Assembly (NCBI RefSeq): GCF_023614525.1
Contig: NZ_CP097885.1
Span: 494,501 to 558,500, forward strand
Reading direction: 5' to 3'
Origin: Peptoniphilus genitalis
GTDB taxonomy: Bacteria; Bacillota; Clostridia; Tissierellales; Peptoniphilaceae
DNA length: 64,000 bases
Part shown: piece after piece, positions 1 to 64,000 of the stretch
How positions within the stretch are numbered: the stretch's first letter is position 1
Layout: each line of letters begins with the position of its first letter
Program-made: the position numbers and the translations under genes
Notes under the pieces: generated by a model
Seen by the model: the letters and a program-made list of their open reading frames with translations, nothing else
The model's database searches: none
Told to the model about the DNA's origin: nothing

Positions 1-154
1 AATTTTTATCCATAAATTCTATAACCCTGCTCTTATCATAGGGTTGAATAGTTTGTTTTGGTAAATCCAAAATATCGCTATGATAAAATAAAATAAAAAT
101 AAAAAATAAAAAGAATATCAAATAGACTATATTTCCAAATTTTCTATATTTCAT
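1..154 (-). CDS. membrane-anchored hypothetical protein, cut by window edge
   Basis: Reading the minus strand from the ATG at 154 gives 51 open codons that run off the left edge. The product begins MKYRKFGNIVYLIFF and has one strongly hydrophobic segment at about residues 8-24 followed by a polar region, so it looks like a signal anchor with an extracellular part. The ATG overlaps the stop codon of the preceding gene (TAATG at 156-152), which suggests translational coupling with the secreted protein at 154-831. No family is recognised; the rest of the gene lies outside the window. Confidence 0.6.
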   Translation of the reverse strand, partial: MKYRKFGNIVYLIFFLFFIFILFYHSDILDLPKQTIQPYDKSRVIEFMDKN

Positions 155-831
155 TATTTAAACTCAGTATAATTTACATCTGAAGCGTTTTGTGGAATTA
201 TAATATTATATCTATTGCACCATCCTGTAACAACTGACGCAGTCGTACCATCTATTCTACTGTATGTATTAATAATTTTAGCATGACGACCGCAATTATT
301 AATGTTCGTAATTGACATTCCCTTTGAAATACTTTCTAAATTAAATAAAAAAGAAGAAACGCCTCCTGTTCTAGGCAAATACCCCAATGTAGCTTTGACT
401 ATATCTCCCATTGAAAAAGATGTCCATTCAAATACAAAATCTATTGTTTTTGGTTTATCAAGATAAGTCACTATCGCTTCAGTTGATTCATATCCATTTA
501 CTGTATTAAGGTATGATACTACACCTCCCTTAGGTGCTATATAACTTTGTGAATATGGCTTTATATACTTAACTCCATATTTTATTGCATATTTAGTTCT
601 AATTGAGTCTTCAATTTCTGGATAAATTATCTCCTCATATACATCCAACATTTCTACTGCATCTTGCTCTTCTAGTTGTTTTAATATATTCTCTCTTTCT
701 TTCTCCTTTTCAATTTCTATCTCATCTATCATTTGTTTTTCATAATCCGCATTATCTTGATTACTTGCAAATACATGGACAGGCATTAAAAACAATATGG
801 CTATAACTATCATCTTAAATTTAACTTTCAT
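154..831 (-). CDS. secreted hypothetical protein
   Basis: The 225-residue product starts with a clear Sec signal peptide (positive MKVKFK, hydrophobic stretch to about residue 18, then VFASN), so it should be exported. A charged Glu/Lys-rich, probably helical stretch at residues 28-60 follows, then a Gly/Thr/Ser-rich domain with two Cys residues (about 181 and 203) that could form a disulfide. A strong Shine-Dalgarno (AAGGAGTG) lies just upstream at about 840-848. It overlaps the next gene by one base (TAATG), so the two are probably one unit. I do not recognise the family. Confidence 0.75.
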   Translation of the reverse strand: MKVKFKMIVIAILFLMPVHVFASNQDNADYEKQMIDEIEIEKEKERENILKQLEEQDAVEMLDVYEEIIYPEIEDSIRTKYAIKYGVKYIKPYSQSYIAPKGGVVSYLNTVNGYESTEAIVTYLDKPKTIDFVFEWTSFSMGDIVKATLGYLPRTGGVSSFLFNLESISKGMSITNINNCGRHAKIINTYSRIDGTTASVVTGWCNRYNIIIPQNASDVNYTEFK

Positions 832-943
832 TATTTTTCACTCCTTGATAATATCAAAATATTACTTAACTATATTGCACTAACAAATTCACCTTGCAAT
901 CATTTTATACCCAAAATAATATATTTTAATAAAAACTAAAAAA

Positions 944-973
944 GACTTTAGCAAATTATAAATCACTAAAGTC
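944..973 (-). terminator. rho-independent terminator of the purine permease gene
   Basis: The arms 966-973 and 944-951 (GACTTTAG and CTAAAGTC on the minus strand) form an 8-bp stem followed by a minus-strand T run. It lies about 17 bases after the stop of the gene at 990-2315. Confidence 0.75.
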
Positions 974-989
974 CTAAAAATACTTTTTA

Positions 990-2315
990 TTAAAATGGCA
1001 ATATTGGTCTTAAATATCTTAGTGTAAAGATAAGCGCCAATAAATACATTACAGGTGAAACTTCTTTTCCACGTCCTGTTGCTACTTTTAAGATTACATA
1101 AGAGATCATTCCCACAGAAATACCTTCTGCAATTGAATATGCAAAGGGCATTGTAACCATTGTCAAAAAGGCTGGAACTGATTCTGTGTAGTCATCTAAT
1201 TTTATTTGATTAATTGGACTAATCATAAAAAGTCCTACCATAACAAGAGCAGCTGATGTTGCTTGTGCTGGCACAATTGAAAAAATCGGGAATAAAAATA
1301 GGGATACAAAGAAGAAGAAGGCACAAGATAGTGATGTAAGTCCAGTTCTTCCTCCGTCAGCTACACCTGATGCAGATTCAACAAAAGTTGTAACTGTAGA
1401 TGTACCTAGTAGGGCACCCACCACTGTACCAATGGCATCAGATAAAAGGGCACGACCAACACCTGGTAGGTTTCCATCTTTATCGATTAAGCCTGCCTTA
1501 GTTGCAACTCCAGTTAAGGTTCCCACTGTATCAAATAAGTCTACAAACAAAAATGTAAACATTACTGAAAACATATCAAAGGTAAATAAATCTCCCCAGT
1601 GAAGTTTAAAGGCAACAGGGCTAAGTGATGGTGGAAGTGAGAATAACATTCCTCCAGGTAAGTGACTAACTCCCAAGATAAGAGCAAGTACAGTTCCTGT
1701 TATAATTCCATATAAAAGTGCTCCCTTGACATTTTTTGCTGTCAAAAGTGCCATGACCATAAGTGATACTATAAAAACAAGAGATGGTCTTGATGCAATT
1801 TCTCCAAGAGAAATTAAAGTTGCGTCATTATTTACAATAATTCCTGCTGAAATAAGTCCAACTAGGGTTATAAATAATCCTATACCAACAGATACTGCAT
1901 TCTTAAGTGACATTGGTATTGAAGTAAATATTGCTTCACGAATGTTAAAGAAGCTCATCACTATAAAGATGATACCTTCTAAGAATACTGCCGTTAAGGC
2001 GTAGGACCAATCGTGACCCATACTTAATACAACTGTGTAAGTGAAGAAAGCATTAAGTCCCATTCCTGCTGAAAGTGCAAAGGGCAAGTTTGCAAATAGT
2101 CCCATAAAGAGCATTGCAATTATTGAAGCAACTATGGTCGCAGTGAAAACTCCACCCTTGTCCATTCCAGTTTCAGATAACATGTTTGGATTTACAACAA
2201 GAATATATGACATTGTCATAAAAGTTGTAAGTCCTGCCAAGAATTCTGTCTTGGCATTAGTCTTTCTCTCATTGAGAGAAAATGTTCTTTCTAAAAAACT
2301 TGAATTTGTTTCCAT
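990..2315 (-). CDS. NCS2-family purine permease (AzgA/PbuG type)
   Basis: A 441-residue polytopic membrane protein of the NCS2 family, AzgA-like branch, which moves adenine, guanine or hypoxanthine across the cytoplasmic membrane with protons. Diagnostic stretches are the N-terminal TTFMTMSYILVVNP, the SAGMGLNAFF segment around residue 80 and LFDTVGTLTGVATKAG in the middle. Length is usual for the branch (about 430-480). The start has a good ribosome site (AGGAGGAAAA). No purine riboswitch is visible in the roughly 110-base leader, so regulation is not evident. The exact base specificity cannot be told from sequence. It is monocistronic, with terminators on both sides. Confidence 0.9.
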   Translation of the reverse strand: METNSSFLERTFSLNERKTNAKTEFLAGLTTFMTMSYILVVNPNMLSETGMDKGGVFTATIVASIIAMLFMGLFANLPFALSAGMGLNAFFTYTVVLSMGHDWSYALTAVFLEGIIFIVMSFFNIREAIFTSIPMSLKNAVSVGIGLFITLVGLISAGIIVNNDATLISLGEIASRPSLVFIVSLMVMALLTAKNVKGALLYGIITGTVLALILGVSHLPGGMLFSLPPSLSPVAFKLHWGDLFTFDMFSVMFTFLFVDLFDTVGTLTGVATKAGLIDKDGNLPGVGRALLSDAIGTVVGALLGTSTVTTFVESASGVADGGRTGLTSLSCAFFFFVSLFLFPIFSIVPAQATSAALVMVGLFMISPINQIKLDDYTESVPAFLTMVTMPFAYSIAEGISVGMISYVILKVATGRGKEVSPVMYLLALIFTLRYLRPILPF

Positions 2316-2427
2316 TTTTTCCTCCTCGTATAAAATACATTTTTTATTCTATCACATTGGACGACAAATGAAAGTGTGATGATAATATTTTTTTATTCTC
2401 TTTTATTTAATTTTAAGTAAGAAAAAA

Positions 2428-2456
2428 AGACTCTTGAAGTGGGACTTCAAAAGTCT
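2428..2456 (-). terminator. terminator of the GntR/ABC operon
   Basis: A long hairpin with minus-strand arms AGACT..TTGAAGT and ACTTCAA..AGTCT around a 3-base loop, followed by seven T residues on the minus strand (2428-2422). It ends the operon whose last gene stops at 2464. Confidence 0.85.
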
Positions 2457-2463
2457 TTCTCTA

Positions 2464-3102
2464 TTAATAATCTTTTCTCTCTCCTAGTAGTCGAGAGATT
2501 ATATAAATTGTTATTACAAAGGCAAGTAAGAATAAAGTCAATTTAAGAGAACTTGTTCTTTTTATTATGCCAAGGAAAAATCCTGCAGGATTCCTTCCAA
2601 GCCTATCTAAGAGGGGAAGTAAGGCAGGTGAACTTGTAAATATTGTTCCCACACCACTTGTTTGACCAAAGTAAAGATAGATGGGGATACTTATAAGATA
2701 ATATGCCATCACATAAATTGTAATGAAAAGTCCAACCTTAAATTCAAAACCATTTAATTCAACATTTTGTAAGATAAAGGTCATTAAAAGTCCATCTATT
2801 ATAAATATACTTAATACCTTCAAGAACTTTACATTTATTATGTCAGCCCTTGATGCACCAAGAGTCAAAATGTAGGGCTTGCTCTTATCAATTATCATAC
2901 CTTCACTAGATATTACGTATAAGATATAGTGTAATAGGATAGCTACTAGAAAAAGTAGGGCAAAGGGTTTTTCTCCAAAGAAACTTAATTCTTTTGTATA
3001 TAATCCTAGGCTCTTAATGACAAAAATCATTGCAATAAATATGAGATAAACAATAATAAATTTTTTCCTAATTTTAAAATCATTTTTTAAAAGAATTTTC
3101 AT
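2464..3102 (-). CDS. ABC-2-type membrane permease-like protein
   Basis: A 212-residue membrane protein with about six hydrophobic segments and no catalytic motif. It starts MKILLKNDFKIRKKF, the same N-terminal pattern (Met-Lys, short amphipathic start, then a membrane helix) as the two upstream permeases, but is more diverged. It overlaps the gene at 3099 by four bases (ATGA), so it is the last cistron of a tightly coupled operon. By family and context it is probably a membrane subunit of the exporter powered by the ATPase at 4330-5169. The substrate is unknown. Confidence 0.7.
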   Translation of the reverse strand: MKILLKNDFKIRKKFIIVYLIFIAMIFVIKSLGLYTKELSFFGEKPFALLFLVAILLHYILYVISSEGMIIDKSKPYILTLGASRADIINVKFLKVLSIFIIDGLLMTFILQNVELNGFEFKVGLFITIYVMAYYLISIPIYLYFGQTSGVGTIFTSSPALLPLLDRLGRNPAGFFLGIIKRTSSLKLTLFLLAFVITIYIISRLLGERKDY

Positions 3103-3719
3103 ACTATCCCCCTCTCCCTCAAGTATTTTGTAGAATATTTATAGTCCAAGCTAAAAGACAAGATACAAATTATTATTGAGACTCCTATACATATTGGTCT
3201 GTAAATAGTAAAGCTTTCATAGAAACCGAAATAAATAAAAGATAAGCCTGCTCCAAAAATGATCCAAAATAATGCGCAAAGGAAAACTACGGATCCCCTT
3301 TTATATCTTGTGAAAACAATGTGGGTAAGGCTAAGGGCCATAAAGTCTAGGGCTATAAATAGGCTCATATAAATGTCTATGATAATGTTTTTATCTTCCT
3401 CATTACTAAGAATTAATCCCATTAGCAAAACAAGAGAAGTAATTACAAAGATAATTAGGTTTTTTATTATCTTGGCAAGAGAATAGTCCTCAATAGATAT
3501 TGGCATAGTCATGAACTTTTGAAAATCTTTGAAGTTATCTCCAAAAACACTTTGTGCCCTAATGATAAAGATCATTGTAAGAGTCCATTGGCTAAAAAAC
3601 TTGTTGAAGGCTTGTCCTGTTATCAAAAAACCTATAAAAAGTATGGCAGTAATAAATATAACAATTGGTAGGACAATATTCTTTACAAGTTTAAAGTCAT
3701 TATATAAAACTGCTTTCAT
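3099..3719 (-). CDS. ABC-2-type permease, tandem paralogue B
   Basis: A 206-residue membrane protein with about six predicted helices. It is clearly a paralogue of the next gene upstream (3716-4333): both begin MKAVLYND and share FMTMP.SIE.YSLAKIIKNL around residues 70-90 and a C-terminal SLDYKYSTK.LRE. This points to tandem duplication, giving a heterodimeric membrane channel. It overlaps both neighbours by four bases. The N-terminal style is that of the ABC2_membrane_5 group found with YtrA-type regulators (family knowledge). Exported substrate unknown. Confidence 0.75.
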   Translation of the reverse strand: MKAVLYNDFKLVKNIVLPIVIFITAILFIGFLITGQAFNKFFSQWTLTMIFIIRAQSVFGDNFKDFQKFMTMPISIEDYSLAKIIKNLIIFVITSLVLLMGLILSNEEDKNIIIDIYMSLFIALDFMALSLTHIVFTRYKRGSVVFLCALFWIIFGAGLSFIYFGFYESFTIYRPICIGVSIIICILSFSLDYKYSTKYLRERGIV

Positions 3720-4333
3720 ACTATCTCCTTCTCCCTTAAAAATTTTGTAGAATATTTGTAGTCTAAGCTAAAAGACAAGATGCAAATTATTATTGATCCT
3801 ACAATAAATATTGGTCTGTAGTTAATTAAAGTTTCATAATTGGTCATGTAAATCATTCCAAAAATAAAACCGAAACCAACAATCAATAAGCCGTATAGTA
3901 ATGACACTAAGCTCTTTTTATATTTTGTAAAAATTAGGTGACTAAAGCTAAGGGACAAAAAGTCCAAGGCTATTAGGATGTTGACATACATATTTAAAAT
4001 AAGTCTGTCTTCGTCATGGCTAGTAATTAATCCAATTAAGAATACAAGACTAGTAAGAAGAAACACTATTAAATTTTTTATAATCTTGGCAAGAGAATAG
4101 TTTTCAATAGATACTGGCATAGTCATGAACTTTTGTAAATCTTTGAACTTATCTCCAAAGGCAATCTGTGTCCTCAAGGTAAAAATCATAATAAATGCCC
4201 ATTGCAAAAAAAACTGCTCAGAAAATTTTCCCCTAACCACAAAACTCAAAGCTAGGATTGCTCCAATAAAAAACACAAGTGGAAAGGCAGTATCCTTTGC
4301 TAGTTTGATGTCGTTATATAAAACTGCTTTCAT
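3716..4333 (-). CDS. ABC-2-type permease, tandem paralogue A
   Basis: A 205-residue membrane protein paralogous to the gene at 3099-3719 (shared MKAVLYND start, the central SLAKIIKNL block and the SLDYKYSTK tail). Its start overlaps the ATPase gene stop by four bases (ATGA), so the proteins are made together. It should form the transmembrane half of an ABC exporter with its sister. Similar gntR-ATPase-permease operons respond to cell-wall antibiotics or export peptides in other Firmicutes (family knowledge); which applies here cannot be seen. Confidence 0.75.
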   Translation of the reverse strand: MKAVLYNDIKLAKDTAFPLVFFIGAILALSFVVRGKFSEQFFLQWAFIMIFTLRTQIAFGDKFKDLQKFMTMPVSIENYSLAKIIKNLIVFLLTSLVFLIGLITSHDEDRLILNMYVNILIALDFLSLSFSHLIFTKYKKSLVSLLYGLLIVGFGFIFGMIYMTNYETLINYRPIFIVGSIIICILSFSLDYKYSTKFLREKEIV

Positions 4334-5169
4334 TGGCCACCTCTTGATAAAAATATCATTATGTCCTCCACATTTGCCCTGTCAACAACTTCATTTGGAT
4401 AAAATTCTTTGAAAACTTGGACATTTTTTATCAAGGCTTCTGTTGAGTATTTATTTTTTCTTGTCTTTAAGATAAAGTCTCCATAATTTTTTAAATTTTC
4501 TTCAGAAGTTTTTAAAATTCCATATTTTTCTATTAGGGAGTCTTTTTCATCGTATAAGATAACTCTTCCCTCGTGGATATAAATTATATAGTCGGCAATT
4601 TTTTCTATGTCAGACAAGATGTGGGACGAAAATAAGATTGTTTTGTCCCCGTCCTTGATGTAGTCAAATAAAAATCCTATAATTTCGTCACGAATCACTG
4701 GGTCGAGGCCCGATGTTGGCTCATCAAGGATCAAGAGATCAGGGTCGTGACAAATTGCAGAAATAATTTTCAGCTTCATTAGGTTACCGGTAGAGAGTTC
4801 ATTTAACTTTTTGTCCCTTGGCATCTTAAATTTATCTGCACAATCATAAAACATTTCTTCATCAAAATTTTTGTAGGCAACCTTTAAAATATCCACAACA
4901 TCTTTTATCTTAAAAGTATCGTTGAAGAAAGAGTCAGGTATCACTGCCCCAATTTTCTCGAAGGACTCCTTGTGGATTTTTTCTCCAAAAACTTTTATGT
5001 CTCCATCATACCTATAGAGGTCCAAGATGCATTTTAAAAGTGTTGTCTTGCCTGCACCGTTCTCCCCAATTAGTCCAAGGACTGCCCCTTCTGGAATTTC
5101 TAAATTTTCTATATCAAGGTCAAAGTCCTTAAATTCTTTTCTCAAATTTTTTATTTCGATTGCTTTCAT
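4330..5169 (-). CDS. ABC transporter ATP-binding protein
   Basis: A 279-residue ATPase subunit. Walker A is GENGAGKT at residues 35-42, the signature motif is the variant LSTGN near residue 134, Walker B is LLILDEPTSGLD near 158 and the switch histidine lies in LFSSHI. The fold and length are those of the BcrA/YtrB group of drug- or peptide-export ATPases. The gene overlaps gntR upstream and the first permease downstream by four bases each, so it powers the permease set at 2464-4333. Confidence 0.88.
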   Translation of the reverse strand: MKAIEIKNLRKEFKDFDLDIENLEIPEGAVLGLIGENGAGKTTLLKCILDLYRYDGDIKVFGEKIHKESFEKIGAVIPDSFFNDTFKIKDVVDILKVAYKNFDEEMFYDCADKFKMPRDKKLNELSTGNLMKLKIISAICHDPDLLILDEPTSGLDPVIRDEIIGFLFDYIKDGDKTILFSSHILSDIEKIADYIIYIHEGRVILYDEKDSLIEKYGILKTSEENLKNYGDFILKTRKNKYSTEALIKNVQVFKEFYPNEVVDRANVEDIMIFLSRGGQ

Positions 5170-5546
5170 ACTTCACCCACCTCATCTAATGTCTTTAAAA
5201 TTTCTTGTAATTCTTCTATTTCAATTCCTGCAGCCTTTGCAACAGTCATTGCGTCAGTAAAATATTTTTCTATCTCTGAAAGAGCATTCTCTCTTACAAC
5301 TTCTTCATTTAATTTTTTTACAAAGGAACCCTTGCCTGGCATGGAGTAAATATATCCCTCTTGCTCCAAGTCATTGTAGGCACGCTTTGTTGTAATGACA
5401 GAGACCTTTAAGTCGCTGGCAAGAGTCCTCATGCCAGGAAGATCTTCGTCAGCTTTTAATTCTCCAGCAACAATTTGAGCCTTGATTTGATTTTTTATCT
5501 GCTCATAAATTGGAAGGCCAGAGTCATTGGAAATAATAATTTTCAT
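5166..5546 (-). CDS. GntR-family regulator, YtrA subfamily
   Basis: A 126-residue protein with an N-terminal winged helix of the GntR type: the PIYEQIKNQIKAQI helix, LPGMRTLASDLKVS, and TTKRAYNDLEQEGYI in the recognition region. The short C-terminal tail lacks the large effector domain of FadR or HutC types, which is typical of YtrA. It is the first gene of the ABC operon and most likely its local repressor. A palindrome at 5592-5614 sits in its promoter region and a related one precedes the CPBP protease gene. Ribosome site AGGTGGTGTG. Confidence 0.85.
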   Translation of the reverse strand: MKIIISNDSGLPIYEQIKNQIKAQIVAGELKADEDLPGMRTLASDLKVSVITTKRAYNDLEQEGYIYSMPGKGSFVKKLNEEVVRENALSEIEKYFTDAMTVAKAAGIEIEELQEILKTLDEVGEV

Positions 5547-5591
5547 ATCACACCACCTTTAAGCCTATATACTTTATATTTTTGCTTTTAC

Positions 5592-5614
5592 ACAGTACTT
5601 GTATTAAATACTGT
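5592..5614 (-). promoter_or_regulatory. probable GntR operator upstream of the ABC operon
   Basis: The dyad has outer arms ACAGTA (5592-5597) and TACTGT (5609-5614) around an AT-rich centre, about 45 bases before the gntR start. Its size and symmetry fit a YtrA-type operator. A 14-base string, tatatactttatat, lies nearby at 5566-5579 and recurs exactly inside the dyad at 6677-6701. Confidence 0.5.
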
Positions 5615-5639
5615 AATAATTCTAGAAAGCACAAAACAA

Positions 5640-6647
5640 TTAAGACTCCTTAATTTTCTCATATACAGATTTTTCCCAAAGTTCTTCATCCTTTATATAC
5701 TTTGAAAATATGAAAATTCCAAATAATATTATTGAACTTACTATTGAAAATAAAGTTTCTTTTAAATCATAATGTTGTCCAGAAAATATATCTTTAGATA
5801 AATCTGTGACAAATAGTAGGGCAAGATTATTGTTTAAATAATGAATCATAACAGGAGCCCAGATTGACTTTGTCTTGTTGTAAGAATAAGTTAAAAATAT
5901 CCCTATAAATATACAAAATACAAGTTGTACAAGTATGGAATAAATTTGTGATGTCAAAACTCCATCTGAATAATAAAATAAGTTAAGAGGCAAGTGCCAA
6001 ATTCCCCAAATAAAACCTGTCATTAAAATAGATTTTTTAATGCCATAAATTTCTTTTAGCCTTGGTGCTAGGTATGCCCTCCAACCGTATTCTTCTCCTA
6101 TGAATGGCATAATATTTAAAAAAGAAAAAATAAAAATTGAAATGAAAATTTTTAAACTCTTTAGATTTAAAATTTTAAAAAATTCATTTGTTTCCCCTTG
6201 CAATACATAACCTAAAAAAGTTCTCAAAAAATATATAATTATAAAAAGTAAGCACATAAGTAAAGTTGATTTTTTATTTGGATTATTTAGAGATAATTTC
6301 TTTTTAAGATCTTTGTCCATAGTTGAAATAGCTATTATCATTGCAATAGCAGACATTAAAATTATGGTATCTGAAAAATTATCAAAGTTTGGATAAAAAA
6401 TATTTACTATAGCAAATACAAACATAACAATACTTGTAAATATATAAATTTTAAATGGAAAAACCTTTATAATGCTTTTGTCTTCTTTGTATAACAAGGC
6501 TATTACAGCTAGAAATGGCATAAACGTTTGAAATAAGGGATAAATACTTGTGCTTATCTCGTGTAACTTGCAGTAATAAATGGCAAATCCCATTAGGTAT
6601 GGAATAATAAATGATATTCCAATAAAAATTTTTAGATCTTTTTTCAT
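5640..6647 (-). CDS. CPBP-family intramembrane metalloprotease
   Basis: A 335-residue polytopic membrane protein of the CAAX protease / bacteriocin-processing (CPBP, Abi) family. The motif EEYGWRAYLAPRL gives the EExxxR active-site signature; a second motif, GIWHLPLN, supplies the conserved His, and HYLNN a third element. In Firmicutes such proteins act in membrane proteolysis, often in peptide self-immunity or processing (family knowledge). It lies just upstream of the GntR/ABC operon in the same direction and has its own palindromic operator-like site, so it may belong to the same regulon. Substrate unknown. Confidence 0.85.
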   Translation of the reverse strand: MKKDLKIFIGISFIIPYLMGFAIYYCKLHEISTSIYPLFQTFMPFLAVIALLYKEDKSIIKVFPFKIYIFTSIVMFVFAIVNIFYPNFDNFSDTIILMSAIAMIIAISTMDKDLKKKLSLNNPNKKSTLLMCLLFIIIYFLRTFLGYVLQGETNEFFKILNLKSLKIFISIFIFSFLNIMPFIGEEYGWRAYLAPRLKEIYGIKKSILMTGFIWGIWHLPLNLFYYSDGVLTSQIYSILVQLVFCIFIGIFLTYSYNKTKSIWAPVMIHYLNNNLALLFVTDLSKDIFSGQHYDLKETLFSIVSSIILFGIFIFSKYIKDEELWEKSVYEKIKES

Positions 6648-6676
6648 AATCTATTCAACTCCTTAATTTAATTTTA

Positions 6677-6701
6677 AGTGTATATACTTTATATCTACAC
6701 T
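6677..6701 (-). promoter_or_regulatory. AGTGTA..TACACT dyad before the CPBP protease gene
   Basis: A 25-bp dyad with arms AGTGTA (6677-6682) and TACACT (6696-6701), about 30-55 bases before the protease start. Half-site and spacing resemble YtrA-family operators. The inner string tatatactttatat is also found before gntR at 5566-5579. Confidence 0.5.
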
Positions 6702-6755
6702 ATAAGCCCATTAAATAAATTTGTCAAGATTTTATAAAATTTTCCAATAAAAAAA

Positions 6756-6773
6756 GACTAAATTTAATTAGTC
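6756..6773 (-). terminator. terminator after azlD
   Basis: Arms GACTAA and TTAGTC (6756-6761, 6768-6773) with a minus-strand run of seven T residues, downstream of azlD, which stops at 6826. Confidence 0.7.
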
Positions 6774-6825
6774 TCTTCTTCAAATTTTAATTTTTAATTT
6801 TTATTCTTCGCTCGTTACTTGTCAT

Positions 6826-7137
6826 TTACAAAAAATAAATTAATGTCATGTAGATACCTGTCCCAAGAAAGATTGAGAGCAAGAAATTTTTCAAAAACTT
6901 AAAGGACAAGATTATCCCTGCGAAGGCAAGTCCTAATGGCAAGACTTCGCTTGAATTTGTATAGTCCACTCCTCTTATGCAAAAGATTAGAAGGAGTCCC
7001 ATTAGTGAGTAGGGAAGCTTTTCTCCAAGATAGGCTATGAAGCCTGGGAGTTCTCTCTTCCTAAAAATAATTCTTGGAAGGAACCTTGCAAGAATTGTTA
7101 TTCCACCAGCGAGAAAAATATATTTCATTTCAGTCAT
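6826..7137 (-). CDS. azlD: AzlD-family branched-chain amino acid transport protein
   Basis: A 103-residue membrane protein with four hydrophobic segments, the usual size for AzlD, the small partner of the AzlC exporter of branched-chain amino acids. The YIFLAGGITILARFLPR start and the ELPGFIAYLGEKLPYSLMGLL segment fit the family. It overlaps the end of azlC by eight bases; a second possible ATG at 7128 would leave a shorter overlap. Its partner gene has a damaged 5' end (see 7130-7810), so whether the pair works is unclear. Confidence 0.8.
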   Translation of the reverse strand: MTEMKYIFLAGGITILARFLPRIIFRKRELPGFIAYLGEKLPYSLMGLLLIFCIRGVDYTNSSEVLPLGLAFAGIILSFKFLKNFLLSIFLGTGIYMTLIYFL

Positions 7138-7696
7138 TTCTTTCCCTCCTGTAAGCTAGATAAAGGACAAGCAAGATAATAATCATGGCAGGAAGAATGA
7201 AGTTCTCTCCAAAGATTATCAAAGCTAAGATCGAAGCCACAAGCCCAAGAAGGGCTGGGAAGTGATCTTCCACTTGCTTCCATTGGCTCAAAAATATTAC
7301 AAGGAAGAGGGCTGTCAAGATAAAATCTATTCCTTGGATTTCGAAATTTATAAAGTTGCCAAGGATGCCCCCAAGGATTGTGCCTATAAACCAATAGGAC
7401 TGGAGCAAGATTAAAATTGAAAGATAAAAATCTTCCTTCTCCATATCATCTGGCACTTTTGTTCCCATTATCATGGAATAGGCTTCGTCGCAAAGGGCAT
7501 AGTAGGCATAAGTTTTTCTCTTCCCACTTAGACCTTTAAACTTGCCAAGACATGTTAGGGCATAGAAAAAGTGCCTTATGTTCATCATGGCAATTATTAA
7601 GATGTAGGACAAAATGTCCATGCCTGAGTGCATGGCTTCAACGACTACAAATTGAATTGAGCCCGAGAAGATTACCACTGATGTCAATGGTGGCAT
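7130..7696 (-). CDS. azlC: AzlC-family transporter, 5' end interrupted
   Basis: The frame from the Met at 7696 encodes 188 residues of an AzlC-type exporter (GSIQFVVVEAM, MNIRHFFYAL). The natural N-terminus is missing from this version: the same frame continues upstream to 7795 with typical AzlC residues (KKVFPITIPILISFLF, then a helix ending FGYDFW), and a well-placed ATG at 7810 with an ideal AAGGAGG site precedes it, but codon 5 is TAA (7798-7796). Start at 7696 would remove the first membrane helix. Either the gene is a fresh pseudogene, or the A-rich start contains an error or a recoding site. Probable normal role: branched-chain amino acid export with AzlD. Confidence 0.7.
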   Translation of the reverse strand: MPPLTSVVIFSGSIQFVVVEAMHSGMDILSYILIIAMMNIRHFFYALTCLGKFKGLSGKRKTYAYYALCDEAYSMIMGTKVPDDMEKEDFYLSILILLQSYWFIGTILGGILGNFINFEIQGIDFILTALFLVIFLSQWKQVEDHFPALLGLVASILALIIFGENFILPAMIIILLVLYLAYRRERND

Positions 7697-7810
7697 CCAA
7701 AAATCATATCCAAAGGAAGATGTATATATCCCAAAGCTAAGTCCAATAAATAAAAAGGAAATTAAAATTGGAATTGTAATTGGAAAAACCTTTTTTTAAT
7801 TTTTTATCAT
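7697..7810 (-). other. coding-like azlC 5' segment containing an in-frame stop
   Basis: ATG at 7810 (ribosome site AAGGAGG six bases upstream) opens MIKN, then TAA at 7798-7796, then 33 uninterrupted AzlC-like codons joining the Met at 7696. The stop is flanked by runs of six and seven A on the minus strand. No ATG, GTG or TTG lies between the stop and 7696. Confidence 0.75.
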
Positions 7811-7945
7811 CTCTTCCCTCCTTAAAATTAATTAGTAAATATTATAACATGTTAAAAATTTTTTATTCAGTTTTATTTCTTTATATTTTTCACAAGCTTC
7901 TTATAATTTTTTAACTTCATCGCCTATAAAATTTTCCAATAAAAA

Positions 7946-7965
7946 ACTGACCCCTGTAGGTCAGT
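7946..7965 (-). terminator. terminator of the P-type ATPase gene
   Basis: A stem with minus-strand arms ACTGACC (7965-7959) and GGTCAGT (7952-7946), followed by a minus-strand T run. It lies about ten bases after the ATPase stop. Confidence 0.85.
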
Positions 7966-7975
7966 CTTTTAAAGT

Positions 7976-10672
7976 TTATTTTTTCTTAAATCTTACTTTC
8001 TTTTGGATTTCTCCTGCAACTAGTGGGATAAGTGATGAGCCAATTACTACTGCGATTTCTTTTGGTCCTAAGTCCATAAGTCCAAAAGCATCGTTTAATA
8101 CTGGTACATAAATTACTACTAGCATTAGTAAGAAGGAGAATAAAGTTGCAAACACTAACTTCTTATTTGTGAAGACTCCAATTTCGAATACAGTCTTGTC
8201 AATTGATCTTGATGTGTAAGCTCTTAGAAGTTCACAAATAATTAATGCTGAGAATGCCATTGTCCTTGCGTGTCCAAGCCCTTCAGCTTGTCCATACCAC
8301 TTAAGTCCAACAAAATATGCTAGAAGTGTGGCAACTGTTATTGCAATAGATTGAATTGCAACAGTGATTTTTATTTCTGTGTCAAGGATTGGCTCGTCTG
8401 GATCACGTGGCGGCTCATTCATTATGTCTGCCTCTCCTCTTTCAACTCCAAGTGCAAGAGCTGGGAAGGAGTCTGTAACAAGGTTAAGCCACAACAATTG
8501 AATTGGAATTAGTGGCACTGGAAGGTTCATTAGGATTGAAATCAATACTATTAAAACTTCCCCAAGGTTACATGAAAGTAAATAAGCAACGAACTTCTTG
8601 ATGTTGGAATAGATAATTCTTCCTTCTTCAACTGCGTTTACAATTGTTGCAAAGTTGTCGTCTGTCAAAATTACTTCTGCAGTATTTTTTGCAACGTCAG
8701 TACCTGTTATACCCATGGCAATACCAATGTCTGCCTTTTTAATTGCTGGGGCGTCGTTAACACCATCACCAGTCATGGCTGTTATGTGACCATTTTGTTT
8801 TAGGGCTGTAACGATTTGAACCTTGTTTTCTGGAGAGACTCTCGTGAAGACAGATTTTTCTTTTACAACTTCTCTAAGTTCTTCCTCAGACATTTCGTTA
8901 AGTTCCCTGCCCATGATTGCTTGGTCATCTGATGTGGCAATGCCAAGGTCCTTTGCTATGGCAAGACCTGTTTCAAGATAGTCACCTGTGATCATAATTG
9001 GTCTTATGCCTGCAGTCCTACATTCTTTTATTGCTGCCTTTGCTTCTGGTCTTGAAGGGTCAATCATGCCTGTTAGTCCAACAAAAACCATATCCTTTTC
9101 AATATTTTCTGATGTGATTTCATTTGGCATGTCCTTGTGTTTTCTATAAGCGTAACCTAGACATCTTAGGGCAGATCTTGCGAACTCACTGTTCTTTGAT
9201 AAAATTTCTTCTCTTAATTTATCATCAAGGTCTACTTCTTTTCCATCAATTAAGATTTTGCTACATCTATCAAGAACAACGTCTGGTGCTCCCTTTGTAA
9301 AGGATGTTATGTCATCTAAAATCTTGTCGTGGAAGGTTGTCATCATCTTCCTATCAGAGTCAAAAGGAATTTCTTCAATTCTATCAAAGTTGTTGTAAAG
9401 TTCCTTAAGTCCATTTCCTGCTTTTTCTGCAAAAGTAAGAAGGGCACCTTCAGTTGGGTCGCCAATAATTGATGCTTCCCCACCCTTAACTTGTAGTTTT
9501 GCATCATTAGTTAAGGCTGCAATAGAAGATAAGATTTTAAGGTTTTCGTCTTCTTCAATTGTAACTTTTGCATCTTTTCTTGTTACGTCACCTTCTGGAG
9601 AGTAACCAGTTCCTGAAACATCGTAAACATGTCCGTCAGTAAATACTTTTACAACTGTCATTTCATTTTGTGTAAGAGTACCAGTCTTGTCAGAACAAAT
9701 TACTGTAGTTGTTCCAAGAGTTTCTACTGCCAAAAGTTTTTTAACAATGGCATTTTTTTCTGCCATCTTGCCCATGCCAATTGAAAGTACAATTGTTACA
9801 ATTGCTGGAAGTCCTTCTGGCACTGCTGCTACTGCAAGGGAAATTGCAGTCATAAACATTTCTCTTGGGTCGTGCTTATAAAGTACGCCAACTCCAAGAA
9901 CCACGGCACAAATAACAAGAACTAAAATACCAAGAGTCTTGGATAACTTTGCAAGTTTTCTTTGAAGGGGAGTTTGCTCATCTCCAACTGTGGCAATTGA
10001 AGTTGCAATCTTTCCAATTTCTGTTTCGTGACCAGTTTCTATAACAAGTCCCATTCCCCTACCGTAAGTTACAATAGTTGAGGAGTAAGCCAAGTTTTCT
10101 CTGTCGCCAATTTCCATCTTGCCATCATAGACTACAGAAGCTTCCTTTTCTACTGGAACTGATTCACCAGTTAGGGATGACTCATCAATCTTTAAGTTTG
10201 ATGACTCAATTAGTCTTAAATCAGCTGGGACAATGTCACCTGTTTCAAGGATGATAATATCTCCTGGCACAAGTGTGTTGGAGTCAACCTCTATATGGTC
10301 ACCATCTCTTATGACCTTGGCTTTTGGTGATGACATCTTTTGTAGGGCTGCAATAGCTTCTTCTGCCTTACCTTCTTGATAGATTGATAGAAAGGCGTTG
10401 ACAACTACAATGGCAATAATTATTCCTGCATCAAGGGCTTCGCCATTGAAGGCTGATACAAGAGCTGCTGCCATTAGGATGATAATCATTGGATCAAGGA
10501 TTTGTTCTTTTAACTTTTCTCCAAAGGATTTTTTCTTTTCTGCTGCAAGAGCATTTTCCCCATATTTTTCAAGTCTAGCTTTGGCTTCATCTTGACTTAG
10601 TCCCTTGTCTTTAGTTGTTGAAAGATTTTTTAGGGCTTCGTCGGGGGATTGATTATACCAATTTTTTTCCAT
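7976..10672 (-). CDS. P2A-type cation-transporting ATPase (Ca2+/Mn2+ efflux)
   Basis: An 898-residue P-type ATPase of the SERCA/PacL branch. From the Met at 10672: actuator motif TGES at about 168-171, PEGLPA in helix 4 at about 285-290, phosphorylation motif DKTGT with Asp near 328, hinge TGDGVNDAPA near 640 and C-terminal membrane helices. The Met at 10672 is chosen because an in-frame Met seven codons upstream would place the AAAGGAGG ribosome site inside the coding region. Sequence alone would say calcium export, but a probable yybP-ykoY (Mn2+) riboswitch sits in the leader, as for the L. lactis ATPase YoaB, so manganese export is at least as likely. Confidence 0.9.
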   Translation of the reverse strand: MEKNWYNQSPDEALKNLSTTKDKGLSQDEAKARLEKYGENALAAEKKKSFGEKLKEQILDPMIIILMAAALVSAFNGEALDAGIIIAIVVVNAFLSIYQEGKAEEAIAALQKMSSPKAKVIRDGDHIEVDSNTLVPGDIIILETGDIVPADLRLIESSNLKIDESSLTGESVPVEKEASVVYDGKMEIGDRENLAYSSTIVTYGRGMGLVIETGHETEIGKIATSIATVGDEQTPLQRKLAKLSKTLGILVLVICAVVLGVGVLYKHDPREMFMTAISLAVAAVPEGLPAIVTIVLSIGMGKMAEKNAIVKKLLAVETLGTTTVICSDKTGTLTQNEMTVVKVFTDGHVYDVSGTGYSPEGDVTRKDAKVTIEEDENLKILSSIAALTNDAKLQVKGGEASIIGDPTEGALLTFAEKAGNGLKELYNNFDRIEEIPFDSDRKMMTTFHDKILDDITSFTKGAPDVVLDRCSKILIDGKEVDLDDKLREEILSKNSEFARSALRCLGYAYRKHKDMPNEITSENIEKDMVFVGLTGMIDPSRPEAKAAIKECRTAGIRPIMITGDYLETGLAIAKDLGIATSDDQAIMGRELNEMSEEELREVVKEKSVFTRVSPENKVQIVTALKQNGHITAMTGDGVNDAPAIKKADIGIAMGITGTDVAKNTAEVILTDDNFATIVNAVEEGRIIYSNIKKFVAYLLSCNLGEVLIVLISILMNLPVPLIPIQLLWLNLVTDSFPALALGVERGEADIMNEPPRDPDEPILDTEIKITVAIQSIAITVATLLAYFVGLKWYGQAEGLGHARTMAFSALIICELLRAYTSRSIDKTVFEIGVFTNKKLVFATLFSFLLMLVVIYVPVLNDAFGLMDLGPKEIAVVIGSSLIPLVAGEIQKKVRFKKK

Positions 10673-10699
10673 ACTTCCTCCTTTATAATACAAAAAAGA

Positions 10700-10797
10700 G
10701 ACCGACTGTTACATCGGTCTCACATACTTACATAATAAGCTTTCCAGCCGGGCAATGCCGTAATGACGACTGAAAATTTAAAAGTTACTCCCCTAAG
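10700..10797 (-). promoter_or_regulatory. yybP-ykoY-type manganese riboswitch with terminator
   Basis: The leader RNA reads from about 10798 with GGGGAGTAAC (yybP-ykoY start motif), then GTCGTCATTACGGC and GCCCGGCTGGAAAGC, and ends in GAGACCGA..TCGGTCTC followed by six T (10718-10693), a terminator hairpin. Order and motifs match the yybP-ykoY family, which senses Mn2+ and switches on exporters (established for mntP, alx and yoaB). Here it controls the P-type ATPase at 7976-10672, presumably by antitermination. Confidence 0.8.
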
Positions 10798-10804
10798 TGA
10801 ATAA

Positions 10805-10833
10805 ATTATATCAAATTACTTTCTTTAAAACAA
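10805..10833 (-). promoter_or_regulatory. sigma-A promoter of the riboswitch/ATPase transcript
   Basis: On the minus strand TTGTTT (10833-10828), 17 bases, then TATAAT (10810-10805). The start point would fall a few bases before the GGGGAGTAAC motif. Confidence 0.7.
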
Positions 10834-10857
10834 TGAATAAGACTTAATAAATTATTT

Positions 10858-12144
10858 TTATTTCTTTGGAGTTAGCTTTGTCATTCCACCCATATACATT
10901 TGTAGTGGTTCAGGAATTCTTACGCTGCCATCTTCTTGAAGTAGGTTTTCTAAGAAGGCAATTAACATTCTTGGCGGTGCAACAACTGTGTTGTTTAATG
11001 TGTGGGCAAAGTATGTGCCATCCTTGCCACGAAGTTTGATGTTAAGTCTTCTTGCTTGAGCATCGCCAAGGTTTGAACATGATCCAACTTCAAAATATTT
11101 ATTTTGTCTTGGTGAGAAGGCTTCAACGTCAAGAGACTTAACCTTTAAGTCTGCCAAGTCACCAGAACAACATTCAAGAGTTCTTACAGGGATGTCTAGT
11201 GAACGGAAGAAGTCCACTGTGTTTTGCCATAATTTTACATACCAGTCCTTAGATTCTTCTGGCTTGCAAATTACAACCATTTCTTGTTTTTCAAATTGGT
11301 GAATCCTATAAACTCCTCTTTCTTCAATACCGTGAGCTCCAACTTCTTTTCTAAAGCAAGGAGAATAAGAAGTAAGTGCAAGAGGCATATCTTCTTCTGG
11401 AGTAATTGTATTTATATATTTACCAATCATTGAGTGTTCGGAAGTACCAATTAGATAAAGATCTTCGCCTTCAATCTTGTACATCATGTTTTCCATTTCT
11501 GCGAAACTCATAACGCCAGTAACTACATCTGATCTAATCATAAATGGTGGGATGTGGTATTCAAATCCACGATCAATCATAAAGTCTCTTGCATAAGCTA
11601 GGATTGCAGAGTGAAGTCTTGCAATGTCTCCCTTTAGGTAGTAGAAACCTGCACCTGATGTATTTCTTGCAGAGTCAAGGTCAATTCCGTTAAAGCTTTC
11701 CATGATGTCAATGTGGTAAGGAATTTCAAAGTCAGGAATTACTGGTTCGCCAAATCTTTCAAGCTCAACATTTTCGCTGTCGTCCTTTCCTATTGGCACT
11801 GTTTCATCCATCATTTGTGGAATAACTTGCATCCTCTTCTTAAGTTCTTCAGCAAGTTCTCTTTCAGCAGCTTCAAGATTTGCTATCTCTTCATTGATTT
11901 CAGCAACTTTTTTCTTTGCTTCTTCTGCCTTATCCCTTTCTCCCTTTTGCATGAAGCCACCAATTTCTTTTGAAGTTTGATTTTTTTCTGCACGAAGATT
12001 GTCGCCCTTAGTCTTTGCAGCTCTTAGGTCCTCGTCAATTTTTATAACTTCATCAACTAGTGGAAGTTTATCATCTTGGAATTTCTTTTTGATGTTTTCC
12101 TTAACTGCTTCTGGGTTTTCTCTTACAAATTTAATGTCTAACAT
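10858..12144 (-). CDS. serS: seryl-tRNA synthetase
   Basis: A 428-residue class II synthetase that charges tRNA(Ser). It starts MLDIKFVRENPE, the standard SerRS N-terminus, followed by the long antiparallel coiled-coil arm (about residues 25-100, Lys/Glu rich) that grips the tRNA. Class II motif 2 is FRKEVGAHGIEERGVYRIHQFEK, split by the usual loop, and motif 3 lies near NNTVVAPPRMLIAFLEN. The Met at 12144 is chosen over an in-frame Met 11 codons upstream because GGAGGATTT lies directly before it. Regulated by the T-box leader at 12155-12350. Confidence 0.97.
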   Translation of the reverse strand: MLDIKFVRENPEAVKENIKKKFQDDKLPLVDEVIKIDEDLRAAKTKGDNLRAEKNQTSKEIGGFMQKGERDKAEEAKKKVAEINEEIANLEAAERELAEELKKRMQVIPQMMDETVPIGKDDSENVELERFGEPVIPDFEIPYHIDIMESFNGIDLDSARNTSGAGFYYLKGDIARLHSAILAYARDFMIDRGFEYHIPPFMIRSDVVTGVMSFAEMENMMYKIEGEDLYLIGTSEHSMIGKYINTITPEEDMPLALTSYSPCFRKEVGAHGIEERGVYRIHQFEKQEMVVICKPEESKDWYVKLWQNTVDFFRSLDIPVRTLECCSGDLADLKVKSLDVEAFSPRQNKYFEVGSCSNLGDAQARRLNIKLRGKDGTYFAHTLNNTVVAPPRMLIAFLENLLQEDGSVRIPEPLQMYMGGMTKLTPKK

Positions 12145-12154
12145 AAATCCTCCC

Positions 12155-12350
12155 TTAAAATAAAAAAAGCCCCTCAATCCCTAAAGGGACGAGAGACCCG
12201 CGTTGCCACCCTAATTAACCAAATGGTTCACTTAAAATTTCATAGACTATGAGGTGGATTCATCTTAAAAATTTTACAGGTTCTCACCAGCCACCTGCTC
12301 TCTTAAAAACTTTTTAAAATTACTATTCTCAATTATCGCCTTTTTTAGTT
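12155..12350 (-). promoter_or_regulatory. T-box leader, serine specific
   Basis: The conserved T-box TTAGGGTGGCAACGCGGG (near 12195-12212) is followed by a terminator hairpin that ends in seven T before the serS ribosome site. In stem I the specifier is probably UCC (12258-12256, in GAAUCCACC), a serine codon that matches the downstream gene. Uncharged tRNA(Ser) should stabilise the antiterminator and raise serS expression. Confidence 0.92.
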
Positions 12351-12420
12351 TTTTTTATTATAACATAAGTAAAAATAAGTTCAAGCTTTTTGTACTTTAA
12401 AGTAATTTTATTATTATGAA

Positions 12421-12449
12421 TTGATGGAGTTTTAAAAAATATGTATAAT
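12421..12449 (+). promoter_or_regulatory. promoter of toxin-like peptide module 1
   Basis: TTGATG at 12421-12426, 17 bases, TATAAT at 12444-12449. The second module has the same arrangement at 12751-12779 with nearly the same sequence. Confidence 0.75.
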
Positions 12450-12455
12450 GTAGAC

Positions 12456-12663
12456 GAGGACATACAGATGGTTACCCTTCCAAAGGGAGGGGGTGGTGCT
12501 ATGAGTATATTTGAGACCTTGTCTTTAATGATTGCTTTTGGCACACTTATAGCCCTTATCATTAGAAAAGATAAGTAAGAAATGAGAAAGCCACCTGTAT
12601 CACTACTACAGATGGCTTAATTAAAATTTAGTCATTGAGGGTGACCATCTACATGGTGTCCTC
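12456..12663. repeat. inverted repeat enclosing module 1
   Basis: The arms are GAGGACA (12456-12462) plus AGATGGTTACCC (12466-12477) on the left, and GGGTGACCATCT (12639-12650) plus TGTCCTC (12657-12663) on the right. In a read-through sense RNA, 19 base pairs including one G-U would close the two ends of the message around the peptide frame. Module 2 has the same arms with compensating changes. Confidence 0.8.
12501..12578 (+). CDS. holin-like type I toxin peptide (25 residues)
   Basis: The frame encodes MSIFETLSLMIAFGTL followed by IALIIRKDK, a short polar start, one hydrophobic helix and a positive tail. This is the pattern of the putative holin-like toxin group (TxpA/BsrG relatives), which damage the membrane when antisense control fails (family knowledge). 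A strong ribosome site (GGGAGGGGG, 12485-12493) precedes the ATG. The sense RNA probably runs from about 12456 to the hairpin-plus-T terminator at 12698-12720. A convergent minus-strand promoter at 12673-12678 would give the antitoxin RNA. The gene is too short for ordinary gene callers. Confidence 0.8.
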   Translation: MSIFETLSLMIAFGTLIALIIRKDK

Positions 12664-12667
12664 TTTA
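12588..12667 (-). ncRNA. antisense antitoxin RNA of module 1
   Basis: A minus-strand -10 box TATAAT (12678-12673) with a weak -35 (TTTAAA, 16-base spacing) would start an RNA near 12667. It would end at the hairpin GCCACCTGTA/TACAGATGGC (12590-12599, 12607-12616) just past the peptide stop, giving about 80 nt complementary to the 3' part of the toxin message. This is the arrangement of type I systems such as txpA/RatA and par/fst. Inferred, no transcript data. Confidence 0.6.
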
Positions 12668-12750
12668 TCTATATTATAACATAAGATTTTTATTTTTAAA
12701 GGCTGCAAGGCCTTTTCTTTATTTATGACTTAGTCTTACCAATTTATTAA

Positions 12751-12779
12751 TTGATGGAGTTTTATAAAATATGTATAAT
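12751..12779 (+). promoter_or_regulatory. promoter of toxin-like peptide module 2
   Basis: TTGATG (12751-12756), 17 bases, TATAAT (12774-12779), a close copy of the module 1 promoter 330 bases upstream. Confidence 0.75.
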
Positions 12780-12785
12780 GTAGTC

Positions 12786-13002
12786 GAGGACATGCAGATG
12801 GTGGTCGCCCAATTTAACTATTGGGAGGTGCAATTATGAGTGACTATGATATTCTAAGTATTATGCTTAAAATTTTAACACTTATAATCGCCATCCTAAC
12901 ACTTTATAAAAAAGATTAGGAAATAAAAATACCACCTGTATCGCAACTACTGGTGGTATAGAAATATAACCTTGTAGGGCGACCGCTTTTAACGGTGTCC
13001 TC
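12786..13002. repeat. inverted repeat enclosing module 2
   Basis: The arms are GAGGACA (12786-12792) plus GGTCGCCC (12803-12810), and GGGCGACC (12977-12984) plus TGTCCTC (12996-13002). Compared with module 1 (GGTTACCC with GGGTGACC), two positions have changed on both arms so that pairing is kept, a sign of selection for the paired form. Confidence 0.8.
12836..12919 (+). CDS. toxin-like membrane peptide (27 residues)
   Basis: The frame encodes MSDYDILSIMLKIL and then a hydrophobic helix ending LYKKD. Layout equals module 1: own promoter, ribosome site TTGGGAGGTG, one membrane helix with a basic tail, a hairpin just after the stop (ATACCACC at 12929-12936 with GGTGGTAT at 12952-12959) and a convergent minus-strand promoter. 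Only the first residues and general pattern resemble the module 1 peptide, so coding sequence has diverged more than the RNA control elements. Probable type I toxin. Confidence 0.72.
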   Translation: MSDYDILSIMLKILTLIIAILTLYKKD

Positions 13003-13006
13003 TTTA
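12929..13006 (-). ncRNA. antisense antitoxin RNA of module 2
   Basis: Minus-strand TATAAT at 13017-13012 would start an RNA near 13006. The hairpin at 12959-12929 followed by TTTTT on the minus strand is a good terminator, so the RNA would be about 80 nt. It overlaps the 3' end of the sense message. Confidence 0.6.
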
Positions 13007-13056
13007 TCTACATTATAACACAAGATTTTTATTTTTAAAGGCTGCTAGGCTTTTTT

Positions 13057-13173
13057 TTATTTTTTAAGATACTTTATAAGGGCAAGGATTGCCAAGATTA
13101 TAAGTACAAAAATTCCTATGTAAACTCCAAAACCTAAAATTAAAGCAATAAGTGATTTAGAAGTAAAAGCCAT
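13057..13173 (-). CDS. 38-residue hydrophobic membrane peptide, copy 1
   Basis: The frame begins MAFTSKSLIALILG and ends ILALIKYLKK, one long hydrophobic stretch with a dibasic tail. The ribosome site AAAGGAGG lies six to seven bases before the ATG. Its protein is identical to that of the gene at 13218-13334; the coding regions differ by one silent base. The -10 box here reads TGTAAT, weaker than TATAAT of copy 2. No family is recognised; it could be another type I toxin or a small membrane regulator, given the neighbouring modules. Confidence 0.7.
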   Translation of the reverse strand: MAFTSKSLIALILGFGVYIGIFVLIILAILALIKYLKK

Positions 13174-13355
13174 AATAAATCCTCCTTTATACTTTCTTAC
13201 ATTACAACACAAGATTTTTATTTTTTAAGATACTTTATGAGGGCAAGGATTGCCAAGATTATAAGTACAAAAATTCCTATGTAAACTCCAAAACCTAAAA
13301 TTAAAGCAATAAGTGATTTAGAAGTAAAAGCCATAATAAATCCTCCTTTATACTT
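13060..13355. repeat. tandem duplication of about 161 bp carrying a peptide gene
   Basis: Two units with period 161 (13057-13173 and 13218-13334 plus leaders) are almost identical through the gene, ribosome site and the string tactttcttacatta. The downstream string aagatttttattttt also occurs beside both toxin-like modules (about 12683 and 13022), so the whole 12.4-13.4 kb array appears to have grown by duplication of small cassettes. Confidence 0.85.
13218..13334 (-). CDS. 38-residue hydrophobic membrane peptide, copy 2
   Basis: Same product as the gene at 13057-13173, starting MAFTSKSLIALILG. Promoter on the minus strand: TTGAAA, 16 bases, TATAAT (13367-13362); ribosome site AAAGGAGG. The promoter is stronger than that of copy 1, so this is probably the main expressed copy. 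It is divergent from the MoxR/VWA operon that starts at 13446. Function unknown. Confidence 0.7.
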   Translation of the reverse strand: MAFTSKSLIALILGFGVYIGIFVLIILAILALIKYLKK

Positions 13356-13445
13356 TCTTACATTATAACAATAAAACAATCTTTTTCAAAATTTATTTCC
13401 CACACATAATTTTACTTTTTGTTATAATAGGCAAGAGGTGATGAA

Positions 13446-14357
13446 ATGAGAGAGTTTTTACTTTCACAAGGCGTTTCAAAGGATCTACTTGACGGAGTAG
13501 ATGAATTTATAGAAAAACATGATTTGAATAAAGATTTTGAATATAGAATTCCAAATATAAAATACAAATATTACGGCAAAAAAACTTGGGAGAAGGCTAT
13601 CGCTGCAATTTTATCTGGCGATAACATCCTCCTATCTGGACCAAAGGCAACGGGCAAAAATGTTTTGGCAGAAAACTTGGCCTATCTATTTAAGAGACCC
13701 CTCTGGACAGTTTCACTTAACATTGCATCAGACCCATCAAGCTTAATTGGATCTGATACCTTTAAGAACAACGAGGTAACTCTTAAGAAGGGACCAGTTT
13801 ATGAAGCAGCAGAAGAAGGCGGCTTTGCAGTCTTTGACGAAATTAATATGGCAAAGAACGAAGCCCTTTCTGTTGTTCACTCCACTCTTGACTACAGAAG
13901 AGTTCTTGATATTTCTGGCTACGACAGACTTATGCTAAACGACGCAACAAGATTTATTGCCACAATGAACTACGGCTACATTGGTACTCGTGACCTTAAC
14001 GAAGCCTTGGTCTCAAGATTTTTGGTAATCGACATGCCAACTATTGCTGAAGAGGACCTTGCCAAGTTATTTAAAGAAAACACAAGACTAAACAAGGATG
14101 CCATAAAAATTTTCACAAGATTATTTTTAGACCTTCAAGATAAATCTCTTAACTCAGAAATTTCTTCCAAGGCCATTGACCTTCGTGGACTTATGTCAAG
14201 TATTGAGCTCATGAATCGTGGGCTTGGCATAAGAGAGTCCCTTGACCTTGGCATTGTCGACAAGACCTTCGACTCCTACGAAAAGGAAATTGTCAACGAC
14301 GTCATCGACACTCTTTTTGTAAAAAATATTGAAAGAGCTGATCTCTTTGAAGGATGA
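13446..14357 (+). CDS. MoxR-type AAA+ ATPase
   Basis: A 303-residue AAA+ protein of the MoxR/CbbQ/NorQ kind. Walker A is GPKATGKN at residues 65-72, with Asn in place of the usual Thr/Ser after Lys; Walker B is FAVFDEIN with Asp131-Glu132; an arginine-finger-like ALVSRF follows a sensor region ATMNYGYIG. Such ATPases work with VWA proteins as chaperones that insert metals or remodel complexes (family knowledge). The gene overlaps the VWA gene that follows. Promoter: extended -10 TGTTATAAT near 13420-13428; ribosome site AGGTGATGAA. Client unknown. Confidence 0.85.
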   Translation: MREFLLSQGVSKDLLDGVDEFIEKHDLNKDFEYRIPNIKYKYYGKKTWEKAIAAILSGDNILLSGPKATGKNVLAENLAYLFKRPLWTVSLNIASDPSSLIGSDTFKNNEVTLKKGPVYEAAEEGGFAVFDEINMAKNEALSVVHSTLDYRRVLDISGYDRLMLNDATRFIATMNYGYIGTRDLNEALVSRFLVIDMPTIAEEDLAKLFKENTRLNKDAIKIFTRLFLDLQDKSLNSEISSKAIDLRGLMSSIELMNRGLGIRESLDLGIVDKTFDSYEKEIVNDVIDTLFVKNIERADLFEG

Positions 14358-16062
14358 AAATAGGCTAAAAAATATTTTTTGGACCCTATCAGACTTCTAT
14401 GACTTTGATATTTTTAATTTTTCGCTTAAACCTGAAGATTCCTACGAGGCTGCCCTTCTTGGTCATGCCTCTAGGTATTTCGATTTTTATGTACTTGATG
14501 ACTTCTTCAAGAAGTATGTAAATTTATTAAACAACAAAAAGGACTTGTGGGAAATTTCAAAATTAGTTTTGGAAAATATTTTTTCTAAAGAAATGATTTT
14601 AGAAAGACCAGGGACCTTGGATTTTAAAAATGACCACGATGAAAAAATCTTAAAAAATCCTAACAGACGAAAAATTATTATGACCACAGAACTTAAAATT
14701 GGCTACATTAGAAAAGAAAGAGGCCAATATCCCAAGGTTCAAAGAGTTTTAGAGGAGATGCTAGGAGAAATTTATAATTTTAAGAAAAGAGACACCTTTA
14801 AGTATCTCGACTTCTTAAGATATATTTTCAAAAAATATTTTCACATTAACAAGGACCTTCCCCATGACACAGAAGAGTCCTACGAAGAATTTAAAAAAGA
14901 AGCTAAGTCTAATTCCACTTCTAAAAAGAATTCTCCTTATCAAAGAAAAAATTTGTTGGACAACACTTTTCTTGAGAGATACAACATTGAATCAGCAGAG
15001 TTTACCTTCTTTAACGACGACTACAGGGATATAAATGTTGAAGAAGATGCCTTGGTAAGTAAGCCTGGTGACAAAAATATTTACAAGGCCCTAGTCAAAC
15101 GCTACGGGATAGAAAAAATAAAAAGGCACACTGCTGATAGGATTACCCAAGAAATTTCAACTGGCATCCACGAGGAAATAAAATTTTTCTTCCCTGTGGG
15201 AGAATTTGAAAACAAATCTTCCTACTATGCTCAAGAAGAAATGGGAAATTACTCTGACAACTTAAACTTTTATGAAAGAAACAAGTTGCAGAACTCTCGT
15301 GCCATAAGAGAACTTGCTGGTGTCATAAAAAATTCCCTCTTGAAGGAATCTGAAGATGAAATATTAAAATCCACTTCTGGAAAAATTATTCCGTCAGAAA
15401 TTTGGAAGACCAGAGAGTTGAATGAAGATAGAATTTTCGAAAAAATTAACAGGAAGGACTCCAATGAGATTTTTGTAGACATCCTCTTGGACTCCTCTGC
15501 TTCACAAAATGAGAGAAAGGAAATTCTTGCAACAGAAACCTTTATCATTGCAGAGGCACTAGCTTCTTTGAATATAAAAACTAGGGTCTTCTCATACAAC
15601 AACTTTTACAATTATCTAGTTATAAAAAAATACAGGGACTACAATGACCCAAGGATAAAAAATAAGGACATCTTCAAGTACTCCCCTTCGGGCTCCAACA
15701 GAGATGGCCTTGCAATAAAATTTATGCGACACTTGGTTTCAAAAAATAGAGACGCAAGAAGATTTTTAATTGTCTTGACTGATGGCCTTCCCTTTGACGA
15801 AATTGACATTGGAATAGTTGGCGCATCAAAGACGCCAGGAGAAAATTACAAGGACGAAGAAGCTGTCATGGACACCTCAAAGGAAGTCCTCTTGACAAGG
15901 CTTAAGGGAATTAACACCTTTGGAGTTTTCACTGGCGAAGAAGCAGAAAGCATGAACATCAAAAAGATTTACGGAAATGACTACGCATATATAACTGACA
16001 TCGCCCGCTTCCACAAGGTAGTTGGGATATTTTTAAAAACTTATGCAAATAAAATAGAGTAG
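14329..16062 (+). CDS. VWA-domain protein, partner of MoxR ATPase
   Basis: A 577-residue protein whose C-terminal half is a von Willebrand A domain: MIDAS motif DSSAS at 388-392 and LTDGLPFDE around 485-495. The N-terminal half is charged and unrecognised. Similar pairs are NorQ/NorD, CbbQ/CbbO and CobS/CobT (family knowledge); the VWA protein usually binds the client and the ATPase. The start is a TTG: 14329 gives a 29-base overlap with the ATPase gene, while an in-frame TTG at 14347 would overlap by 11; no ATG is available. A strong terminator follows at 16057-16082. Confidence 0.8.
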   Translation: MKELISLKDENRLKNIFWTLSDFYDFDIFNFSLKPEDSYEAALLGHASRYFDFYVLDDFFKKYVNLLNNKKDLWEISKLVLENIFSKEMILERPGTLDFKNDHDEKILKNPNRRKIIMTTELKIGYIRKERGQYPKVQRVLEEMLGEIYNFKKRDTFKYLDFLRYIFKKYFHINKDLPHDTEESYEEFKKEAKSNSTSKKNSPYQRKNLLDNTFLERYNIESAEFTFFNDDYRDINVEEDALVSKPGDKNIYKALVKRYGIEKIKRHTADRITQEISTGIHEEIKFFFPVGEFENKSSYYAQEEMGNYSDNLNFYERNKLQNSRAIRELAGVIKNSLLKESEDEILKSTSGKIIPSEIWKTRELNEDRIFEKINRKDSNEIFVDILLDSSASQNERKEILATETFIIAEALASLNIKTRVFSYNNFYNYLVIKKYRDYNDPRIKNKDIFKYSPSGSNRDGLAIKFMRHLVSKNRDARRFLIVLTDGLPFDEIDIGIVGASKTPGENYKDEEAVMDTSKEVLLTRLKGINTFGVFTGEEAESMNIKKIYGNDYAYITDIARFHKVVGIFLKTYANKIE

Positions 16063-16082
16063 GTTCAATGAGAAACCTACTC
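16057..16082 (+). terminator. terminator of the MoxR/VWA operon
   Basis: Arms GAGTAGGTT and AACCTACTC around an 8-base loop, then seven T. The stem includes the stop codon of the VWA gene. Confidence 0.9.
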
Positions 16083-16241
16083 TTTTTTTAATGCCTTTTC
16101 TATATTAAAGCCTGCCTTTACTAGGGTTATTGAATAAAATAATTTTAACATCAAATCTCCACTTTTTTGAGAGCTTGGAAGTAATATTGACGCTAATGCA
16201 AAAACAAGGACATTTAATATAATTACTAAAAATTTTTTCAT
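16077..16241 (-). CDS. small membrane protein (54 residues)
   Basis: A minus-strand frame from the ATG at 16241, after an AGGTGA site, encodes MKKFLVIILNVLVFALASIL and a second amphipathic stretch (KLFYSITLVKAG). It lies 30 bases after the aminotransferase stop, in the same direction. The stop lies in the hairpin of the convergent terminator. It has a real ribosome site and N-terminal membrane helix, but no family is recognised and coding status is uncertain. Confidence 0.5.
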   Translation of the reverse strand: MKKFLVIILNVLVFALASILLPSSQKSGDLMLKLFYSITLVKAGFNIEKALKKE

Positions 16242-16271
16242 TCTTTCACCTGATTATAAAATCAAGATAGC

Positions 16272-17453
16272 TTACTTATTTAAAAAATGCTTACAAGCTT
16301 TCTCCATCCTGTTTAGACCTTCAACTATATCTTCGTAAGAAGATGCGTAGGAAAATCTAACAAAGCCTTCTCCTGCACTTCCGAAAACTGTTCCTGGAAC
16401 AATTGCAACACATTCTTCATCAAGAAGGTAGTTACAAAATTCTTCTGAAGAAACTCCTAGTCCCTTAATATTAATGAAGGCATAAAAGGCACCATCAGGA
16501 GCGTTTAAGCTAAGTCCTTCAATGGAGTTAACTTTTTCAACAATATAGTCACGTCTTCTCTTGTATTCCTTCACCATTTCTTCAGAAGCATCTCCACCTT
16601 CTTTAAGAGCAGTGATACCTCCATGTTGAACAAAGGAAGTTGCACAAGAAGTGTTGTGTTGGTGGATGATATTTAGAACTCTAATAAATTTTTCTGGCGC
16701 TGCAACATAAGCAAGACGAAAACCTGTCATGGAATAAGTTTTTGAGAAGCCATTGATAGTAATAGTTCTTTCCTTCATTCCATCAAGAGATGCAATAGAG
16801 ATATGCTTCTTGTTTCCGTAGATAATCTTTTCGTAAATTTCATCAGAAATTACTAGGATATCTTTTTTCTTTGCAAAGTCAGCAAGCTTTTCCAAAGTTT
16901 CTAGTGTGAACATGGATCCAATTGGGTTTGATGGGTTAATAATTACAATTGCCTTAGTCTTTTCTGTAACAAGACCTTCAAGCTCATCAAAATCAATTTG
17001 GAAGTCATTTTCTTCTGCAAGGCTATATCTTACAGGCACTGCTCCCATAATGTGAGCTGCGTTAACATAATTTGGCCAGCATGGGTTTGGTAAAAGAATC
17101 TCGTCATCTTCTTCAAGGATTAGCGAATAAGAATCATAAATAGATTCACTAGCACCTGCTGTTATCAAGACTTCCTTTGCAGTATAGTCTAAATTATTTT
17201 CATTTCTAAGTTTCTCAGCCACAGCTTCTCTTAGAGGCATAATTCCATAATTTGAAGTGTAAAAAACATCTCCATTTTCAATACTCTTTATAGTTGCATC
17301 TTTTATTATCTTTGGAGTATCAAAATCTGGTCTGCCTACTTCAAAGTGGTAGATTTTTTTGCCGGCTCTTTCCATCTCAAGGGTTTTTTCATTAATCTTT
17401 CTAATTCCAGATGGTCCCACCTTGTTAAACTTACTACAAATAAAATCTCTCAT
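16272..17453 (-). CDS. PLP-dependent class I aminotransferase
   Basis: A 393-residue fold-type I aminotransferase of the AspC/PatA group. Visible motifs: substrate/cofactor region NPSNPIG, SDEIYEKI, the PLP-lysine motif NGFSKTYSMTGFRLAY near residue 235 and the C-terminal Arg in GEGFVRFSYA. It transfers amino groups between an amino acid and 2-oxoglutarate; the exact substrate cannot be read. Ten bases separate it from the threonine dehydratase gene upstream, with its own AGGGAGG site, so the two form an amino acid catabolic operon. Confidence 0.88.
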   Translation of the reverse strand: MRDFICSKFNKVGPSGIRKINEKTLEMERAGKKIYHFEVGRPDFDTPKIIKDATIKSIENGDVFYTSNYGIMPLREAVAEKLRNENNLDYTAKEVLITAGASESIYDSYSLILEEDDEILLPNPCWPNYVNAAHIMGAVPVRYSLAEENDFQIDFDELEGLVTEKTKAIVIINPSNPIGSMFTLETLEKLADFAKKKDILVISDEIYEKIIYGNKKHISIASLDGMKERTITINGFSKTYSMTGFRLAYVAAPEKFIRVLNIIHQHNTSCATSFVQHGGITALKEGGDASEEMVKEYKRRRDYIVEKVNSIEGLSLNAPDGAFYAFINIKGLGVSSEEFCNYLLDEECVAIVPGTVFGSAGEGFVRFSYASSYEDIVEGLNRMEKACKHFLNK

Positions 17454-17463
17454 GATTTCCTCC

Positions 17464-18420
17464 CTAAGAATTTATAATTTCTTCAATTGCTCTGCCTTCT
17501 ACATTACCGCCTGTGATAATGAGAACAAGCTTGTCATTGTCATCATATTTTATTTTGCCTTCAAGAATTGCACCAAGGCCTATGGCAGAAGATGGCTCAA
17601 CAATTAATTTCTCTTTATTATACAATAAATCTAAAGCTTTTTTAATATTTTTATCTTGGCAAGTTACAACATCGTCAACAAGATCTCTTACAAGAGGAAA
17701 TACATGATCTCCTGGCTTAACAGAAAGAAGTCCGTCAGCAAGAGTTGCTCCCCTCTTAACTTGACTTGGCTCACCTTCTTTGAGTGATAAAGTATACCTT
17801 GCAACATTTTCTGGTTCAACTCCAATTACCTCGGATCCTTTTGAAACTCCCTTAGTATACATGGCAATGCCAGAGATTAGTCCGCCACCACCAATGGGAA
17901 CAATCATCTTCAAGTTGTCCATCTTGTTTAAGACTTCAACTGCAATAGTCCCTTGTCCTTCAGAGACATCTAAGTCGTCATAAGGATGGATGAAGGTCAT
18001 GCCTTCCTTCTCAGAAATTTCCTTTGCAACTTCAAATCTTGTTTCAACGCTTGTGATTACAATTTCTGCACCAAGGTCTCTTATCATTTGTCTCTTGGCT
18101 TCAGTAGAAGTATCTGACAAGACAATCTTTGCTGGTATGCCTAACATTTTTGCACAAGTTGCAATCCCCTTGCCGTGATTTCCACTAGAAGCTGTGACAA
18201 CACCCTTTTTTAATTCTTCATCAGAAAGCTTTCTAATTTTATTTAAGGCACCTCTAATCTTGAAGGAATTTGTCTTTTGCATATTTTCCAGTTTTGCATA
18301 GACAGATGTGCCAAGCATTTCAGAAATATAATTAAGTCTTATTAGGGGAGTTTCATAAATAAAATCCCCTATTCTTTCTCTAGCCTTTATGGTTTCCTTG
18401 TATCCGTTTTTATAATCCAT
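17464..18420 (-). CDS. threonine/serine dehydratase, catabolic type
   Basis: A 318-residue fold-type II PLP enzyme. The PLP lysine lies in NSFKIRGA near residue 52; SSGNHGKGIA binds the phosphate (the family usually has SAGNHAQG); a Gly-rich PIGGGGLISG loop is at about 173-182. There is no C-terminal ACT/regulatory domain, so it resembles biodegradative TdcB rather than biosynthetic IlvA (about 400-510 residues). It would turn threonine into 2-oxobutyrate and ammonia, or serine into pyruvate. It is followed closely by an aminotransferase. Confidence 0.87.
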   Translation of the reverse strand: MDYKNGYKETIKARERIGDFIYETPLIRLNYISEMLGTSVYAKLENMQKTNSFKIRGALNKIRKLSDEELKKGVVTASSGNHGKGIATCAKMLGIPAKIVLSDTSTEAKRQMIRDLGAEIVITSVETRFEVAKEISEKEGMTFIHPYDDLDVSEGQGTIAVEVLNKMDNLKMIVPIGGGGLISGIAMYTKGVSKGSEVIGVEPENVARYTLSLKEGEPSQVKRGATLADGLLSVKPGDHVFPLVRDLVDDVVTCQDKNIKKALDLLYNKEKLIVEPSSAIGLGAILEGKIKYDDNDKLVLIITGGNVEGRAIEEIINS

Positions 18421-18569
18421 TTTGACTCCTTTATAAAATAAAAAATATAGTCTAGCCTTTTTTGATATTATAATATGCTAAAGTGAATTTGTAAAATGAT
18501 ATTGCCTCTTAAGATAAATAAAAGAATTTATTGAAGAAAAAATTTTTGAACATCAAATCAAAATAAAAA

Positions 18570-18587
18570 AGGCCTCCGTAGAGACCT
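18570..18587 (-). terminator. terminator of the amidohydrolase cassette
   Basis: Minus-strand stem AGGTCTC / GAGGCCT with one G-U pair and a T run after it, about 20 bases past the stop at 18607. Confidence 0.8.
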
Positions 18588-18606
18588 AAAAAATATTTTT
18601 ATTAAC

Positions 18607-20004
18607 TTACATTCTTGGTCTTGCTCCATCAGGTAGTGGTGAGATGAATTTTTCTCCACGCACCTTTATAAATTCTTCGTGAGCCTTCTTAGCAAGTTCA
18701 GGATTTTCTATAAAGCTTCTTGCAGCTCTTGACATAACATTAGATGCCTTTAGCATTCCCTTCATCGCCATGGAAGACTTACCTTGAGCAACTTCTTGCC
18801 AAGAGTGAGCTGTTGTTCCAATTGCAAAGCAAGCTGTAATAATTTGTGCGGTTGGCACAACATTAGAGCAGTCACCAACATCAGATGACCCCATTCCCAA
18901 CTCATCGGAATGCTTGTAGTCCAAAATCTTATCATAAAGGATGTGATCCTTTAGGTAGGCTAACTCATCAACTTTATCTACTGCATAGACAAGAGTCTGT
19001 TCACTTTCAATATTTTCTTCTGGGAAGGTAGCCATAAAATCCTCTGCATATTTTAATTCTTCTTCTGTAAATTCAATTGGTCCCTCTTCCAAGAAGGCCT
19101 TGTAGAGCTCTTCTTCAATTACAGGATTTGGAATTACATTAGAACAAGCCTTATCAAAAATTATTTCTGGTTCAGTTTCAGTCATTAGTCCTGCACCCTC
19201 AACAATTTTTTCAAATCTCTTGTAAAGTCTATTGACGTGTTCTGTATCCTTTGACCTAAGTAGATAAAGTCCTTCTGCATAAGGTTGAACAACGTTAGGT
19301 GATGCTGATCCTGGGTCTATGATTGAGTAGTGAATCCTTTCAAAATCTTGCATGTGTTCTCTTAAAAATTGAACTCCAATATTAACAAGCTCAAGTCCAT
19401 CAAGGGCAGATCTTCCTAGGTGAGGAGATGCTGCAGCATGAGCTCCCTTACCCCTAAACCTAACATAAACTTGCTTGTTAGCTTGTAGGGATCCTGTGAA
19501 AATTGCATTTCCATTGAAAGGGTGCCATGCTATGACAATATCAGCTACATCGAAGCAGCCTGCCTTTGCCATAAAGGCTTTACCACTTCCACCTTCTTCT
19601 GCTGGACAGCCAAAGTAAACTACCTTGCCCTCCAAGTTGTTTTCATCCATGTAGTCCTTTAGCTTCAAAGCTGCACCTATTGATGCGGTTCCTAATAGGT
19701 GGTGACCACAACCATGACCACAAGCTCCATCAACTTTTTCCTTTCTTTCAGCCAAGTCTTCAACTTGTGAAAGTCCAGATAAGGCATCAAACTCGCCTAA
19801 AAATCCAACAGTAACTCCACTGCCTCTTTCATACTCTGCAGAAAAAGCTGTTGGCAAGTCAGCCAAGTTGTCATTTATTTTAAAACCATATTTTTTTAAA
19901 ATTTCTTTTTGAGCTTCAATGGACCTAAATTCTTTCCACTTAATTTCAGCATATTCCCAAATGTTTTTCGCAAGCTCTGTAAGCTCTTTATCGTATCTAT
20001 CCAT
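18607..20004 (-). CDS. M20 amidohydrolase, AbgB-like
   Basis: A 465-residue M20/ArgE-type zinc hydrolase. Metal and catalytic motifs are GACGHGCGHHLLG near residue 92-104, PAEEGGSGK near 135 and a late His in IGTTAHSWQ. Length and motifs fit AbgB, the p-aminobenzoyl-glutamate hydrolase subunit, and related N-acyl amino acid hydrolases. It is the last gene of a cassette with glutaminase and two membrane proteins, which hints that its amide substrate releases glutamine or glutamate. Ribosome site AAGGAG. It is unlike the other M20 enzyme at 40706. Confidence 0.87.
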   Translation of the reverse strand: MDRYDKELTELAKNIWEYAEIKWKEFRSIEAQKEILKKYGFKINDNLADLPTAFSAEYERGSGVTVGFLGEFDALSGLSQVEDLAERKEKVDGACGHGCGHHLLGTASIGAALKLKDYMDENNLEGKVVYFGCPAEEGGSGKAFMAKAGCFDVADIVIAWHPFNGNAIFTGSLQANKQVYVRFRGKGAHAAASPHLGRSALDGLELVNIGVQFLREHMQDFERIHYSIIDPGSASPNVVQPYAEGLYLLRSKDTEHVNRLYKRFEKIVEGAGLMTETEPEIIFDKACSNVIPNPVIEEELYKAFLEEGPIEFTEEELKYAEDFMATFPEENIESEQTLVYAVDKVDELAYLKDHILYDKILDYKHSDELGMGSSDVGDCSNVVPTAQIITACFAIGTTAHSWQEVAQGKSSMAMKGMLKASNVMSRAARSFIENPELAKKAHEEFIKVRGEKFISPLPDGARPRM

Positions 20005-20102
20005 TTCTTTCTCCTTAAAATTTTATCTATGAATTCATTAATATTTCTTCTATATGAATTTATAAACTCTTAAACTTTTTAAACAAACTAAACTTGTAAA
20101 AT

Positions 20103-21026
20103 TTAATAGAAGTTTAAGTCTAACTCCTTAGAAATTTTTTCTAGCATCTTTACTCCTGCAACAGAATTTCCAAAGGAATCTAGGCCTGGGCAAAATGTAC
20201 AAATTCCAAATCCCTTGTTAGTTGTTGCCATGATGCCTCCACCTACTCCACTCTTAGCAGGAAGTCCAATGTCTATTGCAAAGTCACCAGAGTAGTTATA
20301 AGTTCCGCAAATTGCCATTAGTGTTCTAAGGATTCTTGCGTTCTCCTTCTTAATTATTTGATCTCCTTCTAAATTTTTTCCATCTTTAGAAATCATAGAA
20401 GCAAAAACTGCAAGGTCTCTAGTGTTAACCATAATACTGCAAGCAAGATTGTATAAATTTATAACATCCTCTACAGAAGTATACCTATCAATTGTTCCAT
20501 GTTTTTTTAGAATCCAAGCAAGAGCTAAGTTGTTTTCTCCACCAGTTCTTGCTGTATCAAGTAGGGTTTGACTGTAGTCTAAGCTGTCATCATCCATTAC
20601 CAGTCTCGCTCTATTCATTAAGATTTCAACGGACTTTTCCTTAAACTTTTTATAAATTAAGTAAGCCGATGTAATTGCTCCTGAATTTATAAAAGGATTA
20701 ACTGGTTTCCCAGCTTCTGCTTCCAAATCAAGTATGGAGTTGTAAGCTTTAGATGAGCCTTCCATCCTCATGTATTCCTTGATTTCAGAAAGTTCATAAT
20801 TTTCTAGAACTATTTCAAAGAGCAGTACCTTTACAATTGACATAATTGCAAATTCTTCACGAGACTTTCCTGCTTCATAAACCTTTCCATCCTTGTCGAT
20901 TATGCAGGCACCAAGGTTATTTTTGTCTGCGTCTTTTAAAATTTCTATATAGTCTACAAGTTTTCCTTGGCTTGTAAAATTTTTTCCATATTCAATAACT
21001 GAATCTAAAAATTTGTCCATATTCAT
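20103..21026 (-). CDS. glsA: glutaminase
   Basis: A 307-residue serine-dependent glutaminase of the beta-lactamase-like fold, forming glutamate and ammonia from glutamine. The catalytic Ser-x-x-Lys is SIVK at about residues 63-66; other family blocks are NPFINSGAI, GENNLALAW and the C-terminal PAKSGVGGGI. It follows the smaller membrane protein gene by only two bases and precedes the amidohydrolase gene by 98. Context suggests it processes glutamine freed from an imported conjugate or peptide; free glutamine use or acid resistance are alternatives. Confidence 0.95.
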   Translation of the reverse strand: MNMDKFLDSVIEYGKNFTSQGKLVDYIEILKDADKNNLGACIIDKDGKVYEAGKSREEFAIMSIVKVLLFEIVLENYELSEIKEYMRMEGSSKAYNSILDLEAEAGKPVNPFINSGAITSAYLIYKKFKEKSVEILMNRARLVMDDDSLDYSQTLLDTARTGGENNLALAWILKKHGTIDRYTSVEDVINLYNLACSIMVNTRDLAVFASMISKDGKNLEGDQIIKKENARILRTLMAICGTYNYSGDFAIDIGLPAKSGVGGGIMATTNKGFGICTFCPGLDSFGNSVAGVKMLEKISKELDLNFY

Positions 21027-21028
21027 AA

Positions 21029-21733
21029 TTAATCCTTCTTTTCTAACTTAACTATGCCTGACTTGTAGTAAAGGTAAGCAATTAATAAAGTTACTCCAAG
21101 CATAATAAGCATAGCGTAGCCTTCTTTACCTGCAATTGGCATTACTAGGAAGTTAAAGGCATAAACTATAAGGATAGATGTTATAGCTATAAGAGGCTTT
21201 CTTGGTGCCTTGTATTTTGAACCAGCACCCTTTGATATAAAGGCAGAAATCCCCATTGAGCCGTATAGAGCTGGAAGGATATAGTTAGTTGCAATAGCAA
21301 CACTTTCTGTTTGAAGGATTGGTTTAAGTGGTGCTAAAAGAATTACACCAAGAACTACTGTTATCATAGAAACCATTCCTGAAACTGTGACTGCTATCAT
21401 TCCCATAACGTCAGCTTCTTCTGTGCCAGGAGTTGCATCAACTGTAGCAATTGCTGATAAGTAGCAAGGGAATTTGATATTCATAACATTACCAAGAATT
21501 GAATTTAAATAACAAGTTGTACCACCAATTGGAATCATAGAAAGTTGTTCTGCCAAAGCTGTTGGTACAAAAAGTGCCATCAAGGGACCTGCTACAGATG
21601 CTATAAGAGACCACTGTGGCCACATTCCATAAATTGTACACATTACTGCAGGAATACCCAACATAAGACCCATTGCTATTAGGGTTGCAATGATTCCATA
21701 TCTATAAGTATTTTTCATATAATTTGACATCAT
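21029..21733 (-). CDS. polytopic membrane protein, putative transporter subunit
   Basis: A 234-residue protein with about six hydrophobic segments and the polar motifs IGGTTCYLNSILGN and VDATPGTEEADVMG between them. It begins five bases after the DUF5058-type gene, with its ribosome site (AGGAGGTTAA) overlapping that gene's stop. The two similar-sized membrane proteins are probably a two-part permease. The family is not firmly recognised; transport role is inferred from being cotranscribed with glutaminase and amidohydrolase. Confidence 0.65.
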   Translation of the reverse strand: MMSNYMKNTYRYGIIATLIAMGLMLGIPAVMCTIYGMWPQWSLIASVAGPLMALFVPTALAEQLSMIPIGGTTCYLNSILGNVMNIKFPCYLSAIATVDATPGTEEADVMGMIAVTVSGMVSMITVVLGVILLAPLKPILQTESVAIATNYILPALYGSMGISAFISKGAGSKYKAPRKPLIAITSILIVYAFNFLVMPIAGKEGYAMLIMLGVTLLIAYLYYKSGIVKLEKKD

Positions 21734-21738
21734 AATAA

Positions 21739-22464
21739 TTAACCTCCTATTCCCATATTAGTAAAAATAACTGATGCTGCCATTGCTCCAACAAGGGCAA
21801 AGGACATTGTAAAGTCGTTTAACCAAGTGACCTTGTATTTTGTAGCAATCTTTGAACAAATTACTGTAATAAGCATACTAACTATAATTGTAAGTAAATG
21901 AATATTTGACTTAACTGATTGAACTGGTACAAACACTGACATCATACCAACTACAAGAACTGATAAGGCAAGGTCAACAAAAGGAGTATCTTTTTCTCCA
22001 GCCTTAAGTACACCTGTATGAACTCTTTTTAGTGCAACAATGTTAAAGATCATACCTGCCATAATAGCAATACTCATTACAAACATAATTGCTCCAATAA
22101 CTTCTGGAGTTCCATGAGATAAGAAATCCTCAAAGCCTTCAAAGCCTGCTCCCTTAACTGATAAGTCAGCTGCCATAAGTTCGTAAGGAAGTGATCCTAC
22201 TACTGAAAGTCTAAACCATGGCCAAGGCACTCCAAGGATTGGTGCTAATGTAATAAGACCAATAATGATAGAAACTGATGGAACAATTGAGAATATTATT
22301 GAAGTTCTTATTACTGATTTTATTTTGTCTTTACCAATATTAAGCTCTCCTGCTCTTTTTATTGCCCTCTTGCAAAAAAAGATACACATTCCAAAAATAA
22401 TTGCAAGTGATATACCCACTAATAAGTATAGGGGTTTTGAATTTAGAATACTTAATAAATCCAT
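21739..22464 (-). CDS. DUF5058-family membrane protein, putative transporter subunit
   Basis: A 241-residue membrane protein with about six helices that resembles the uncharacterised DUF5058 family: RTSIIFSIVPSVSIIIGL and PWPWFRLSVVGSLPYELMAAD are typical blocks. It heads the operon DUF5058 - membrane protein - glutaminase - amidohydrolase. Size and pairing with a second membrane protein suggest a heteromeric importer for an amide-type substrate, but no transport has been shown for the family that I know of. A dyad TTGCACC/GGTGTAA lies about 140 bases upstream. Confidence 0.7.
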   Translation of the reverse strand: MDLLSILNSKPLYLLVGISLAIIFGMCIFFCKRAIKRAGELNIGKDKIKSVIRTSIIFSIVPSVSIIIGLITLAPILGVPWPWFRLSVVGSLPYELMAADLSVKGAGFEGFEDFLSHGTPEVIGAIMFVMSIAIMAGMIFNIVALKRVHTGVLKAGEKDTPFVDLALSVLVVGMMSVFVPVQSVKSNIHLLTIIVSMLITVICSKIATKYKVTWLNDFTMSFALVGAMAASVIFTNMGIGG

Positions 22465-22600
22465 AAACTCATCTCCTTTAAAAAATTTTTATTAAATCAG
22501 TAAGTCTCCATATATGTAAGAAGTTTATACTGAATTAATATACTCTTATTATATCCAACTTCGTGCTTAAAGTTAAACTATATTTTAGTAAAATAATTTA

Positions 22601-22619
22601 TTGCACCAATAAGGTGTAA
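22601..22619 (-). promoter_or_regulatory. operator-like dyad upstream of the DUF5058 operon
   Basis: TTGCACC (22601-22607) and GGTGTAA (22613-22619) pair with one G-U, in an otherwise AT-rich 290-base intergenic stretch. This could be a regulator site for the glutaminase cassette. The rest of 22465-22711 shows nothing else firm. Confidence 0.35.
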
Positions 22620-22714
22620 TTGTAAAAACTTTGTTTAATTAAATCATATAAATTTAGATTTTTTTTAAAGTTTGTCACCCAAAAATTATTTTTAAGATTT
22701 TAAACAACAAAAAA

Positions 22715-22735
22715 GAACTCCCTACTCAGGAGTCC
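22715..22735 (-). terminator. terminator of the pyr operon
   Basis: Wait-free hairpin GGACTCC / GGAGTTC on the minus strand is not at this operon's start but upstream of the next operon's leader: it follows pyrD, which stops at 22757, and is followed by six T. Confidence 0.8.
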
Positions 22736-22756
22736 TGAAATTAAAATTTATAATCT

Positions 22757-23662
22757 TTAAACTAATTTTTTTATAAAGTCATTTACATTTTTATTTTTTT
22801 CTTCCAAATATCTTTCAAGATCTGAGATAATTTCTGCTCCTCCATTTGGATTCATAAAGTTATAAGTTCCAACTTCTACTGCAGTTGCTCCTGCCATTAA
22901 GAATTCAAGGACGTCTCTGTAGTTTGAAATTCCTCCCATGCCAATTATTGGAATATCTACATTTTTTGCAACTTGATGAAGAATCCTTAAGGCAATTGGC
23001 TTTACTGCTGGACCTGATAGACCTGCGTAAGTGTTGTCAAAGGGAATTTCTTCTCTATCTAAATCAATTGCCATGCCAAGAATTGTATTTATAAGAGAAA
23101 GACCTGTTGCACCTTCAGCTTCCACTGCCTTGGCTATGCCAACAATATCGCCAGCATTAGGAGAAAGTTTTACAAAAACTTTTTTGTTTGTAACCTTCAT
23201 AACTTCTCTAACAACTTTTGCGGCAGAGTCCTTGTCCATGCCAAAGGCCATGCCACCTTCCTTGACGTTGGGGCAAGAAATATTTAATTCAATGGCTGCA
23301 AAGTCATAGTCATTTAAAATTTCTGCTGACTCAATATATTCTTCAATGGTATTCCCACCAAGGTTGACGAAGACTTCTGTCCCAAGTTTATTCATGTCAT
23401 GGATTTTTGACTTAACAAATTCTTCAACTCCTGGGTTTTCAAGTCCTATTGAGTTTAAAATTCCTGAAGGAGTTTCCCAAATTCTTATGCCATCATTTCC
23501 CTTCTTGGGATGCCTTGTGATTCCCTTAGAAGAAATTCCCCCTAAAATTTTTGGATCGTAAAAGTCTTTAAACTCTTCTCCAAATCCATAGGTACCACTT
23601 GCCATTATTATTGGATTTTTTAATTTTATTCCTGCTAAATCTATTTCAGTCCTAGAAGTCAA
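22757..23662 (-). CDS. pyrD: dihydroorotate dehydrogenase, class 1B catalytic subunit
   Basis: A 301-residue FMN enzyme that oxidises dihydroorotate to orotate in pyrimidine synthesis. NPIIMASGTYGFG near residue 16 and ELNISCPNVKEGG (active-site Cys) near 127 are class 1B features, as is the partner PyrK encoded just upstream. The start overlaps the pyrK stop by 11 bases. Class 1B enzymes pass electrons via PyrK to NAD+, fitting an anaerobe. Confidence 0.95.
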   Translation of the reverse strand: MTSRTEIDLAGIKLKNPIIMASGTYGFGEEFKDFYDPKILGGISSKGITRHPKKGNDGIRIWETPSGILNSIGLENPGVEEFVKSKIHDMNKLGTEVFVNLGGNTIEEYIESAEILNDYDFAAIELNISCPNVKEGGMAFGMDKDSAAKVVREVMKVTNKKVFVKLSPNAGDIVGIAKAVEAEGATGLSLINTILGMAIDLDREEIPFDNTYAGLSGPAVKPIALRILHQVAKNVDIPIIGMGGISNYRDVLEFLMAGATAVEVGTYNFMNPNGGAEIISDLERYLEEKNKNVNDFIKKLV

Positions 23663-24353
23663 TTAAATCACTCCCCTTAAATATTGGTCCTTCCTTGCAT
23701 GATCTTCTTCTGCCCTTTTTTGTTTCACAAGAACATGATAGGCAGGCACCCACTCCACATCCCATTCTCTTTTCAAGAGACACATAGGTCCTTATGTCAT
23801 GAGCTTTTGCAAGTTCGACAACTTTTTTCATCATAATTTCTGGCCCACATGTGTAAATCAAATCGTGGTTTTCAAAATCAATTATATCTGTTATGAAGCC
23901 GCCTTTTTTTATCTTTATGTCGCAACTAATATCCTTAAAGGCATTTTCAAGTTCCAGCTCTTCTCTTTCTCCAATGTAAAGAGTAATTTTTGAATTTGGT
24001 TTAAGTTTTTGAATTTCCTTAATTAGATAGTGGAAGGGAGCGACTCCAACTCCACCACCAACTAGGGCAACTTCATCTACGTTGGCGTAGAAGGCATTGC
24101 CAAAGGGACCAAACAATTTTATCTCGTCGCCTGCTTGCAATTTTTCAAGTATCCTTGTCCCCTCTCCTCTCTTTTCGATGAGAAAGTCAACTCCCTCTGT
24201 GACATCATAAACTGAAATCGGTCTTGAAAGAGTTGGGTAAGAATCCCAGGCCCTTAGCATAAAAAATTGTCCTGGATAAACTTTTACATCTAGGTCTGTC
24301 CTCAGTATGAAGTAGTCCTTGCACACGTTAATATTTTCTATTATCTTTGCCAT
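23652..24353 (-). CDS. pyrK: dihydroorotate dehydrogenase electron-transfer subunit
   Basis: A 233-residue FAD and [2Fe-2S] protein that links PyrD to NAD+. FAD-binding RPISVYD, NAD-binding GGGVGVAPFHYL and the cluster motif CGVGACLSC with a further Cys near the C-terminus are visible. The Met at 24353 is chosen over one four codons upstream, since GGAGA lies directly before it and it follows the pyrI stop at 24355. Part of pyrBI-K-D. Confidence 0.95.
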   Translation of the reverse strand: MAKIIENINVCKDYFILRTDLDVKVYPGQFFMLRAWDSYPTLSRPISVYDVTEGVDFLIEKRGEGTRILEKLQAGDEIKLFGPFGNAFYANVDEVALVGGGVGVAPFHYLIKEIQKLKPNSKITLYIGEREELELENAFKDISCDIKIKKGGFITDIIDFENHDLIYTCGPEIMMKKVVELAKAHDIRTYVSLEKRMGCGVGACLSCSCETKKGRRRSCKEGPIFKGSDLIDF

Positions 24354-24354
24354 A

Positions 24355-24786
24355 TCATTCTCCATATGTGGTTACTGTATCACAATATTCGCACTTGTAT
24401 TCCTTCTTGTCTCTGTTGTATAGGAAGAACTTGTGGCCTGGTATTTCTCTTTCAGAGTTTGTGATACATCTTGGATTCTTGCAAGTTAAGACATCCTCAA
24501 CAACCTCTGGCAATTCCATGCGAATTTTTTTCACCCTTTCCCCATCTTCAATAAAGTTTACTGTTGTGTGAGGAGCAATTAGTCCTAGAACTGTGAAGTC
24601 CAAGTTGTAATCTGTTTCTATTTTTATTAGGTCCTTCTTGCCCATGGAAGTTGAGAAAATATTTTGCATAAGTACAACTGCATCAGTAACCTTGTCAAGT
24701 TCAAGAGCCTTATAAAGAACGTGCGCCCTGCCTGCTTCTATGTGGTCAAGTACAATTCCCTTTTTTATTTTTGAAACATTTATCAT
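24355..24786 (-). CDS. pyrI: aspartate carbamoyltransferase regulatory subunit
   Basis: A 143-residue protein with the N-terminal allosteric domain ([13 protein letters not shown] start) and a C-terminal zinc domain holding four Cys in the pattern CxxxxC near residue 108-113 and CEYC near 136-139. It binds nucleotides and joins PyrB trimers into the regulated holoenzyme. It overlaps pyrB by four bases. A pyrI in a Firmicute usually means the enterobacterial-like, allosteric type of the enzyme. Confidence 0.95.
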
Positions 24787-25694
24787 TTTGTAGCCTCCAA
24801 AAGTTTCATGATAAGCGCCATCCTACCATACATTCCAAATTTTGTTTGCTCAAAGTAAACTGCGCGAGGGTCCTTATCCACTTCAGGAGCAATTTCATTT
24901 ACCCTTGGTAGAGGATGAAGGATAATCATGTCTTCTTTCGCATTTTTTAATTTTTCTTCAGTTAAGATGTAGTAGTCCTTTAATCTTTCATACTCGTCTG
25001 AAGAAACAAATCTTTCCTTTTGAACCCTTGACATGTAGAGGACGTCTAAGTCATCAATCACGCTTACAAGGTCCCTAGTCTCAGTGTAGTTTTCTTCGTC
25101 TATAAAGTTCTTAAAAGGATCTGGCATCTTGAGTTCCTCTGGCGAAATAAAAATAAATTTCACATTTTTATATCGATTAAGGGCTCTGACAAGAGAGTGA
25201 ATTGTCCTTCCAAATTTTAAGTCACCACAAAGTCCCACAGTCAAATTGTCAAAGGACTTTTTGTAATGCCTAATTGTTATTAAGTCTGCAAGAGTTTGAG
25301 TTGGGTGGAAGTGTCCCCCATCTCCTGCGTTAATAATTGGCATGGTCTTCACAGCTTTTGATGCCATAAGGGCTGCCCCTTCCTTTGGGTGTCGCATAGC
25401 ACAAATGTCCGCATAATTTTCTATAACCCTAATTGTGTCAAGTAGGGTCTCTCCCTTTGTCGATGAGCTTACACCTGCGTCAGAAAAACCAATTACTTGT
25501 CCTCCCAGTCTTAGCATGGCAGTCTCAAAGGATAGTCTCGTCCTAGTGGAAGGCTCAAAAAAAAGACTAGCCAATAACTTATTGTCGCAAACGTGAGAAT
25601 AATCACCTGGATTTGCGATAATGTTATCAACTAGTCTAAAAATTTCTTCGTATTCTTCAGTTGTAAAATCTAGTGGCTCAATTAAATGTTTCAT
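24783..25694 (-). CDS. pyrB: aspartate carbamoyltransferase catalytic subunit
   Basis: A 303-residue enzyme that condenses carbamoyl phosphate and aspartate. The carbamoyl-phosphate motif STRTRLSFE lies near residue 50, [14 protein letters not shown] near 130 and HPLPRVNEI near 263. The Met at 25694 is used since the GGAGG site (25700-25704) would lie inside the longer frame. First gene of pyrBI-K-D. No PyrR binding leader or attenuator is visible in the 110-base gap upstream. Confidence 0.96.
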
Positions 25695-25751
25695 CCTAAC
25701 CTCCATCTAATATTTTATCTTTTCCATATTACTTCAAATTTTTATAATTGT

Positions 25752-25782
25752 AAAGTATAATAGAAAAAATATGTTATACTTT
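25752..25782. promoter_or_regulatory. divergent promoter dyad between pyrB and the kinase gene
   Basis: AAAGTATAA (25752-25760) and TTATACTTT (25774-25782) form 9-bp perfect arms. A plus-strand promoter TTCAAA-17-TATAAT uses the left arm as its -10, while the right arm gives TATAAC/TATACT-like boxes for the pyr direction. It may be just mirrored -10 boxes or one shared operator. Confidence 0.45.
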
Positions 25783-25808
25783 AATAAATTAAAATTTAAG
25801 GAGCAATT

Positions 25809-26345
25809 ATGATTTATTTAATACTAGGACACTCTGGCTCAGGCAAGTCTACTATAAGAAATGCCTTGACTTCACACGGAATCGAAAAAATTATTACTTA
25901 CACTACAAGAAAACCAAGAATCTCTGAAGTTGATGGGATGGATTATAACTTCATTGACTCAGAGCTTTTTAAGAAGATGGACAAGGACAATTTATTTATT
26001 GGGACAACTTGCTACGTAGGCAACTACTACTCAACTTTAAAGGAAGACCTTGAAAAGAATAACAACAAGGACAAGGACTGTGTAATTGTTGTCGACAAGG
26101 AAGGCGTCATATCTATAAAAAAAGAATTTGAAAATGCCAAATCAATTTATCTAAAGTGCTCAAGGGATACTTTGAGGGACAGGATGATAAAGAGGCACGA
26201 CAATGAAAATGATATAGAAAAGAGGCTTGATGTCTTAGAAGACCTTGACCCCTACGCTGACTACATCATTGATGCCGACAGGGACATAGACTCTGTCTTT
26301 GAAGATGTCATTAGCCTAATGAAAAATATCAAGGAAGGAAAATGA
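25809..26345 (+). CDS. guanylate kinase-like protein
   Basis: A 178-residue P-loop kinase: Walker A GHSGSGKST at residues 7-15, then TTRKPRISEVDGMDYNF, the GMP-binding block of guanylate kinases. It is slightly shorter than usual Gmk (about 195-205) and the middle is diverged, so it may be the housekeeping GMP kinase or a paralogue. Ribosome site AAGGAG. It ends 60 bases before the FMN riboswitch and may be transcribed alone from the promoter at 25752. Confidence 0.75.
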   Translation: MIYLILGHSGSGKSTIRNALTSHGIEKIITYTTRKPRISEVDGMDYNFIDSELFKKMDKDNLFIGTTCYVGNYYSTLKEDLEKNNNKDKDCVIVVDKEGVISIKKEFENAKSIYLKCSRDTLRDRMIKRHDNENDIEKRLDVLEDLDPYADYIIDADRDIDSVFEDVISLMKNIKEGK

Positions 26346-26403
26346 TTTACTTTTTCTTGACAATTTAATTTCTAGTGTTATTATAAATTTATAAGTTAAT
26401 AAA

Positions 26404-26526
26404 ACTCTTCAGGGCGAGGTGCAATTCCTCACCGGCGGTAAAAGTCCGCGAGCGAAAGCTGAATTGGTGCAATTCCAATACCGACAGTATAGTCTGGATG
26501 AAAGAAGATAATTTTTTGAATTTTTT
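26404..26526 (+). promoter_or_regulatory. FMN riboswitch (RFN element)
   Basis: The conserved pieces are in order: AGGGCGAGGTGCAATTCC (26411-26428), ACCGGCGGTAAAAGTCCGCG (26431-26450), then CCGACAGTATAGTCTGGATG (26481-26500) and GAAAGAAG. FMN binding should favour the terminator at 26527-26550 and shut down the rib operon. Confidence 0.98.
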
Positions 26527-26550
26527 GAGCCCTGCATGGGCTCTTTTTTT
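26527..26550 (+). terminator. riboswitch-controlled terminator before ribD
   Basis: GAGCCC (26527-26532) and GGGCTC (26538-26543) with a 5-base loop, then seven T. It is the expression platform of the FMN riboswitch. Confidence 0.95.
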
Positions 26551-26562
26551 ATAGGTGATTTA

Positions 26563-27678
26563 ATGTATTTAGAAGATTTTAACGATATCTTTTACATGGA
26601 ACGTGCCCTTGAAATTGCAAGAGAGGGAACTGGCAAGACAAAGACCAACCCCCTTGTTGGCTGCGTAATTGTAAAAGATGACAAGATAATTGGCCAAGGC
26701 GCCCACCTAAAGTTTGGCGAAAACCATGCAGAAGTAAATGCCATCCTAGATGCCAAATCTCGTGGCGAAGACATAAGAGGTGCAACCCTTTATGTAAACC
26801 TTGAGCCCTGCTCCCACTATGGGAAGACTCCTCCCTGCGCTGAGAGAATTGTAAAGGAAGGAATAAGAAGAGTTGTCATTGGAACAGCCGACCCCTTTGA
26901 AAAAGTTTCTGGCAGGGGAATAAAAATTTTGGAAGATGCAGGCATCTCTGTTACAGAAGGCCTTTGCGAAGAAGAATGTTTAAACCTAAATGAAAGATTC
27001 TTCACTTACTTAAAAAATAAGAGACCCTTTGTGGTCCTAAAGGCTGGCATGTCCCTTGATGGAAAAATTGCAACAGAGACTGGCGAGTCCCAGTGGATCA
27101 CATCAGAATTTTCACGATCCCACGGTCATGAACTTAGGGGTCAACTTGATGCAATAATGGTTGGGATTGGAACAGTCCTTGCAGATAATCCTAGTCTTAA
27201 CACCCGTCATGGCAAATATAAAAATAATCCCATAAGGATTATCACAGATTCAAGTTTGAGGATTCCCCTTGATGCAAAGGTCCTAAGAGATGACTTAGAT
27301 TCAATCGCAATAATAGCAACAACAGAATCCTGCGACAAGGATAAGTTAGAAAAATTAAAGTCTATGAAAAATGTTGAAGTCATAATTTGTAAGGACAAAG
27401 ACAAGAAGGTTGACCTCAAAGACCTTATGGAAAAATTAAAGGACTACGACATCTCTTCTATCCTACTTGAAGGTGGAAGAACATTGAATGCAGAAATGCT
27501 AAAAAATAACTTAGTTGATAAATTTTACTTCTTCATAGCCCCAATCCTCCTTGGGTCCAAGGGAATACCTGCCATAGGTGATCTTGAAATAGACCAGCTT
27601 AAGGATGCAATTAGGATTAAGGACATGAAGTGCGAAAAATTATTTGATGACATACTAGTCACTGGAAGGTGTGATTAA
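26563..27678 (+). CDS. ribD: bifunctional riboflavin deaminase/reductase
   Basis: A 371-residue two-domain enzyme for the second and third steps of riboflavin synthesis. The N-terminal deaminase has zinc motifs HAEVNAI and PCSHYGKTPPCAERI; the C-terminal reductase begins near residue 145 (RPFVVLKAGMSLDGKIA) and has LLEGGRTLNAEM. The Met at 26563 follows AGGTGA; an upstream in-frame Met at 26536 lies in the terminator and is rejected. First gene of the rib operon under the FMN riboswitch. Confidence 0.96.
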   Translation: MYLEDFNDIFYMERALEIAREGTGKTKTNPLVGCVIVKDDKIIGQGAHLKFGENHAEVNAILDAKSRGEDIRGATLYVNLEPCSHYGKTPPCAERIVKEGIRRVVIGTADPFEKVSGRGIKILEDAGISVTEGLCEEECLNLNERFFTYLKNKRPFVVLKAGMSLDGKIATETGESQWITSEFSRSHGHELRGQLDAIMVGIGTVLADNPSLNTRHGKYKNNPIRIITDSSLRIPLDAKVLRDDLDSIAIIATTESCDKDKLEKLKSMKNVEVIICKDKDKKVDLKDLMEKLKDYDISSILLEGGRTLNAEMLKNNLVDKFYFFIAPILLGSKGIPAIGDLEIDQLKDAIRIKDMKCEKLFDDILVTGRCD

Positions 27679-28315
27679 AATTTTCACAGGAATTATAGAA
27701 GAAATTGGCAGCCTATCTGATATTAAAAAAGAAAGCGACCTTTTCAGCTTGAGAGTTTCCTGCAAAAAAGTTTTGGAGGGAACAAAGAAAGGCGATTCTA
27801 TTGCAACAAATGGCGTTTGCCTCACAGTCACAGACTTAGGCGAGGACTTTTACAAGGCTGATGTAATGGTAGAGACAATAAAGTCCACAACTTTTAAAAA
27901 TTTAAAAAGAGGAGAAAAGCTAAATCTTGAAAGAGCCCTGAGTCCTTCAAAGAGACTTGACGGCCACATAGTCCAAGGCCATGTTGACGGACTTGGCGAA
28001 ATAATTTCTATCCTCAACCATGGAAATGAAATTGTCTACAGGATAAAGTTTGACTCTGATAATTTTAAATATATTGCCCCCAAGGGGTCCATTTCCCTTG
28101 ACGGAATAAGTCTTACTGTCTCAAGGGTTGGAGAAAAATATTTTGAAGTTTCAATTATTCCAACAACTATTAGGGACACCAATCTTATAAATAAAAAAGT
28201 TGGAGACATGATTAATATTGAGACCGACATCATTGGTCGCTATGTCTACAATTTTGTAAATGCAAAAAGTGAAAGCAAAATTACTGAATCATTTTTATTA
28301 GAAAATGGTTTTTAA
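27671..28315 (+). CDS. ribE: riboflavin synthase alpha subunit
   Basis: A 214-residue protein made of two similar lumazine-binding barrels, each opening with a FTGIIEEIG- or [11 protein letters not shown]-type block; it dismutates dimethyl-ribityl-lumazine to riboflavin. The start is GTG at 27671, overlapping ribD by eight bases, as no ATG is available before the FTGII motif. It is therefore probably translated by coupling. Next gene is ribBA. Confidence 0.95.
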
Positions 28316-28331
28316 ATTGAGAGGAGATAAA

Positions 28332-29543
28332 ATGAAAGTTAATTCTATTGAAGAAGTTGTTGAAGCTCTTAAAAAGGGCGAAATCATTATAGTAACTGAC
28401 GAGCCAGACAGAGAAAACGAAGGTGACATGATTCAGGCAGCAGAGTTTGCCACTGGCGAAAGTCTAAATACCATGGCTTCCCTTGCCAAGGGCCTAATCT
28501 GTATGCCAATGTCTAGGGAATACGCAGAAAAGTTAAAATTAAATCAAATGGTGGCAGACAATACTGATAACCACGAAACTGCCTTTACAGTTTCCGTTGA
28601 CCACGTAGATACAACTACAGGAATCTCAGCTTGGGAGAGAGCCCTAACTGCCAACAAACTTGCAGAAGATGATGCAAAGCCAGAAGACTTTAGAAGACCT
28701 GGTCACATGTTCCCCCTTGTTGCAAAAAAAGATGGAATTTTTGTGAGACGTGGCCACACTGAAGCAACTGTTGACCTTTTGAAGATTGCTGGACTCAAAG
28801 AAGTTGGCCTCTGCTGTGAAATCATGCAAGATGATGGTCACATGATGCGTGGCGAAGACCTCTTTAAACTTGCCCAAGAGCTTAACATGAAGATAACAAC
28901 AACTGAAGAGCTCCTTCTTTATAGGAAGAGACACGAAAAAATCGTAGAAAAAGTTGCTGAGGCAAAACTTCCAACAAGGTTTGGAGACTTTAGGGCCCAC
29001 GCCTACATCGACAAGGTAACTGGCGAACACCACATTGCCCTTGTCAAGGGAGAAATTGGTGACGGCATGGACGTCCTAACAAGAGTCCACTCTGAATGTC
29101 TAACTGGCGATTGCTTCGGATCTTCAAGATGCGACTGTGGCAACCAACTCCACCTTGCCATGAACCAAATTGACAAGGAAGGCAGAGGCATCCTCCTCTA
29201 CATGCGTCAGGAAGGTCGTGGAATTGGGCTTGTAAATAAGATCAGAGCCTATGCCCTTCAAGACCAAGGCATGGATACAGTTGAGGCAAACTTGGCTCTA
29301 GGTTTCCCAGAAGATGCAAGAGATTATGCAACTGGTGCTCAAATTCTTCAGGACCTTGGTGTTAAAGAGTTAAGGCTTCTTACAAACAATCCAGACAAGG
29401 TCTATTCACTTCAAGAGTTTGGCATGATTATAAAGGAAAGAGTTCCAATAGAAGTTCACTCAACAAAACACGACGAGTTCTATTTGAGGACTAAGGCAGA
29501 AAAGATGAACCACATCTTATCAGAATTTAATACAAACAAATAA
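28332..29543 (+). CDS. ribBA: dihydroxybutanone-phosphate synthase / GTP cyclohydrolase II
   Basis: A 403-residue fusion. The N-terminal DHBP synthase has [10 protein letters not shown] near residue 26; the C-terminal cyclohydrolase II has the zinc Cys set in [17 protein letters not shown] and the [10 protein letters not shown] block. It supplies both precursors of riboflavin. The Met at 28332 follows GAGGAGA; a more upstream Met at 28305 is rejected because it leaves that site inside the gene. Confidence 0.96.
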
Positions 29544-29586
29544 TTAGTAAATTAAAAATAAAATTTAAAATAAAATTGGAGGAATT

Positions 29587-30054
29587 ATGAAAGTTTACAG
29601 TGCAAATTTACAATCACAAGGAAAGAAATACGCAATAGTTTTAGCAAGATTTAACGAATTTATAGTTTCAAAGTTATTGGATGGCTGTCTCGATGGACTA
29701 AAGAGGCATGGAGTTAAGGAGGAAGAAATCGAAGTGATTTGGGTACCAGGATCCTTTGAAATTCCACTAGCTTCAAAGGCCCTTGCTCAAAGCAAAAAAT
29801 ACGACGCAGTTATTGCCCTAGGCGCAGTTATAAGAGGAGCAACTACCCACTACGAACTTGTATCAGCTGAAGTTGCCAAGGGAATCGCATCATCTTCACT
29901 TGATACTGGAGTGCCAATTATCTTTGGAGTTATAACAACAGAAAATATAGAACAAGCTATTGAAAGAGCAGGTACAAAGGCTGGCAACAAGGGCTTCGAT
30001 GCTGCAACAGCTGCTATTGAAATGGCAAACCTTCTTGGTGAGATTCGTGGATAA
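29587..30054 (+). CDS. ribH: 6,7-dimethyl-8-ribityllumazine synthase
   Basis: A 155-residue protein with the typical blocks [27 protein letters not shown] and [12 protein letters not shown]; it joins the ribityl pyrimidine with dihydroxybutanone phosphate. Such enzymes form pentamers or 60-mers. Ribosome site TGGAGG. Its end overlaps the start of a HAD phosphatase gene. Confidence 0.97.
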
Positions 30055-30721
30055 GAATTCTATAAGGGAAGATTTGAAAAATGTCAAAAGCATAATTTTT
30101 GACTTTGACGGAACCCTCCACAACACCATAAAAATTTACTATCCTGCCTTTTCGGAAGGAGTAAAAATTTTAAAGGACCATGGATATGCAAAGGACTTTG
30201 AACTTTCTGAAGAAAATGTAAAAAGATTTTTGGGAGAGAAGCCAAACTTTGCCTATGATCTTTTAGCAAAAGATGCTGATGAAGACTTTAAATTAAAAGT
30301 CATGACCCATGTTGGTCAAAAGATGGACGAAAATATAAAAAATAGGGTTGGCAAGCTCTATGACGGAACAGAGGAAGTCTTGGAAAAACTTTCAAAGACC
30401 TACGACCTCTACATCCTCTCCAATTGTCGTGAGTCCTACCTGGACCAAGCCCTTGATATCTATGGAATAAAAAAATATTTCAAAAGATATTACGCAGCAG
30501 AAATTTTTAACTTCATCCCAAAGGACGAAATCATAAGACAGGAGATAAAAAATCTTAGAGAAGAAATTATCTTTGTTGGCGACAGACACCACGACATGGA
30601 CGCAGCCCACAAAAATAATATTAAGAGCATTTTTTGCACCTATGGCTTTGGCCCAGCAGATGAAGGCAAGGATGCAACTTATAAAATTGATTCCATTAAA
30701 GAAATTTTAGAAATCCTATAA
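30047..30721 (+). CDS. HAD-superfamily phosphatase in the rib operon
   Basis: A 224-residue HAD hydrolase with motif [10 protein letters not shown], motif II LSNCRES, a Lys in FIPKDE and motif [13 protein letters not shown]. The GTG at 30047 overlaps the ribH stop (30052-30054) and follows GGTGA, so it is coupled to ribH; longer frames inside ribH are rejected. The rib pathway needs a phosphatase for the ribitylamino-uracil phosphate, a role filled by HAD enzymes elsewhere, so position makes this a good candidate. Phosphoglycolate-type activity is the alternative. Confidence 0.75.
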
Positions 30722-30836
30722 TTCATTAAAAATGAAATCGTGAAAACTTATTTTATAGCAAGAAAAAATTTTAAAACAAATTCCGAAAAAATAAGATGAT
30801 AAAGTAAAACACAATTAAAAATATTATTAACCTAAC

Positions 30837-30865
30837 AAAAAGGAGGACTGCGACGTCCTCCTTTT
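30837..30865. terminator. terminator of the rib operon
   Basis: AAAAAGGAGGAC and GTCCTCCTTTTT pair perfectly around a 5-base loop. It can work in both directions. The following 140 bases to 31006 are AT-rich without visible genes. Confidence 0.92.
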
Positions 30866-31006
30866 TAATCCGTTAAATAAAGCTTCTGATAAACAAACCA
30901 AAATATATTTTTTATCTACATACAACATACATTTTATAATCGTTTTAAGATTTATTAATACATTAGAACCTTTTTTTCAATTTAATTCCCTAATTTAATA
31001 AATATA

Positions 31007-31363
31007 TTAAACTTTTAATTTGATTTTAATAAGATAAATTGAAGAAAGTATCAATATAATAGAAAAAATTAGACTTCTCGAATGTATATCATTGAATTCT
31101 TGAATTAATACTAAACTAAAAGTATAAACAGCACCAGCTATAATAAAGAAAACTTCATTATTTGAAAACTTAATATTATCTTTAAACATAGCTTTAAATA
31201 TTTTTACAAAACCAACAACTATAAATACATAATATACAATATCCATTACAGCCATCAATGCTTTATTTCCAGAATATAAGTATAATTTAGTTCCCAAATA
31301 ACTGAATAGTAAAGCAATTAAAGAAATTAAAAGTATATTCTTTATATCTAATTCTTTCTTCAT
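31007..31363 (-). CDS. small four-helix membrane protein, unknown
   Basis: A 118-residue protein with four hydrophobic segments and no recognised motif. The Met at 31363 is chosen since AGGAGG lies directly upstream, while a longer in-frame start 16 codons up has none. Codon use is very AT-rich. It stands alone between the rib terminator and the intron remnant. It could be of recent arrival; function unknown. Confidence 0.65.
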   Translation of the reverse strand: MKKELDIKNILLISLIALLFSYLGTKLYLYSGNKALMAVMDIVYYVFIVVGFVKIFKAMFKDNIKFSNNEVFFIIAGAVYTFSLVLIQEFNDIHSRSLIFSIILILSSIYLIKIKLKV

Positions 31364-31473
31364 ATTAATCCTCCTATAATATAAAATTATTTTAATTGTA
31401 TCATACAACAAATTATTTTTAAGTCAATGAATATAAAATATTTTATGATATCGTTATCATCTTATTATACCAA

Positions 31474-31552
31474 ATCGAGTAGGAGGTAGATGATTAATTC
31501 ATCTACCTCCTCTCACACCACCGTACGTACGATTCCGTATACAGCGGTTCTA
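31474..31552 (-). mobile_element. group II intron 3' remnant (domains V and VI)
   Basis: On the minus strand GAACCGCTGTATACGG (31550-31535), CGTACGTACGGTGGTG and GAGAGG form the domain V type hairpin, and a domain VI hairpin (arms GGAGGTAGATGA / TCATCTACCTCC at 31481-31509) ends in CTACTCGAT at 31482-31474, the usual 3' boundary of bacterial group II introns. No reverse transcriptase frame or 5' half is present. Domain VI pairs without an evident bulged A, so the copy is probably dead; it may act as a terminator. Confidence 0.75.
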
Positions 31553-31619
31553 CAGCTTAATATGAAGTTTATTGTAATAGCTGACTAGATATATATAGCC
31601 CCTTTCAACTATTCTTTTA

Positions 31620-33098
31620 TTATTTAAAAGACTCTGCCTTTTCTCTTGAAGCTTTCCAAAGCTCGTTAGCTTTCTTATTCCAATTCATTGCATAAGGCGT
31701 AGTCTTTTCTTGTAATTCTTCAGGGCTTTCTGGCTCAATCATGTCAGTATTTTTTGCACCAGAATCATTAACTATCTTAGTAAGCCTTCCAGGGTTTTCA
31801 AGCATAGGGCATGGCTTTAATAAGTTTTTATTAAAAGGTTGATTGTCGTGGAAGCCCATAAATAGAGGACTCATTAGACATTCTTTAATAGTTTTTTCCC
31901 TGATGTTTGAGTCAGAATAGTGGATGAAAACGCAAGGCTCCATGTCACCTAAAGAGTTAATGTGGAAGTAGTTTTTACCACCAGCTATACAACCATTGAT
32001 GAATTCCCCATCATTTTGAAAATCAATTGTAAAAATATTTTGAGGATATTCAGCTGATCTTATTTCCCTAACCTTGTGGTAAACATATTCTCTTTGGTCT
32101 GGGTCAAGAAGAAGACTTGTGTCTGCTACCTTTCCAACAGGCATGTAGTGGAAGTACCAAGCAAGTCTACATCCATGATCTACAAGCATTTTTATAAATT
32201 CGTCGTCTGTCACATACTCGTAGTTCTTACTTGTGTAACAAATAGAAGCTCCGTAAAGAAGTTTGTTTTCCTTCATTAGGTCCATGGCCTTCATGACTTT
32301 TTTGAAGACTCCGTCTCCTCTTCTAAAGTCTGTTGACTCTTCAGTTCCTTCAATACTTAGGGCAAAGGAAATATTTCCAGCTTCCTTAACTTCCTTACAA
32401 AAATCTTCATCAATTAAAGTTCCATTTGTAAAAACGTGGAAGGCAGAATCATTAAACTCTTTTGCAAGCTTAATTACATCATCTTTTCTCACAAGTGGTT
32501 CTCCACCAGTTAAGATAAAGAAATAAGTTCCCAGTTCGTTTCCTTGTCTTACAATGCTTGCCATTTCTTCATAAGTTAAGTTGTTTTTGTGACCATATTC
32601 AGCAGCCCAGCAGCCAGTACATTTTAAGTTGCAGGCAGAAGTTGGGTCAAATAAAATTGTCCAAGGAATGTTACAATTGTATTCTTTTTGAAGTTTGTTC
32701 CTCAAAGAATTTCCCTTGTAAGCTGCATTGTAGCCAATATTTTTAACAGAAGTCTTTACAATATTTTCGTCTATTCCATTTACAATATCGCTACCAAAGG
32801 AAACCCACTTTGAATTTTCATCCTTTAATTCATTTCTGACTTTCTCAAGTCCAGCTTTTGCAGAGTTTTCATCTTTTGATGATGGCATCATAAATTGGTC
32901 AAAGACATTTACAACTTCTAGCATTCCCTTTTGAGTATCCTTCTTTACCCTCTTGTAGGCAAGGTTAAGAGCAGATGTAAATATTTTTTCATCCCTTTTG
33001 TCCTTTAAATTTTCTCTAAAAAATTTCTTTTCACTTGTATTTTCCTCAGGTGGAATCAATAAGCTTTCATTAGTTTTTTCTTTATAATCAACTTTCAT
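31620..33098 (-). CDS. radical SAM protein of unknown function
   Basis: A 492-residue protein. A 150-residue N-terminal region without known motif precedes the radical SAM core, whose [4Fe-4S] motif is CNLKCTGC near residue 155-162, followed by TGGEPL, which contacts the methionine end of SAM. The C-terminal part has further Cys (GCIAGGKNYF, EPCVF, CPMLENPG) as in SPASM-type maturases. It is monocistronic with no precursor peptide visible nearby. A palindrome TGAACAACGTTCA overlaps its promoter region, suggesting TetR-type control. Ribosome site AGGAGG. Confidence 0.8.
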   Translation of the reverse strand: MKVDYKEKTNESLLIPPEENTSEKKFFRENLKDKRDEKIFTSALNLAYKRVKKDTQKGMLEVVNVFDQFMMPSSKDENSAKAGLEKVRNELKDENSKWVSFGSDIVNGIDENIVKTSVKNIGYNAAYKGNSLRNKLQKEYNCNIPWTILFDPTSACNLKCTGCWAAEYGHKNNLTYEEMASIVRQGNELGTYFFILTGGEPLVRKDDVIKLAKEFNDSAFHVFTNGTLIDEDFCKEVKEAGNISFALSIEGTEESTDFRRGDGVFKKVMKAMDLMKENKLLYGASICYTSKNYEYVTDDEFIKMLVDHGCRLAWYFHYMPVGKVADTSLLLDPDQREYVYHKVREIRSAEYPQNIFTIDFQNDGEFINGCIAGGKNYFHINSLGDMEPCVFIHYSDSNIREKTIKECLMSPLFMGFHDNQPFNKNLLKPCPMLENPGRLTKIVNDSGAKNTDMIEPESPEELQEKTTPYAMNWNKKANELWKASREKAESFK

Positions 33099-33134
33099 AA
33101 TTAACCTCCTAGGTGTTTTTAAGTAAAATATTTC

Positions 33135-33147
33135 TGAACAACGTTCA
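33135..33147 (-). promoter_or_regulatory. TGAAC-N3-GTTCA operator before the radical SAM gene
   Basis: A perfect 13-bp palindrome 37 bases upstream of the start codon, overlapping a TTGAAC -35-like box on the minus strand. Such sites are common for TetR-family repressors; no tetR gene is adjacent. Confidence 0.5.
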
Positions 33148-33354
33148 ACTTATCTATATTTTACTACAAAATCATATAAATTTAAAGATGTTAATATTAA
33201 ATTATTAGAATTTATTCAAGTTTTTTATTCTTTTTCTTATTAACTCAATTCAATTCCTTTTTGGAATAAAAATAATTATTTTCATAAAGAAATTATATCT
33301 AAGAACTTTTTTATTATTATTCATTCCTATTTGTTTAAAAATTTGAATAAAAAA

Positions 33355-33372
33355 AGAAGGCCTAAGCCTTCT
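33355..33372 (-). terminator. terminator of the thl-crt-hbd operon
   Basis: AGAAGGC / GCCTTCT around a 4-base loop, then a run of seven T on the minus strand, 15 bases past the hbd stop. Confidence 0.9.
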
Positions 33373-33387
33373 TTAAAGTTTAAAAAA

Positions 33388-34224
33388 TTAATATTTATAG
33401 AATCCTTCGCCAGTTTTTCTTCCAAGTAGTCCAGCCCTAACCATCTTCTTAAGAAGTGTGTGAGGTCTGTATTTTGGATCGCCGAATTCATTGTAAAGAA
33501 CTTCCATAATTGCAAGTACAACGTCAAGTCCTACAAGGTCTCCTAGTGCAAGAGGTCCCATTGGGTGGTTTGCACCAAGTTGCATTGCTGTGTCAATGTC
33601 TTCAACAGATGCAATGCCTTCTGCGTAAATACCAATTGCTTCGTTGATCATTGGAATTAAAATTCTATTTACAACGAAACCAGGAGCTTCGTCAACTTCT
33701 ACTGGTGTCTTGCCAATTTCTTTAGAAAGTTCAATAATCATATCCTTAACTTTAGGATCAGTTTTCTTTCCAGAGATTACTTCAACAAGTTTCATTGCTG
33801 GAACTGGGTTGAAGAAGTGCATTCCAATTACTTTTTCAGGTCTTTTTGTAGCTGCGCCAATGTCAGTTATTGAAAGAGATGAAGTATTTGATGCGAGAAC
33901 AGTTTTTGCTTCGCATTTTTCACATAATTCTGTAAAGATAGCTTTTTTAATTTTTGGATTTTCTGTAGCTGCTTCGATGATAAGGTCACAGTCAACTACA
34001 TCTTCAATATCGCTTGAATATTTAAGATTTGCTAGAGCCTTATCCATTTCTTCTTTTGTCATTCTTTCTTTAGAAACATTTTTTTCGTAACCCTTTACGA
34101 TTTTATTTTCAGCATTCTTTAATGCTTCTGGTGCAATGTCTCTAACTATTACTTCATGATGAGTTGCAAGTACTTGAGCAATTCCTGCTCCCATAGTACC
34201 TGATCCAATTACTGCTATTTTCAT
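33388..34224 (-). CDS. hbd: 3-hydroxybutyryl-CoA dehydrogenase
   Basis: A 278-residue NAD(P)-dependent dehydrogenase. The N-terminal Rossmann motif is [14 protein letters not shown] at residues 7-20; [10 protein letters not shown] and the catalytic GMHFFNPVP block (His near 137) follow, then the C-terminal dimer domain with [16 protein letters not shown]. It reduces acetoacetyl-CoA to 3-hydroxybutyryl-CoA in the butyrate route, between the thiolase and crotonase of the same operon. Confidence 0.96.
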
Positions 34225-34238
34225 TGTTATCCCCTCTT

Positions 34239-35015
34239 TTATTCCCCTGTAAATTCTGATTTTCTCTTATTTAAAAATGCATCCATGCCTTCTTTTTGGT
34301 CATTAGTTGCAAAACATAGGCCAAAGTGAGTTTTTTCAATTTGCATAGCTGTATCAATATCTGTTTGGGATCCATTGATAATAGATTGCTTAGCGTATTC
34401 AACAGCCTTAGGAGCGTGAGATGCAATTTTATTTGCCATTTCAACAGCCTTATCTATAAGATCTTCTGGTTCGTAAACGTGGTTTACAAGTCCAATTTGG
34501 TAAGCCTTGTCAGCACCAATCATTTCTGTTGTATAAATAAGTTCCTTTGCGTATCCTGGTCCTATTACTCTAGAAAGTCTTTGTGTTCCACCAAATCCTG
34601 GTGTGATTCCGAGACCAACTTCTGGTTGACCAAATTTTGCCTTAGTAGATGCTAGTCTTATGTCACAAGCTATAGAAATTTCACATCCACCACCAAGGGC
34701 AAAGCCATTAACTGCAGCAATAACTGGTGTTCTACATTTTTCAATTTCCATGAAAGTATCCATACCAAGTTTTGCAAAGTCGTAGGCTTCACTAGCTGTG
34801 AAGTTTGCCATTTCTGCAATATCGGCACCAGCAACAAAGGATTTACCTGCACCTGTTATTATAATACATCTTACATCTTCATCAACATTTGAGAAGAAGT
34901 GGTGAATTTCTTTTAACATAGCAGAGTTAAGAGCGTTTAGGCTCTTTTCTCTACTAAGTGTTATAAGAACAACTCCATTAGGTTTTTCTTCTACTATTAG
35001 ATATTTATAGTCCAT
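34239..35015 (-). CDS. crt: 3-hydroxybutyryl-CoA dehydratase (crotonase)
   Basis: A 258-residue enoyl-CoA hydratase family member. The oxyanion-hole residues lie in AGADIAEM and [10 protein letters not shown]; Glu in the latter region and in [13 protein letters not shown] are catalytic. It turns 3-hydroxybutyryl-CoA into crotonyl-CoA. It lies 5 bases after thl and 14 before hbd. Genes for the next step (bcd-etfAB) are not in this window. Confidence 0.95.
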
Positions 35016-35020
35016 CTAGC

Positions 35021-36205
35021 TTAGTCCCTTCCTACGATAAGAGCTGTTCCCATTCCTCCACCGATACAAAGTGTAGCAAGTCCTTTCTTAGCATCTCTCT
35101 TCTTCATTTCGAATAATAGAGTTGTTAAGATTCTAGCACCACTTGCTCCAATTGGGTGACCTATTGCAATAGCTCCACCATTTACGTTAACTTTGTTAAT
35201 GTCAAAGCCCATTTCCTTGTTAACTGCAGCAGCTTGAGCAGCAAAAGCTTCGTTAGCTTCGATTAGGTCAAGGTCATCTGCCTTTAGTCCAGCAATTTCA
35301 AGTGCCTTAGTTGATGAAGGAATAGGTCCTGTACCCATAATCTTAGGGTCAACACCTGCTGTTGCATAAGAAATAATGTATGCAAGAGGTTCTACTCCAA
35401 GTTCTTTTGCCTTAGATTCTTTCATTAGTACAAGCATTGCTGCACCGTCGTTGATTCCTGATGCGTTACCTGCTGTAACTGTACCGTCTTTTTTGAAAGC
35501 TGGTCTAAGTTTTGCAAGTCCTTCAGCTGTTACACCGTCTCTAATAAATTCGTCAGTGTCACAAACTGTTACATTGCCTTTTCTATCTTTAATTTCTACT
35601 GGAACGATTTCGTCTTTAAATCTTCCTTCTTTTTTAGCTCTTTCTGCATTGTTTTGAGATCTTGCAGCAAGTTCGTCTTGCATTTCTCTTGTAATGCCAT
35701 ATTTTTCAGCTACGTTTTCAGCTGTAATACCCATGTGGTAGTCGTTGAAAGCATCCCAAAGTCCGTCGTTAATCATTGTATCAACAACTTTTTTGTCGCC
35801 CATTCTTGCTCCCCATCTTTCGTTTGTAAGAGCGTAAGGTGCCATTGACATCGATTCAGTACCACCAGCTAGTACGATTTCAGCATCTCCTGCCTTGATA
35901 ACTTGAGCTGCTAAACTTACTGCACGAAGTCCTGATCCACAAACGATATTAAGTGTAACTGCTGGAGTCTTAATATCAATTCCTGCTCCAAGTACAACTT
36001 GTCTTGCAACGTTTTGTCCTTGTGCTGCTTGAAGAACATTACCGATATAAGCTTCGTCTACCATATCAGCCTTAACATTTGCTCTCTTAAGAGCTTCTTT
36101 TGCTGCAATTGAACCAAGTTCTACTGCTGAAGTGTTTTTAAATTGTCCTCCAAAACTACCTACAGCTGTTCTCGCAGCTGATGCTATAACAATTCTATCT
36201 TCCAT
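35021..36205 (-). CDS. thl: acetyl-CoA acetyltransferase (thiolase)
   Basis: A 394-residue thiolase. The nucleophile Cys is in [11 protein letters not shown] near residue 88, the active-site His in [10 protein letters not shown] near 350 and the second Cys in [10 protein letters not shown] near 380. It condenses two acetyl-CoA, the entry step of butyrate formation. The Met at 36205 follows GGAGG; the frame continues ten codons further up but without a ribosome site. First gene of thl-crt-hbd. Confidence 0.95.
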
Positions 36206-36228
36206 GTTTTCCTCCTTATTACTTCCCT

Positions 36229-36242
36229 GTGGCAATTGCCAC
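36229..36242 (-). promoter_or_regulatory. GTGGCAATTGCCAC palindrome in the thl leader
   Basis: A perfect 14-bp palindrome 24-37 bases upstream of the thl start, just before the ribosome site. It may be an operator or an mRNA hairpin. It does not match the Rex consensus, the usual redox regulator of such operons. The rest of 36243-36372 shows no gene. Confidence 0.45.
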
Positions 36243-36372
36243 TAGTAAAACAATCTCTCCCTTTGATTTGTACAAGTTGTGCGAGTAAAAATATTATTTC
36301 TCTCTTATTTCAACTTTTGCTAAAAGCTATGCCAATTTATACTGCTAGCTAAATAGATTTAATATCCTAAAA

Positions 36373-37476
36373 TCAAATCATACCTTCTAGTACATCAACA
36401 ATTTTTTTTGCAGCATGACCGTCACCATAAGGGTTAACAGCCCTTGCCATCTCGTCATATAGGTCCTTATCTTCAAGTAAGGCAACTATAGAATCATAAA
36501 CATCTTGTTCCTTTGTACCAACAAGCTTTGCAGTCTTAGCCTCTACTCCCTCCATTCTCTCTGTCTCATTTCTAAGAACTAGAACAGGTTTCCCTAGAGC
36601 AGGTGCTTCTTCCTGTACCCCTCCTGAATCTGTAACGACAAATTTTACCCTTGCCATTAAGTTTGAAAAAGGAAGGTAGGAAAGTGGTTCAATTAAATGA
36701 ACCCTATCTAAATCAGCAAAATACTTTTCAGCAGCTTCCCTTACTATAGGATTTAAATGTCTTGGGAATACTATTTCAAGATTTTCTTTTTCCAAGACTA
36801 CACGCCTTATAGCCTTGAAAATATCTTCCATTGGCTTGCCCCAATTCTCTCTCCTATGTGCAGTAAGTAACACTACATCTCTATTATAATCTATATCGTT
36901 TAAAATTTCATCGTCAAAAACAAAATCTTCTCTTACAGAATATTTGAGTGCATCTATAACAGTATTTCCAGTTATGAAAATATTTTTTTCGTCATAACCT
37001 TCCCTAATTAAATTTTGCCTGTTTGATTCAGTTGGAGCAAAATGATAATTTGAAATTACACCTGTTAGCTTCCTGTTGGCCTCTTCTGGATAAGGTGAAT
37101 AAAGGTTGCCTGACCTTAAGCCTGCTTCTACGTGACCAATTTTTATTTTTTTATAAAAGGCTGCAAGGGCTGCAGCAAATACTGTAGTTGTATCTCCTTG
37201 AACAAGCAAGATGTCTGGCTTTAATTCATCTAAAATTTCTTCTAGACCTAGAAGAGTTTTTGTAGTTACATCTGTAAGGGATTGACCCTTTTTAAAAATG
37301 TTTAAATCATAGTCTGGTTTTATATCAAAAATTTCTAGCACTTGGTCCAGCATTTCTCTGTGTTGACCTGTTACACAAGTATAGCACTCAAGGTTCTTTC
37401 TCTTTTGGATTTCCTTTATTATTGGTGCCATCTTTATGCCCTCAGGCCTTGTACCAAATACAAATAATACCTTCAA
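36373..37476 (-). CDS. wecB: UDP-N-acetylglucosamine 2-epimerase, non-hydrolysing
   Basis: A 367-residue GT-B-fold epimerase (WecB/MnaA). FGTRPEGIKMAPI at residues 6-18, GHVEAGLRSGN near 115, TAHRRENWG near 210 and DSGGVQEEAPALGKPVL near 285 are diagnostic. It forms UDP-ManNAc, a building block of wall teichoic acid linkage or other glycopolymers. It begins one base after tagO, so both likely serve the same polymer. Confidence 0.96.
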   Translation of the reverse strand: MKVLFVFGTRPEGIKMAPIIKEIQKRKNLECYTCVTGQHREMLDQVLEIFDIKPDYDLNIFKKGQSLTDVTTKTLLGLEEILDELKPDILLVQGDTTTVFAAALAAFYKKIKIGHVEAGLRSGNLYSPYPEEANRKLTGVISNYHFAPTESNRQNLIREGYDEKNIFITGNTVIDALKYSVREDFVFDDEILNDIDYNRDVVLLTAHRRENWGKPMEDIFKAIRRVVLEKENLEIVFPRHLNPIVREAAEKYFADLDRVHLIEPLSYLPFSNLMARVKFVVTDSGGVQEEAPALGKPVLVLRNETERMEGVEAKTAKLVGTKEQDVYDSIVALLEDKDLYDEMARAVNPYGDGHAAKKIVDVLEGMI

Positions 37477-37477
37477 T

Positions 37478-38506
37478 TTATTCCTCCTTGTTTTTTAACA
37501 TACCTGCTGCCACTCCCGTTGCAATTATAATGAGTAAAACTCCTATTGAAATTACAAGGGCAATGGATGAATGGAATCTTGAAATTAAGTTTGCAAGAAC
37601 TCCAAAGATTGCAGATATAGAATAGAGAATTACAACAGTCTGCCTTTGATTTAGTCCCATCTTCAAAAGTCTGTGGTGAAGGTGACCCTTATCGGCTTCC
37701 ACCATGGACTTGCCTGATAATTTTCTTCTAACCATGGCAAAGGCTGTGTCAAATACTGGCACTCCCAGGATTAAAACTGGCACAAATATCATTAAGATGG
37801 CAGCTTGTTTTAAAAATCCAGAAATACTTATACATGAGAGCATGAATCCAAGGTAAAGGGCTCCCGTATCTCCCATAAAGATCTTTGCCGGATTGAAGTT
37901 GAAGGGCAAAAATCCTAGACATGCACCTGCTACTAATGCGCAGACAAGACTCACATCGTACCTTCCCATCTTGTAAGTTATAAAGAACATGGAGATGGCA
38001 CATATCATTGAGACACCTGATGCCAATCCATCTAGTCCATCAATTAAGTTAATTGTGTTTGTTATTCCACAAACCCAAAAAATCGTTACTGGTATAGACA
38101 GGATATTTAAAATAAGTAGGGCATCATGGGAGTCAAAGGGATTTGTAAAAAATTCAATTTTCATACCGCCAATAATTAATATTACCGCAGCTAAAATTTG
38201 AAAAAGAAATTTTAACTTGGGACTTAGTCCTTCCTTGTCATCATAAAGGCCAGATATAGCAATGATAAGAGAAGCAATAAGTGTCATTATTAAATTTTTA
38301 TTTATTGGCAGATAGTATACCATGAGGATGGATACGGATATTACCATGGCTATGCCACCACCTACTGGTATAGGCTTTTTGTGGACACGTCTCTCATCCT
38401 TAGGCACATCTAAAAAACCCTTCTTTTTAGCAATCTTTATAGTAAAGGGCATTTGAATAAATGTCAGTATAAAAGCAGCCAAAAAAGGAATTATATATTT
38501 ATGCAT
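37478..38506 (-). CDS. tagO: undecaprenyl-phosphate GlcNAc-1-phosphate transferase
   Basis: A 342-residue membrane enzyme of the WecA/TagO/MraY family with about ten helices. Catalytic blocks are PVGGGIAM with VHKKP near 45-55, NLIDGLDGLASG near 155, MGDTGALYLG near 210 and the His-rich HLHHRLL near 275. It starts glycopolymer synthesis on undecaprenyl phosphate. It is operonic with wecB (one base) and upp (nine bases). Confidence 0.94.
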   Translation of the reverse strand: MHKYIIPFLAAFILTFIQMPFTIKIAKKKGFLDVPKDERRVHKKPIPVGGGIAMVISVSILMVYYLPINKNLIMTLIASLIIAISGLYDDKEGLSPKLKFLFQILAAVILIIGGMKIEFFTNPFDSHDALLILNILSIPVTIFWVCGITNTINLIDGLDGLASGVSMICAISMFFITYKMGRYDVSLVCALVAGACLGFLPFNFNPAKIFMGDTGALYLGFMLSCISISGFLKQAAILMIFVPVLILGVPVFDTAFAMVRRKLSGKSMVEADKGHLHHRLLKMGLNQRQTVVILYSISAIFGVLANLISRFHSSIALVISIGVLLIIIATGVAAGMLKNKEE

Positions 38507-38515
38507 ATTAACCTC

Positions 38516-39142
38516 TTACTTAGTTCCAAATAATCTGTCTCCTGCATCTCCTAGGCCAGGTACAATATATTTATCATCGTTTAATCTTTCGTCAATAGCT
38601 GCAAGATAGATTTCCACATCAGGGTGGGCTTCTTGAACTGCCTTAACTCCTTCTGGTGCTGCTAATAAGTTTATTGACTTAATGTTTTTTGCACCATTTC
38701 TCTTAAGTTCGTCTATAGCTTCTATTAAGGATCCACCAGTTGCAAGCATTGGGTCAACAACAAGCATAAGTCTTGATGAAACGTCCTTAGGAAGCTTTGA
38801 ATAATAAGTTACTGGTTTGTGAGTTTCTGGATCACGATACATTCCTATGTGACCAACTCTTGCTGCAGGGATAATTGTAAGTAGCCCTTCTACCATGCCA
38901 AGTCCTGCTCTTAGGATTGGAACAATTCCAACCTTCTTACCAGAGATAACTCTTCCTGTTGTCTTGCAAATAGGAGTTTCTATTTCAATTTCTTCAGTTT
39001 CAAGGTCTCTTGTAACTTCATAGCCCATAAGAGTTGCTATTTCATTGGCAACTTGTCTGAATTCCATGGAGCTTGTTTCTTTTTTTCTTAAGATTGTCAT
39101 CTTGTGATCAATTAGTGGGTGTTTTATTAAAGTGTATCCCAT
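38516..39142 (-). CDS. upp: uracil phosphoribosyltransferase
   Basis: A 208-residue salvage enzyme forming UMP from uracil and PRPP. The PRPP motif region is [17 protein letters not shown] near residue 125 and the uracil-binding end is [17 protein letters not shown]. Order sua5-rpiB-upp-wecB is like that upstream of the ATP synthase genes in Bacillus relatives (glyA is missing here), a conserved synteny; the atp genes do not follow in this window. Confidence 0.97.
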
Positions 39143-39143
39143 T

Positions 39144-39575
39144 TTAGTCCTCCTCGATTTTATTTACTCTATTAATGTGTCTTCCGCCTTCAAATTCTTC
39201 ATCTAAGAAGGCATCTAGTATTTCTATTGCCATGTCATGACCTATAAGTCTTGCTCCAAGGGCCAATACATTGGCGTCGTTGTGACGTCTTGCAAGCCTT
39301 GCAGAGTAGGGTTCAGAGCAAAGTGCTGCCCTTATTCCCTTAACCTTATTTGCAGAAATTGAAATTCCAATTCCAGATCCACAAATTACTATTCCAAAGT
39401 CTAGTCCCTCATCTATTACAGCATGACCAACTGCATGACCATAGTCTGGATAGTCTACCCTTGAATCATCAAAGGGTCCCAGGTCCTTAACTTCAATATT
39501 TTTTTCTTCAAGATATTGGATTAGGTCTTTTTTTAAATAAAAACCTGCGTGATCTGAACCAATTCCTATTTTCAT
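39144..39575 (-). CDS. rpiB: ribose-5-phosphate isomerase B
   Basis: A 143-residue Rpi[13 protein letters not shown] start, YPDYGHAV, active-site Cys in [15 protein letters not shown] near residue 68 and [17 protein letters not shown]. It converts ribulose-5-P and ribose-5-P. The Met at 39575 follows GGAGG; an upstream in-frame Met at 39614 lies inside the sua5 gene and is rejected. Confidence 0.95.
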
Positions 39576-39583
39576 ATTTCCTC

Positions 39584-40639
39584 CTAAATTCTCATGACTA
39601 CCTTGCCACCGCAAGCCTTCAAGAGTCTATTCATTATACTAAGGCCCATTCCCCTAAGTTCAAAGCCTTCAGCAAAAATTATGTCAATATCTTCTTCGTC
39701 ACATCTTCTTAGTGCATCAAAAAGATTTGTAGCAACCTCTTCCAAATGCTCCCTTGATCCAAGGTTTATAAGTAATTCTACACCCGTATTTTCATACTCG
39801 TCATAGGTTTCCTCAGTTGCAAGGACTGCGATTTTCTTGCCCTTGTTCTCTTCTATATTCTTCTTGATTTCATTTACAAGTTTATCAAGCCTACCGCCAA
39901 AGCAAATTGCCTCTGCCCTTGGGGCATAGTGCCTGTACTTTTGTCCCGGTGATTTTGGAACTTCGTGGGACTTGGAATCAATAGTTGCTGAATCAATAGT
40001 GATTCTTTCATCAACTTCTTGTAGGTCCTCAAGAGTAATCTTACCAGGCCTTAAAATCATTGGTGGGTCAACTGTAACATCTAGAACTGTTGATTCTATT
40101 CCAACAACAGAGTGGCCACCATCTACAATTATATCAACTCGACCATCAAGGTCTTCTATTACGTGTTCCACCTTAGTTGGTGAAGGTCTGCCAGATAAGT
40201 TTGCTGAAGGAGCAGCTACTGGAAAATCCACTGACTTTAAAATGTCGTGAGCAATCTTGTTGCTTGGCTCTCTTATGGCAACTGTGTCAAGACCTCCTGT
40301 CGCTTCATCAGGTACCTTGTCTGACCTCTTGAAAATTATTGTTAAGGGACCTGGCCAAAACTTTTTAATACATTTTTTTGCCACTTCTGGTACTTCTGCA
40401 ACTAAATCGTCAAGTTGAGAGTTATCTGCTATGTGAAGTATTAGTGGGTTGTCGCTAGGCCTTCCCTTGGCTTCATATATTTTTTTACAAGTCCTCTTGT
40501 TAAGTCCATTGCCACCTAGTCCGTAGACAGTTTCTGTTGGCAGGACAACGAGGCCTCCATCTCTTAGGGTCTGGCTTATTTTTTTTAGATAAACTTTATC
40601 TTTGCCATTTCCCTTAAATTTAAATATGTCTGTTTTCAC
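39584..40639 (-). CDS. sua5: L-threonylcarbamoyladenylate synthase
   Basis: A 351-residue Sua5/YwlC protein that makes the TC-AMP intermediate for the t6A37 modification of tRNA. The YrdC domain (residues about 10-200) shows PTETVYGLG, KGRPSDNPLI and a SANLSGRPSPT block; the C-terminal Sua5 domain (from about 245) is present. The start is GTG at 40639 with a GAGGTG site that lies inside a hairpin (see 40641-40688). Confidence 0.94.
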   Translation of the reverse strand: MKTDIFKFKGNGKDKVYLKKISQTLRDGGLVVLPTETVYGLGGNGLNKRTCKKIYEAKGRPSDNPLILHIADNSQLDDLVAEVPEVAKKCIKKFWPGPLTIIFKRSDKVPDEATGGLDTVAIREPSNKIAHDILKSVDFPVAAPSANLSGRPSPTKVEHVIEDLDGRVDIIVDGGHSVVGIESTVLDVTVDPPMILRPGKITLEDLQEVDERITIDSATIDSKSHEVPKSPGQKYRHYAPRAEAICFGGRLDKLVNEIKKNIEENKGKKIAVLATEETYDEYENTGVELLINLGSREHLEEVATNLFDALRRCDEEDIDIIFAEGFELRGMGLSIMNRLLKACGGKVVMRI

Positions 40640-40640
40640 A

Positions 40641-40688
40641 AAAAAACACCTCTATCCTTAATATTATACCAAGAAGAGAGGCGTTTTT
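40641..40688 (-). terminator. hairpin shared by peptidase terminator and sua5 start region
   Basis: On the minus strand AAAAAACGCCTCT (40688-40676) pairs with AGAGGTGTTTTTT (40653-40641) with one G-U pair. It ends the M20 peptidase operon. The 3' arm contains the GAGGTG ribosome site of sua5, and the loop holds TATAAT (40668-40663), probably the sua5 -10 box. Confidence 0.75.
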
Positions 40689-40705
40689 TAATACCTTATA
40701 GCTAT

Positions 40706-41893
40706 TTAATTCTTGTGAGGGATAATTTTACCAGTTTTTACACTTTCTTTAAACTCACTAATAATTTTTTCATAAACTTCATCATTTTGTAAAACTTCTA
40801 TTCCAACTTCAACAATGGCTGCAATAGTTTTTTTCATTTGGTCAAAGGCATAGTCAGTCATAGTTGCGTCCCTAAACTCAACTGTGTGAGATGGTGTTCC
40901 TTCTTCAGCAATTTTAAAATAGCCGTGAAGTGTTGGGACTTCGTGAGAAATATCTCCTGCATCAGTGGATCCTGAGTTTAATTCTATGTCCTTAACTTCT
41001 TCATCAAGATATTTTTTCATCTTTTCCATTAGGACTTCATTAAAGGCAAGATTTCTAACTGTGTTATCATTTCCCTTTTCGTATTCAGAAATTTTAACTT
41101 GGCATCCTGTTGCAAGGGCAGCACCCTTGGCACAAGCTTCAAGTTTTTCTAAAAGTTCTAAGAGATATTTTTTCTCTGGACTTCTTGCATAAAATCTTGA
41201 ATCAGTGTAGTCAGGAATAATGTTGGCAGCCTTGCCACCATCTTTTATGATTCCATGGATTCTTGAGCCGTCCTTTGTCTGTTGTCTTAGGGCATTGATG
41301 GCTGAGAATAAAACTATTTGTGCATCAAGGGCATTGATACCCTCATGAGGTGTGTCTGCAGCGTGGGCAGTCTTTCCAAAGAACTCGAACCTTCTTGTTG
41401 CAAGGGCCAAGGAGTTTGGTGTAACTGAGTTAATGTCTCCTGGGTGCATCTCAATGGCAACATCAACATCCTTTAGTTCATCTGACCTTGAAAGTTCGAT
41501 TTTTGTTCCGCCAACTTCTTCTGCAGCAGTTCCAAAGACAATAACTCTTCCGCCAATATCATCAATTAACTTTGACAAAACTATTCCTGCTCCTGTGGCA
41601 GTAGCTCCTAGGATGTTGTGACCACATCCATGACCAATGCCTGGTAGGGCATCATATTCTGACAAATATGAAATTGTCCTCCCAGGTTTTTTTGAATCGT
41701 AAACTGCCTTAAAGGAAGTCTCACATCCAAGATAAGGGCACTCCACATCAAATCCATGCTTTTTTAACAAATCTATGTGGGCCTTTGAAGACTTGTATTC
41801 TTCAAAGCCAATTTCTGGGTTATCATAAATAAATTTTCTAAGGGAATCGAGTTCACCAGATATTTCTTCAACTATATTTAAAATATTTTCCAT
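40706..41893 (-). CDS. M20-family metallopeptidase/amidohydrolase
   Basis: A 395-residue zinc hydrolase with GHGCGHNILGATATG near residue 90-104, AAEEVGGTK near 125 and a dimerisation domain, then the terminal His block EEGTPSHTVEF. It belongs to the amidohydrolase / N-acyl amino acid or aminobenzoyl-glutamate hydrolase group, shorter than the AbgB-like enzyme at 18607. It lies eight bases after the LTA-synthase-like gene, an odd pairing with no clear functional link. Substrate unknown. Confidence 0.85.
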   Translation of the reverse strand: MENILNIVEEISGELDSLRKFIYDNPEIGFEEYKSSKAHIDLLKKHGFDVECPYLGCETSFKAVYDSKKPGRTISYLSEYDALPGIGHGCGHNILGATATGAGIVLSKLIDDIGGRVIVFGTAAEEVGGTKIELSRSDELKDVDVAIEMHPGDINSVTPNSLALATRRFEFFGKTAHAADTPHEGINALDAQIVLFSAINALRQQTKDGSRIHGIIKDGGKAANIIPDYTDSRFYARSPEKKYLLELLEKLEACAKGAALATGCQVKISEYEKGNDNTVRNLAFNEVLMEKMKKYLDEEVKDIELNSGSTDAGDISHEVPTLHGYFKIAEEGTPSHTVEFRDATMTDYAFDQMKKTIAAIVEVGIEVLQNDEVYEKIISEFKESVKTGKIIPHKN

Positions 41894-41901
41894 TTAATCA
41901 C

Positions 41902-43749
41902 CTACTTGTTAATCCTGTAATATTGGTATCTCCTGTAGTCGTCATAATAATCCTTAGCCTTACCCTTTACTTCTTGTCTTGGATAAGCTTCCTTGCCATC
42001 AAATACATAATTTCTTGAAATAATTGGGAGCTTCTTCCTCAAATCTGAGTTGTAGATAAAGAAGTTATCCACCTTGTTGAATCCCAACATATCAAGCACA
42101 GTTGATGAAAGGTAGCATGCAGCAATTGGCTGACCATCTTTTACTTCAACCTTATTCTTATCCATAAGGGCCTTGGCTTTTTCATTAGCAACTACTATAT
42201 AAGGAGTGGAGTAAAATTCTACTTCCTTGTCAATATTGTCATTGGAAAGATGCTTTCCAATTTCATCAAAACCTGACTGATTTGTGCCAAGTCCTGGCAA
42301 GTGGTCACCGTAGAAGATCATAATAGTTGGCTCGTCAAGTTCTTCCATCATGTTGTACATTTCTCCCAACATTGTATCCATGGCCTTTACCCCCAAGAAG
42401 TAAGAACCAATACTATTCTTTACATCTTCAGTAAGTTGTGACTTACAAGTGAAGGGCAAAATTTCTCCATACTTACCAAGATCATAAGGTCCGTGGTTTT
42501 GGATATCAACTGCGTAAGATAAAACTGGTTCCTTAGATTCCTTTACAGCCTTTAAAAATCTTTCTTTATAAATTTCTGTAAATTGTTTTTCATCTACATA
42601 TCCGCCCTTCATAAGAGGTTCCTTTATATCTTCTAGGAAGATATTGTCATCAAGTCCAATCTTTGGATAGACATCTTTTCTTCCATAGAACCAGGCAAAG
42701 CCAGGGTGAAAACCATAGGTCTTGTAGCCAATAGTTTTTAAAAGATTTGGAAGAGATCCAACATCTCTTTTTATGGCATTAAAGGCGTAGTTGTTGTCTG
42801 GTGCACAATTAATAGTCATTGCTCCTGTCAAGACATCAAACTCTGTGTCGCCTGTTCCACCAATATATGCAGGGACAACAACCCTTCCGTGTAGGACAGA
42901 TTCTTTTTGTAATTTTTTAAAGTTTTCGTTAGGATCATTGCCCTTTTCAAAAGTAAATTGTGGATCTTGCGACAAGTCTGTAAAGGCCTCTCCCATTATC
43001 CAAATTATGTTTGGCCTTTCCATCTTCTTTATTGCTTCGATGTTTTTACTTTGGTCTTTGGAGTCACGTTCTGCAATTTCTTTTTCATTGTAACCTTCTG
43101 GTGGCCTTATGAAAGAATTTTTCAGATTGTATAAAAAGGAATAATTAAAGCCCTTTGAGTTACACTGATCAATTGAATTGTAAATATTTCCCTTAACTGG
43201 AAGCTTGTAGTATAGACCGTCCTTAGAGTAGACAAAAGTAATAAGCAAGGCTGATGAAATTAAAACTACAAGGACTGAAATTATTCTGTCCTTTAATCTA
43301 ATTTTTTTACTTTTAAACATAAATGCTATGACAAGCAAGACAACTAAGCCAGCAAGAGCTGTAAGACTACCCCTTAGGTCAGGATAATAAGAATTCTTTG
43401 TCATATTAAGAGCTTCGCCAGCAAGCCTTATGTCCGAAATTTTAAGGGGCGCATTCCTATAAAAAACCTTATTCCTGTTGACAACAAAAATCACTAAGTA
43501 AAAAATGGAATTTAAAATTAAGGCAGGTCTTCTTCTACCAAGAAGTCCCTGAAATAAAATTCCCGTAAGTAGTATTGGAATAAAATTTAAAATCAAGACT
43601 AGGGGAGTCCTTATTAATTTATCAGGCAGCCCTCCGCCTGGTGCCAATACAAGCATAGCAAGACCAATAATTAATCCAAAAAGTCCATGAATCAAAATAT
43701 CATAGACATTAAAGGCCTTGACCTCCTTTGATTTATTTTTATTAAACAT
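41902..43749 (-). CDS. lipoteichoic-acid-synthase-like membrane sulfatase
   Basis: A 615-residue protein with about five N-terminal membrane helices (residues 10-190) and an extracellular sulfatase-fold domain from about 240. Metal-site blocks visible: NIIWIMGEAFTDLS, GGTGDTEFDVLTG (carrying the probable catalytic Thr) and IFYGDHLPGLG. Such enzymes add glycerol phosphate from phosphatidylglycerol to glycolipids (LtaS) or transfer related groups; which is not clear. Ribosome site AGAAGGTGAT, -10 TATAAT at 43776-43771. Confidence 0.88.
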   Translation of the reverse strand: MFNKNKSKEVKAFNVYDILIHGLFGLIIGLAMLVLAPGGGLPDKLIRTPLVLILNFIPILLTGILFQGLLGRRRPALILNSIFYLVIFVVNRNKVFYRNAPLKISDIRLAGEALNMTKNSYYPDLRGSLTALAGLVVLLVIAFMFKSKKIRLKDRIISVLVVLISSALLITFVYSKDGLYYKLPVKGNIYNSIDQCNSKGFNYSFLYNLKNSFIRPPEGYNEKEIAERDSKDQSKNIEAIKKMERPNIIWIMGEAFTDLSQDPQFTFEKGNDPNENFKKLQKESVLHGRVVVPAYIGGTGDTEFDVLTGAMTINCAPDNNYAFNAIKRDVGSLPNLLKTIGYKTYGFHPGFAWFYGRKDVYPKIGLDDNIFLEDIKEPLMKGGYVDEKQFTEIYKERFLKAVKESKEPVLSYAVDIQNHGPYDLGKYGEILPFTCKSQLTEDVKNSIGSYFLGVKAMDTMLGEMYNMMEELDEPTIMIFYGDHLPGLGTNQSGFDEIGKHLSNDNIDKEVEFYSTPYIVVANEKAKALMDKNKVEVKDGQPIAACYLSSTVLDMLGFNKVDNFFIYNSDLRKKLPIISRNYVFDGKEAYPRQEVKGKAKDYYDDYRRYQYYRINK

Positions 43750-43776
43750 CTAATCACCTTCTAATTTTTAATTATA

Positions 43777-44115
43777 CAATATTTTAAAATTTTGGGGAGT
43801 TTTTGTAAAGTTTATGTAAATATATTTTATGGATTTAAAGGATTTTAGCTTGAGTTTTTAAATTTATAAAGCTAGGTCTATCTTTTAATTTTAAACTACA
43901 AAAATTTACAAACTTAGAAGTTTTTCAATATTTTTATTTAATATCTATAAAATTTTTATAGAGTTAAGCTAAATATTACATTCATAAATTAAATTTCCCA
44001 TAAATTGTATATGCTTACAAGGAAGCCACAACTTTCCCATAAGTTAATATAAGCCTAAGCATCTTAAATTATTTAATATATTATTTTAATTTATTTAAAA
44101 AATTCATTTTCCCGC
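43777..44115. other. AT-rich gene-free stretch
   Basis: About 340 bases of very AT-rich DNA between the ltaS-like promoter and the sRNA candidate terminator. Short strings such as tttttatagagttaag (about 43958) recall the 36-bp repeat at 44371-44688, but no clear units can be set. No gene seen. Confidence 0.6.
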
Positions 44116-44252
44116 AAAAAAAAGACTGCCGAAGCAGTCTTAATTTCTCTTTTCAGAGTGAAGATTGGTATAATTTTATTATTAATCTTAGGAGTTATGG
44201 GGTTCCCAAAATCAAAGTAATTTTTGTTAAATGACATTAGCTATCATTAACT
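44116..44252 (-). ncRNA. candidate small RNA 1
   Basis: A minus-strand promoter TTTACA (44287-44282), 17 bases, TATAAT (44264-44259) would start an RNA near 44252. It ends at the strong terminator GACTGC-TTCG-GCAGTC (44139-44124) with eight T. There is no gene between them: a 48-codon frame exists but has no ribosome site and runs through the terminator. The RNA holds CCCC and CUCCU (about 44189-44201), which could pair with Shine-Dalgarno sequences. Confidence 0.6.
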
Positions 44253-44370
44253 GTGTTTATTATAGTATAGGTAATTTATTTTGTAAAGGGTTTTTGATAA
44301 AATTTATCAAAATTATTTTATCGTAATTTTTTTAAAAATTTTAGATTTATATTTAAGAAATTATGGGATC

Positions 44371-44688
44371 TTTATAAGTAAGAAATTTTTATAAACTTGT
44401 ATCATCATAGGAGTTCGCAATTTTTTATAAACTTCTAATGTCTAATAAGCTTTTAAATATTAATTAAGTCCCCAAGTCTTGCAACTTTACAAATTTTTAG
44501 AAAGTCAAAGTTATTTGCAACTTTTTACAAATTTTTAGAAAGTTAAAGTTATTTGCAACTTTTTACATATTTATGAATTCAAAGTTATTTACAAGATTAT
44601 AAATCTTTATTAAGTCATAGTTACTTACAAGTTTTCAAAGCTTTATAGAGTCATGCTCTCCTATAAGTTCACAAGCTTTTAATTTTAA
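44371..44688. repeat. degenerate 36-bp tandem repeat, about nine units
   Basis: Units run 44371-44406, 44407-44442, 44443-44470 (28 bp), 44471-44506, 44507-44544 (38 bp), 44545-44580, 44581-44616, 44617-44652 and 44653-44688. Most end in a form of AGTC and hold AAGTTATTTGCAA-like and CAAATTTTTA-like parts. Units B and C (44507-44580) are the most alike; outer units have drifted. No spacers, no coding potential. Confidence 0.75.
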
Positions 44689-44712
44689 AATCTCCTAAAC
44701 TTAAATTTTTGT

Positions 44713-44826
44713 AAAAAAAAAGCACCCAAGGAGGTGGGTGCAAGGGGATTCCGGTAATTGTGATATTAAGGAAAAAAAGCTGGTAAACTATAAGGGATTC
44801 TTAATATTTTATTTCACAATTAACAT
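44713..44826 (-). ncRNA. candidate small RNA 2 with CCUCCU loop
   Basis: The minus strand holds a stem TAATTGTGA/TCACAATTA (44822-44814 with 44763-44755) extended by CTTAATA/TATTAAG pairing, then a terminator GCACCC-ACCTCCTT-GGGTGC (44741-44722) with nine T. The terminator loop shows CCUCCU, a perfect anti-Shine-Dalgarno. A weak promoter (TTATTT-16-TATACT, 44860-44833) fits a start near 44826. No reading frame. It is divergent from lysR. Confidence 0.6.
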
Positions 44827-44909
44827 ACACATAGTATATAATAAAAGTACGACAAAATAAATTAATAAATATTTGTATAAATGACAAATTATTTTTGATA
44901 GGAGGAAAT

Positions 44910-45878
44910 ATGAATTTTGAAAGTATCTACTACTTTACAGAACTTGCGAAGACTTTAAATATGAATGAAACTGGAGAAAAACTTTACATTTCACAACAAA
45001 CCCTCTCCAACCACATTAAAAGACTTGAAGACTATTACGGGACTAAATTCTTTTTTAGAAAGCCAAAGCTAATGCTAACACCAATTGGCGAGGAGTATCT
45101 TGCCTATGCCGAGAGACTCCTAACGAATGAGTCCGACATGATAAATAAAATAAGAGACCTTGAGAGCGAAAGTATTGGTAAGCTCATCCTAGGTGCATCT
45201 TCCCCTCGTGCAGATATGTTTATCCCTTCGATTATAGAAAAATTTACTGAAGAGTTTCCCCAAGTTGGGCTTGTCCTCCACGAGAAGCAGTCCAAAGACT
45301 TGGAAGCCATGTGTCTTGAAAATAAATTAGACCTTGCCATCTCCATTGACGAGAACTACCAAAATGAAAATTTAAAATCTCACCTCCTCCTAGACGAAAA
45401 ACTTTACCTATGTGTCAGCGATAGGCTACTTAAAAAACATGTTAGAAATCTTAAGACCTTAAAGAAAAAATCTATTGAGAAAGTTGATCTCAAGGACTTC
45501 AGCAAGCTTCCCTTTCTTTTATATACACAAGACAACAGGATAAGAAGCCTTATCAACGAGAGCTTCAAGGCGGCTGATGTAAGACCCAATGACTACATTG
45601 AAACAGGCTACTCCAGGATTGCCCTATCTATTTGCAACAAGGCAATAGCTGCAGTTTTCATTTCTCAAATGAATATCAAGAGGTGGATTGACGAGTTTGA
45701 TGACGACGTCAACATCTTCCCTCTTTATTCTGGAGATGAGCCTGTGACTCTTGGCATCTATGCCATAAAAAATAAGGATCGCTACATCACCAAGTACGCC
45801 AAGAGGTTCGTTGAGCTCTTGGAAGAATATTTTAATTCCTTCCACGCAGATAAATTAGAAAGAATCGCAAAAAAATAA
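44910..45878 (+). CDS. LysR-family transcriptional regulator
   Basis: A 322-residue LysR-type regulator: N-terminal winged helix (MNETGEKLYISQQTLSNHIKRLE, in two halves, residues 17-40) and a periplasmic-binding-like effector domain from about 90. The Met at 44910 follows AGGAGG, a Met five codons earlier has none. LysR proteins often control a divergent neighbour; here the divergent unit would be the candidate sRNA at 44713-44826. Effector and targets are unknown. Confidence 0.88.
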   Translation: MNFESIYYFTELAKTLNMNETGEKLYISQQTLSNHIKRLEDYYGTKFFFRKPKLMLTPIGEEYLAYAERLLTNESDMINKIRDLESESIGKLILGASSPRADMFIPSIIEKFTEEFPQVGLVLHEKQSKDLEAMCLENKLDLAISIDENYQNENLKSHLLLDEKLYLCVSDRLLKKHVRNLKTLKKKSIEKVDLKDFSKLPFLLYTQDNRIRSLINESFKAADVRPNDYIETGYSRIALSICNKAIAAVFISQMNIKRWIDEFDDDVNIFPLYSGDEPVTLGIYAIKNKDRYITKYAKRFVELLEEYFNSFHADKLERIAKK

Positions 45879-45884
45879 AGCAAG

Positions 45885-45906
45885 AGTGGCACCATGAGGT
45901 GTCACT
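45885..45906. terminator. bidirectional terminator between lysR and htrA
   Basis: AGTGGCACC and GGTGTCACT pair with one G-U around ATGA. Plus-strand T run TTTTACTTT serves lysR; the minus strand continues with T-rich sequence, serving htrA. Confidence 0.8.
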
Positions 45907-45945
45907 TTTACTTTATAAAAATCTTTTTTAACTTCTATCTCTTCT

Positions 45946-47205
45946 TTAAAAATTGTTTCCAAATTCTTGTCTAAACCTATTGAAGAACTCTTCTTGTCTT
46001 CTTGCTCTTGCTTCTTCTTCAGCAGATTTTTCTCTATTTTGTGCTCTTAAGTCCTTTTGAGCTTCCTTGTCATTTTCTATTGAGTAGTCAGTGAAGCTTA
46101 CTTCAGTAGTCATCTTCTTGCCATTTCTTACATATTCGATTTCTACCTTGTCACCAACTTGGTACTTGTAAAGAATTGACTTTAAGGCATTGTTATCAGA
46201 TACTTGGTCTTTGCCAATTCTTGTAACAATGTCTCCTGCTTCAAGACCAGCTGCAGCTGCAGGTGATCCATCGTAAACCTTGTAGACAAAAATTCCCTTG
46301 TCAAGATCTGGCTTTTCATTTAAGACTTGGGCTGCTACATCAACATTCATAGTTAGCATTCCCATGGACATTTCCTTGTATTTTCCAGTTTCAATAACTT
46401 GTTTAATGATTGGTTTTATGAAGTTTATTGGAATTGAAAATCCAAGGCCTTCTGCTGATTGAACCTTAACTGTGTTGATGCCGATGACTTCTCCCTCAGC
46501 ATTTAATAAGGCTCCACCAGAGTTACCTCCGTTTATTGATGCATCTGTTTGGATAAGTCCAGTCATGTAACCCCCACCACTAACTGCTCCAACATACCTG
46601 TCAAGTCCAGAGATGATACCTTGAGTTACTGTTTGAGAAAATTGTAAGGAGATTGGGTTACCAATTGCTATTGCAGTGTCTCCAATGGAAAGAGCATCAG
46701 AGTCTCCAAGACTTGCTGCATTTAATTTTTCATCAGTGTTAATCTTTACAATGGCTAGGTCAATCATTTCATCTGCCCAAATTGTCTTGCCTTGGATGTC
46801 CTTTTCATTGTTAAGTCTAACTGTTACGTCTTTTACAACTTGGTTATTTAGTTTAACAACGTGAGCATTAGTAAGGATGTAACCCTTTGGGTCAACAATT
46901 ACACCTGATCCAACCCCTTGGACCTCAACTTGTCCAAATAAGGATTGTTGGACTCCCTTAGTTGTTATTCCAACTACAGAAGACATAGCCTTCTTGGCAA
47001 CGGCTGATGCCACTGAGACATTGTCCTTTGCAGAAATAGTAATATTGGAATCACTATTTGATGTCTTACTTTCTCCCTGTGGCAAGAGCTTGTAAGTTGT
47101 AATTGCTGAACCAATTATTCCCCCAATAAGGGAAAAAACTAGGGCGATAATGATTACAATCTTTCCCATGCCAGGGTTTTTATTTAAATTGTCATTCTTC
47201 TTCAT
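45946..47205 (-). CDS. htrA: HtrA/DegP-like serine protease
   Basis: A 419-residue membrane-anchored protease. One N-terminal helix (about residues 13-35) is followed by a trypsin-like domain with His in TNAHVV, Asp in DLAIVKI and Ser in GNSGGALLN, then one PDZ domain (about 300-385) and a charged, Arg/Glu-rich tail. It removes misfolded proteins at the outer membrane face. Monocistronic; no CtsR or CssR site was identified. Confidence 0.94.
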   Translation of the reverse strand: MKKNDNLNKNPGMGKIVIIIALVFSLIGGIIGSAITTYKLLPQGESKTSNSDSNITISAKDNVSVASAVAKKAMSSVVGITTKGVQQSLFGQVEVQGVGSGVIVDPKGYILTNAHVVKLNNQVVKDVTVRLNNEKDIQGKTIWADEMIDLAIVKINTDEKLNAASLGDSDALSIGDTAIAIGNPISLQFSQTVTQGIISGLDRYVGAVSGGGYMTGLIQTDASINGGNSGGALLNAEGEVIGINTVKVQSAEGLGFSIPINFIKPIIKQVIETGKYKEMSMGMLTMNVDVAAQVLNEKPDLDKGIFVYKVYDGSPAAAAGLEAGDIVTRIGKDQVSDNNALKSILYKYQVGDKVEIEYVRNGKKMTTEVSFTDYSIENDKEAQKDLRAQNREKSAEEEARARRQEEFFNRFRQEFGNNF

Positions 47206-47350
47206 ATTCTTCCTCCTCTAATAATTTATGACTTTATCTTAGTATGGATTTGTGAAAGATAAATGAATTTATAATAAAAGCTTTTTGAAATGATTTTTAT
47301 TTTTTTCTCTTTGGTTTTCAAAAGTAAATTAACTTTAGATGGCATAAAAA

Positions 47351-47370
47351 AGAGACCCTCTAGGATCTCT
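47351..47370 (-). terminator. terminator of the metNIQQ operon
   Basis: AGAGATCC / GGGTCTCT with one G-U pair on the minus strand and T6 after it, just past the stop at 47380. Confidence 0.85.
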
Positions 47371-47379
47371 TTAAAATTT

Positions 47380-48222
47380 TTAGTTTTCAAAAGCTGGTAT
47401 AACTGCTCCCTTGAATTTTTCTTCTATAAACTTCTTAGCTTCTTCAGAGTTAAGAACCTTTAAGAATTTTTTGAATTTTTCCTTATCAGCATCTTCTTTT
47501 CTAATTGCAACTAAGTTTGCATATGGTGAATCTGTTGGTTCTAAGAAGATTGAGTCCTTAGTTGGGTCAAGTCCTTGTCCAATTGCAAAGTTTGAGTTAA
47601 TAACTGCAGCACCTGCATCCTTATAAACTTGTGCAATTGAAGGCGCATCCATTGCTGTGAACTTTAAGTTCTTTGGATTTTCTGCAATATCTTTTTCTGT
47701 TGAGTTAAGATTTGTCTTGTCTTTTAACTTAATTAGGCCAGCATCTTCTAGTAAGATTAGGGCTCTTGCACCGTTACTTGGATCGTTAGGGATGATGATT
47801 TCTGCACCATCTTCGATTTCATCAACTGACTTATACTTTTCAGAGTATATAGCCATTGGTTCGATGTGAACGTAACCTAGGACGTCAAGATCATCGATGT
47901 TTCTTTCTTCTGTAAAGCTGTCAAGATATGGTTTGTGTTGGAAGTAGTTGGCATCAAGGTCACCAGCTTCTAGTTGAAGATTTGGTTGGATGTAGTCATC
48001 AAAGTTAACAACTTCTACATCAAGACCTTCTTTTTCAAATTCTGGCTTTAAACCTTCAATGATTTCTCCATGAGGTGTTGGTGATACACCAATAACAATC
48101 TTGTTGTCTCCATCTGCTGGAGCTTCTGCCTTAGCATCTTCTTTCTTTGCACCGCCACATCCTGTTAGGGCAAGTGATAGGACCACTGATCCTAGTAAAA
48201 ATAATTTTTTAAAATTTTTCAT
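47380..48222 (-). CDS. metQ: methionine-binding lipoprotein MetQ, copy 1
   Basis: A 280-residue NLPA-family lipoprotein. The signal peptide ends in the lipobox LTGC (Cys22), so the protein is anchored outside the membrane. Family blocks are GVSPTPHGEI, QPNLQLEAGDLDANYFQH, DPSNGARALILLEDAG and the C-terminal FKGAVIPAF. It delivers methionine to MetNI. A second copy lies directly upstream (48261). T-box control by Met applies to the whole operon. Confidence 0.93.
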   Translation of the reverse strand: MKNFKKLFLLGSVVLSLALTGCGGAKKEDAKAEAPADGDNKIVIGVSPTPHGEIIEGLKPEFEKEGLDVEVVNFDDYIQPNLQLEAGDLDANYFQHKPYLDSFTEERNIDDLDVLGYVHIEPMAIYSEKYKSVDEIEDGAEIIIPNDPSNGARALILLEDAGLIKLKDKTNLNSTEKDIAENPKNLKFTAMDAPSIAQVYKDAGAAVINSNFAIGQGLDPTKDSIFLEPTDSPYANLVAIRKEDADKEKFKKFLKVLNSEEAKKFIEEKFKGAVIPAFEN

Positions 48223-48260
48223 ATATATCCTCCTCTAAAAAATTTATTAACTAATTAATA

Positions 48261-49088
48261 TTAAAATGTTGGAAGCACTGCTCCCTTGAAAGTATCTTCG
48301 ATGTACTTTCTGCTTGCTTCTGATTGTAAAACTTTTACAACTTTTTTATAAACTTCATTATTTTCTTCGCCAGATCTTGCTGCCACTATGTTTGCATAAG
48401 GTGAATCCTTAGCTTCTGTAATTATTGCATCCTTTGGATCAAGTCCATTGGAGATTGCAAAGTTTGGATTTATAAAGGCAAGGTCTGCATCTTGATAAAC
48501 TCTTGGAATATTTTGGGCATCAACTGCAGTGAATTTTAAGTTTTTTGGATTTTCCACTATGTCCACTTCAGTTGAGTTTAAGTTGTTTCTATCCTTTAAT
48601 TTTATAAGGCCTTCCTTGTCAAGAATTAGTAGGGCTCTTGCTCCATTTGTTGGGTCGTTAGGAATTATAATTTCTGCCCCATCTTCAAGGTCCTTGATGT
48701 CCTTTATCTTTGATGAAAATCCAAGAAGTGGTGTTATAAATATTTTTGAATTTTCTAGGGAAACTATATTTGTCTTCCTATCCTTGTTAAAGCTATCAAG
48801 ATAGGGTTGGTGTTGGTAAAAGTTTAGGTCTAAGTCCCCTGATTCAAGTTGTAGGTTTGGTTGAACATAGTCTGAGAAAACTACAAGATCAAGATCAATG
48901 CCTTCCTTTTTAAATTCTGGTTCAAGGGCCTTTATAAGTTCTCCATGAGGTGTCTCTGATGCACCTATTGTCACCTTAGTTAGTTCTCCTGACTTTGCCT
49001 CCTTTACTTCTTGCTTGTTGTCTTTTCCACATGCTGTTAAAACTGCAATAAGTCCAATTAGTGTAAACAAAATTTTCGTCTTCTTCAT
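48261..49088 (-). CDS. metQ: methionine-binding lipoprotein MetQ, copy 2
   Basis: A 275-residue paralogue of the next gene: lipobox LTAC (Cys20), GASETPHGEL, QPNLQLESGDLDLNFYQH and DPTNGARALLILDKEG. The Met at 49088 follows AAGGAG; longer in-frame starts reach into a Lys/Glu-rich stretch without ribosome site. The ligand-site residues differ in places from copy 1, so the pair may bind different compounds, such as D-Met, Met sulfoxide or peptides. Confidence 0.92.
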   Translation of the reverse strand: MKKTKILFTLIGLIAVLTACGKDNKQEVKEAKSGELTKVTIGASETPHGELIKALEPEFKKEGIDLDLVVFSDYVQPNLQLESGDLDLNFYQHQPYLDSFNKDRKTNIVSLENSKIFITPLLGFSSKIKDIKDLEDGAEIIIPNDPTNGARALLILDKEGLIKLKDRNNLNSTEVDIVENPKNLKFTAVDAQNIPRVYQDADLAFINPNFAISNGLDPKDAIITEAKDSPYANIVAARSGEENNEVYKKVVKVLQSEASRKYIEDTFKGAVLPTF

Positions 49089-49143
49089 CTTTTTTCTCCT
49101 TGTTGTCATTTCTTTTTTCTTTTTTTCTTCCGCTTTTTCTTCT

Positions 49144-49797
49144 CTATTTTTTCTTGTCAATCTTCTTAGTCAAAAAGTTTCCAACAAATTGGACTATTTG
49201 AACCAAGATTATAATAACAAGAACTGCTGACCATAGGATTAGAGGCTCATTTCTTTGGTAACCATACCTGTTTGCCACATCTCCTAGGCCGCCACCTCCC
49301 ATGACACCAGCCATAGCAGAGTAACCAATAACATTTATTACTGTCATTGTGATACCTGTCACTATCATTGGCATTGCCTCTGGTATCAAGACCTTAAAGA
49401 TTATCTCCCTCTTAGATGATCCCATAGACTTAGCTGCTTCGATGATTCCTGAGTCAACTTGGATAAGGTAACCTTCCATTAGTCTTGCAACAAAGGGTGC
49501 TGCTGAAACTGAAAGTGGAATTATCATCGCTGCAGTTCCGTAGGACTTTCCAACAATTAATCTTGATAGGGGGAATACAACTATCATCAAGATTACAAAA
49601 GGAAAGGATCTTAGGATGTTTATGATTCCATCTAGGACTGAATAAACTTTTAAGGATTCAGTAAGTCCTCCAGGTCTTGTTGTTGTTAAAATTATTCCCA
49701 AGGGAAGACCTATTAAAAGGGCAATTATTGTCGAAGCAATTACCATTATTAAAGTTTGTGGAATTGCCGGTAAAACTATATCAATTATTCTATCCAT
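49144..49797 (-). CDS. metI: methionine ABC transporter permease
   Basis: A 217-residue permease with five helices and the EAA loop EAAKSMGSSKREIIFKVLIPEA at about 140-162 (given here as its span; it docks on MetN). N-terminal TLIMVIASTIIALLIGLPLG is typical. It follows metN with no gap and precedes the two metQ genes, the usual metNIQ order. Confidence 0.95.
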   Translation of the reverse strand: MDRIIDIVLPAIPQTLIMVIASTIIALLIGLPLGIILTTTRPGGLTESLKVYSVLDGIINILRSFPFVILMIVVFPLSRLIVGKSYGTAAMIIPLSVSAAPFVARLMEGYLIQVDSGIIEAAKSMGSSKREIIFKVLIPEAMPMIVTGITMTVINVIGYSAMAGVMGGGGLGDVANRYGYQRNEPLILWSAVLVIIILVQIVQFVGNFLTKKIDKKK

Positions 49798-50802
49798 TTA
49801 AAGCACCTCCACAATTACGCTGTTTTCTTTTAAGAATTCAATGGCCCTTGCTCTTTCTTCATCCTTACCTAGGATTTGAACTGTAAGGTAACCAACATTT
49901 GCCGCATTTAGCTTGTTTATATTTCCAGATAAGATGGAAAAATCTATGTCAAACTTCTTGACGCATTGGGAAAGAATTGGCTTGTCATAGTTGTTGTCTG
50001 CATAGGATAGTCTAAGGACATCTCCCTTGTAGTCGCTAGCTCTTACATAGCCTTCTTCCACATCGTCTTCAAGATTTTTTATAAAGGATCTTGTTACAGC
50101 AGTCTTTGGATTAGTGAAGAGTTCCTTTGTGTTATTTTCTTCAATAATTTTTCCAGCCTCCATAACTGCAATCCTGTCACAAATTTCTTTAGCAACTTCC
50201 ATTTGATGGGTGATCATTATAACAGTCATGTCAAATTCATCTACGATTTTCTTTAAAAGACTAAGGACTGACTTTGTGTTTGCCGGGTCAAGGGCTGATG
50301 TCCCTTCATCTGAAAGTAGGATCGATGGGTTAGTTGCAATGGCTCTTGCTATTGCCACCCTTTGCTTTTGTCCACCAGACAATTCTGCTGGATAAGAGTT
50401 CTTCTTATCTTCTAGGTCAATAAAGTTTAGAAGTTCATCTACCCTCTTATTTATCTTTTCCCTAGACACCCCAGAGATTTCTAGGGGATAGGCAATATTT
50501 TCTGCCACAGTCTTTTGCATGAATAAATTGAAATATTGGAAGATCATTCCAATATCCTTTCTTGCAGCCCTGAGTTCCTTTTCATTTAGGCCAATGATAG
50601 ATTTGCCATTGACTAGGATTTCACCTGAGCTTGGCTCTTCTAGTCTATTGATACATCTAACAAGAGTTGACTTGCCGGCACCAGATAAACCTATTACACC
50701 GTAAATCTCTCCCCGATTGACCTTGAAAGAAACATCATTTATGGCTCTAAAACTTCTTCCATCAGTTTTAAATTCTTTAACCAAATTTTTTACTTCAATC
50801 AT
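49798..50802 (-). CDS. metN: methionine ABC transporter ATPase
   Basis: A 334-residue ATPase: Walker A GLSGAGKST at about 38-46, signature LSGGQKQR near 140 and Walker B SILLSDEGTSALDP near 160. The C-terminal ACT-like NIL domain (about 260-334) senses internal methionine and inhibits transport in known homologues. The Met at 50802 follows GGAGG; an in-frame Met at 50835 lies in the T-box terminator and is rejected. Confidence 0.95.
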   Translation of the reverse strand: MIEVKNLVKEFKTDGRSFRAINDVSFKVNRGEIYGVIGLSGAGKSTLVRCINRLEEPSSGEILVNGKSIIGLNEKELRAARKDIGMIFQYFNLFMQKTVAENIAYPLEISGVSREKINKRVDELLNFIDLEDKKNSYPAELSGGQKQRVAIARAIATNPSILLSDEGTSALDPANTKSVLSLLKKIVDEFDMTVIMITHQMEVAKEICDRIAVMEAGKIIEENNTKELFTNPKTAVTRSFIKNLEDDVEEGYVRASDYKGDVLRLSYADNNYDKPILSQCVKKFDIDFSILSGNINKLNAANVGYLTVQILGKDEERARAIEFLKENSVIVEVL

Positions 50803-50824
50803 TTTTCCTCCAAAACAATAAAAA

Positions 50825-51060
50825 AGAGCTTCCATCCCATAAGGACGAAAGCTCGTGTTACCACCTTAATTTATCGCTTCCTCACGAAAGCGACCTCTTC
50901 AAGTACTATCATACTCTACTTCTGTAACGGGAAGACCCGTAAATACCTAATATCAGTATTTCCTAGAGAAGGCCATGTTCACAAAAAATTCATCTACTTC
51001 TTTCACCACAGCGAAGCTCTCTTTAATCAAAATTTTAAGTTACTCTTCTTCTCAAAAGTT
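50825..51060 (-). promoter_or_regulatory. T-box leader, methionine specific
   Basis: The T-box motif AAGGTGGTAACACGAG (about 50852-50867) precedes a terminator with GAGCTT/AAGCTC arms and six T. In stem I the specifier is AUG (50976-50974, in GUGAACAUGGCC), a methionine codon that matches metNIQ. Uncharged tRNA(Met) should switch the operon on. Confidence 0.93.
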
Positions 51061-51079
51061 TATTTTTGAATTACTTATG

Positions 51080-51108
51080 ATTATATTAGCTTAGATTTTA
51101 AATGTCAA
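51080..51108 (-). promoter_or_regulatory. consensus promoter of the met T-box transcript
   Basis: TTGACA (51108-51103), 17 bases, TATAAT (51085-51080) on the minus strand, a full consensus sigma-A promoter. Confidence 0.9.
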
Positions 51109-51117
51109 GCATAATAT

Positions 51118-52731
51118 TTATTTTATTTTTAATATTTTCATATCCTCTTCAACACTAGTAATACCAGCGATTCCAAAGTTTTCTACTAAAACATCTACTA
51201 CATTTTTTGATAAAAAGGCAGGAAGACTTGGTCCAAGATGGATATTTTTAACTCCAAGTGACAAGAGGGCAAGTAAAACTATTACAGCCTTTTGTTCGTA
51301 CCAGGCAATGTTATAGGCTATTGGAAGATCATTTACAGATTCCACCCCAAAGGCATCAACAAGGGCAAGGGCAATTTGAATTAGTGAGTAGGAGTCATTA
51401 CATTGGCCTGCATCGAGAACTCTTGGGATTCCATTAATGTCGCCAAGGTTTAGCTTGTTGTATCTATACTTAGCACAACCAGCAGTTAAAATTACAGTTG
51501 ACTTAGGAAGTTCCTTGGCAAAATCTTCATAATAATTTCTATCAGTCATTCTTCCATCGCAACCTGCCATGACAACAAATTTTGTTATGTCGCCATTTTT
51601 TACAGCTTCAATTACCTTGTCAGCAAGTTCCATAACTTGACTGTGAGCGAAACCTCCCACAATTTTTCCTTTTTCAATTTCCACTGGTGGCTCACAAGAC
51701 TTAGCAAGCTCAATTATTTTTGAGAAGTCCTTGTGACCATCTTTGTCCTCTTCAATGTAAGTGCATCCAGGATAGCCTGCAGCTCCTGTTGTAAACAACT
51801 TATCCTTGTAAGAATCTTTTGGAGGAACAATACAGTTAGTTGTCATTAGGATTGGACCATTAAAGGACTCAAACTCTTCCCTTTGCTTCCACCAAGCATT
51901 CCCATAATTGCCAACAAAGTTTTCGTATTTTTTAAACTTTGGATAATAATTTGCTGGTAACATTTCTGAGTGAGTGTAAATATCCACACCAGAATCTTTT
52001 GCTTGTTCAAGGAGCATTTCAAAGTCTTTTAAGTCATGACCAGATACTAGGATACCAGGATTTTTTCTTGCTCCAATGTTTACTTCAGAAATTTCTGGAT
52101 TTCCGTAAGTCTTTGTGTTGGCGCCATCAAGTGTGGCCATTGCTTTATAACCCATCTCTCCAGTCTTAAGAGTCAAGGCAATTAATTCATCAAGGCTTTT
52201 TTCTTCTAAGAGATCAGCCATGGTTCTTAAAATAAATTTATTTACTTCTTGGTCTTCATATCCCAAGACCTTAGCATGTCTTGCGTAGGCAGCCATTCCC
52301 TTAAGGCCATAAGTTATTAGCTCTTTTAAACTTCTTAGGTCTTCATTTTCTTCTCTAAGAATAGAAACTTCGTGACTTGCAATTTTTTTATCGATTTCAG
52401 AAAAATCTACAGATGACCAAGCTCCTGCATCGCTATAAGTTTTTTCTTCTCTCAAAGAATTCATAAGCTCAATAGTATCTATGATTCTGTTTTTTATTTG
52501 CGCATCGTCAAAGTTTGCATTAGTGATAGTAGTAAAGAGATTTAAAATAACTCTGTCTATTACCTCTTTATCTTCCTTCCCGCTTTTCACAGCGATTTCA
52601 GAAAGTCCCTTAGATATCCAAATTAAAAAATCTTGGTAGTTGGCAACAGTTGCTGTCTTTCCGCAAACTCCCCTCTTTGTACATCCCTTATTCTTTAAAG
52701 TTTCTTGGCATTGGTAACAAAACATATCCAT
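51118..52731 (-). CDS. hcp: hydroxylamine reductase (hybrid cluster protein)
   Basis: A 537-residue Hcp. The N-terminal cluster Cys lie in [13 protein letters not shown] with a fourth Cys six residues on; hybrid-cluster ligands appear in [17 protein letters not shown] and [10 protein letters not shown], and the C-terminal LGPSLPAF. It reduces hydroxylamine or NO in anaerobes facing nitrosative stress. Start: the Met at 52731 has the better spaced AGAAGG; Mets at 52740 and 52725 are alternatives. A palindrome at 52813-52826 may be its regulator site. Confidence 0.95.
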
Positions 52732-52812
52732 AATCTTCATCCCTTCTATTTATATAATTCATAAATTTCTTAACTTCTAAAAACATTTTAATAGAGAGAT
52801 AAAAACTTTTCT

Positions 52813-52826
52813 GTTGCAAATGCAAC
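52813..52826 (-). promoter_or_regulatory. GTTGCA-AA-TGCAAC palindrome upstream of hcp
   Basis: A perfect 14-bp palindrome about 82-95 bases before the hcp start; on the minus strand it reads TTGTTGCATTTGCAACAG. Size and symmetry fit a CRP/FNR-family regulator such as HcpR (inference). Confidence 0.5.
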
Positions 52827-52834
52827 AAGAAGTT

Positions 52835-52870
52835 AAAAAAAAAAAAAAAAGAGACCCCTTTCAGGGTCTC
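52835..52870 (-). terminator. terminator of the tlpA operon with 16-base T run
   Basis: GAGACCC / GGGTCTC arms (52870-52864, 52857-52851) followed on the minus strand by 16 T in a row (52850-52835), an unusually long tract. Confidence 0.92.
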
Positions 52871-52919
52871 CATAGGTGTATATTAATGAGGATTTATATA
52901 GTGATTGCAATTTTAAAAA

Positions 52920-53489
52920 TTACTTTTTGTCATTAGCTATAGCTTCGTCAATTTTCTTGTAAAGTTCAGCTTTCTTTTCTTTGTCATCAACTGAACCCAC
53001 ACTTGCATCGCCTATGATCTTGCCTTGTCTATCAATTAATAAAGTTGTTGGGAAGGCAGTTAGGTTTTTAAGGTAAGCATCAATTTCTTCAGAAGGTTTA
53101 ACAGCAAGGTTAGTATATTTTACTCCCTTAGCTTCTAATATTTTTTCTGCTTCTTCCTTAATTTCTTTATTTTCATAAGTGTCTAGGCAAATTGACATAA
53201 CCTTCACATTCTTATCTTTTAACTCTTCGCTAATTTGTTGTAGAGCTGGCATTTCATCAATGCAACCCTTACAGCCTGTGAACCAAATGCTTAAAATTGT
53301 CACCGGATGGTCTTTAAAGACATCACTGCTTACTGGGTTGCCCTTAAAGTCTACTGCATCAAACTTTGGGAAAGAATCTCCCCCTGAAATATCACTTGCT
53401 TCTGGTGCCTTACTTGTGCAGGCAGTCATAGATACCAATAGAATCATAAGGACAAATAACTTACTTATCTTATTAAAAACTTTATTCAT
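52920..53489 (-). CDS. TlpA-like thioredoxin lipoprotein
   Basis: A 189-residue exported thiol-disulfide protein. The lipobox MTAC puts the lipidated Cys near residue 24; the redox motif is CKGC in WFTGCKGCIDEMP near 74-77 and the cis-Pro lies in TAFPTTLLID. It is the last gene of an operon with a membrane 4Fe-4S protein and a CXXC mini-protein, so it probably receives electrons through them to reduce extracellular disulfides or sulfoxides. Confidence 0.88.
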   Translation of the reverse strand: MNKVFNKISKLFVLMILLVSMTACTSKAPEASDISGGDSFPKFDAVDFKGNPVSSDVFKDHPVTILSIWFTGCKGCIDEMPALQQISEELKDKNVKVMSICLDTYENKEIKEEAEKILEAKGVKYTNLAVKPSEEIDAYLKNLTAFPTTLLIDRQGKIIGDASVGSVDDKEKKAELYKKIDEAIANDKK

Positions 53490-54372
53490 AACTTACTCCT
53501 TCGTCAACTTTATTTTTATTAATAGAGGTGGAAATTGCAGAAGTCGGACAAGCCCTTAGGCAGTCCCCACACCTTATACATTCTAGAGCGTTTTGGTTCT
53601 TTGACATGTCTACATCCATCTTACAAACTCTCTTACACTTGCCACAGGAAATACAAGAATCATCCACATGGTACTTGTAAAATGAAAACTTATTAGTTAT
53701 GGCATAAAAAGCACCTAGAGGGCAAAGGTATTTGCAGAAAGGCCTGTAGAAAAATATTGAAAGCAAAGTTATTAGTGTGAGAATTGCAAACTTTAACTTA
53801 AATAAATTTCCCAAGGCTCCTCTTATAGATTTGTTGGCAATAGAAAGAGGTATTCCTCCTTCCAGTATACCTTGTGGGCAAATATACTGACAGAAGTATG
53901 GAGAAGCTCCTCCAAGTTCGTCAGTTAAGAATATTCCAAAAAGAAAGACTACAAAAATTAAAATCAAATACTTCAGGTATTTTAAAAATGAAAATTTTCT
54001 TGTAGAGAACTTTTTTGTAGGAATCTTATACAAGAGATCCTGAAAAAAACCAAAGGGACACATGAAACCACAGATAAGCCTTCCAAATAGAGTTCCAAAG
54101 AAAAGCATTAGTCCCGTCACATAGTAGGCAAAATTAAATTTAGACGAGCCAACTAGTGCTTGAAAGGATCCTATTGGACAAGAGAAGGCAGCTCCCGGAC
54201 AAGAATAACAATTAAGTCCTGGAACACAAAGGCTCTTAGTCTTACCTGTGTAGATAGTTCCCTTGATGAAGTTTGGAATATGTAAGTTTGTAAGAAGGGC
54301 AAATGTTCCTTGAAATAAATTTCGTTTTTTACCAATATTTTTTAGAAGATTTATTAAATTAGCCAATTCCAA
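53482..54372 (-). CDS. NapH/NosR-like membrane 4Fe-4S protein
   Basis: A 296-residue polytopic protein. Cys motifs GLNCYSCPGAAFSCPIG, CGFMCPFGF, CQYICPQG and CKYLCPLGAF border the helices and two ferredoxin-type clusters (CISCGKCKRVC and CIRCGDCLRACP) lie at the C-terminus. It should move electrons across or along the membrane. The start is TTG at 54372, inside the end of the small CXXC gene (14-base overlap), and its end overlaps tlpA by eight. Confidence 0.87.
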   Translation of the reverse strand: MELANLINLLKNIGKKRNLFQGTFALLTNLHIPNFIKGTIYTGKTKSLCVPGLNCYSCPGAAFSCPIGSFQALVGSSKFNFAYYVTGLMLFFGTLFGRLICGFMCPFGFFQDLLYKIPTKKFSTRKFSFLKYLKYLILIFVVFLFGIFLTDELGGASPYFCQYICPQGILEGGIPLSIANKSIRGALGNLFKLKFAILTLITLLSIFFYRPFCKYLCPLGAFYAITNKFSFYKYHVDDSCISCGKCKRVCKMDVDMSKNQNALECIRCGDCLRACPTSAISTSINKNKVDEGVSYE

Positions 54373-54505
54373 CGCACTCCAAACAAATTCTTATTGCCTT
54401 AGAAAGCACTGTATCCACTTCATGTCTATAAGCTCCATAGATAACAAAGGCAATAGACAAGAGTAACATAAGATATGATAACTTTTTTTCTGCAAAATCC
54501 TTCAT
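54359..54505 (-). CDS. CD1871A-like CXXC mini-protein (48 residues)
   Basis: The ATG at 54505, behind AGGTGA, opens MKDFAEKKLSYLMLLLSI with one membrane helix and ends RICLECVGIG. The CLEC motif at the end and the size fit the CD1871A family of CXXC mini-proteins, which sit beside membrane ferredoxin and thioredoxin genes in Clostridia (family knowledge). It overlaps the next gene by 14 bases. It is short enough to be missed by ordinary gene callers. Confidence 0.8.
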   Translation of the reverse strand: MKDFAEKKLSYLMLLLSIAFVIYGAYRHEVDTVLSKAIRICLECVGIG

Positions 54506-54847
54506 GTTTTCACCTCACAAGTAGTATAGCATTAAGGGTGTAAAGATAAGGTTAAGAAATCTTAATTATCTTAATTTTTAAAAAATTTTTAGAGTGAAAT
54601 AATAAGTTTTAGCTCAAATAAATTTAAAATAAAATAATAAGCTCTAGCTCGAATAAGAAACAACTTCAAGAATAGTATCTCCCTATTTCTCTAGAATCTA
54701 TTAATAAAACCCAAAAAATTTTTACTTAAATTCATACAAGCTATTTAAGAAAGTTTTTTGATTTTTAATTTCTAATACCCTTGCAAACAGAATAAAATTT
54801 ACTATTTTAATTAAATCTTATTCTAAAATCTAAAAAATTATAATAAA
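54506..54847. other. intergenic AT-rich stretch with an imperfect direct repeat
   Basis: Between the redox operon and the tRNA cluster. Two copies of AATAAGYTYTAGCTCRAATAA lie at 54601 and 54636 (period 35). Otherwise very AT-rich, no gene or structured RNA seen. Confidence 0.55.
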
Positions 54848-54870
54848 AAAGCTGTGACAAATTCACAGCT
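54845..54870 (-). terminator. terminator of the rRNA-tRNA operon
   Basis: AGCTGTGA / TCACAGCT around a 5-base loop with T6 on the minus strand, five bases after the last tRNA gene. Confidence 0.92.
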
Positions 54871-54874
54871 AACT

Positions 54875-54950
54875 TGGTGACCCATGCGCGATTCGAACGC
54901 GCGACACCTTGATTAAAAGTCAAGTGCTCTACCGACTGAGCTAATGGGTC
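54875..54950 (-). tRNA. tRNA-Lys (anticodon TTT), copy 1
   Basis: Full cloverleaf with GACCCAT acceptor, anticodon loop CTTTTAA and encoded CCA. Identical over its length to the copy at 55105. It is the last gene of the cluster, before the terminator. Confidence 0.97.
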
Positions 54951-54969
54951 TTATTAAGTTTCAATAAAA

Positions 54970-54990
54970 AATCTGTGTCAACCACAGATT
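54970..54990 (-). terminator. terminator-like hairpin between tRNA-Ser and tRNA-Lys
   Basis: Minus-strand AATCTGTG / CACAGATT around a 5-base loop, then a T run. It may end part of the transcripts before the last tRNA-Lys, or serve RNA processing. Confidence 0.65.
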
Positions 54991-54995
54991 AAAAA

Positions 54996-55084
54996 TGGCG
55001 GAGAGGAAGGGATTCGAACCCTTGTGGGCTTGCACCCTAACGGTTTTCAAGACCGCCCCGTTATGACCACTTCGGTACCTCTCC
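54996..55084 (-). tRNA. tRNA-Ser (anticodon TGA)
   Basis: Class II tRNA with a long variable arm, anticodon loop CTTGAAA, encoded CCA, acceptor GGAGAGG. Confidence 0.97.
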
Positions 55085-55104
55085 ACAAATATTAAATTAA
55101 AAAA

Positions 55105-55180
55105 TGGTGACCCATGCGCGATTCGAACGCGCGACACCTTGATTAAAAGTCAAGTGCTCTACCGACTGAGCTAATGGGTC
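55105..55180 (-). tRNA. tRNA-Lys (anticodon TTT), copy 2
   Basis: Identical to the copy at 54875, including the encoded CCA; the two flank tRNA-Ser, suggesting a local duplication. Confidence 0.97.
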
Positions 55181-55185
55181 TCACT

Positions 55186-55261
55186 TGGCTGGGGTGGCAG
55201 GACTCGAACCTACGCATGCCAGAGTCAAAGTCTGGTGCCTTACCGACTTGGCTACACCCCA
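55186..55261 (-). tRNA. tRNA-Gln (anticodon TTG)
   Basis: Acceptor TGGGGTG, anticodon loop CTTTGAC, encoded CCA. Confidence 0.97.
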
Positions 55262-55270
55262 ATATTTATT

Positions 55271-55347
55271 TGGCGCACCTAGGAGGATTCGAACCCCCGG
55301 CACACGGATTAGAAGTCCGTTGCTCTATCCAACTGAGCTATAGGTGC
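55271..55347 (-). tRNA. tRNA-Arg (anticodon TCT)
   Basis: Acceptor GCACCTA, anticodon loop CTTCTAA, encoded CCA. Confidence 0.97.
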
Positions 55348-55353
55348 TTAATA

Positions 55354-55427
55354 TGGAGCGGGTGAAGGGAATCGAACCCTCGCAACCAGCTTGGAAGGCT
55401 GGGGCTCTACCACTGAGCTACACCCGC
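55354..55427 (-). tRNA. tRNA-Gly (anticodon TCC)
   Basis: Acceptor GCGGGTG, anticodon loop CTTCCAA, encoded CCA; 74 nt. Confidence 0.97.
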
Positions 55428-55452
55428 ATGAATAAAACTTATATAAAATTTT

Positions 55453-55538
55453 TGGTGGAGGAGAGTGGATTTGAACCACTGAAAGTTAAACTAACGGATT
55501 TACAGTCCGTCCCCTTTGGCCAACTCGGGAACTCCTCC
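55453..55538 (-). tRNA. tRNA-Tyr (anticodon GTA)
   Basis: Class II tRNA with long variable arm, acceptor GGAGGAG, anticodon loop CTGTAAA, encoded CCA. Confidence 0.97.
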
Positions 55539-55562
55539 ATGTAAGTCCCTAATAAGATTTTT

Positions 55563-55638
<76 letters not shown>

Positions 55639-55673
55639 ATCTCTTATTAAAAATAAAATTACAATATTTTAAT

Positions 55674-55750
55674 TGGCGACCTGGATCGGGCTCGAACCGA
55701 CGACCTCCAGCGTGACAGGCTGGCATTCTAACCAACTGAACTACCAGGCC
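55674..55750 (-). tRNA. tRNA-Asp (anticodon GTC)
   Basis: Acceptor GGCCTGG with one G-U pair, anticodon loop CTGTCAC, encoded CCA. Confidence 0.97.
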
Positions 55751-55756
55751 CAATTT

Positions 55757-55832
55757 TGGTGGACACAATAGGGCTCGAACCTATGACCCCCTGCTTGTAA
55801 GGCAGATGCTCTCCCAACTGAGCTATGCGTCC
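55757..55832 (-). tRNA. tRNA-Val (anticodon TAC)
   Basis: Acceptor GGACGCA, anticodon loop CTTACAA, encoded CCA. Confidence 0.97.
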
Positions 55833-55836
55833 ATCT

Positions 55837-55911
55837 TGGTGACCCTGCCGGGAATCGAACCCGGGATACCACCGTGAAAGGGTGGTGTCTTAACCGCTTG
55901 ACCACAGGGCC
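55837..55911 (-). tRNA. tRNA-Glu (anticodon TTC)
   Basis: Acceptor GGCCCTG, anticodon loop CTTTCAC, encoded CCA. Confidence 0.97.
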
Positions 55912-55916
55912 TAATA

Positions 55917-55948
55917 TGGTGGCGGTTTATAAATCACAAACCGTTATT
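55917..55948 (-). other. hairpin ending in CCACCA, possible tRNA remnant
   Basis: The minus strand reads AACGGTTTGTGATTTATAAA then CCGCCACCA: a 6-bp hairpin (CGGTTT/AAACCG) followed by a tRNA-like 3' end. It sits between tRNA-Met and tRNA-Glu where other spacers are a few bases. It could be a tRNA 3' relic. Confidence 0.4.
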
Positions 55949-55955
55949 TTGAAAA

Positions 55956-56032
55956 TGGTAGCGGCGAAGAGATTTGAACTCCTGACACTACGGGTATGAA
56001 CCGTATGCTCTAGCCAACTGAGCTACGCCGCC
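55956..56032 (-). tRNA. tRNA-Met, elongator (anticodon CAT)
   Basis: Acceptor GGCGGCG fully paired, anticodon loop TTCATAC, encoded CCA. Full pairing at position 1 marks it as elongator (or, less likely, the Ile2 precursor). Confidence 0.9.
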
Positions 56033-56043
56033 ATATATTTTTA

Positions 56044-56120
<77 letters not shown>

Positions 56121-56148
56121 TCATTTTTACCCGGCTACTATTTCTTTT

Positions 56149-56237
56149 TGGTGCCGAGAATCGGAATCGAACCGATACGGTGTTTAACCACCGCAGGATT
56201 TTAAGTCCTGTGCGTCTGCCATTTCCGCCACCCCGGC
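56149..56237 (-). tRNA. tRNA-Leu (anticodon TAA)
   Basis: Class II tRNA with long variable arm, acceptor GCCGGGG, anticodon loop CTTAAAA, encoded CCA. Confidence 0.97.
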
Positions 56238-56250
56238 TTATCTTTTTTAA

Positions 56251-56325
56251 TGGCTCTCAGGGTGGGACTCGAACCCACAGCCTACCGGTTAACAGCCGGT
56301 TGCTCCACCATTGAGCTACCTAAGA
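56251..56325 (-). tRNA. tRNA-Asn (anticodon GTT)
   Basis: Acceptor TCTTAGG, anticodon loop CTGTTAA, encoded CCA. First tRNA after 5S rRNA. Confidence 0.97.
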
Positions 56326-56347
56326 CTATTGGGGACTTTTGTCCCTT

Positions 56348-56464
56348 TCTGGCGATAACTTACTCTCCCAGGTCGTTGCCAACCAAGTACCATCAGCGGA
56401 CTAATGCTTAACTTCTGTGTTCGGTATGGGTACAGGTGTGTCCATTGTCCTATTCTCACCAGAT
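56348..56464 (-). rRNA. rrf: 5S ribosomal RNA
   Basis: The minus strand reads TCTGGTGAGAATAGG at the 5' side, the conserved CCGAACACAGAAGTTAAGC and a 3' side complementary to the start. About 117 nt, between 23S and tRNA-Asn. Confidence 0.96.
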
Positions 56465-56496
56465 TAACTTAAAAACTAATCTCACCCTTAACTCTT

Positions 56497-59342
<2,846 letters not shown>

Positions 59343-59464
59343 TTTGTTAATAAACATTTCTGTTTATTTCCAGTTTAATTGTTTTGTTTAAGAAATTTTG
59401 ATTAGTTTTTAAGTTGTTATGGTTCTCTTCTTTTTCAAGAAGCTTTTGACCACTTATGTGATCT

Positions 59465-59540
59465 TGGTGGAGATAAGGAGATTCGAACTCCTGACCTCCT
59501 GCTTGCAAGGCAGGCGCTCTCCCAACTGAGCTATACCCCC
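59465..59540 (-). tRNA. tRNA-Ala (anticodon TGC) in the 16S-23S spacer
   Basis: Acceptor GGGGGTA (two G-U pairs), anticodon loop CTTGCAA, encoded CCA. It is the only tRNA in the 16S-23S spacer. Confidence 0.97.
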
Positions 59541-59575
59541 ATATATATAATTAAAATAGTGTGAAGATTTATTTT

Positions 59576-61107
<1,532 letters not shown>

Positions 61108-61263
61108 AATTTGTATGACTCATTAGTTTTCTCAAAACTAAACGAATATCTGGTTTGCTTTTTGATTCTTTGACAAGAATCTGTGATTCTATCACGAATT
61201 TGTTTATCTTCACACTATTTAATTATCATGTTTCATTTGCTACCTTTTTGAAGTAGCTTGTTT

Positions 61264-61292
61264 ATTATACTACCGTGTTTTTTCTTTGTCAA
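61264..61292 (-). promoter_or_regulatory. rRNA promoter P2 (proximal)
   Basis: TTGACA (61292-61287), 17 bases, TATAAT (61269-61264), full consensus, about 155 bases before 16S. Confidence 0.92.
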
Positions 61293-61374
61293 GTAATTTT
61301 TACAAAGTTTTTATTTTGTTTTTACTTAACTAACCAGTAGCTTTTTTTTGCTGTCTTTAAGTGACAACTTCTAT

Positions 61375-61403
61375 ATACTAGCATCTAGAAAATCATCTGT
61401 CAA
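61375..61403 (-). promoter_or_regulatory. rRNA promoter P1
   Basis: TTGACA (61403-61398), 17 bases, TAGTAT (61380-61375). Tandem with P2, about 110 bases apart. Confidence 0.8.
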
Positions 61404-61441
61404 CTGTTTTTTATTCTTTTTTTAATCTTTTTTATAAAAGA

Positions 61442-61470
61442 AAACAGCTGCATTTCTTACAGCTGTTTTA
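61442..61470 (-). terminator. terminator of bioB
   Basis: AAAACAGCTG and CAGCTGTTTT pair perfectly around nine bases, with CTTTT after it on the minus strand. It separates bioB from the rRNA promoters P1 and P2. Confidence 0.7.
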
Positions 61471-61499
61471 TATTACTATTAATATTTTTCTTTGTCAAG
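61471..61499 (-). promoter_or_regulatory. third rRNA-type promoter, upstream of the hairpin
   Basis: TTGACA (61499-61494), 17 bases, TAATAT (61476-61471). The stretch ACTTGACAAAGAAAAA is the same as at P2, so it looks like a duplicated rRNA promoter; its start would fall at the hairpin of 61442-61470. Confidence 0.6.
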
Positions 61500-61526
61500 T
61501 ATTTTGTAAAAAGTTAATTAAATATT

Positions 61527-62492
61527 TTACACTGCCTTTACTTGGTAGTTTAATTCTTTGATTCTCCTCATATCGTCTTCTATGCTTATGCCCTTTGTTG
61601 TTAGAAGTACTCCTGATATCGCTGCATTGGCTCCTGACTTGAATGCTGATGCGCCAAACTCTTCCATAAGAGATCTTCCTCCAGCTAATCTTATAAGGGC
61701 CTTTGGCATTATAAATCTAAAAGTTGCGCAAGTTCTATTTACTTCTTCCATTGTTAGGGGTTCGTTGTTTTCAAGCGGTGTGTTCTTTATAGGATTTAGT
61801 AGGTTAATTGGTACTGAGTGAACATCTAGGTCTCTTAGTTCTAGTGCCATGTCAATCCTATCTGTGAAATCTTCTCCTAGTCCTATTAGTCCACCTGAAC
61901 AGATTTCCATTCCAGCTTCTTGTGCTGCTTTTATTGTATTAATCTTTTGATCATAAGTATGTGTTGTACATATTTCTGGAAAGAAGTTTCTTGATGTTTC
62001 AAGATTGTTGTGAATTCTTGTTATACCAGCTTCCTTTAATTTCTCAAAGGATTCTTCTGATATTATTCCACCTGATATACATACTTTTATATCTGGTGCT
62101 TCTTCGTATATCTTTTTTGTGATGCTGCAAATCTTATCTATATCTTTAGGTGTAAGTCCCTTACCACTTGCTACCATTGAGTATCTAGGGATCCCTCTAT
62201 TGTATTTGTCTAAAGCATCTTTTACTATTATCTCTTCGTCTAAGAGGTCGTATTCTTTTACATTTGTGTGATAGTGGGCAGATTGAGCACAGAATTTACA
62301 ATTTTCTGAACACTTACCACTTTTTGCATTTATAATAGTGCAAACATCAAAGTCATTGCCGCAAAAGTATTCTCTAAGTTCATCTGCTGCTGCAGTTAAA
62401 CTTTCATAGTCACCATTGTAGACTTCTATTGCTTCTTCTCTCTTTATAACGTATCCATTTTTTATTTTCTCTTTTAAGTTATTTATATCCAT
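61527..62492 (-). CDS. bioB: biotin synthase
   Basis: A 321-residue radical SAM enzyme that inserts sulfur into dethiobiotin. The [4Fe-4S] motif is CSENCKFC near residue 57-64 (CxxxCxxC) with AQSAHY following; [2Fe-2S] ligands are in KVCISGG, GMEICSGG and a late Arg region IRLAGGR. No other bio gene is in the window, so it may use imported dethiobiotin or depend on genes elsewhere. Its promoter is spanned by a perfect palindrome (62499-62531). Confidence 0.95.
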   Translation of the reverse strand: MDINNLKEKIKNGYVIKREEAIEVYNGDYESLTAAADELREYFCGNDFDVCTIINAKSGKCSENCKFCAQSAHYHTNVKEYDLLDEEIIVKDALDKYNRGIPRYSMVASGKGLTPKDIDKICSITKKIYEEAPDIKVCISGGIISEESFEKLKEAGITRIHNNLETSRNFFPEICTTHTYDQKINTIKAAQEAGMEICSGGLIGLGEDFTDRIDMALELRDLDVHSVPINLLNPIKNTPLENNEPLTMEEVNRTCATFRFIMPKALIRLAGGRSLMEEFGASAFKSGANAAISGVLLTTKGISIEDDMRRIKELNYQVKAV

Positions 62493-62498
62493 CTCTTC

Positions 62499-62531
62499 AA
62501 CTCCTGAAAAATATTATATATTTCAGGAGTT
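62499..62531 (-). promoter_or_regulatory. 33-bp palindrome over the bioB promoter
   Basis: AACTCCTGAAA (62499-62509) and TTTCAGGAGTT (62521-62531) are perfect 11-bp arms around an 11-base centre holding the -10 box TATAAT (62518-62513). The -35 TTGACA is at 62541-62536 (17-base spacing). The left arm also contains the AGGAG ribosome site of bioB. Site of a repressor, or hairpin hiding the ribosome site on read-through RNA. Confidence 0.75.
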
Positions 62532-62554
62532 TTATTGTCAATCAGTTTTAATTT

Positions 62555-63196
62555 TTAGTTAACGTAATGCTCAAAGACTCCAAATTTGATTTTTTCTCCC
62601 AGACCTCTAAATTTGCTTTCGTATTCTGTCACAATATTTTGGGGGTAATCTTCAAGCTTCATGTCAAAGTCTTCTATAAGAGTTGAGAAGCCTTCGTCTT
62701 TAAAATAATCTAGGCTCTCTTCAAAGAGTTCAAGGTCGTCTGTCTTGAAGTAAATTTGTGATTTTGGTTTTAAGATAATTTTATATTTTTCTAAGTATCT
62801 TGGATAAGTTAACCTTCTCTTCTTATGTCTTAACTTTGGCCAAGGGTTACAAAAGTTTATATAGATCCTATCTAGTTCATCCTTGTCAAAGTAGTCTAAG
62901 ATGTTTTCTGCGTTGATTGGCATAGCTCTTACATTGGTAAGTTCTTCATCTATTATTTTTCTTGTTGCATAAATTAGTGCATTAGTTTCTATATCTACCA
63001 TTATATAATTTATATTTTTATTTCTTTTAGCTGACTCAATGGTAAAAGTTCCCTTGCCGGCACCGATTTCTAAGTAAATTGGATTGTCGTCGCCAAAGAC
63101 TTCTTTCCATTTGCCCTTGTTCTCTTGTCCATTAAAAAAAACATAAGGGTTCTCAGCCATTTCAGGTATTGCAAAATGTTTTTTTCTAAGTCTCAT
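62555..63196 (-). CDS. trmB: tRNA (guanine-N7)-methyltransferase
   Basis: A 213-residue TrmB that methylates G46 of tRNAs. SAM-binding EIGAGKGTFTIESAK near residue 45-60 and the NFCNPWPKLRHKKRRL block near 117-132 are diagnostic. The Met at 63196 is used since AAGGAG is seven bases away; the Met two codons earlier is too close. The end is well formed. Upstream terminator belongs to the nuclease gene. Confidence 0.95.
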   Translation of the reverse strand: MRLRKKHFAIPEMAENPYVFFNGQENKGKWKEVFGDDNPIYLEIGAGKGTFTIESAKRNKNINYIMVDIETNALIYATRKIIDEELTNVRAMPINAENILDYFDKDELDRIYINFCNPWPKLRHKKRRLTYPRYLEKYKIILKPKSQIYFKTDDLELFEESLDYFKDEGFSTLIEDFDMKLEDYPQNIVTEYESKFRGLGEKIKFGVFEHYVN

Positions 63197-63294
63197 TTTC
63201 ATTCTCCTTTTTGTTCTATGGAATTATAACACAAGCTAACTTAGTGTCAACATGATTTATATTTTCTTTTAATAAATTTAATTTTTTGCAAAAG

Positions 63295-63326
63295 AAAAAG
63301 CCATCCCTACATAGGTTTGGCTTTTA
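63295..63326 (-). terminator. terminator of the nuclease gene
   Basis: AAAAGCCA / TGGCTTTT with an inner CCT/AGG pairing and T5 on the minus strand, about 40 bases past the stop at 63364. Confidence 0.8.
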
Positions 63327-63363
63327 AAATTTATCTTCTTGCTCTTTATTAATTTTTAATATC

Positions 63364-64000
63364 TCACTTATTCTTTGTCAGTCTGGTCCTTCCAGTTTTG
63401 TAATCTATGTCTACTCCCTTTTCTATATTCTTGGCGAAGACCCTAAAGTTAATTTTTTTGCCAGCATCTTCTATGCTATAAGCTTCAATAATAACTCCTC
63501 TTGCAACAAGTTCATCATCTTTGAAAACTGGTGTCACCCTGTACCTAACTTTCTTACCTGTATCTTTTATATAAGAAGCAACAGCTTCTTCAAAGGGCAG
63601 CATACCCTTTGTGTTAAAGGACCTAGTCCCTGTCATAAGATTTTTCCAGTTGTCATTCTCCCCAGTTAACTGGTAGGCGATAAGGTGGCATCTATTATAA
63701 ACTGCACCACCTTCAACAAAGTCATAAAACTTTTGATGCCAACCTGAAGGATACACTTTTGAGATGTCACCCCTTGGCTTCTTGGGCATTGAGTCAGGAC
63801 TCAAAAGTGCATTGGCAGGTCCAACTCTGTTTAAATAATCTAAGTTTGAATAGTGGGCGAAGTCAGGCCCCATCTTTAAATCTTCTTCAGTAAATTGAGG
63901 AGGGTTTTTATCTATCTCATAATAAATACTTGATTCCGTAAGCTCATAGGGATTATAAAAAATTGATAAGAAGTTTTCTATTTTGTCTAAGGGCGAAGCC
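63364..64000 (-). CDS. DNA/RNA non-specific endonuclease, cut by window edge
   Basis: The frame is open beyond the Met at 63873 to the right edge, so the gene is partial (212 codons visible). The nuclease motif is NRCHLIAYQL, the NRCH variant of the DRGH active site in beta-beta-alpha-metal nucleases, followed by the Asn/Glu-rich GENDNWKNLMTGTR and FNTKGMLPFE. Relatives are secreted or membrane-bound nucleases of Streptococcus and Lactococcus (family knowledge); the export signal would lie outside the window. Confidence 0.85.
   Translation of the reverse strand, partial: ASPLDKIENFLSIFYNPYELTESSIYYEIDKNPPQFTEEDLKMGPDFAHYSNLDYLNRVGPANALLSPDSMPKKPRGDISKVYPSGWHQKFYDFVEGGAVYNRCHLIAYQLTGENDNWKNLMTGTRSFNTKGMLPFEEAVASYIKDTGKKVRYRVTPVFKDDELVARGVIIEAYSIEDAGKKINFRVFAKNIEKGVDIDYKTGRTRLTKNK

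Follow-up and report, generated by a model that had tools for sequence, protein, structure and literature searches.

The four genes described here form a single operon that, on balance, probably scavenges amide-bound glutamine or glutamate, and the DUF5058 membrane protein pair that it encodes probably belongs, more generally, to a family of carriers for N-acyl and N-carbamoyl amino acids. The operon runs from 22464 to 18607 on the minus strand of the window (the whole stretch of Peptoniphilus genitalis DNA that was analysed, 64,000 nucleotides), between a conserved promoter and a terminator (Table 1). The -10 element of this promoter, GATATAATA, is unchanged across six aligned upstream regions of relatives. 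An earlier note on this DNA had described four tightly packed genes, and all four open reading frames were found where it had placed them, separated by intergenic gaps of only 5, 2 and 98 bases. The host of the cassette is a human-associated Peptoniphilus.

Table 1 Features of the cassette and of its borders in the window.
Feature	Position	Strand	Basis or remark
DUF5058 membrane subunit (putative carrier subunit A)	21739..22464	-	Pfam PF16481
Second membrane subunit (putative carrier subunit B), without Pfam family	21029..21733	-	adjoins DUF5058
Glutaminase A, cassette-specific paralogue	20103..21026	-	PF04960, TIGR03814
AbgB-type M20 amidohydrolase	18607..20004	-	TIGR01891, M20_dimer
Cassette promoter, TTAACT-17-TATAAT	22548..22576	-	-10 = GATATAATA
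Terminator-like hairpin ending the cassette	18570..18587	-	directly 3' of the M20 stop
PLP enzyme resembling threonine/serine dehydratase; following transcription unit, outside the mobile unit	17464..18420	-	PALP; nearest to catabolic threonine dehydratase among solved structures
Class I/II aminotransferase, next transcription unit	16272..17453	-	family matches
Terminator-like hairpin of upstream pyrD	22736-22714		
Promoter for the two genes after the cassette (dehydratase-like, aminotransferase)	18495-18467		

The four genes move as one unit, because the same four recur in two unrelated and mutually different contexts. Specifically, two genomes of 46-49% GC hold the identical four-gene set and nothing else (protein identity 79-88%), the block stops in both at equivalent bases (about 22464 to 18610), and the flanks are unrelated and also differ between the two.

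DUF5058 and its partner form an obligate pair

The DUF5058 protein is a full-length member of its family (PF16481, 195.7 bits, E 1e-57, curated score 28.2, profile positions 1-222 of 222). The second membrane protein of the window matches no Pfam or NCBIfam model, and 77 members of its family, scanned singly against Pfam, gave no consistent match. The two are an obligate pair: they are adjacent in 106 of 107 loci, the remaining locus being cut by a contig end, and the partner lies within 400 bp of DUF5058 in all 80 named loci, usually at a spacing of 1-30 bp. Among 249 genomes, DUF5058 is present in 88, the partner in 88 and both in 86; the four genomes with only one of them hold mostly weak or broken fragments.

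AlphaFold models of the single subunits, of moderate confidence (pTM 0.62-0.63), consist of long helices and short broken-helix segments, so that the 'six-helix' description in the earlier note is an approximation. The most conserved residues of DUF5058 (W83, R85, L86, S87, Y94 and E95) fall within one such broken-helix segment, and conserved residues of the partner include E62, P68, G71, Y75, G81, N82, N85, K87 and P89. For both models, Foldseek returned no match with E < 0.3 against solved structures, transporters included, and VIA-align gave no Z above 6.3, its top value spanning 49 residues only. Neither subunit has sequence relatives in the PDB, where weak matches to a spliceosomal protein look like chance. 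Homology between the two subunits, as in a split duplicated carrier, was rejected (profile comparison probability 1%), and none of the loci examined has both fused in a single protein, an arrangement that would have spoken for a complex. A literature search found no paper naming DUF5058 and no experiment on any DUF5058 protein. Hydrophobic helices and gene context point to a carrier role for the pair.

Amide hydrolases are the constant neighbours of the pair

The earlier note had proposed a survey of DUF5058 neighbourhoods for linked M20 and glutaminase genes, and the survey bears out a general link to amidohydrolases. Among 107 carrier loci, an M20 gene occurs in 86 and a glutaminase gene in 9. 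Taking all amide hydrolases, 92 of 106 loci encode one in the same orientation as the pair and no more than 3.5 kb away. The same-strand closeness of DUF5058 and M20 is well beyond chance. Across 100 DUF5058 loci, 97 M20 genes within 3 kb lie on the same strand versus 1 on the opposite strand, and M20 makes up 7 of 617 genes beyond 4 kb (position control, Fisher P 2e-28).

The linked enzymes are diverse. The M20 classes comprise AbgB, YxeP-type, PepT-like, PM20D1-like PRK08262, DapE/ArgE and glutamate-carboxypeptidase-like proteins, with PepT-like enzymes accompanying one whole carrier clade; also linked to the pair are an N-carbamoylsarcosine amidase (E 2e-64 to 1nba) and an N-acyl-D-amino-acid-deacylase-like amidohydrolase together with an amino-acid racemase. 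Enzyme type tracks the carrier tree, with 34 changes versus 69 after shuffling and none of 200 shuffles as low.

The pair might instead export a freed acyl acid or glutamate, or exchange substrate for product, while the conjugate enters by another system. Two-subunit amino-acid exporters of the AzlCD/BrnFE type exist, a GltS-type carrier and the pair share one locus in P. grossensis and P. ovalis, and an MFS carrier adjoins the pair in two other loci. We nevertheless consider export or exchange unlikely, since the pair is the sole carrier beside the enzyme in most loci, no conjugate-making gene is evident at most loci, the regulators at carrier loci are of catabolic type (PucR-type regulators are present in 23), two relatives (G133 and G142) have GltS at the same chromosomal site without the pair, and the E. 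coli counterpart gene encodes an importer, AbgT. Import of a conjugate is the reading that we regard as more probable.

A dedicated glutaminase clade

The glutaminase is well supported (PF04960, 290 bits; the equivalog model TIGR03814, 294.3 bits against a cut-off of 255.4), and its Ser-x-x-Lys catalytic motif, SIVK, aligns with SISK of solved glutaminases. All cassette-linked glutaminases fall in one clade, separate from the two other glutaminases of this genome; the cassette enzyme represents a dedicated paralogue clade. A close solved relative is E. coli YbaS, a glutaminase that takes part, alongside a glutamate carrier, in acid resistance, which would suit an ammonia-producing acid-stress unit in which the pair exchanges glutamine for glutamate to feed the glutaminase and the M20 enzyme is a passenger. 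The survey makes such a unit the most improbable of the readings weighed here, as the constant partner of the carrier is the hydrolase and not the glutaminase.

The hydrolase is of AbgB type, not of AgaA type

As judged from its sequence, the M20 protein of the window is an AbgB-type enzyme, in line with the assignment in the earlier note. It scores 246.7 bits with TIGR01891 (cut-off 153.75) and, in BLAST, 348 bits with E. coli AbgB (40% identity) versus 57 bits with AbgA; it keeps the equivalents of Cys-105, His-107, Glu-140/141, His-168, Asn-251 and Arg-264, and its letters are those of AbgB at 10 of the 11 pocket positions compared. In E. coli, AbgB handles the p-aminobenzoyl-glutamate taken up by AbgT (PMC5082436). 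A scavenger of this folate catabolite, resembling E. coli abg except in its carrier, would fit the AbgB residues in the compared pocket. We regard that as improbable: the AbgA half of the hydrolase is missing at the locus, the other TIGR01891 matches of the genome (one YxeP-type and one remote M20) do not look like AbgA, and the glutaminase would have no purpose in this pathway.

The earlier note had compared the enzyme with Corynebacterium AgaA, which frees odour acids from glutamine conjugates of sweat. An AgaA-type identity was rejected on score (39-42 bits only) and on the glutamine-pocket residues, Asn-191 and Asp-301 of AgaA (PMC7209930) being replaced by Gln and Lys as in AbgB, in a region where the alignment between subfamilies is loose. 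With the AgaA comparison unsupported, the odour story is likewise unsupported. An odour-type N-acyl-glutamine aminoacylase (N-AGA) system would fit the presence of a glutaminase, which points to glutamine, and the Asp at the AgaA Asp-301 position in YxeP-type M20s of sister cassettes from Neofamilia (L079) and a MAG (L095). In addition, an Anaerococcus strain shows N-AGA activity, and no importer for human glutamine conjugates is known in skin bacteria (PMC7209930). In Anaerococcus, a skin genus, by contrast, the pairs nearest to that of the window (L078, L081 and L085) lack any linked amidohydrolase or glutaminase, which together with the AbgB-type pocket makes such a system very unlikely here. 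Overall, what stands of the earlier interpretation is the cassette, the AbgB class and the link between DUF5058 and amidohydrolases, whereas the likeness to AgaA and the odour story do not.

Ordinary dipeptides (Xaa-Gln or Xaa-Glu), with the M20 enzyme as a dipeptidase, are a further candidate cargo. Peptoniphilus consumes peptides and amino acids. Among proteins of solved structure, the window M20 comes nearest to HmrA (134 bits) and the mammalian Xaa-Arg dipeptidase (105 bits), and one entire carrier clade is served by PepT-like M20s. Conversely, other carrier clades pair with N-carbamoylsarcosine amidase or N-acyl-D-amino-acid deacylase, neither of which cuts ordinary peptides, and the E. 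coli hydrolase PGH (AbgA/AbgB) does not cleave a range of dipeptides (PMC5082436). We deem this candidate unlikely, though less so than the other alternatives.

The amino acid released

In relatives, members of the AbgB clade of the window enzyme follow a sodium/glutamate symporter of GltS type, some with the DUF5058 pair and some without it, and the chromosomal site is shared. Since the same M20 stands behind a glutamate carrier in close relatives, the amino acid freed by the window enzyme is probably glutamate or glutamine. In several of these relatives the AbgB gene directly follows GltS and not the pair, so the tie of AbgB to the DUF5058 carrier may be secondary. The window contains no remnant of GltS or of a second M20 gene, and the genome has no close GltS copy.

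Proposed mechanism and significance

Under the conjugate-import model, DUF5058 and its partner would form a two-subunit secondary carrier importing an N-acylated amino acid, with transport, its direction and the hetero-oligomer all predicted. The cargo here would most likely be an N-acyl- or N-aroyl-glutamate or -glutamine, or an Xaa-Gln/Glu dipeptide. The AbgB-type M20 metallo-enzyme would cleave the amide of the imported conjugate, the glutaminase would convert any glutamine to glutamate and ammonia, and the glutamate could be fermented by the host, an amino-acid fermenter. Across the family, the pair would carry N-acyl and N-carbamoyl amino acids, the partner enzyme differing by clade. Some observations weigh against this model: near relatives of the pair in Anaerococcus, Ezakiella and P. 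obesi adjoin no glutaminase and no M20 gene, AbgA is missing from the locus, and the models of the two subunits, of moderate confidence, resemble no solved transporter.

More tentatively, and as a serious possibility rather than a probability, the pair may constitute a new two-subunit secondary-carrier family of anaerobic Bacillota and spirochaetes, with a fold unseen in solved structures, that imports N-acylated or N-carbamoylated amino acids, and whose glutaminase cassettes let host-associated cocci use glutamine and glutamate conjugates (human urine, sweat, gut). A membrane family without a known function and its unnamed partner would thereby gain one clear, cheaply testable role, namely N-acyl and N-carbamoyl amino-acid uptake. 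The neighbouring enzyme would predict the cargo of each carrier clade, so that the family lends itself directly to studies of specificity, and as phenylacetylglutamine and similar conjugates matter in medicine, candidate carriers of the DUF5058 kind are worth listing.

Comparison with known systems

Pfam PF16481, whose profile the larger membrane subunit spans in full, assigns no function and leaves the obligate second subunit uncovered. Corynebacterium AgaA (N-AGA, PDB 6SLF) shares with the window M20 the metallo-enzyme family and the metal- and carboxylate-binding residues; it belongs to another M20 subfamily, its Asp-301 and Asn-191 are replaced in the window enzyme and, unlike the latter, it has no known linked carrier. 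The GltS loci of Peptoniphilus relatives hold the same AbgB clade, at the same chromosomal site in two of them, but their carrier is an unrelated single chain and no glutaminase accompanies it in G133, G142 and G131. E. coli abgABT likewise sets a dedicated membrane carrier beside an AbgB-type M20 that frees glutamate from an amide, as proposed for the cassette, in which the DUF5058 pair replaces AbgT, AbgA and the LysR regulator are absent, and a glutaminase is added.

Architecture of the cassette

The earlier note had placed a DUF5058 gene, a second membrane gene (the partner), a glutaminase and an M20 amidohydrolase tightly together, and our survey confirms this arrangement, on the minus strand. 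Its coordinates fit a single transcription unit because the pyrD gene upstream ends with a terminator-like hairpin, a promoter precedes the cassette, another hairpin follows the M20 stop codon, and the next downstream genes, encoding a threonine-dehydratase-like protein and an aminotransferase, have a promoter of their own. Profile searches of curated families returned no match for the partner. Among named relatives, Peptoniphilus vaginalis comes closest (98% over DUF5058). A near-palindrome, TTACACC-TTATT-GGTGCAA, lies upstream of the cassette −35 box (22602-22620, minus strand) and is perhaps no operator, given its weak conservation among relatives. Elsewhere in the window, an Rfam search yielded a group II intron match (45 bits; 31474-31549, minus strand).

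Features of the cassette, in transcription order, and its copies in other genomes
Feature	Position	Strand	Remark
Terminator-like hairpin closing pyrD	22736-22714	minus	
Cassette promoter	22576-22548	minus	−10 box invariant in six relatives
DUF5058	21739-22464	minus	PF16481 profile search; first gene
Second membrane protein (partner)	21029-21733	minus	second gene
Glutaminase A	20103-21026	minus	TIGR03814 profile search; third gene
M20 amidohydrolase	18607-20004	minus	TIGR01891 profile search; fourth gene
Terminator-like hairpin 3' of M20 stop	18587-18570	minus	
Cassette copy in L134	7977-11845		locus coordinates
Cassette copy in L135	7995-11844		locus coordinates

An obligate membrane protein pair linked to amide hydrolases

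DUF5058 and its partner form an obligate pair. Across 249 genomes of the order, each occurs in 88 and both in 86, and the genomes with only one of them hold mostly weak or broken fragments. The two genes adjoin in 106 of 107 loci, the remaining locus ending at a contig edge, and lie at most 400 bp apart in every one of 80 additional named loci, which come from Tissierellia, Lachnospiraceae, spirochaetes, Izemoplasma and one Desulfobacterales bin; the usual spacing is 1 to 30 bp. No homology between the two proteins was detectable, no fusion occurs among the loci examined, and neither resembles any PDB entry in sequence or fold. The AlphaFold models, whose confidence is moderate (pLDDT 79 and 85; pTM 0.62 and 0.63), combine long helices with short broken-helix segments, a frequent place of substrate or ion binding in carriers. 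In DUF5058 the best conserved polar residues (W83, R85, S87, Y94 and E95) fall within the broken segment, and in the partner several of them (Y75, N82, N85 and K87) fall within the first such segment, beside E62, making these segments candidate substrate or ion sites. In one Peptoniphilus relative (L118, genome G140), stops interrupt DUF5058 and the M20 gene of the glutaminase cassette, and the glutaminase is intact.

The proposed tie between this carrier family and amide hydrolases is borne out: in 92 of the 106 loci placed on the carrier tree such an enzyme is encoded no more than 3.5 kb away and in the same orientation, and DUF5058 genes mostly unlinked to amidohydrolases, the contrary outcome named in advance, are not what we found. 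Within 3 kb of DUF5058, 97 M20 genes share its strand versus one on the opposite strand; beyond 4 kb, M20 genes make up 7 of 617. The linked M20 enzymes are AbgB-type, YxeP-type, PepT-like, PM20D1-like, DapE/ArgE and glutamate-carboxypeptidase-like. An N-carbamoylsarcosine amidase accompanies the pair in a clade of five (L021, L047, L066, L067 and L075), and an N-acyl-D-amino-acid-deacylase-like enzyme with a DmpA-like protein in L045 and L048, the latter also encoding an amino-acid racemase; these two pairs perhaps take up N-acyl-D-amino acids. The enzyme type follows carrier phylogeny (34 changes versus 69 in shuffles, with none of 200 shuffles as low), and PucR-type regulators occur in 23 loci. 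Since these varied enzymes all cleave a C–N bond adjoining an amino acid, we infer, as the simplest common denominator, that the pair carries N-acyl or N-carbamoyl amino acids; the function of the cassette as a whole is likewise one that we infer. L066 also has an upstream cytosine-deaminase-like gene, possibly part of a creatinine or hydantoin route. PM20D1-like M20 peptidases (PRK08262), from the family to which the mammalian hydrolases of N-acyl amino acids belong, stand beside the pairs of L036, L037, L039, L041, L061, L068, L122 and L123.

The cassette glutaminase is a dedicated copy: of the three that the genome encodes, it alone clusters with the glutaminases linked to the pair elsewhere, in a single starred clade separate from the remaining two. 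Just 9 of the 107 carrier loci include a glutaminase, which makes it an add-on of one carrier clade; within that clade, the pairs of Anaerococcus, Ezakiella and P. obesi have neither glutaminase nor M20 nearby.

An AbgB-type M20 enzyme

The part of the interpretation that did not hold for this gene is the likening to Corynebacterium AgaA and its release of odour acids from glutamine conjugates. Both scores and pocket residues count against it: the M20 protein matches Escherichia coli AbgB with 348 bits (40% identity), AbgA with 57 and AgaA with about 40, and is by these scores an AbgB-type protein. Of the substrate-contacting positions of AgaA, which include Asn-191 and Asp-301 (PMC7209930), those common to the family are kept, and these two are, in a loose alignment, Gln and Lys, the same letters as in AbgB. 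At a guess, a lysine in this place, opposite the side chain, would be a good fit for a glutamate carboxylate. If any cassette resembles AgaA/N-AGA, it would be the sister type of Neofamilia and a MAG (L079 and L095), where a YxeP-type M20 with Asp at position 301 lies beside glutaminase. A second TIGR01891-type M20 (395 aa; window 40871-41842, minus strand) is remote from both AgaA and AbgB.

Horizontal transfer and carrier exchange

The identical four-gene set recurs at 79-88% protein identity in L134 and L135, from genomes labelled Fusobacterium naviforme ATCC 25832 (a genus label that looks doubtful) and Lachnospiraceae KA00044. Similarity starts near 22464-22530 and ends at 18610 of the window; the flanks resemble neither Peptoniphilus nor each other, and the threonine dehydratase and aminotransferase are absent from the moved block. 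At 48-49%, the GC of the cassette there is that of those host genomes and not the 36% of the window. The four genes were transferred horizontally as one unit, and transfer of exactly these four is good evidence for joint function.

The site flanked by pyrD and an AAA/VWA gene pair differs among related genomes: the window carries the membrane pair, glutaminase and AbgB there; G136 (locus L219) and G139 carry DUF5058–partner–glutaminase–GltS–AbgB–M20(393), and G133 and G142 (L213 and L214) carry GltS–AbgB–M20(392) without pair or glutaminase. G131 has only GltS–AbgB. These AbgB proteins all form a single clade, ahead of which a GltS-type carrier (a sodium/glutamate symporter relative) and the DUF5058 pair trade places. 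The window's M20 may originally have accompanied a GltS gene and joined the pair later. This AbgB clade has as its carrier a GltS relative, the DUF5058 pair, or both, and E. coli AbgB has AbgT; with the glutaminase added, these associations suggest Glu or Gln as the residue released.

In E. coli, AbgB acts together with AbgA on p-aminobenzoyl-glutamate (PMC5082436), but the cassette has an AbgB-type M20 and no AbgA.
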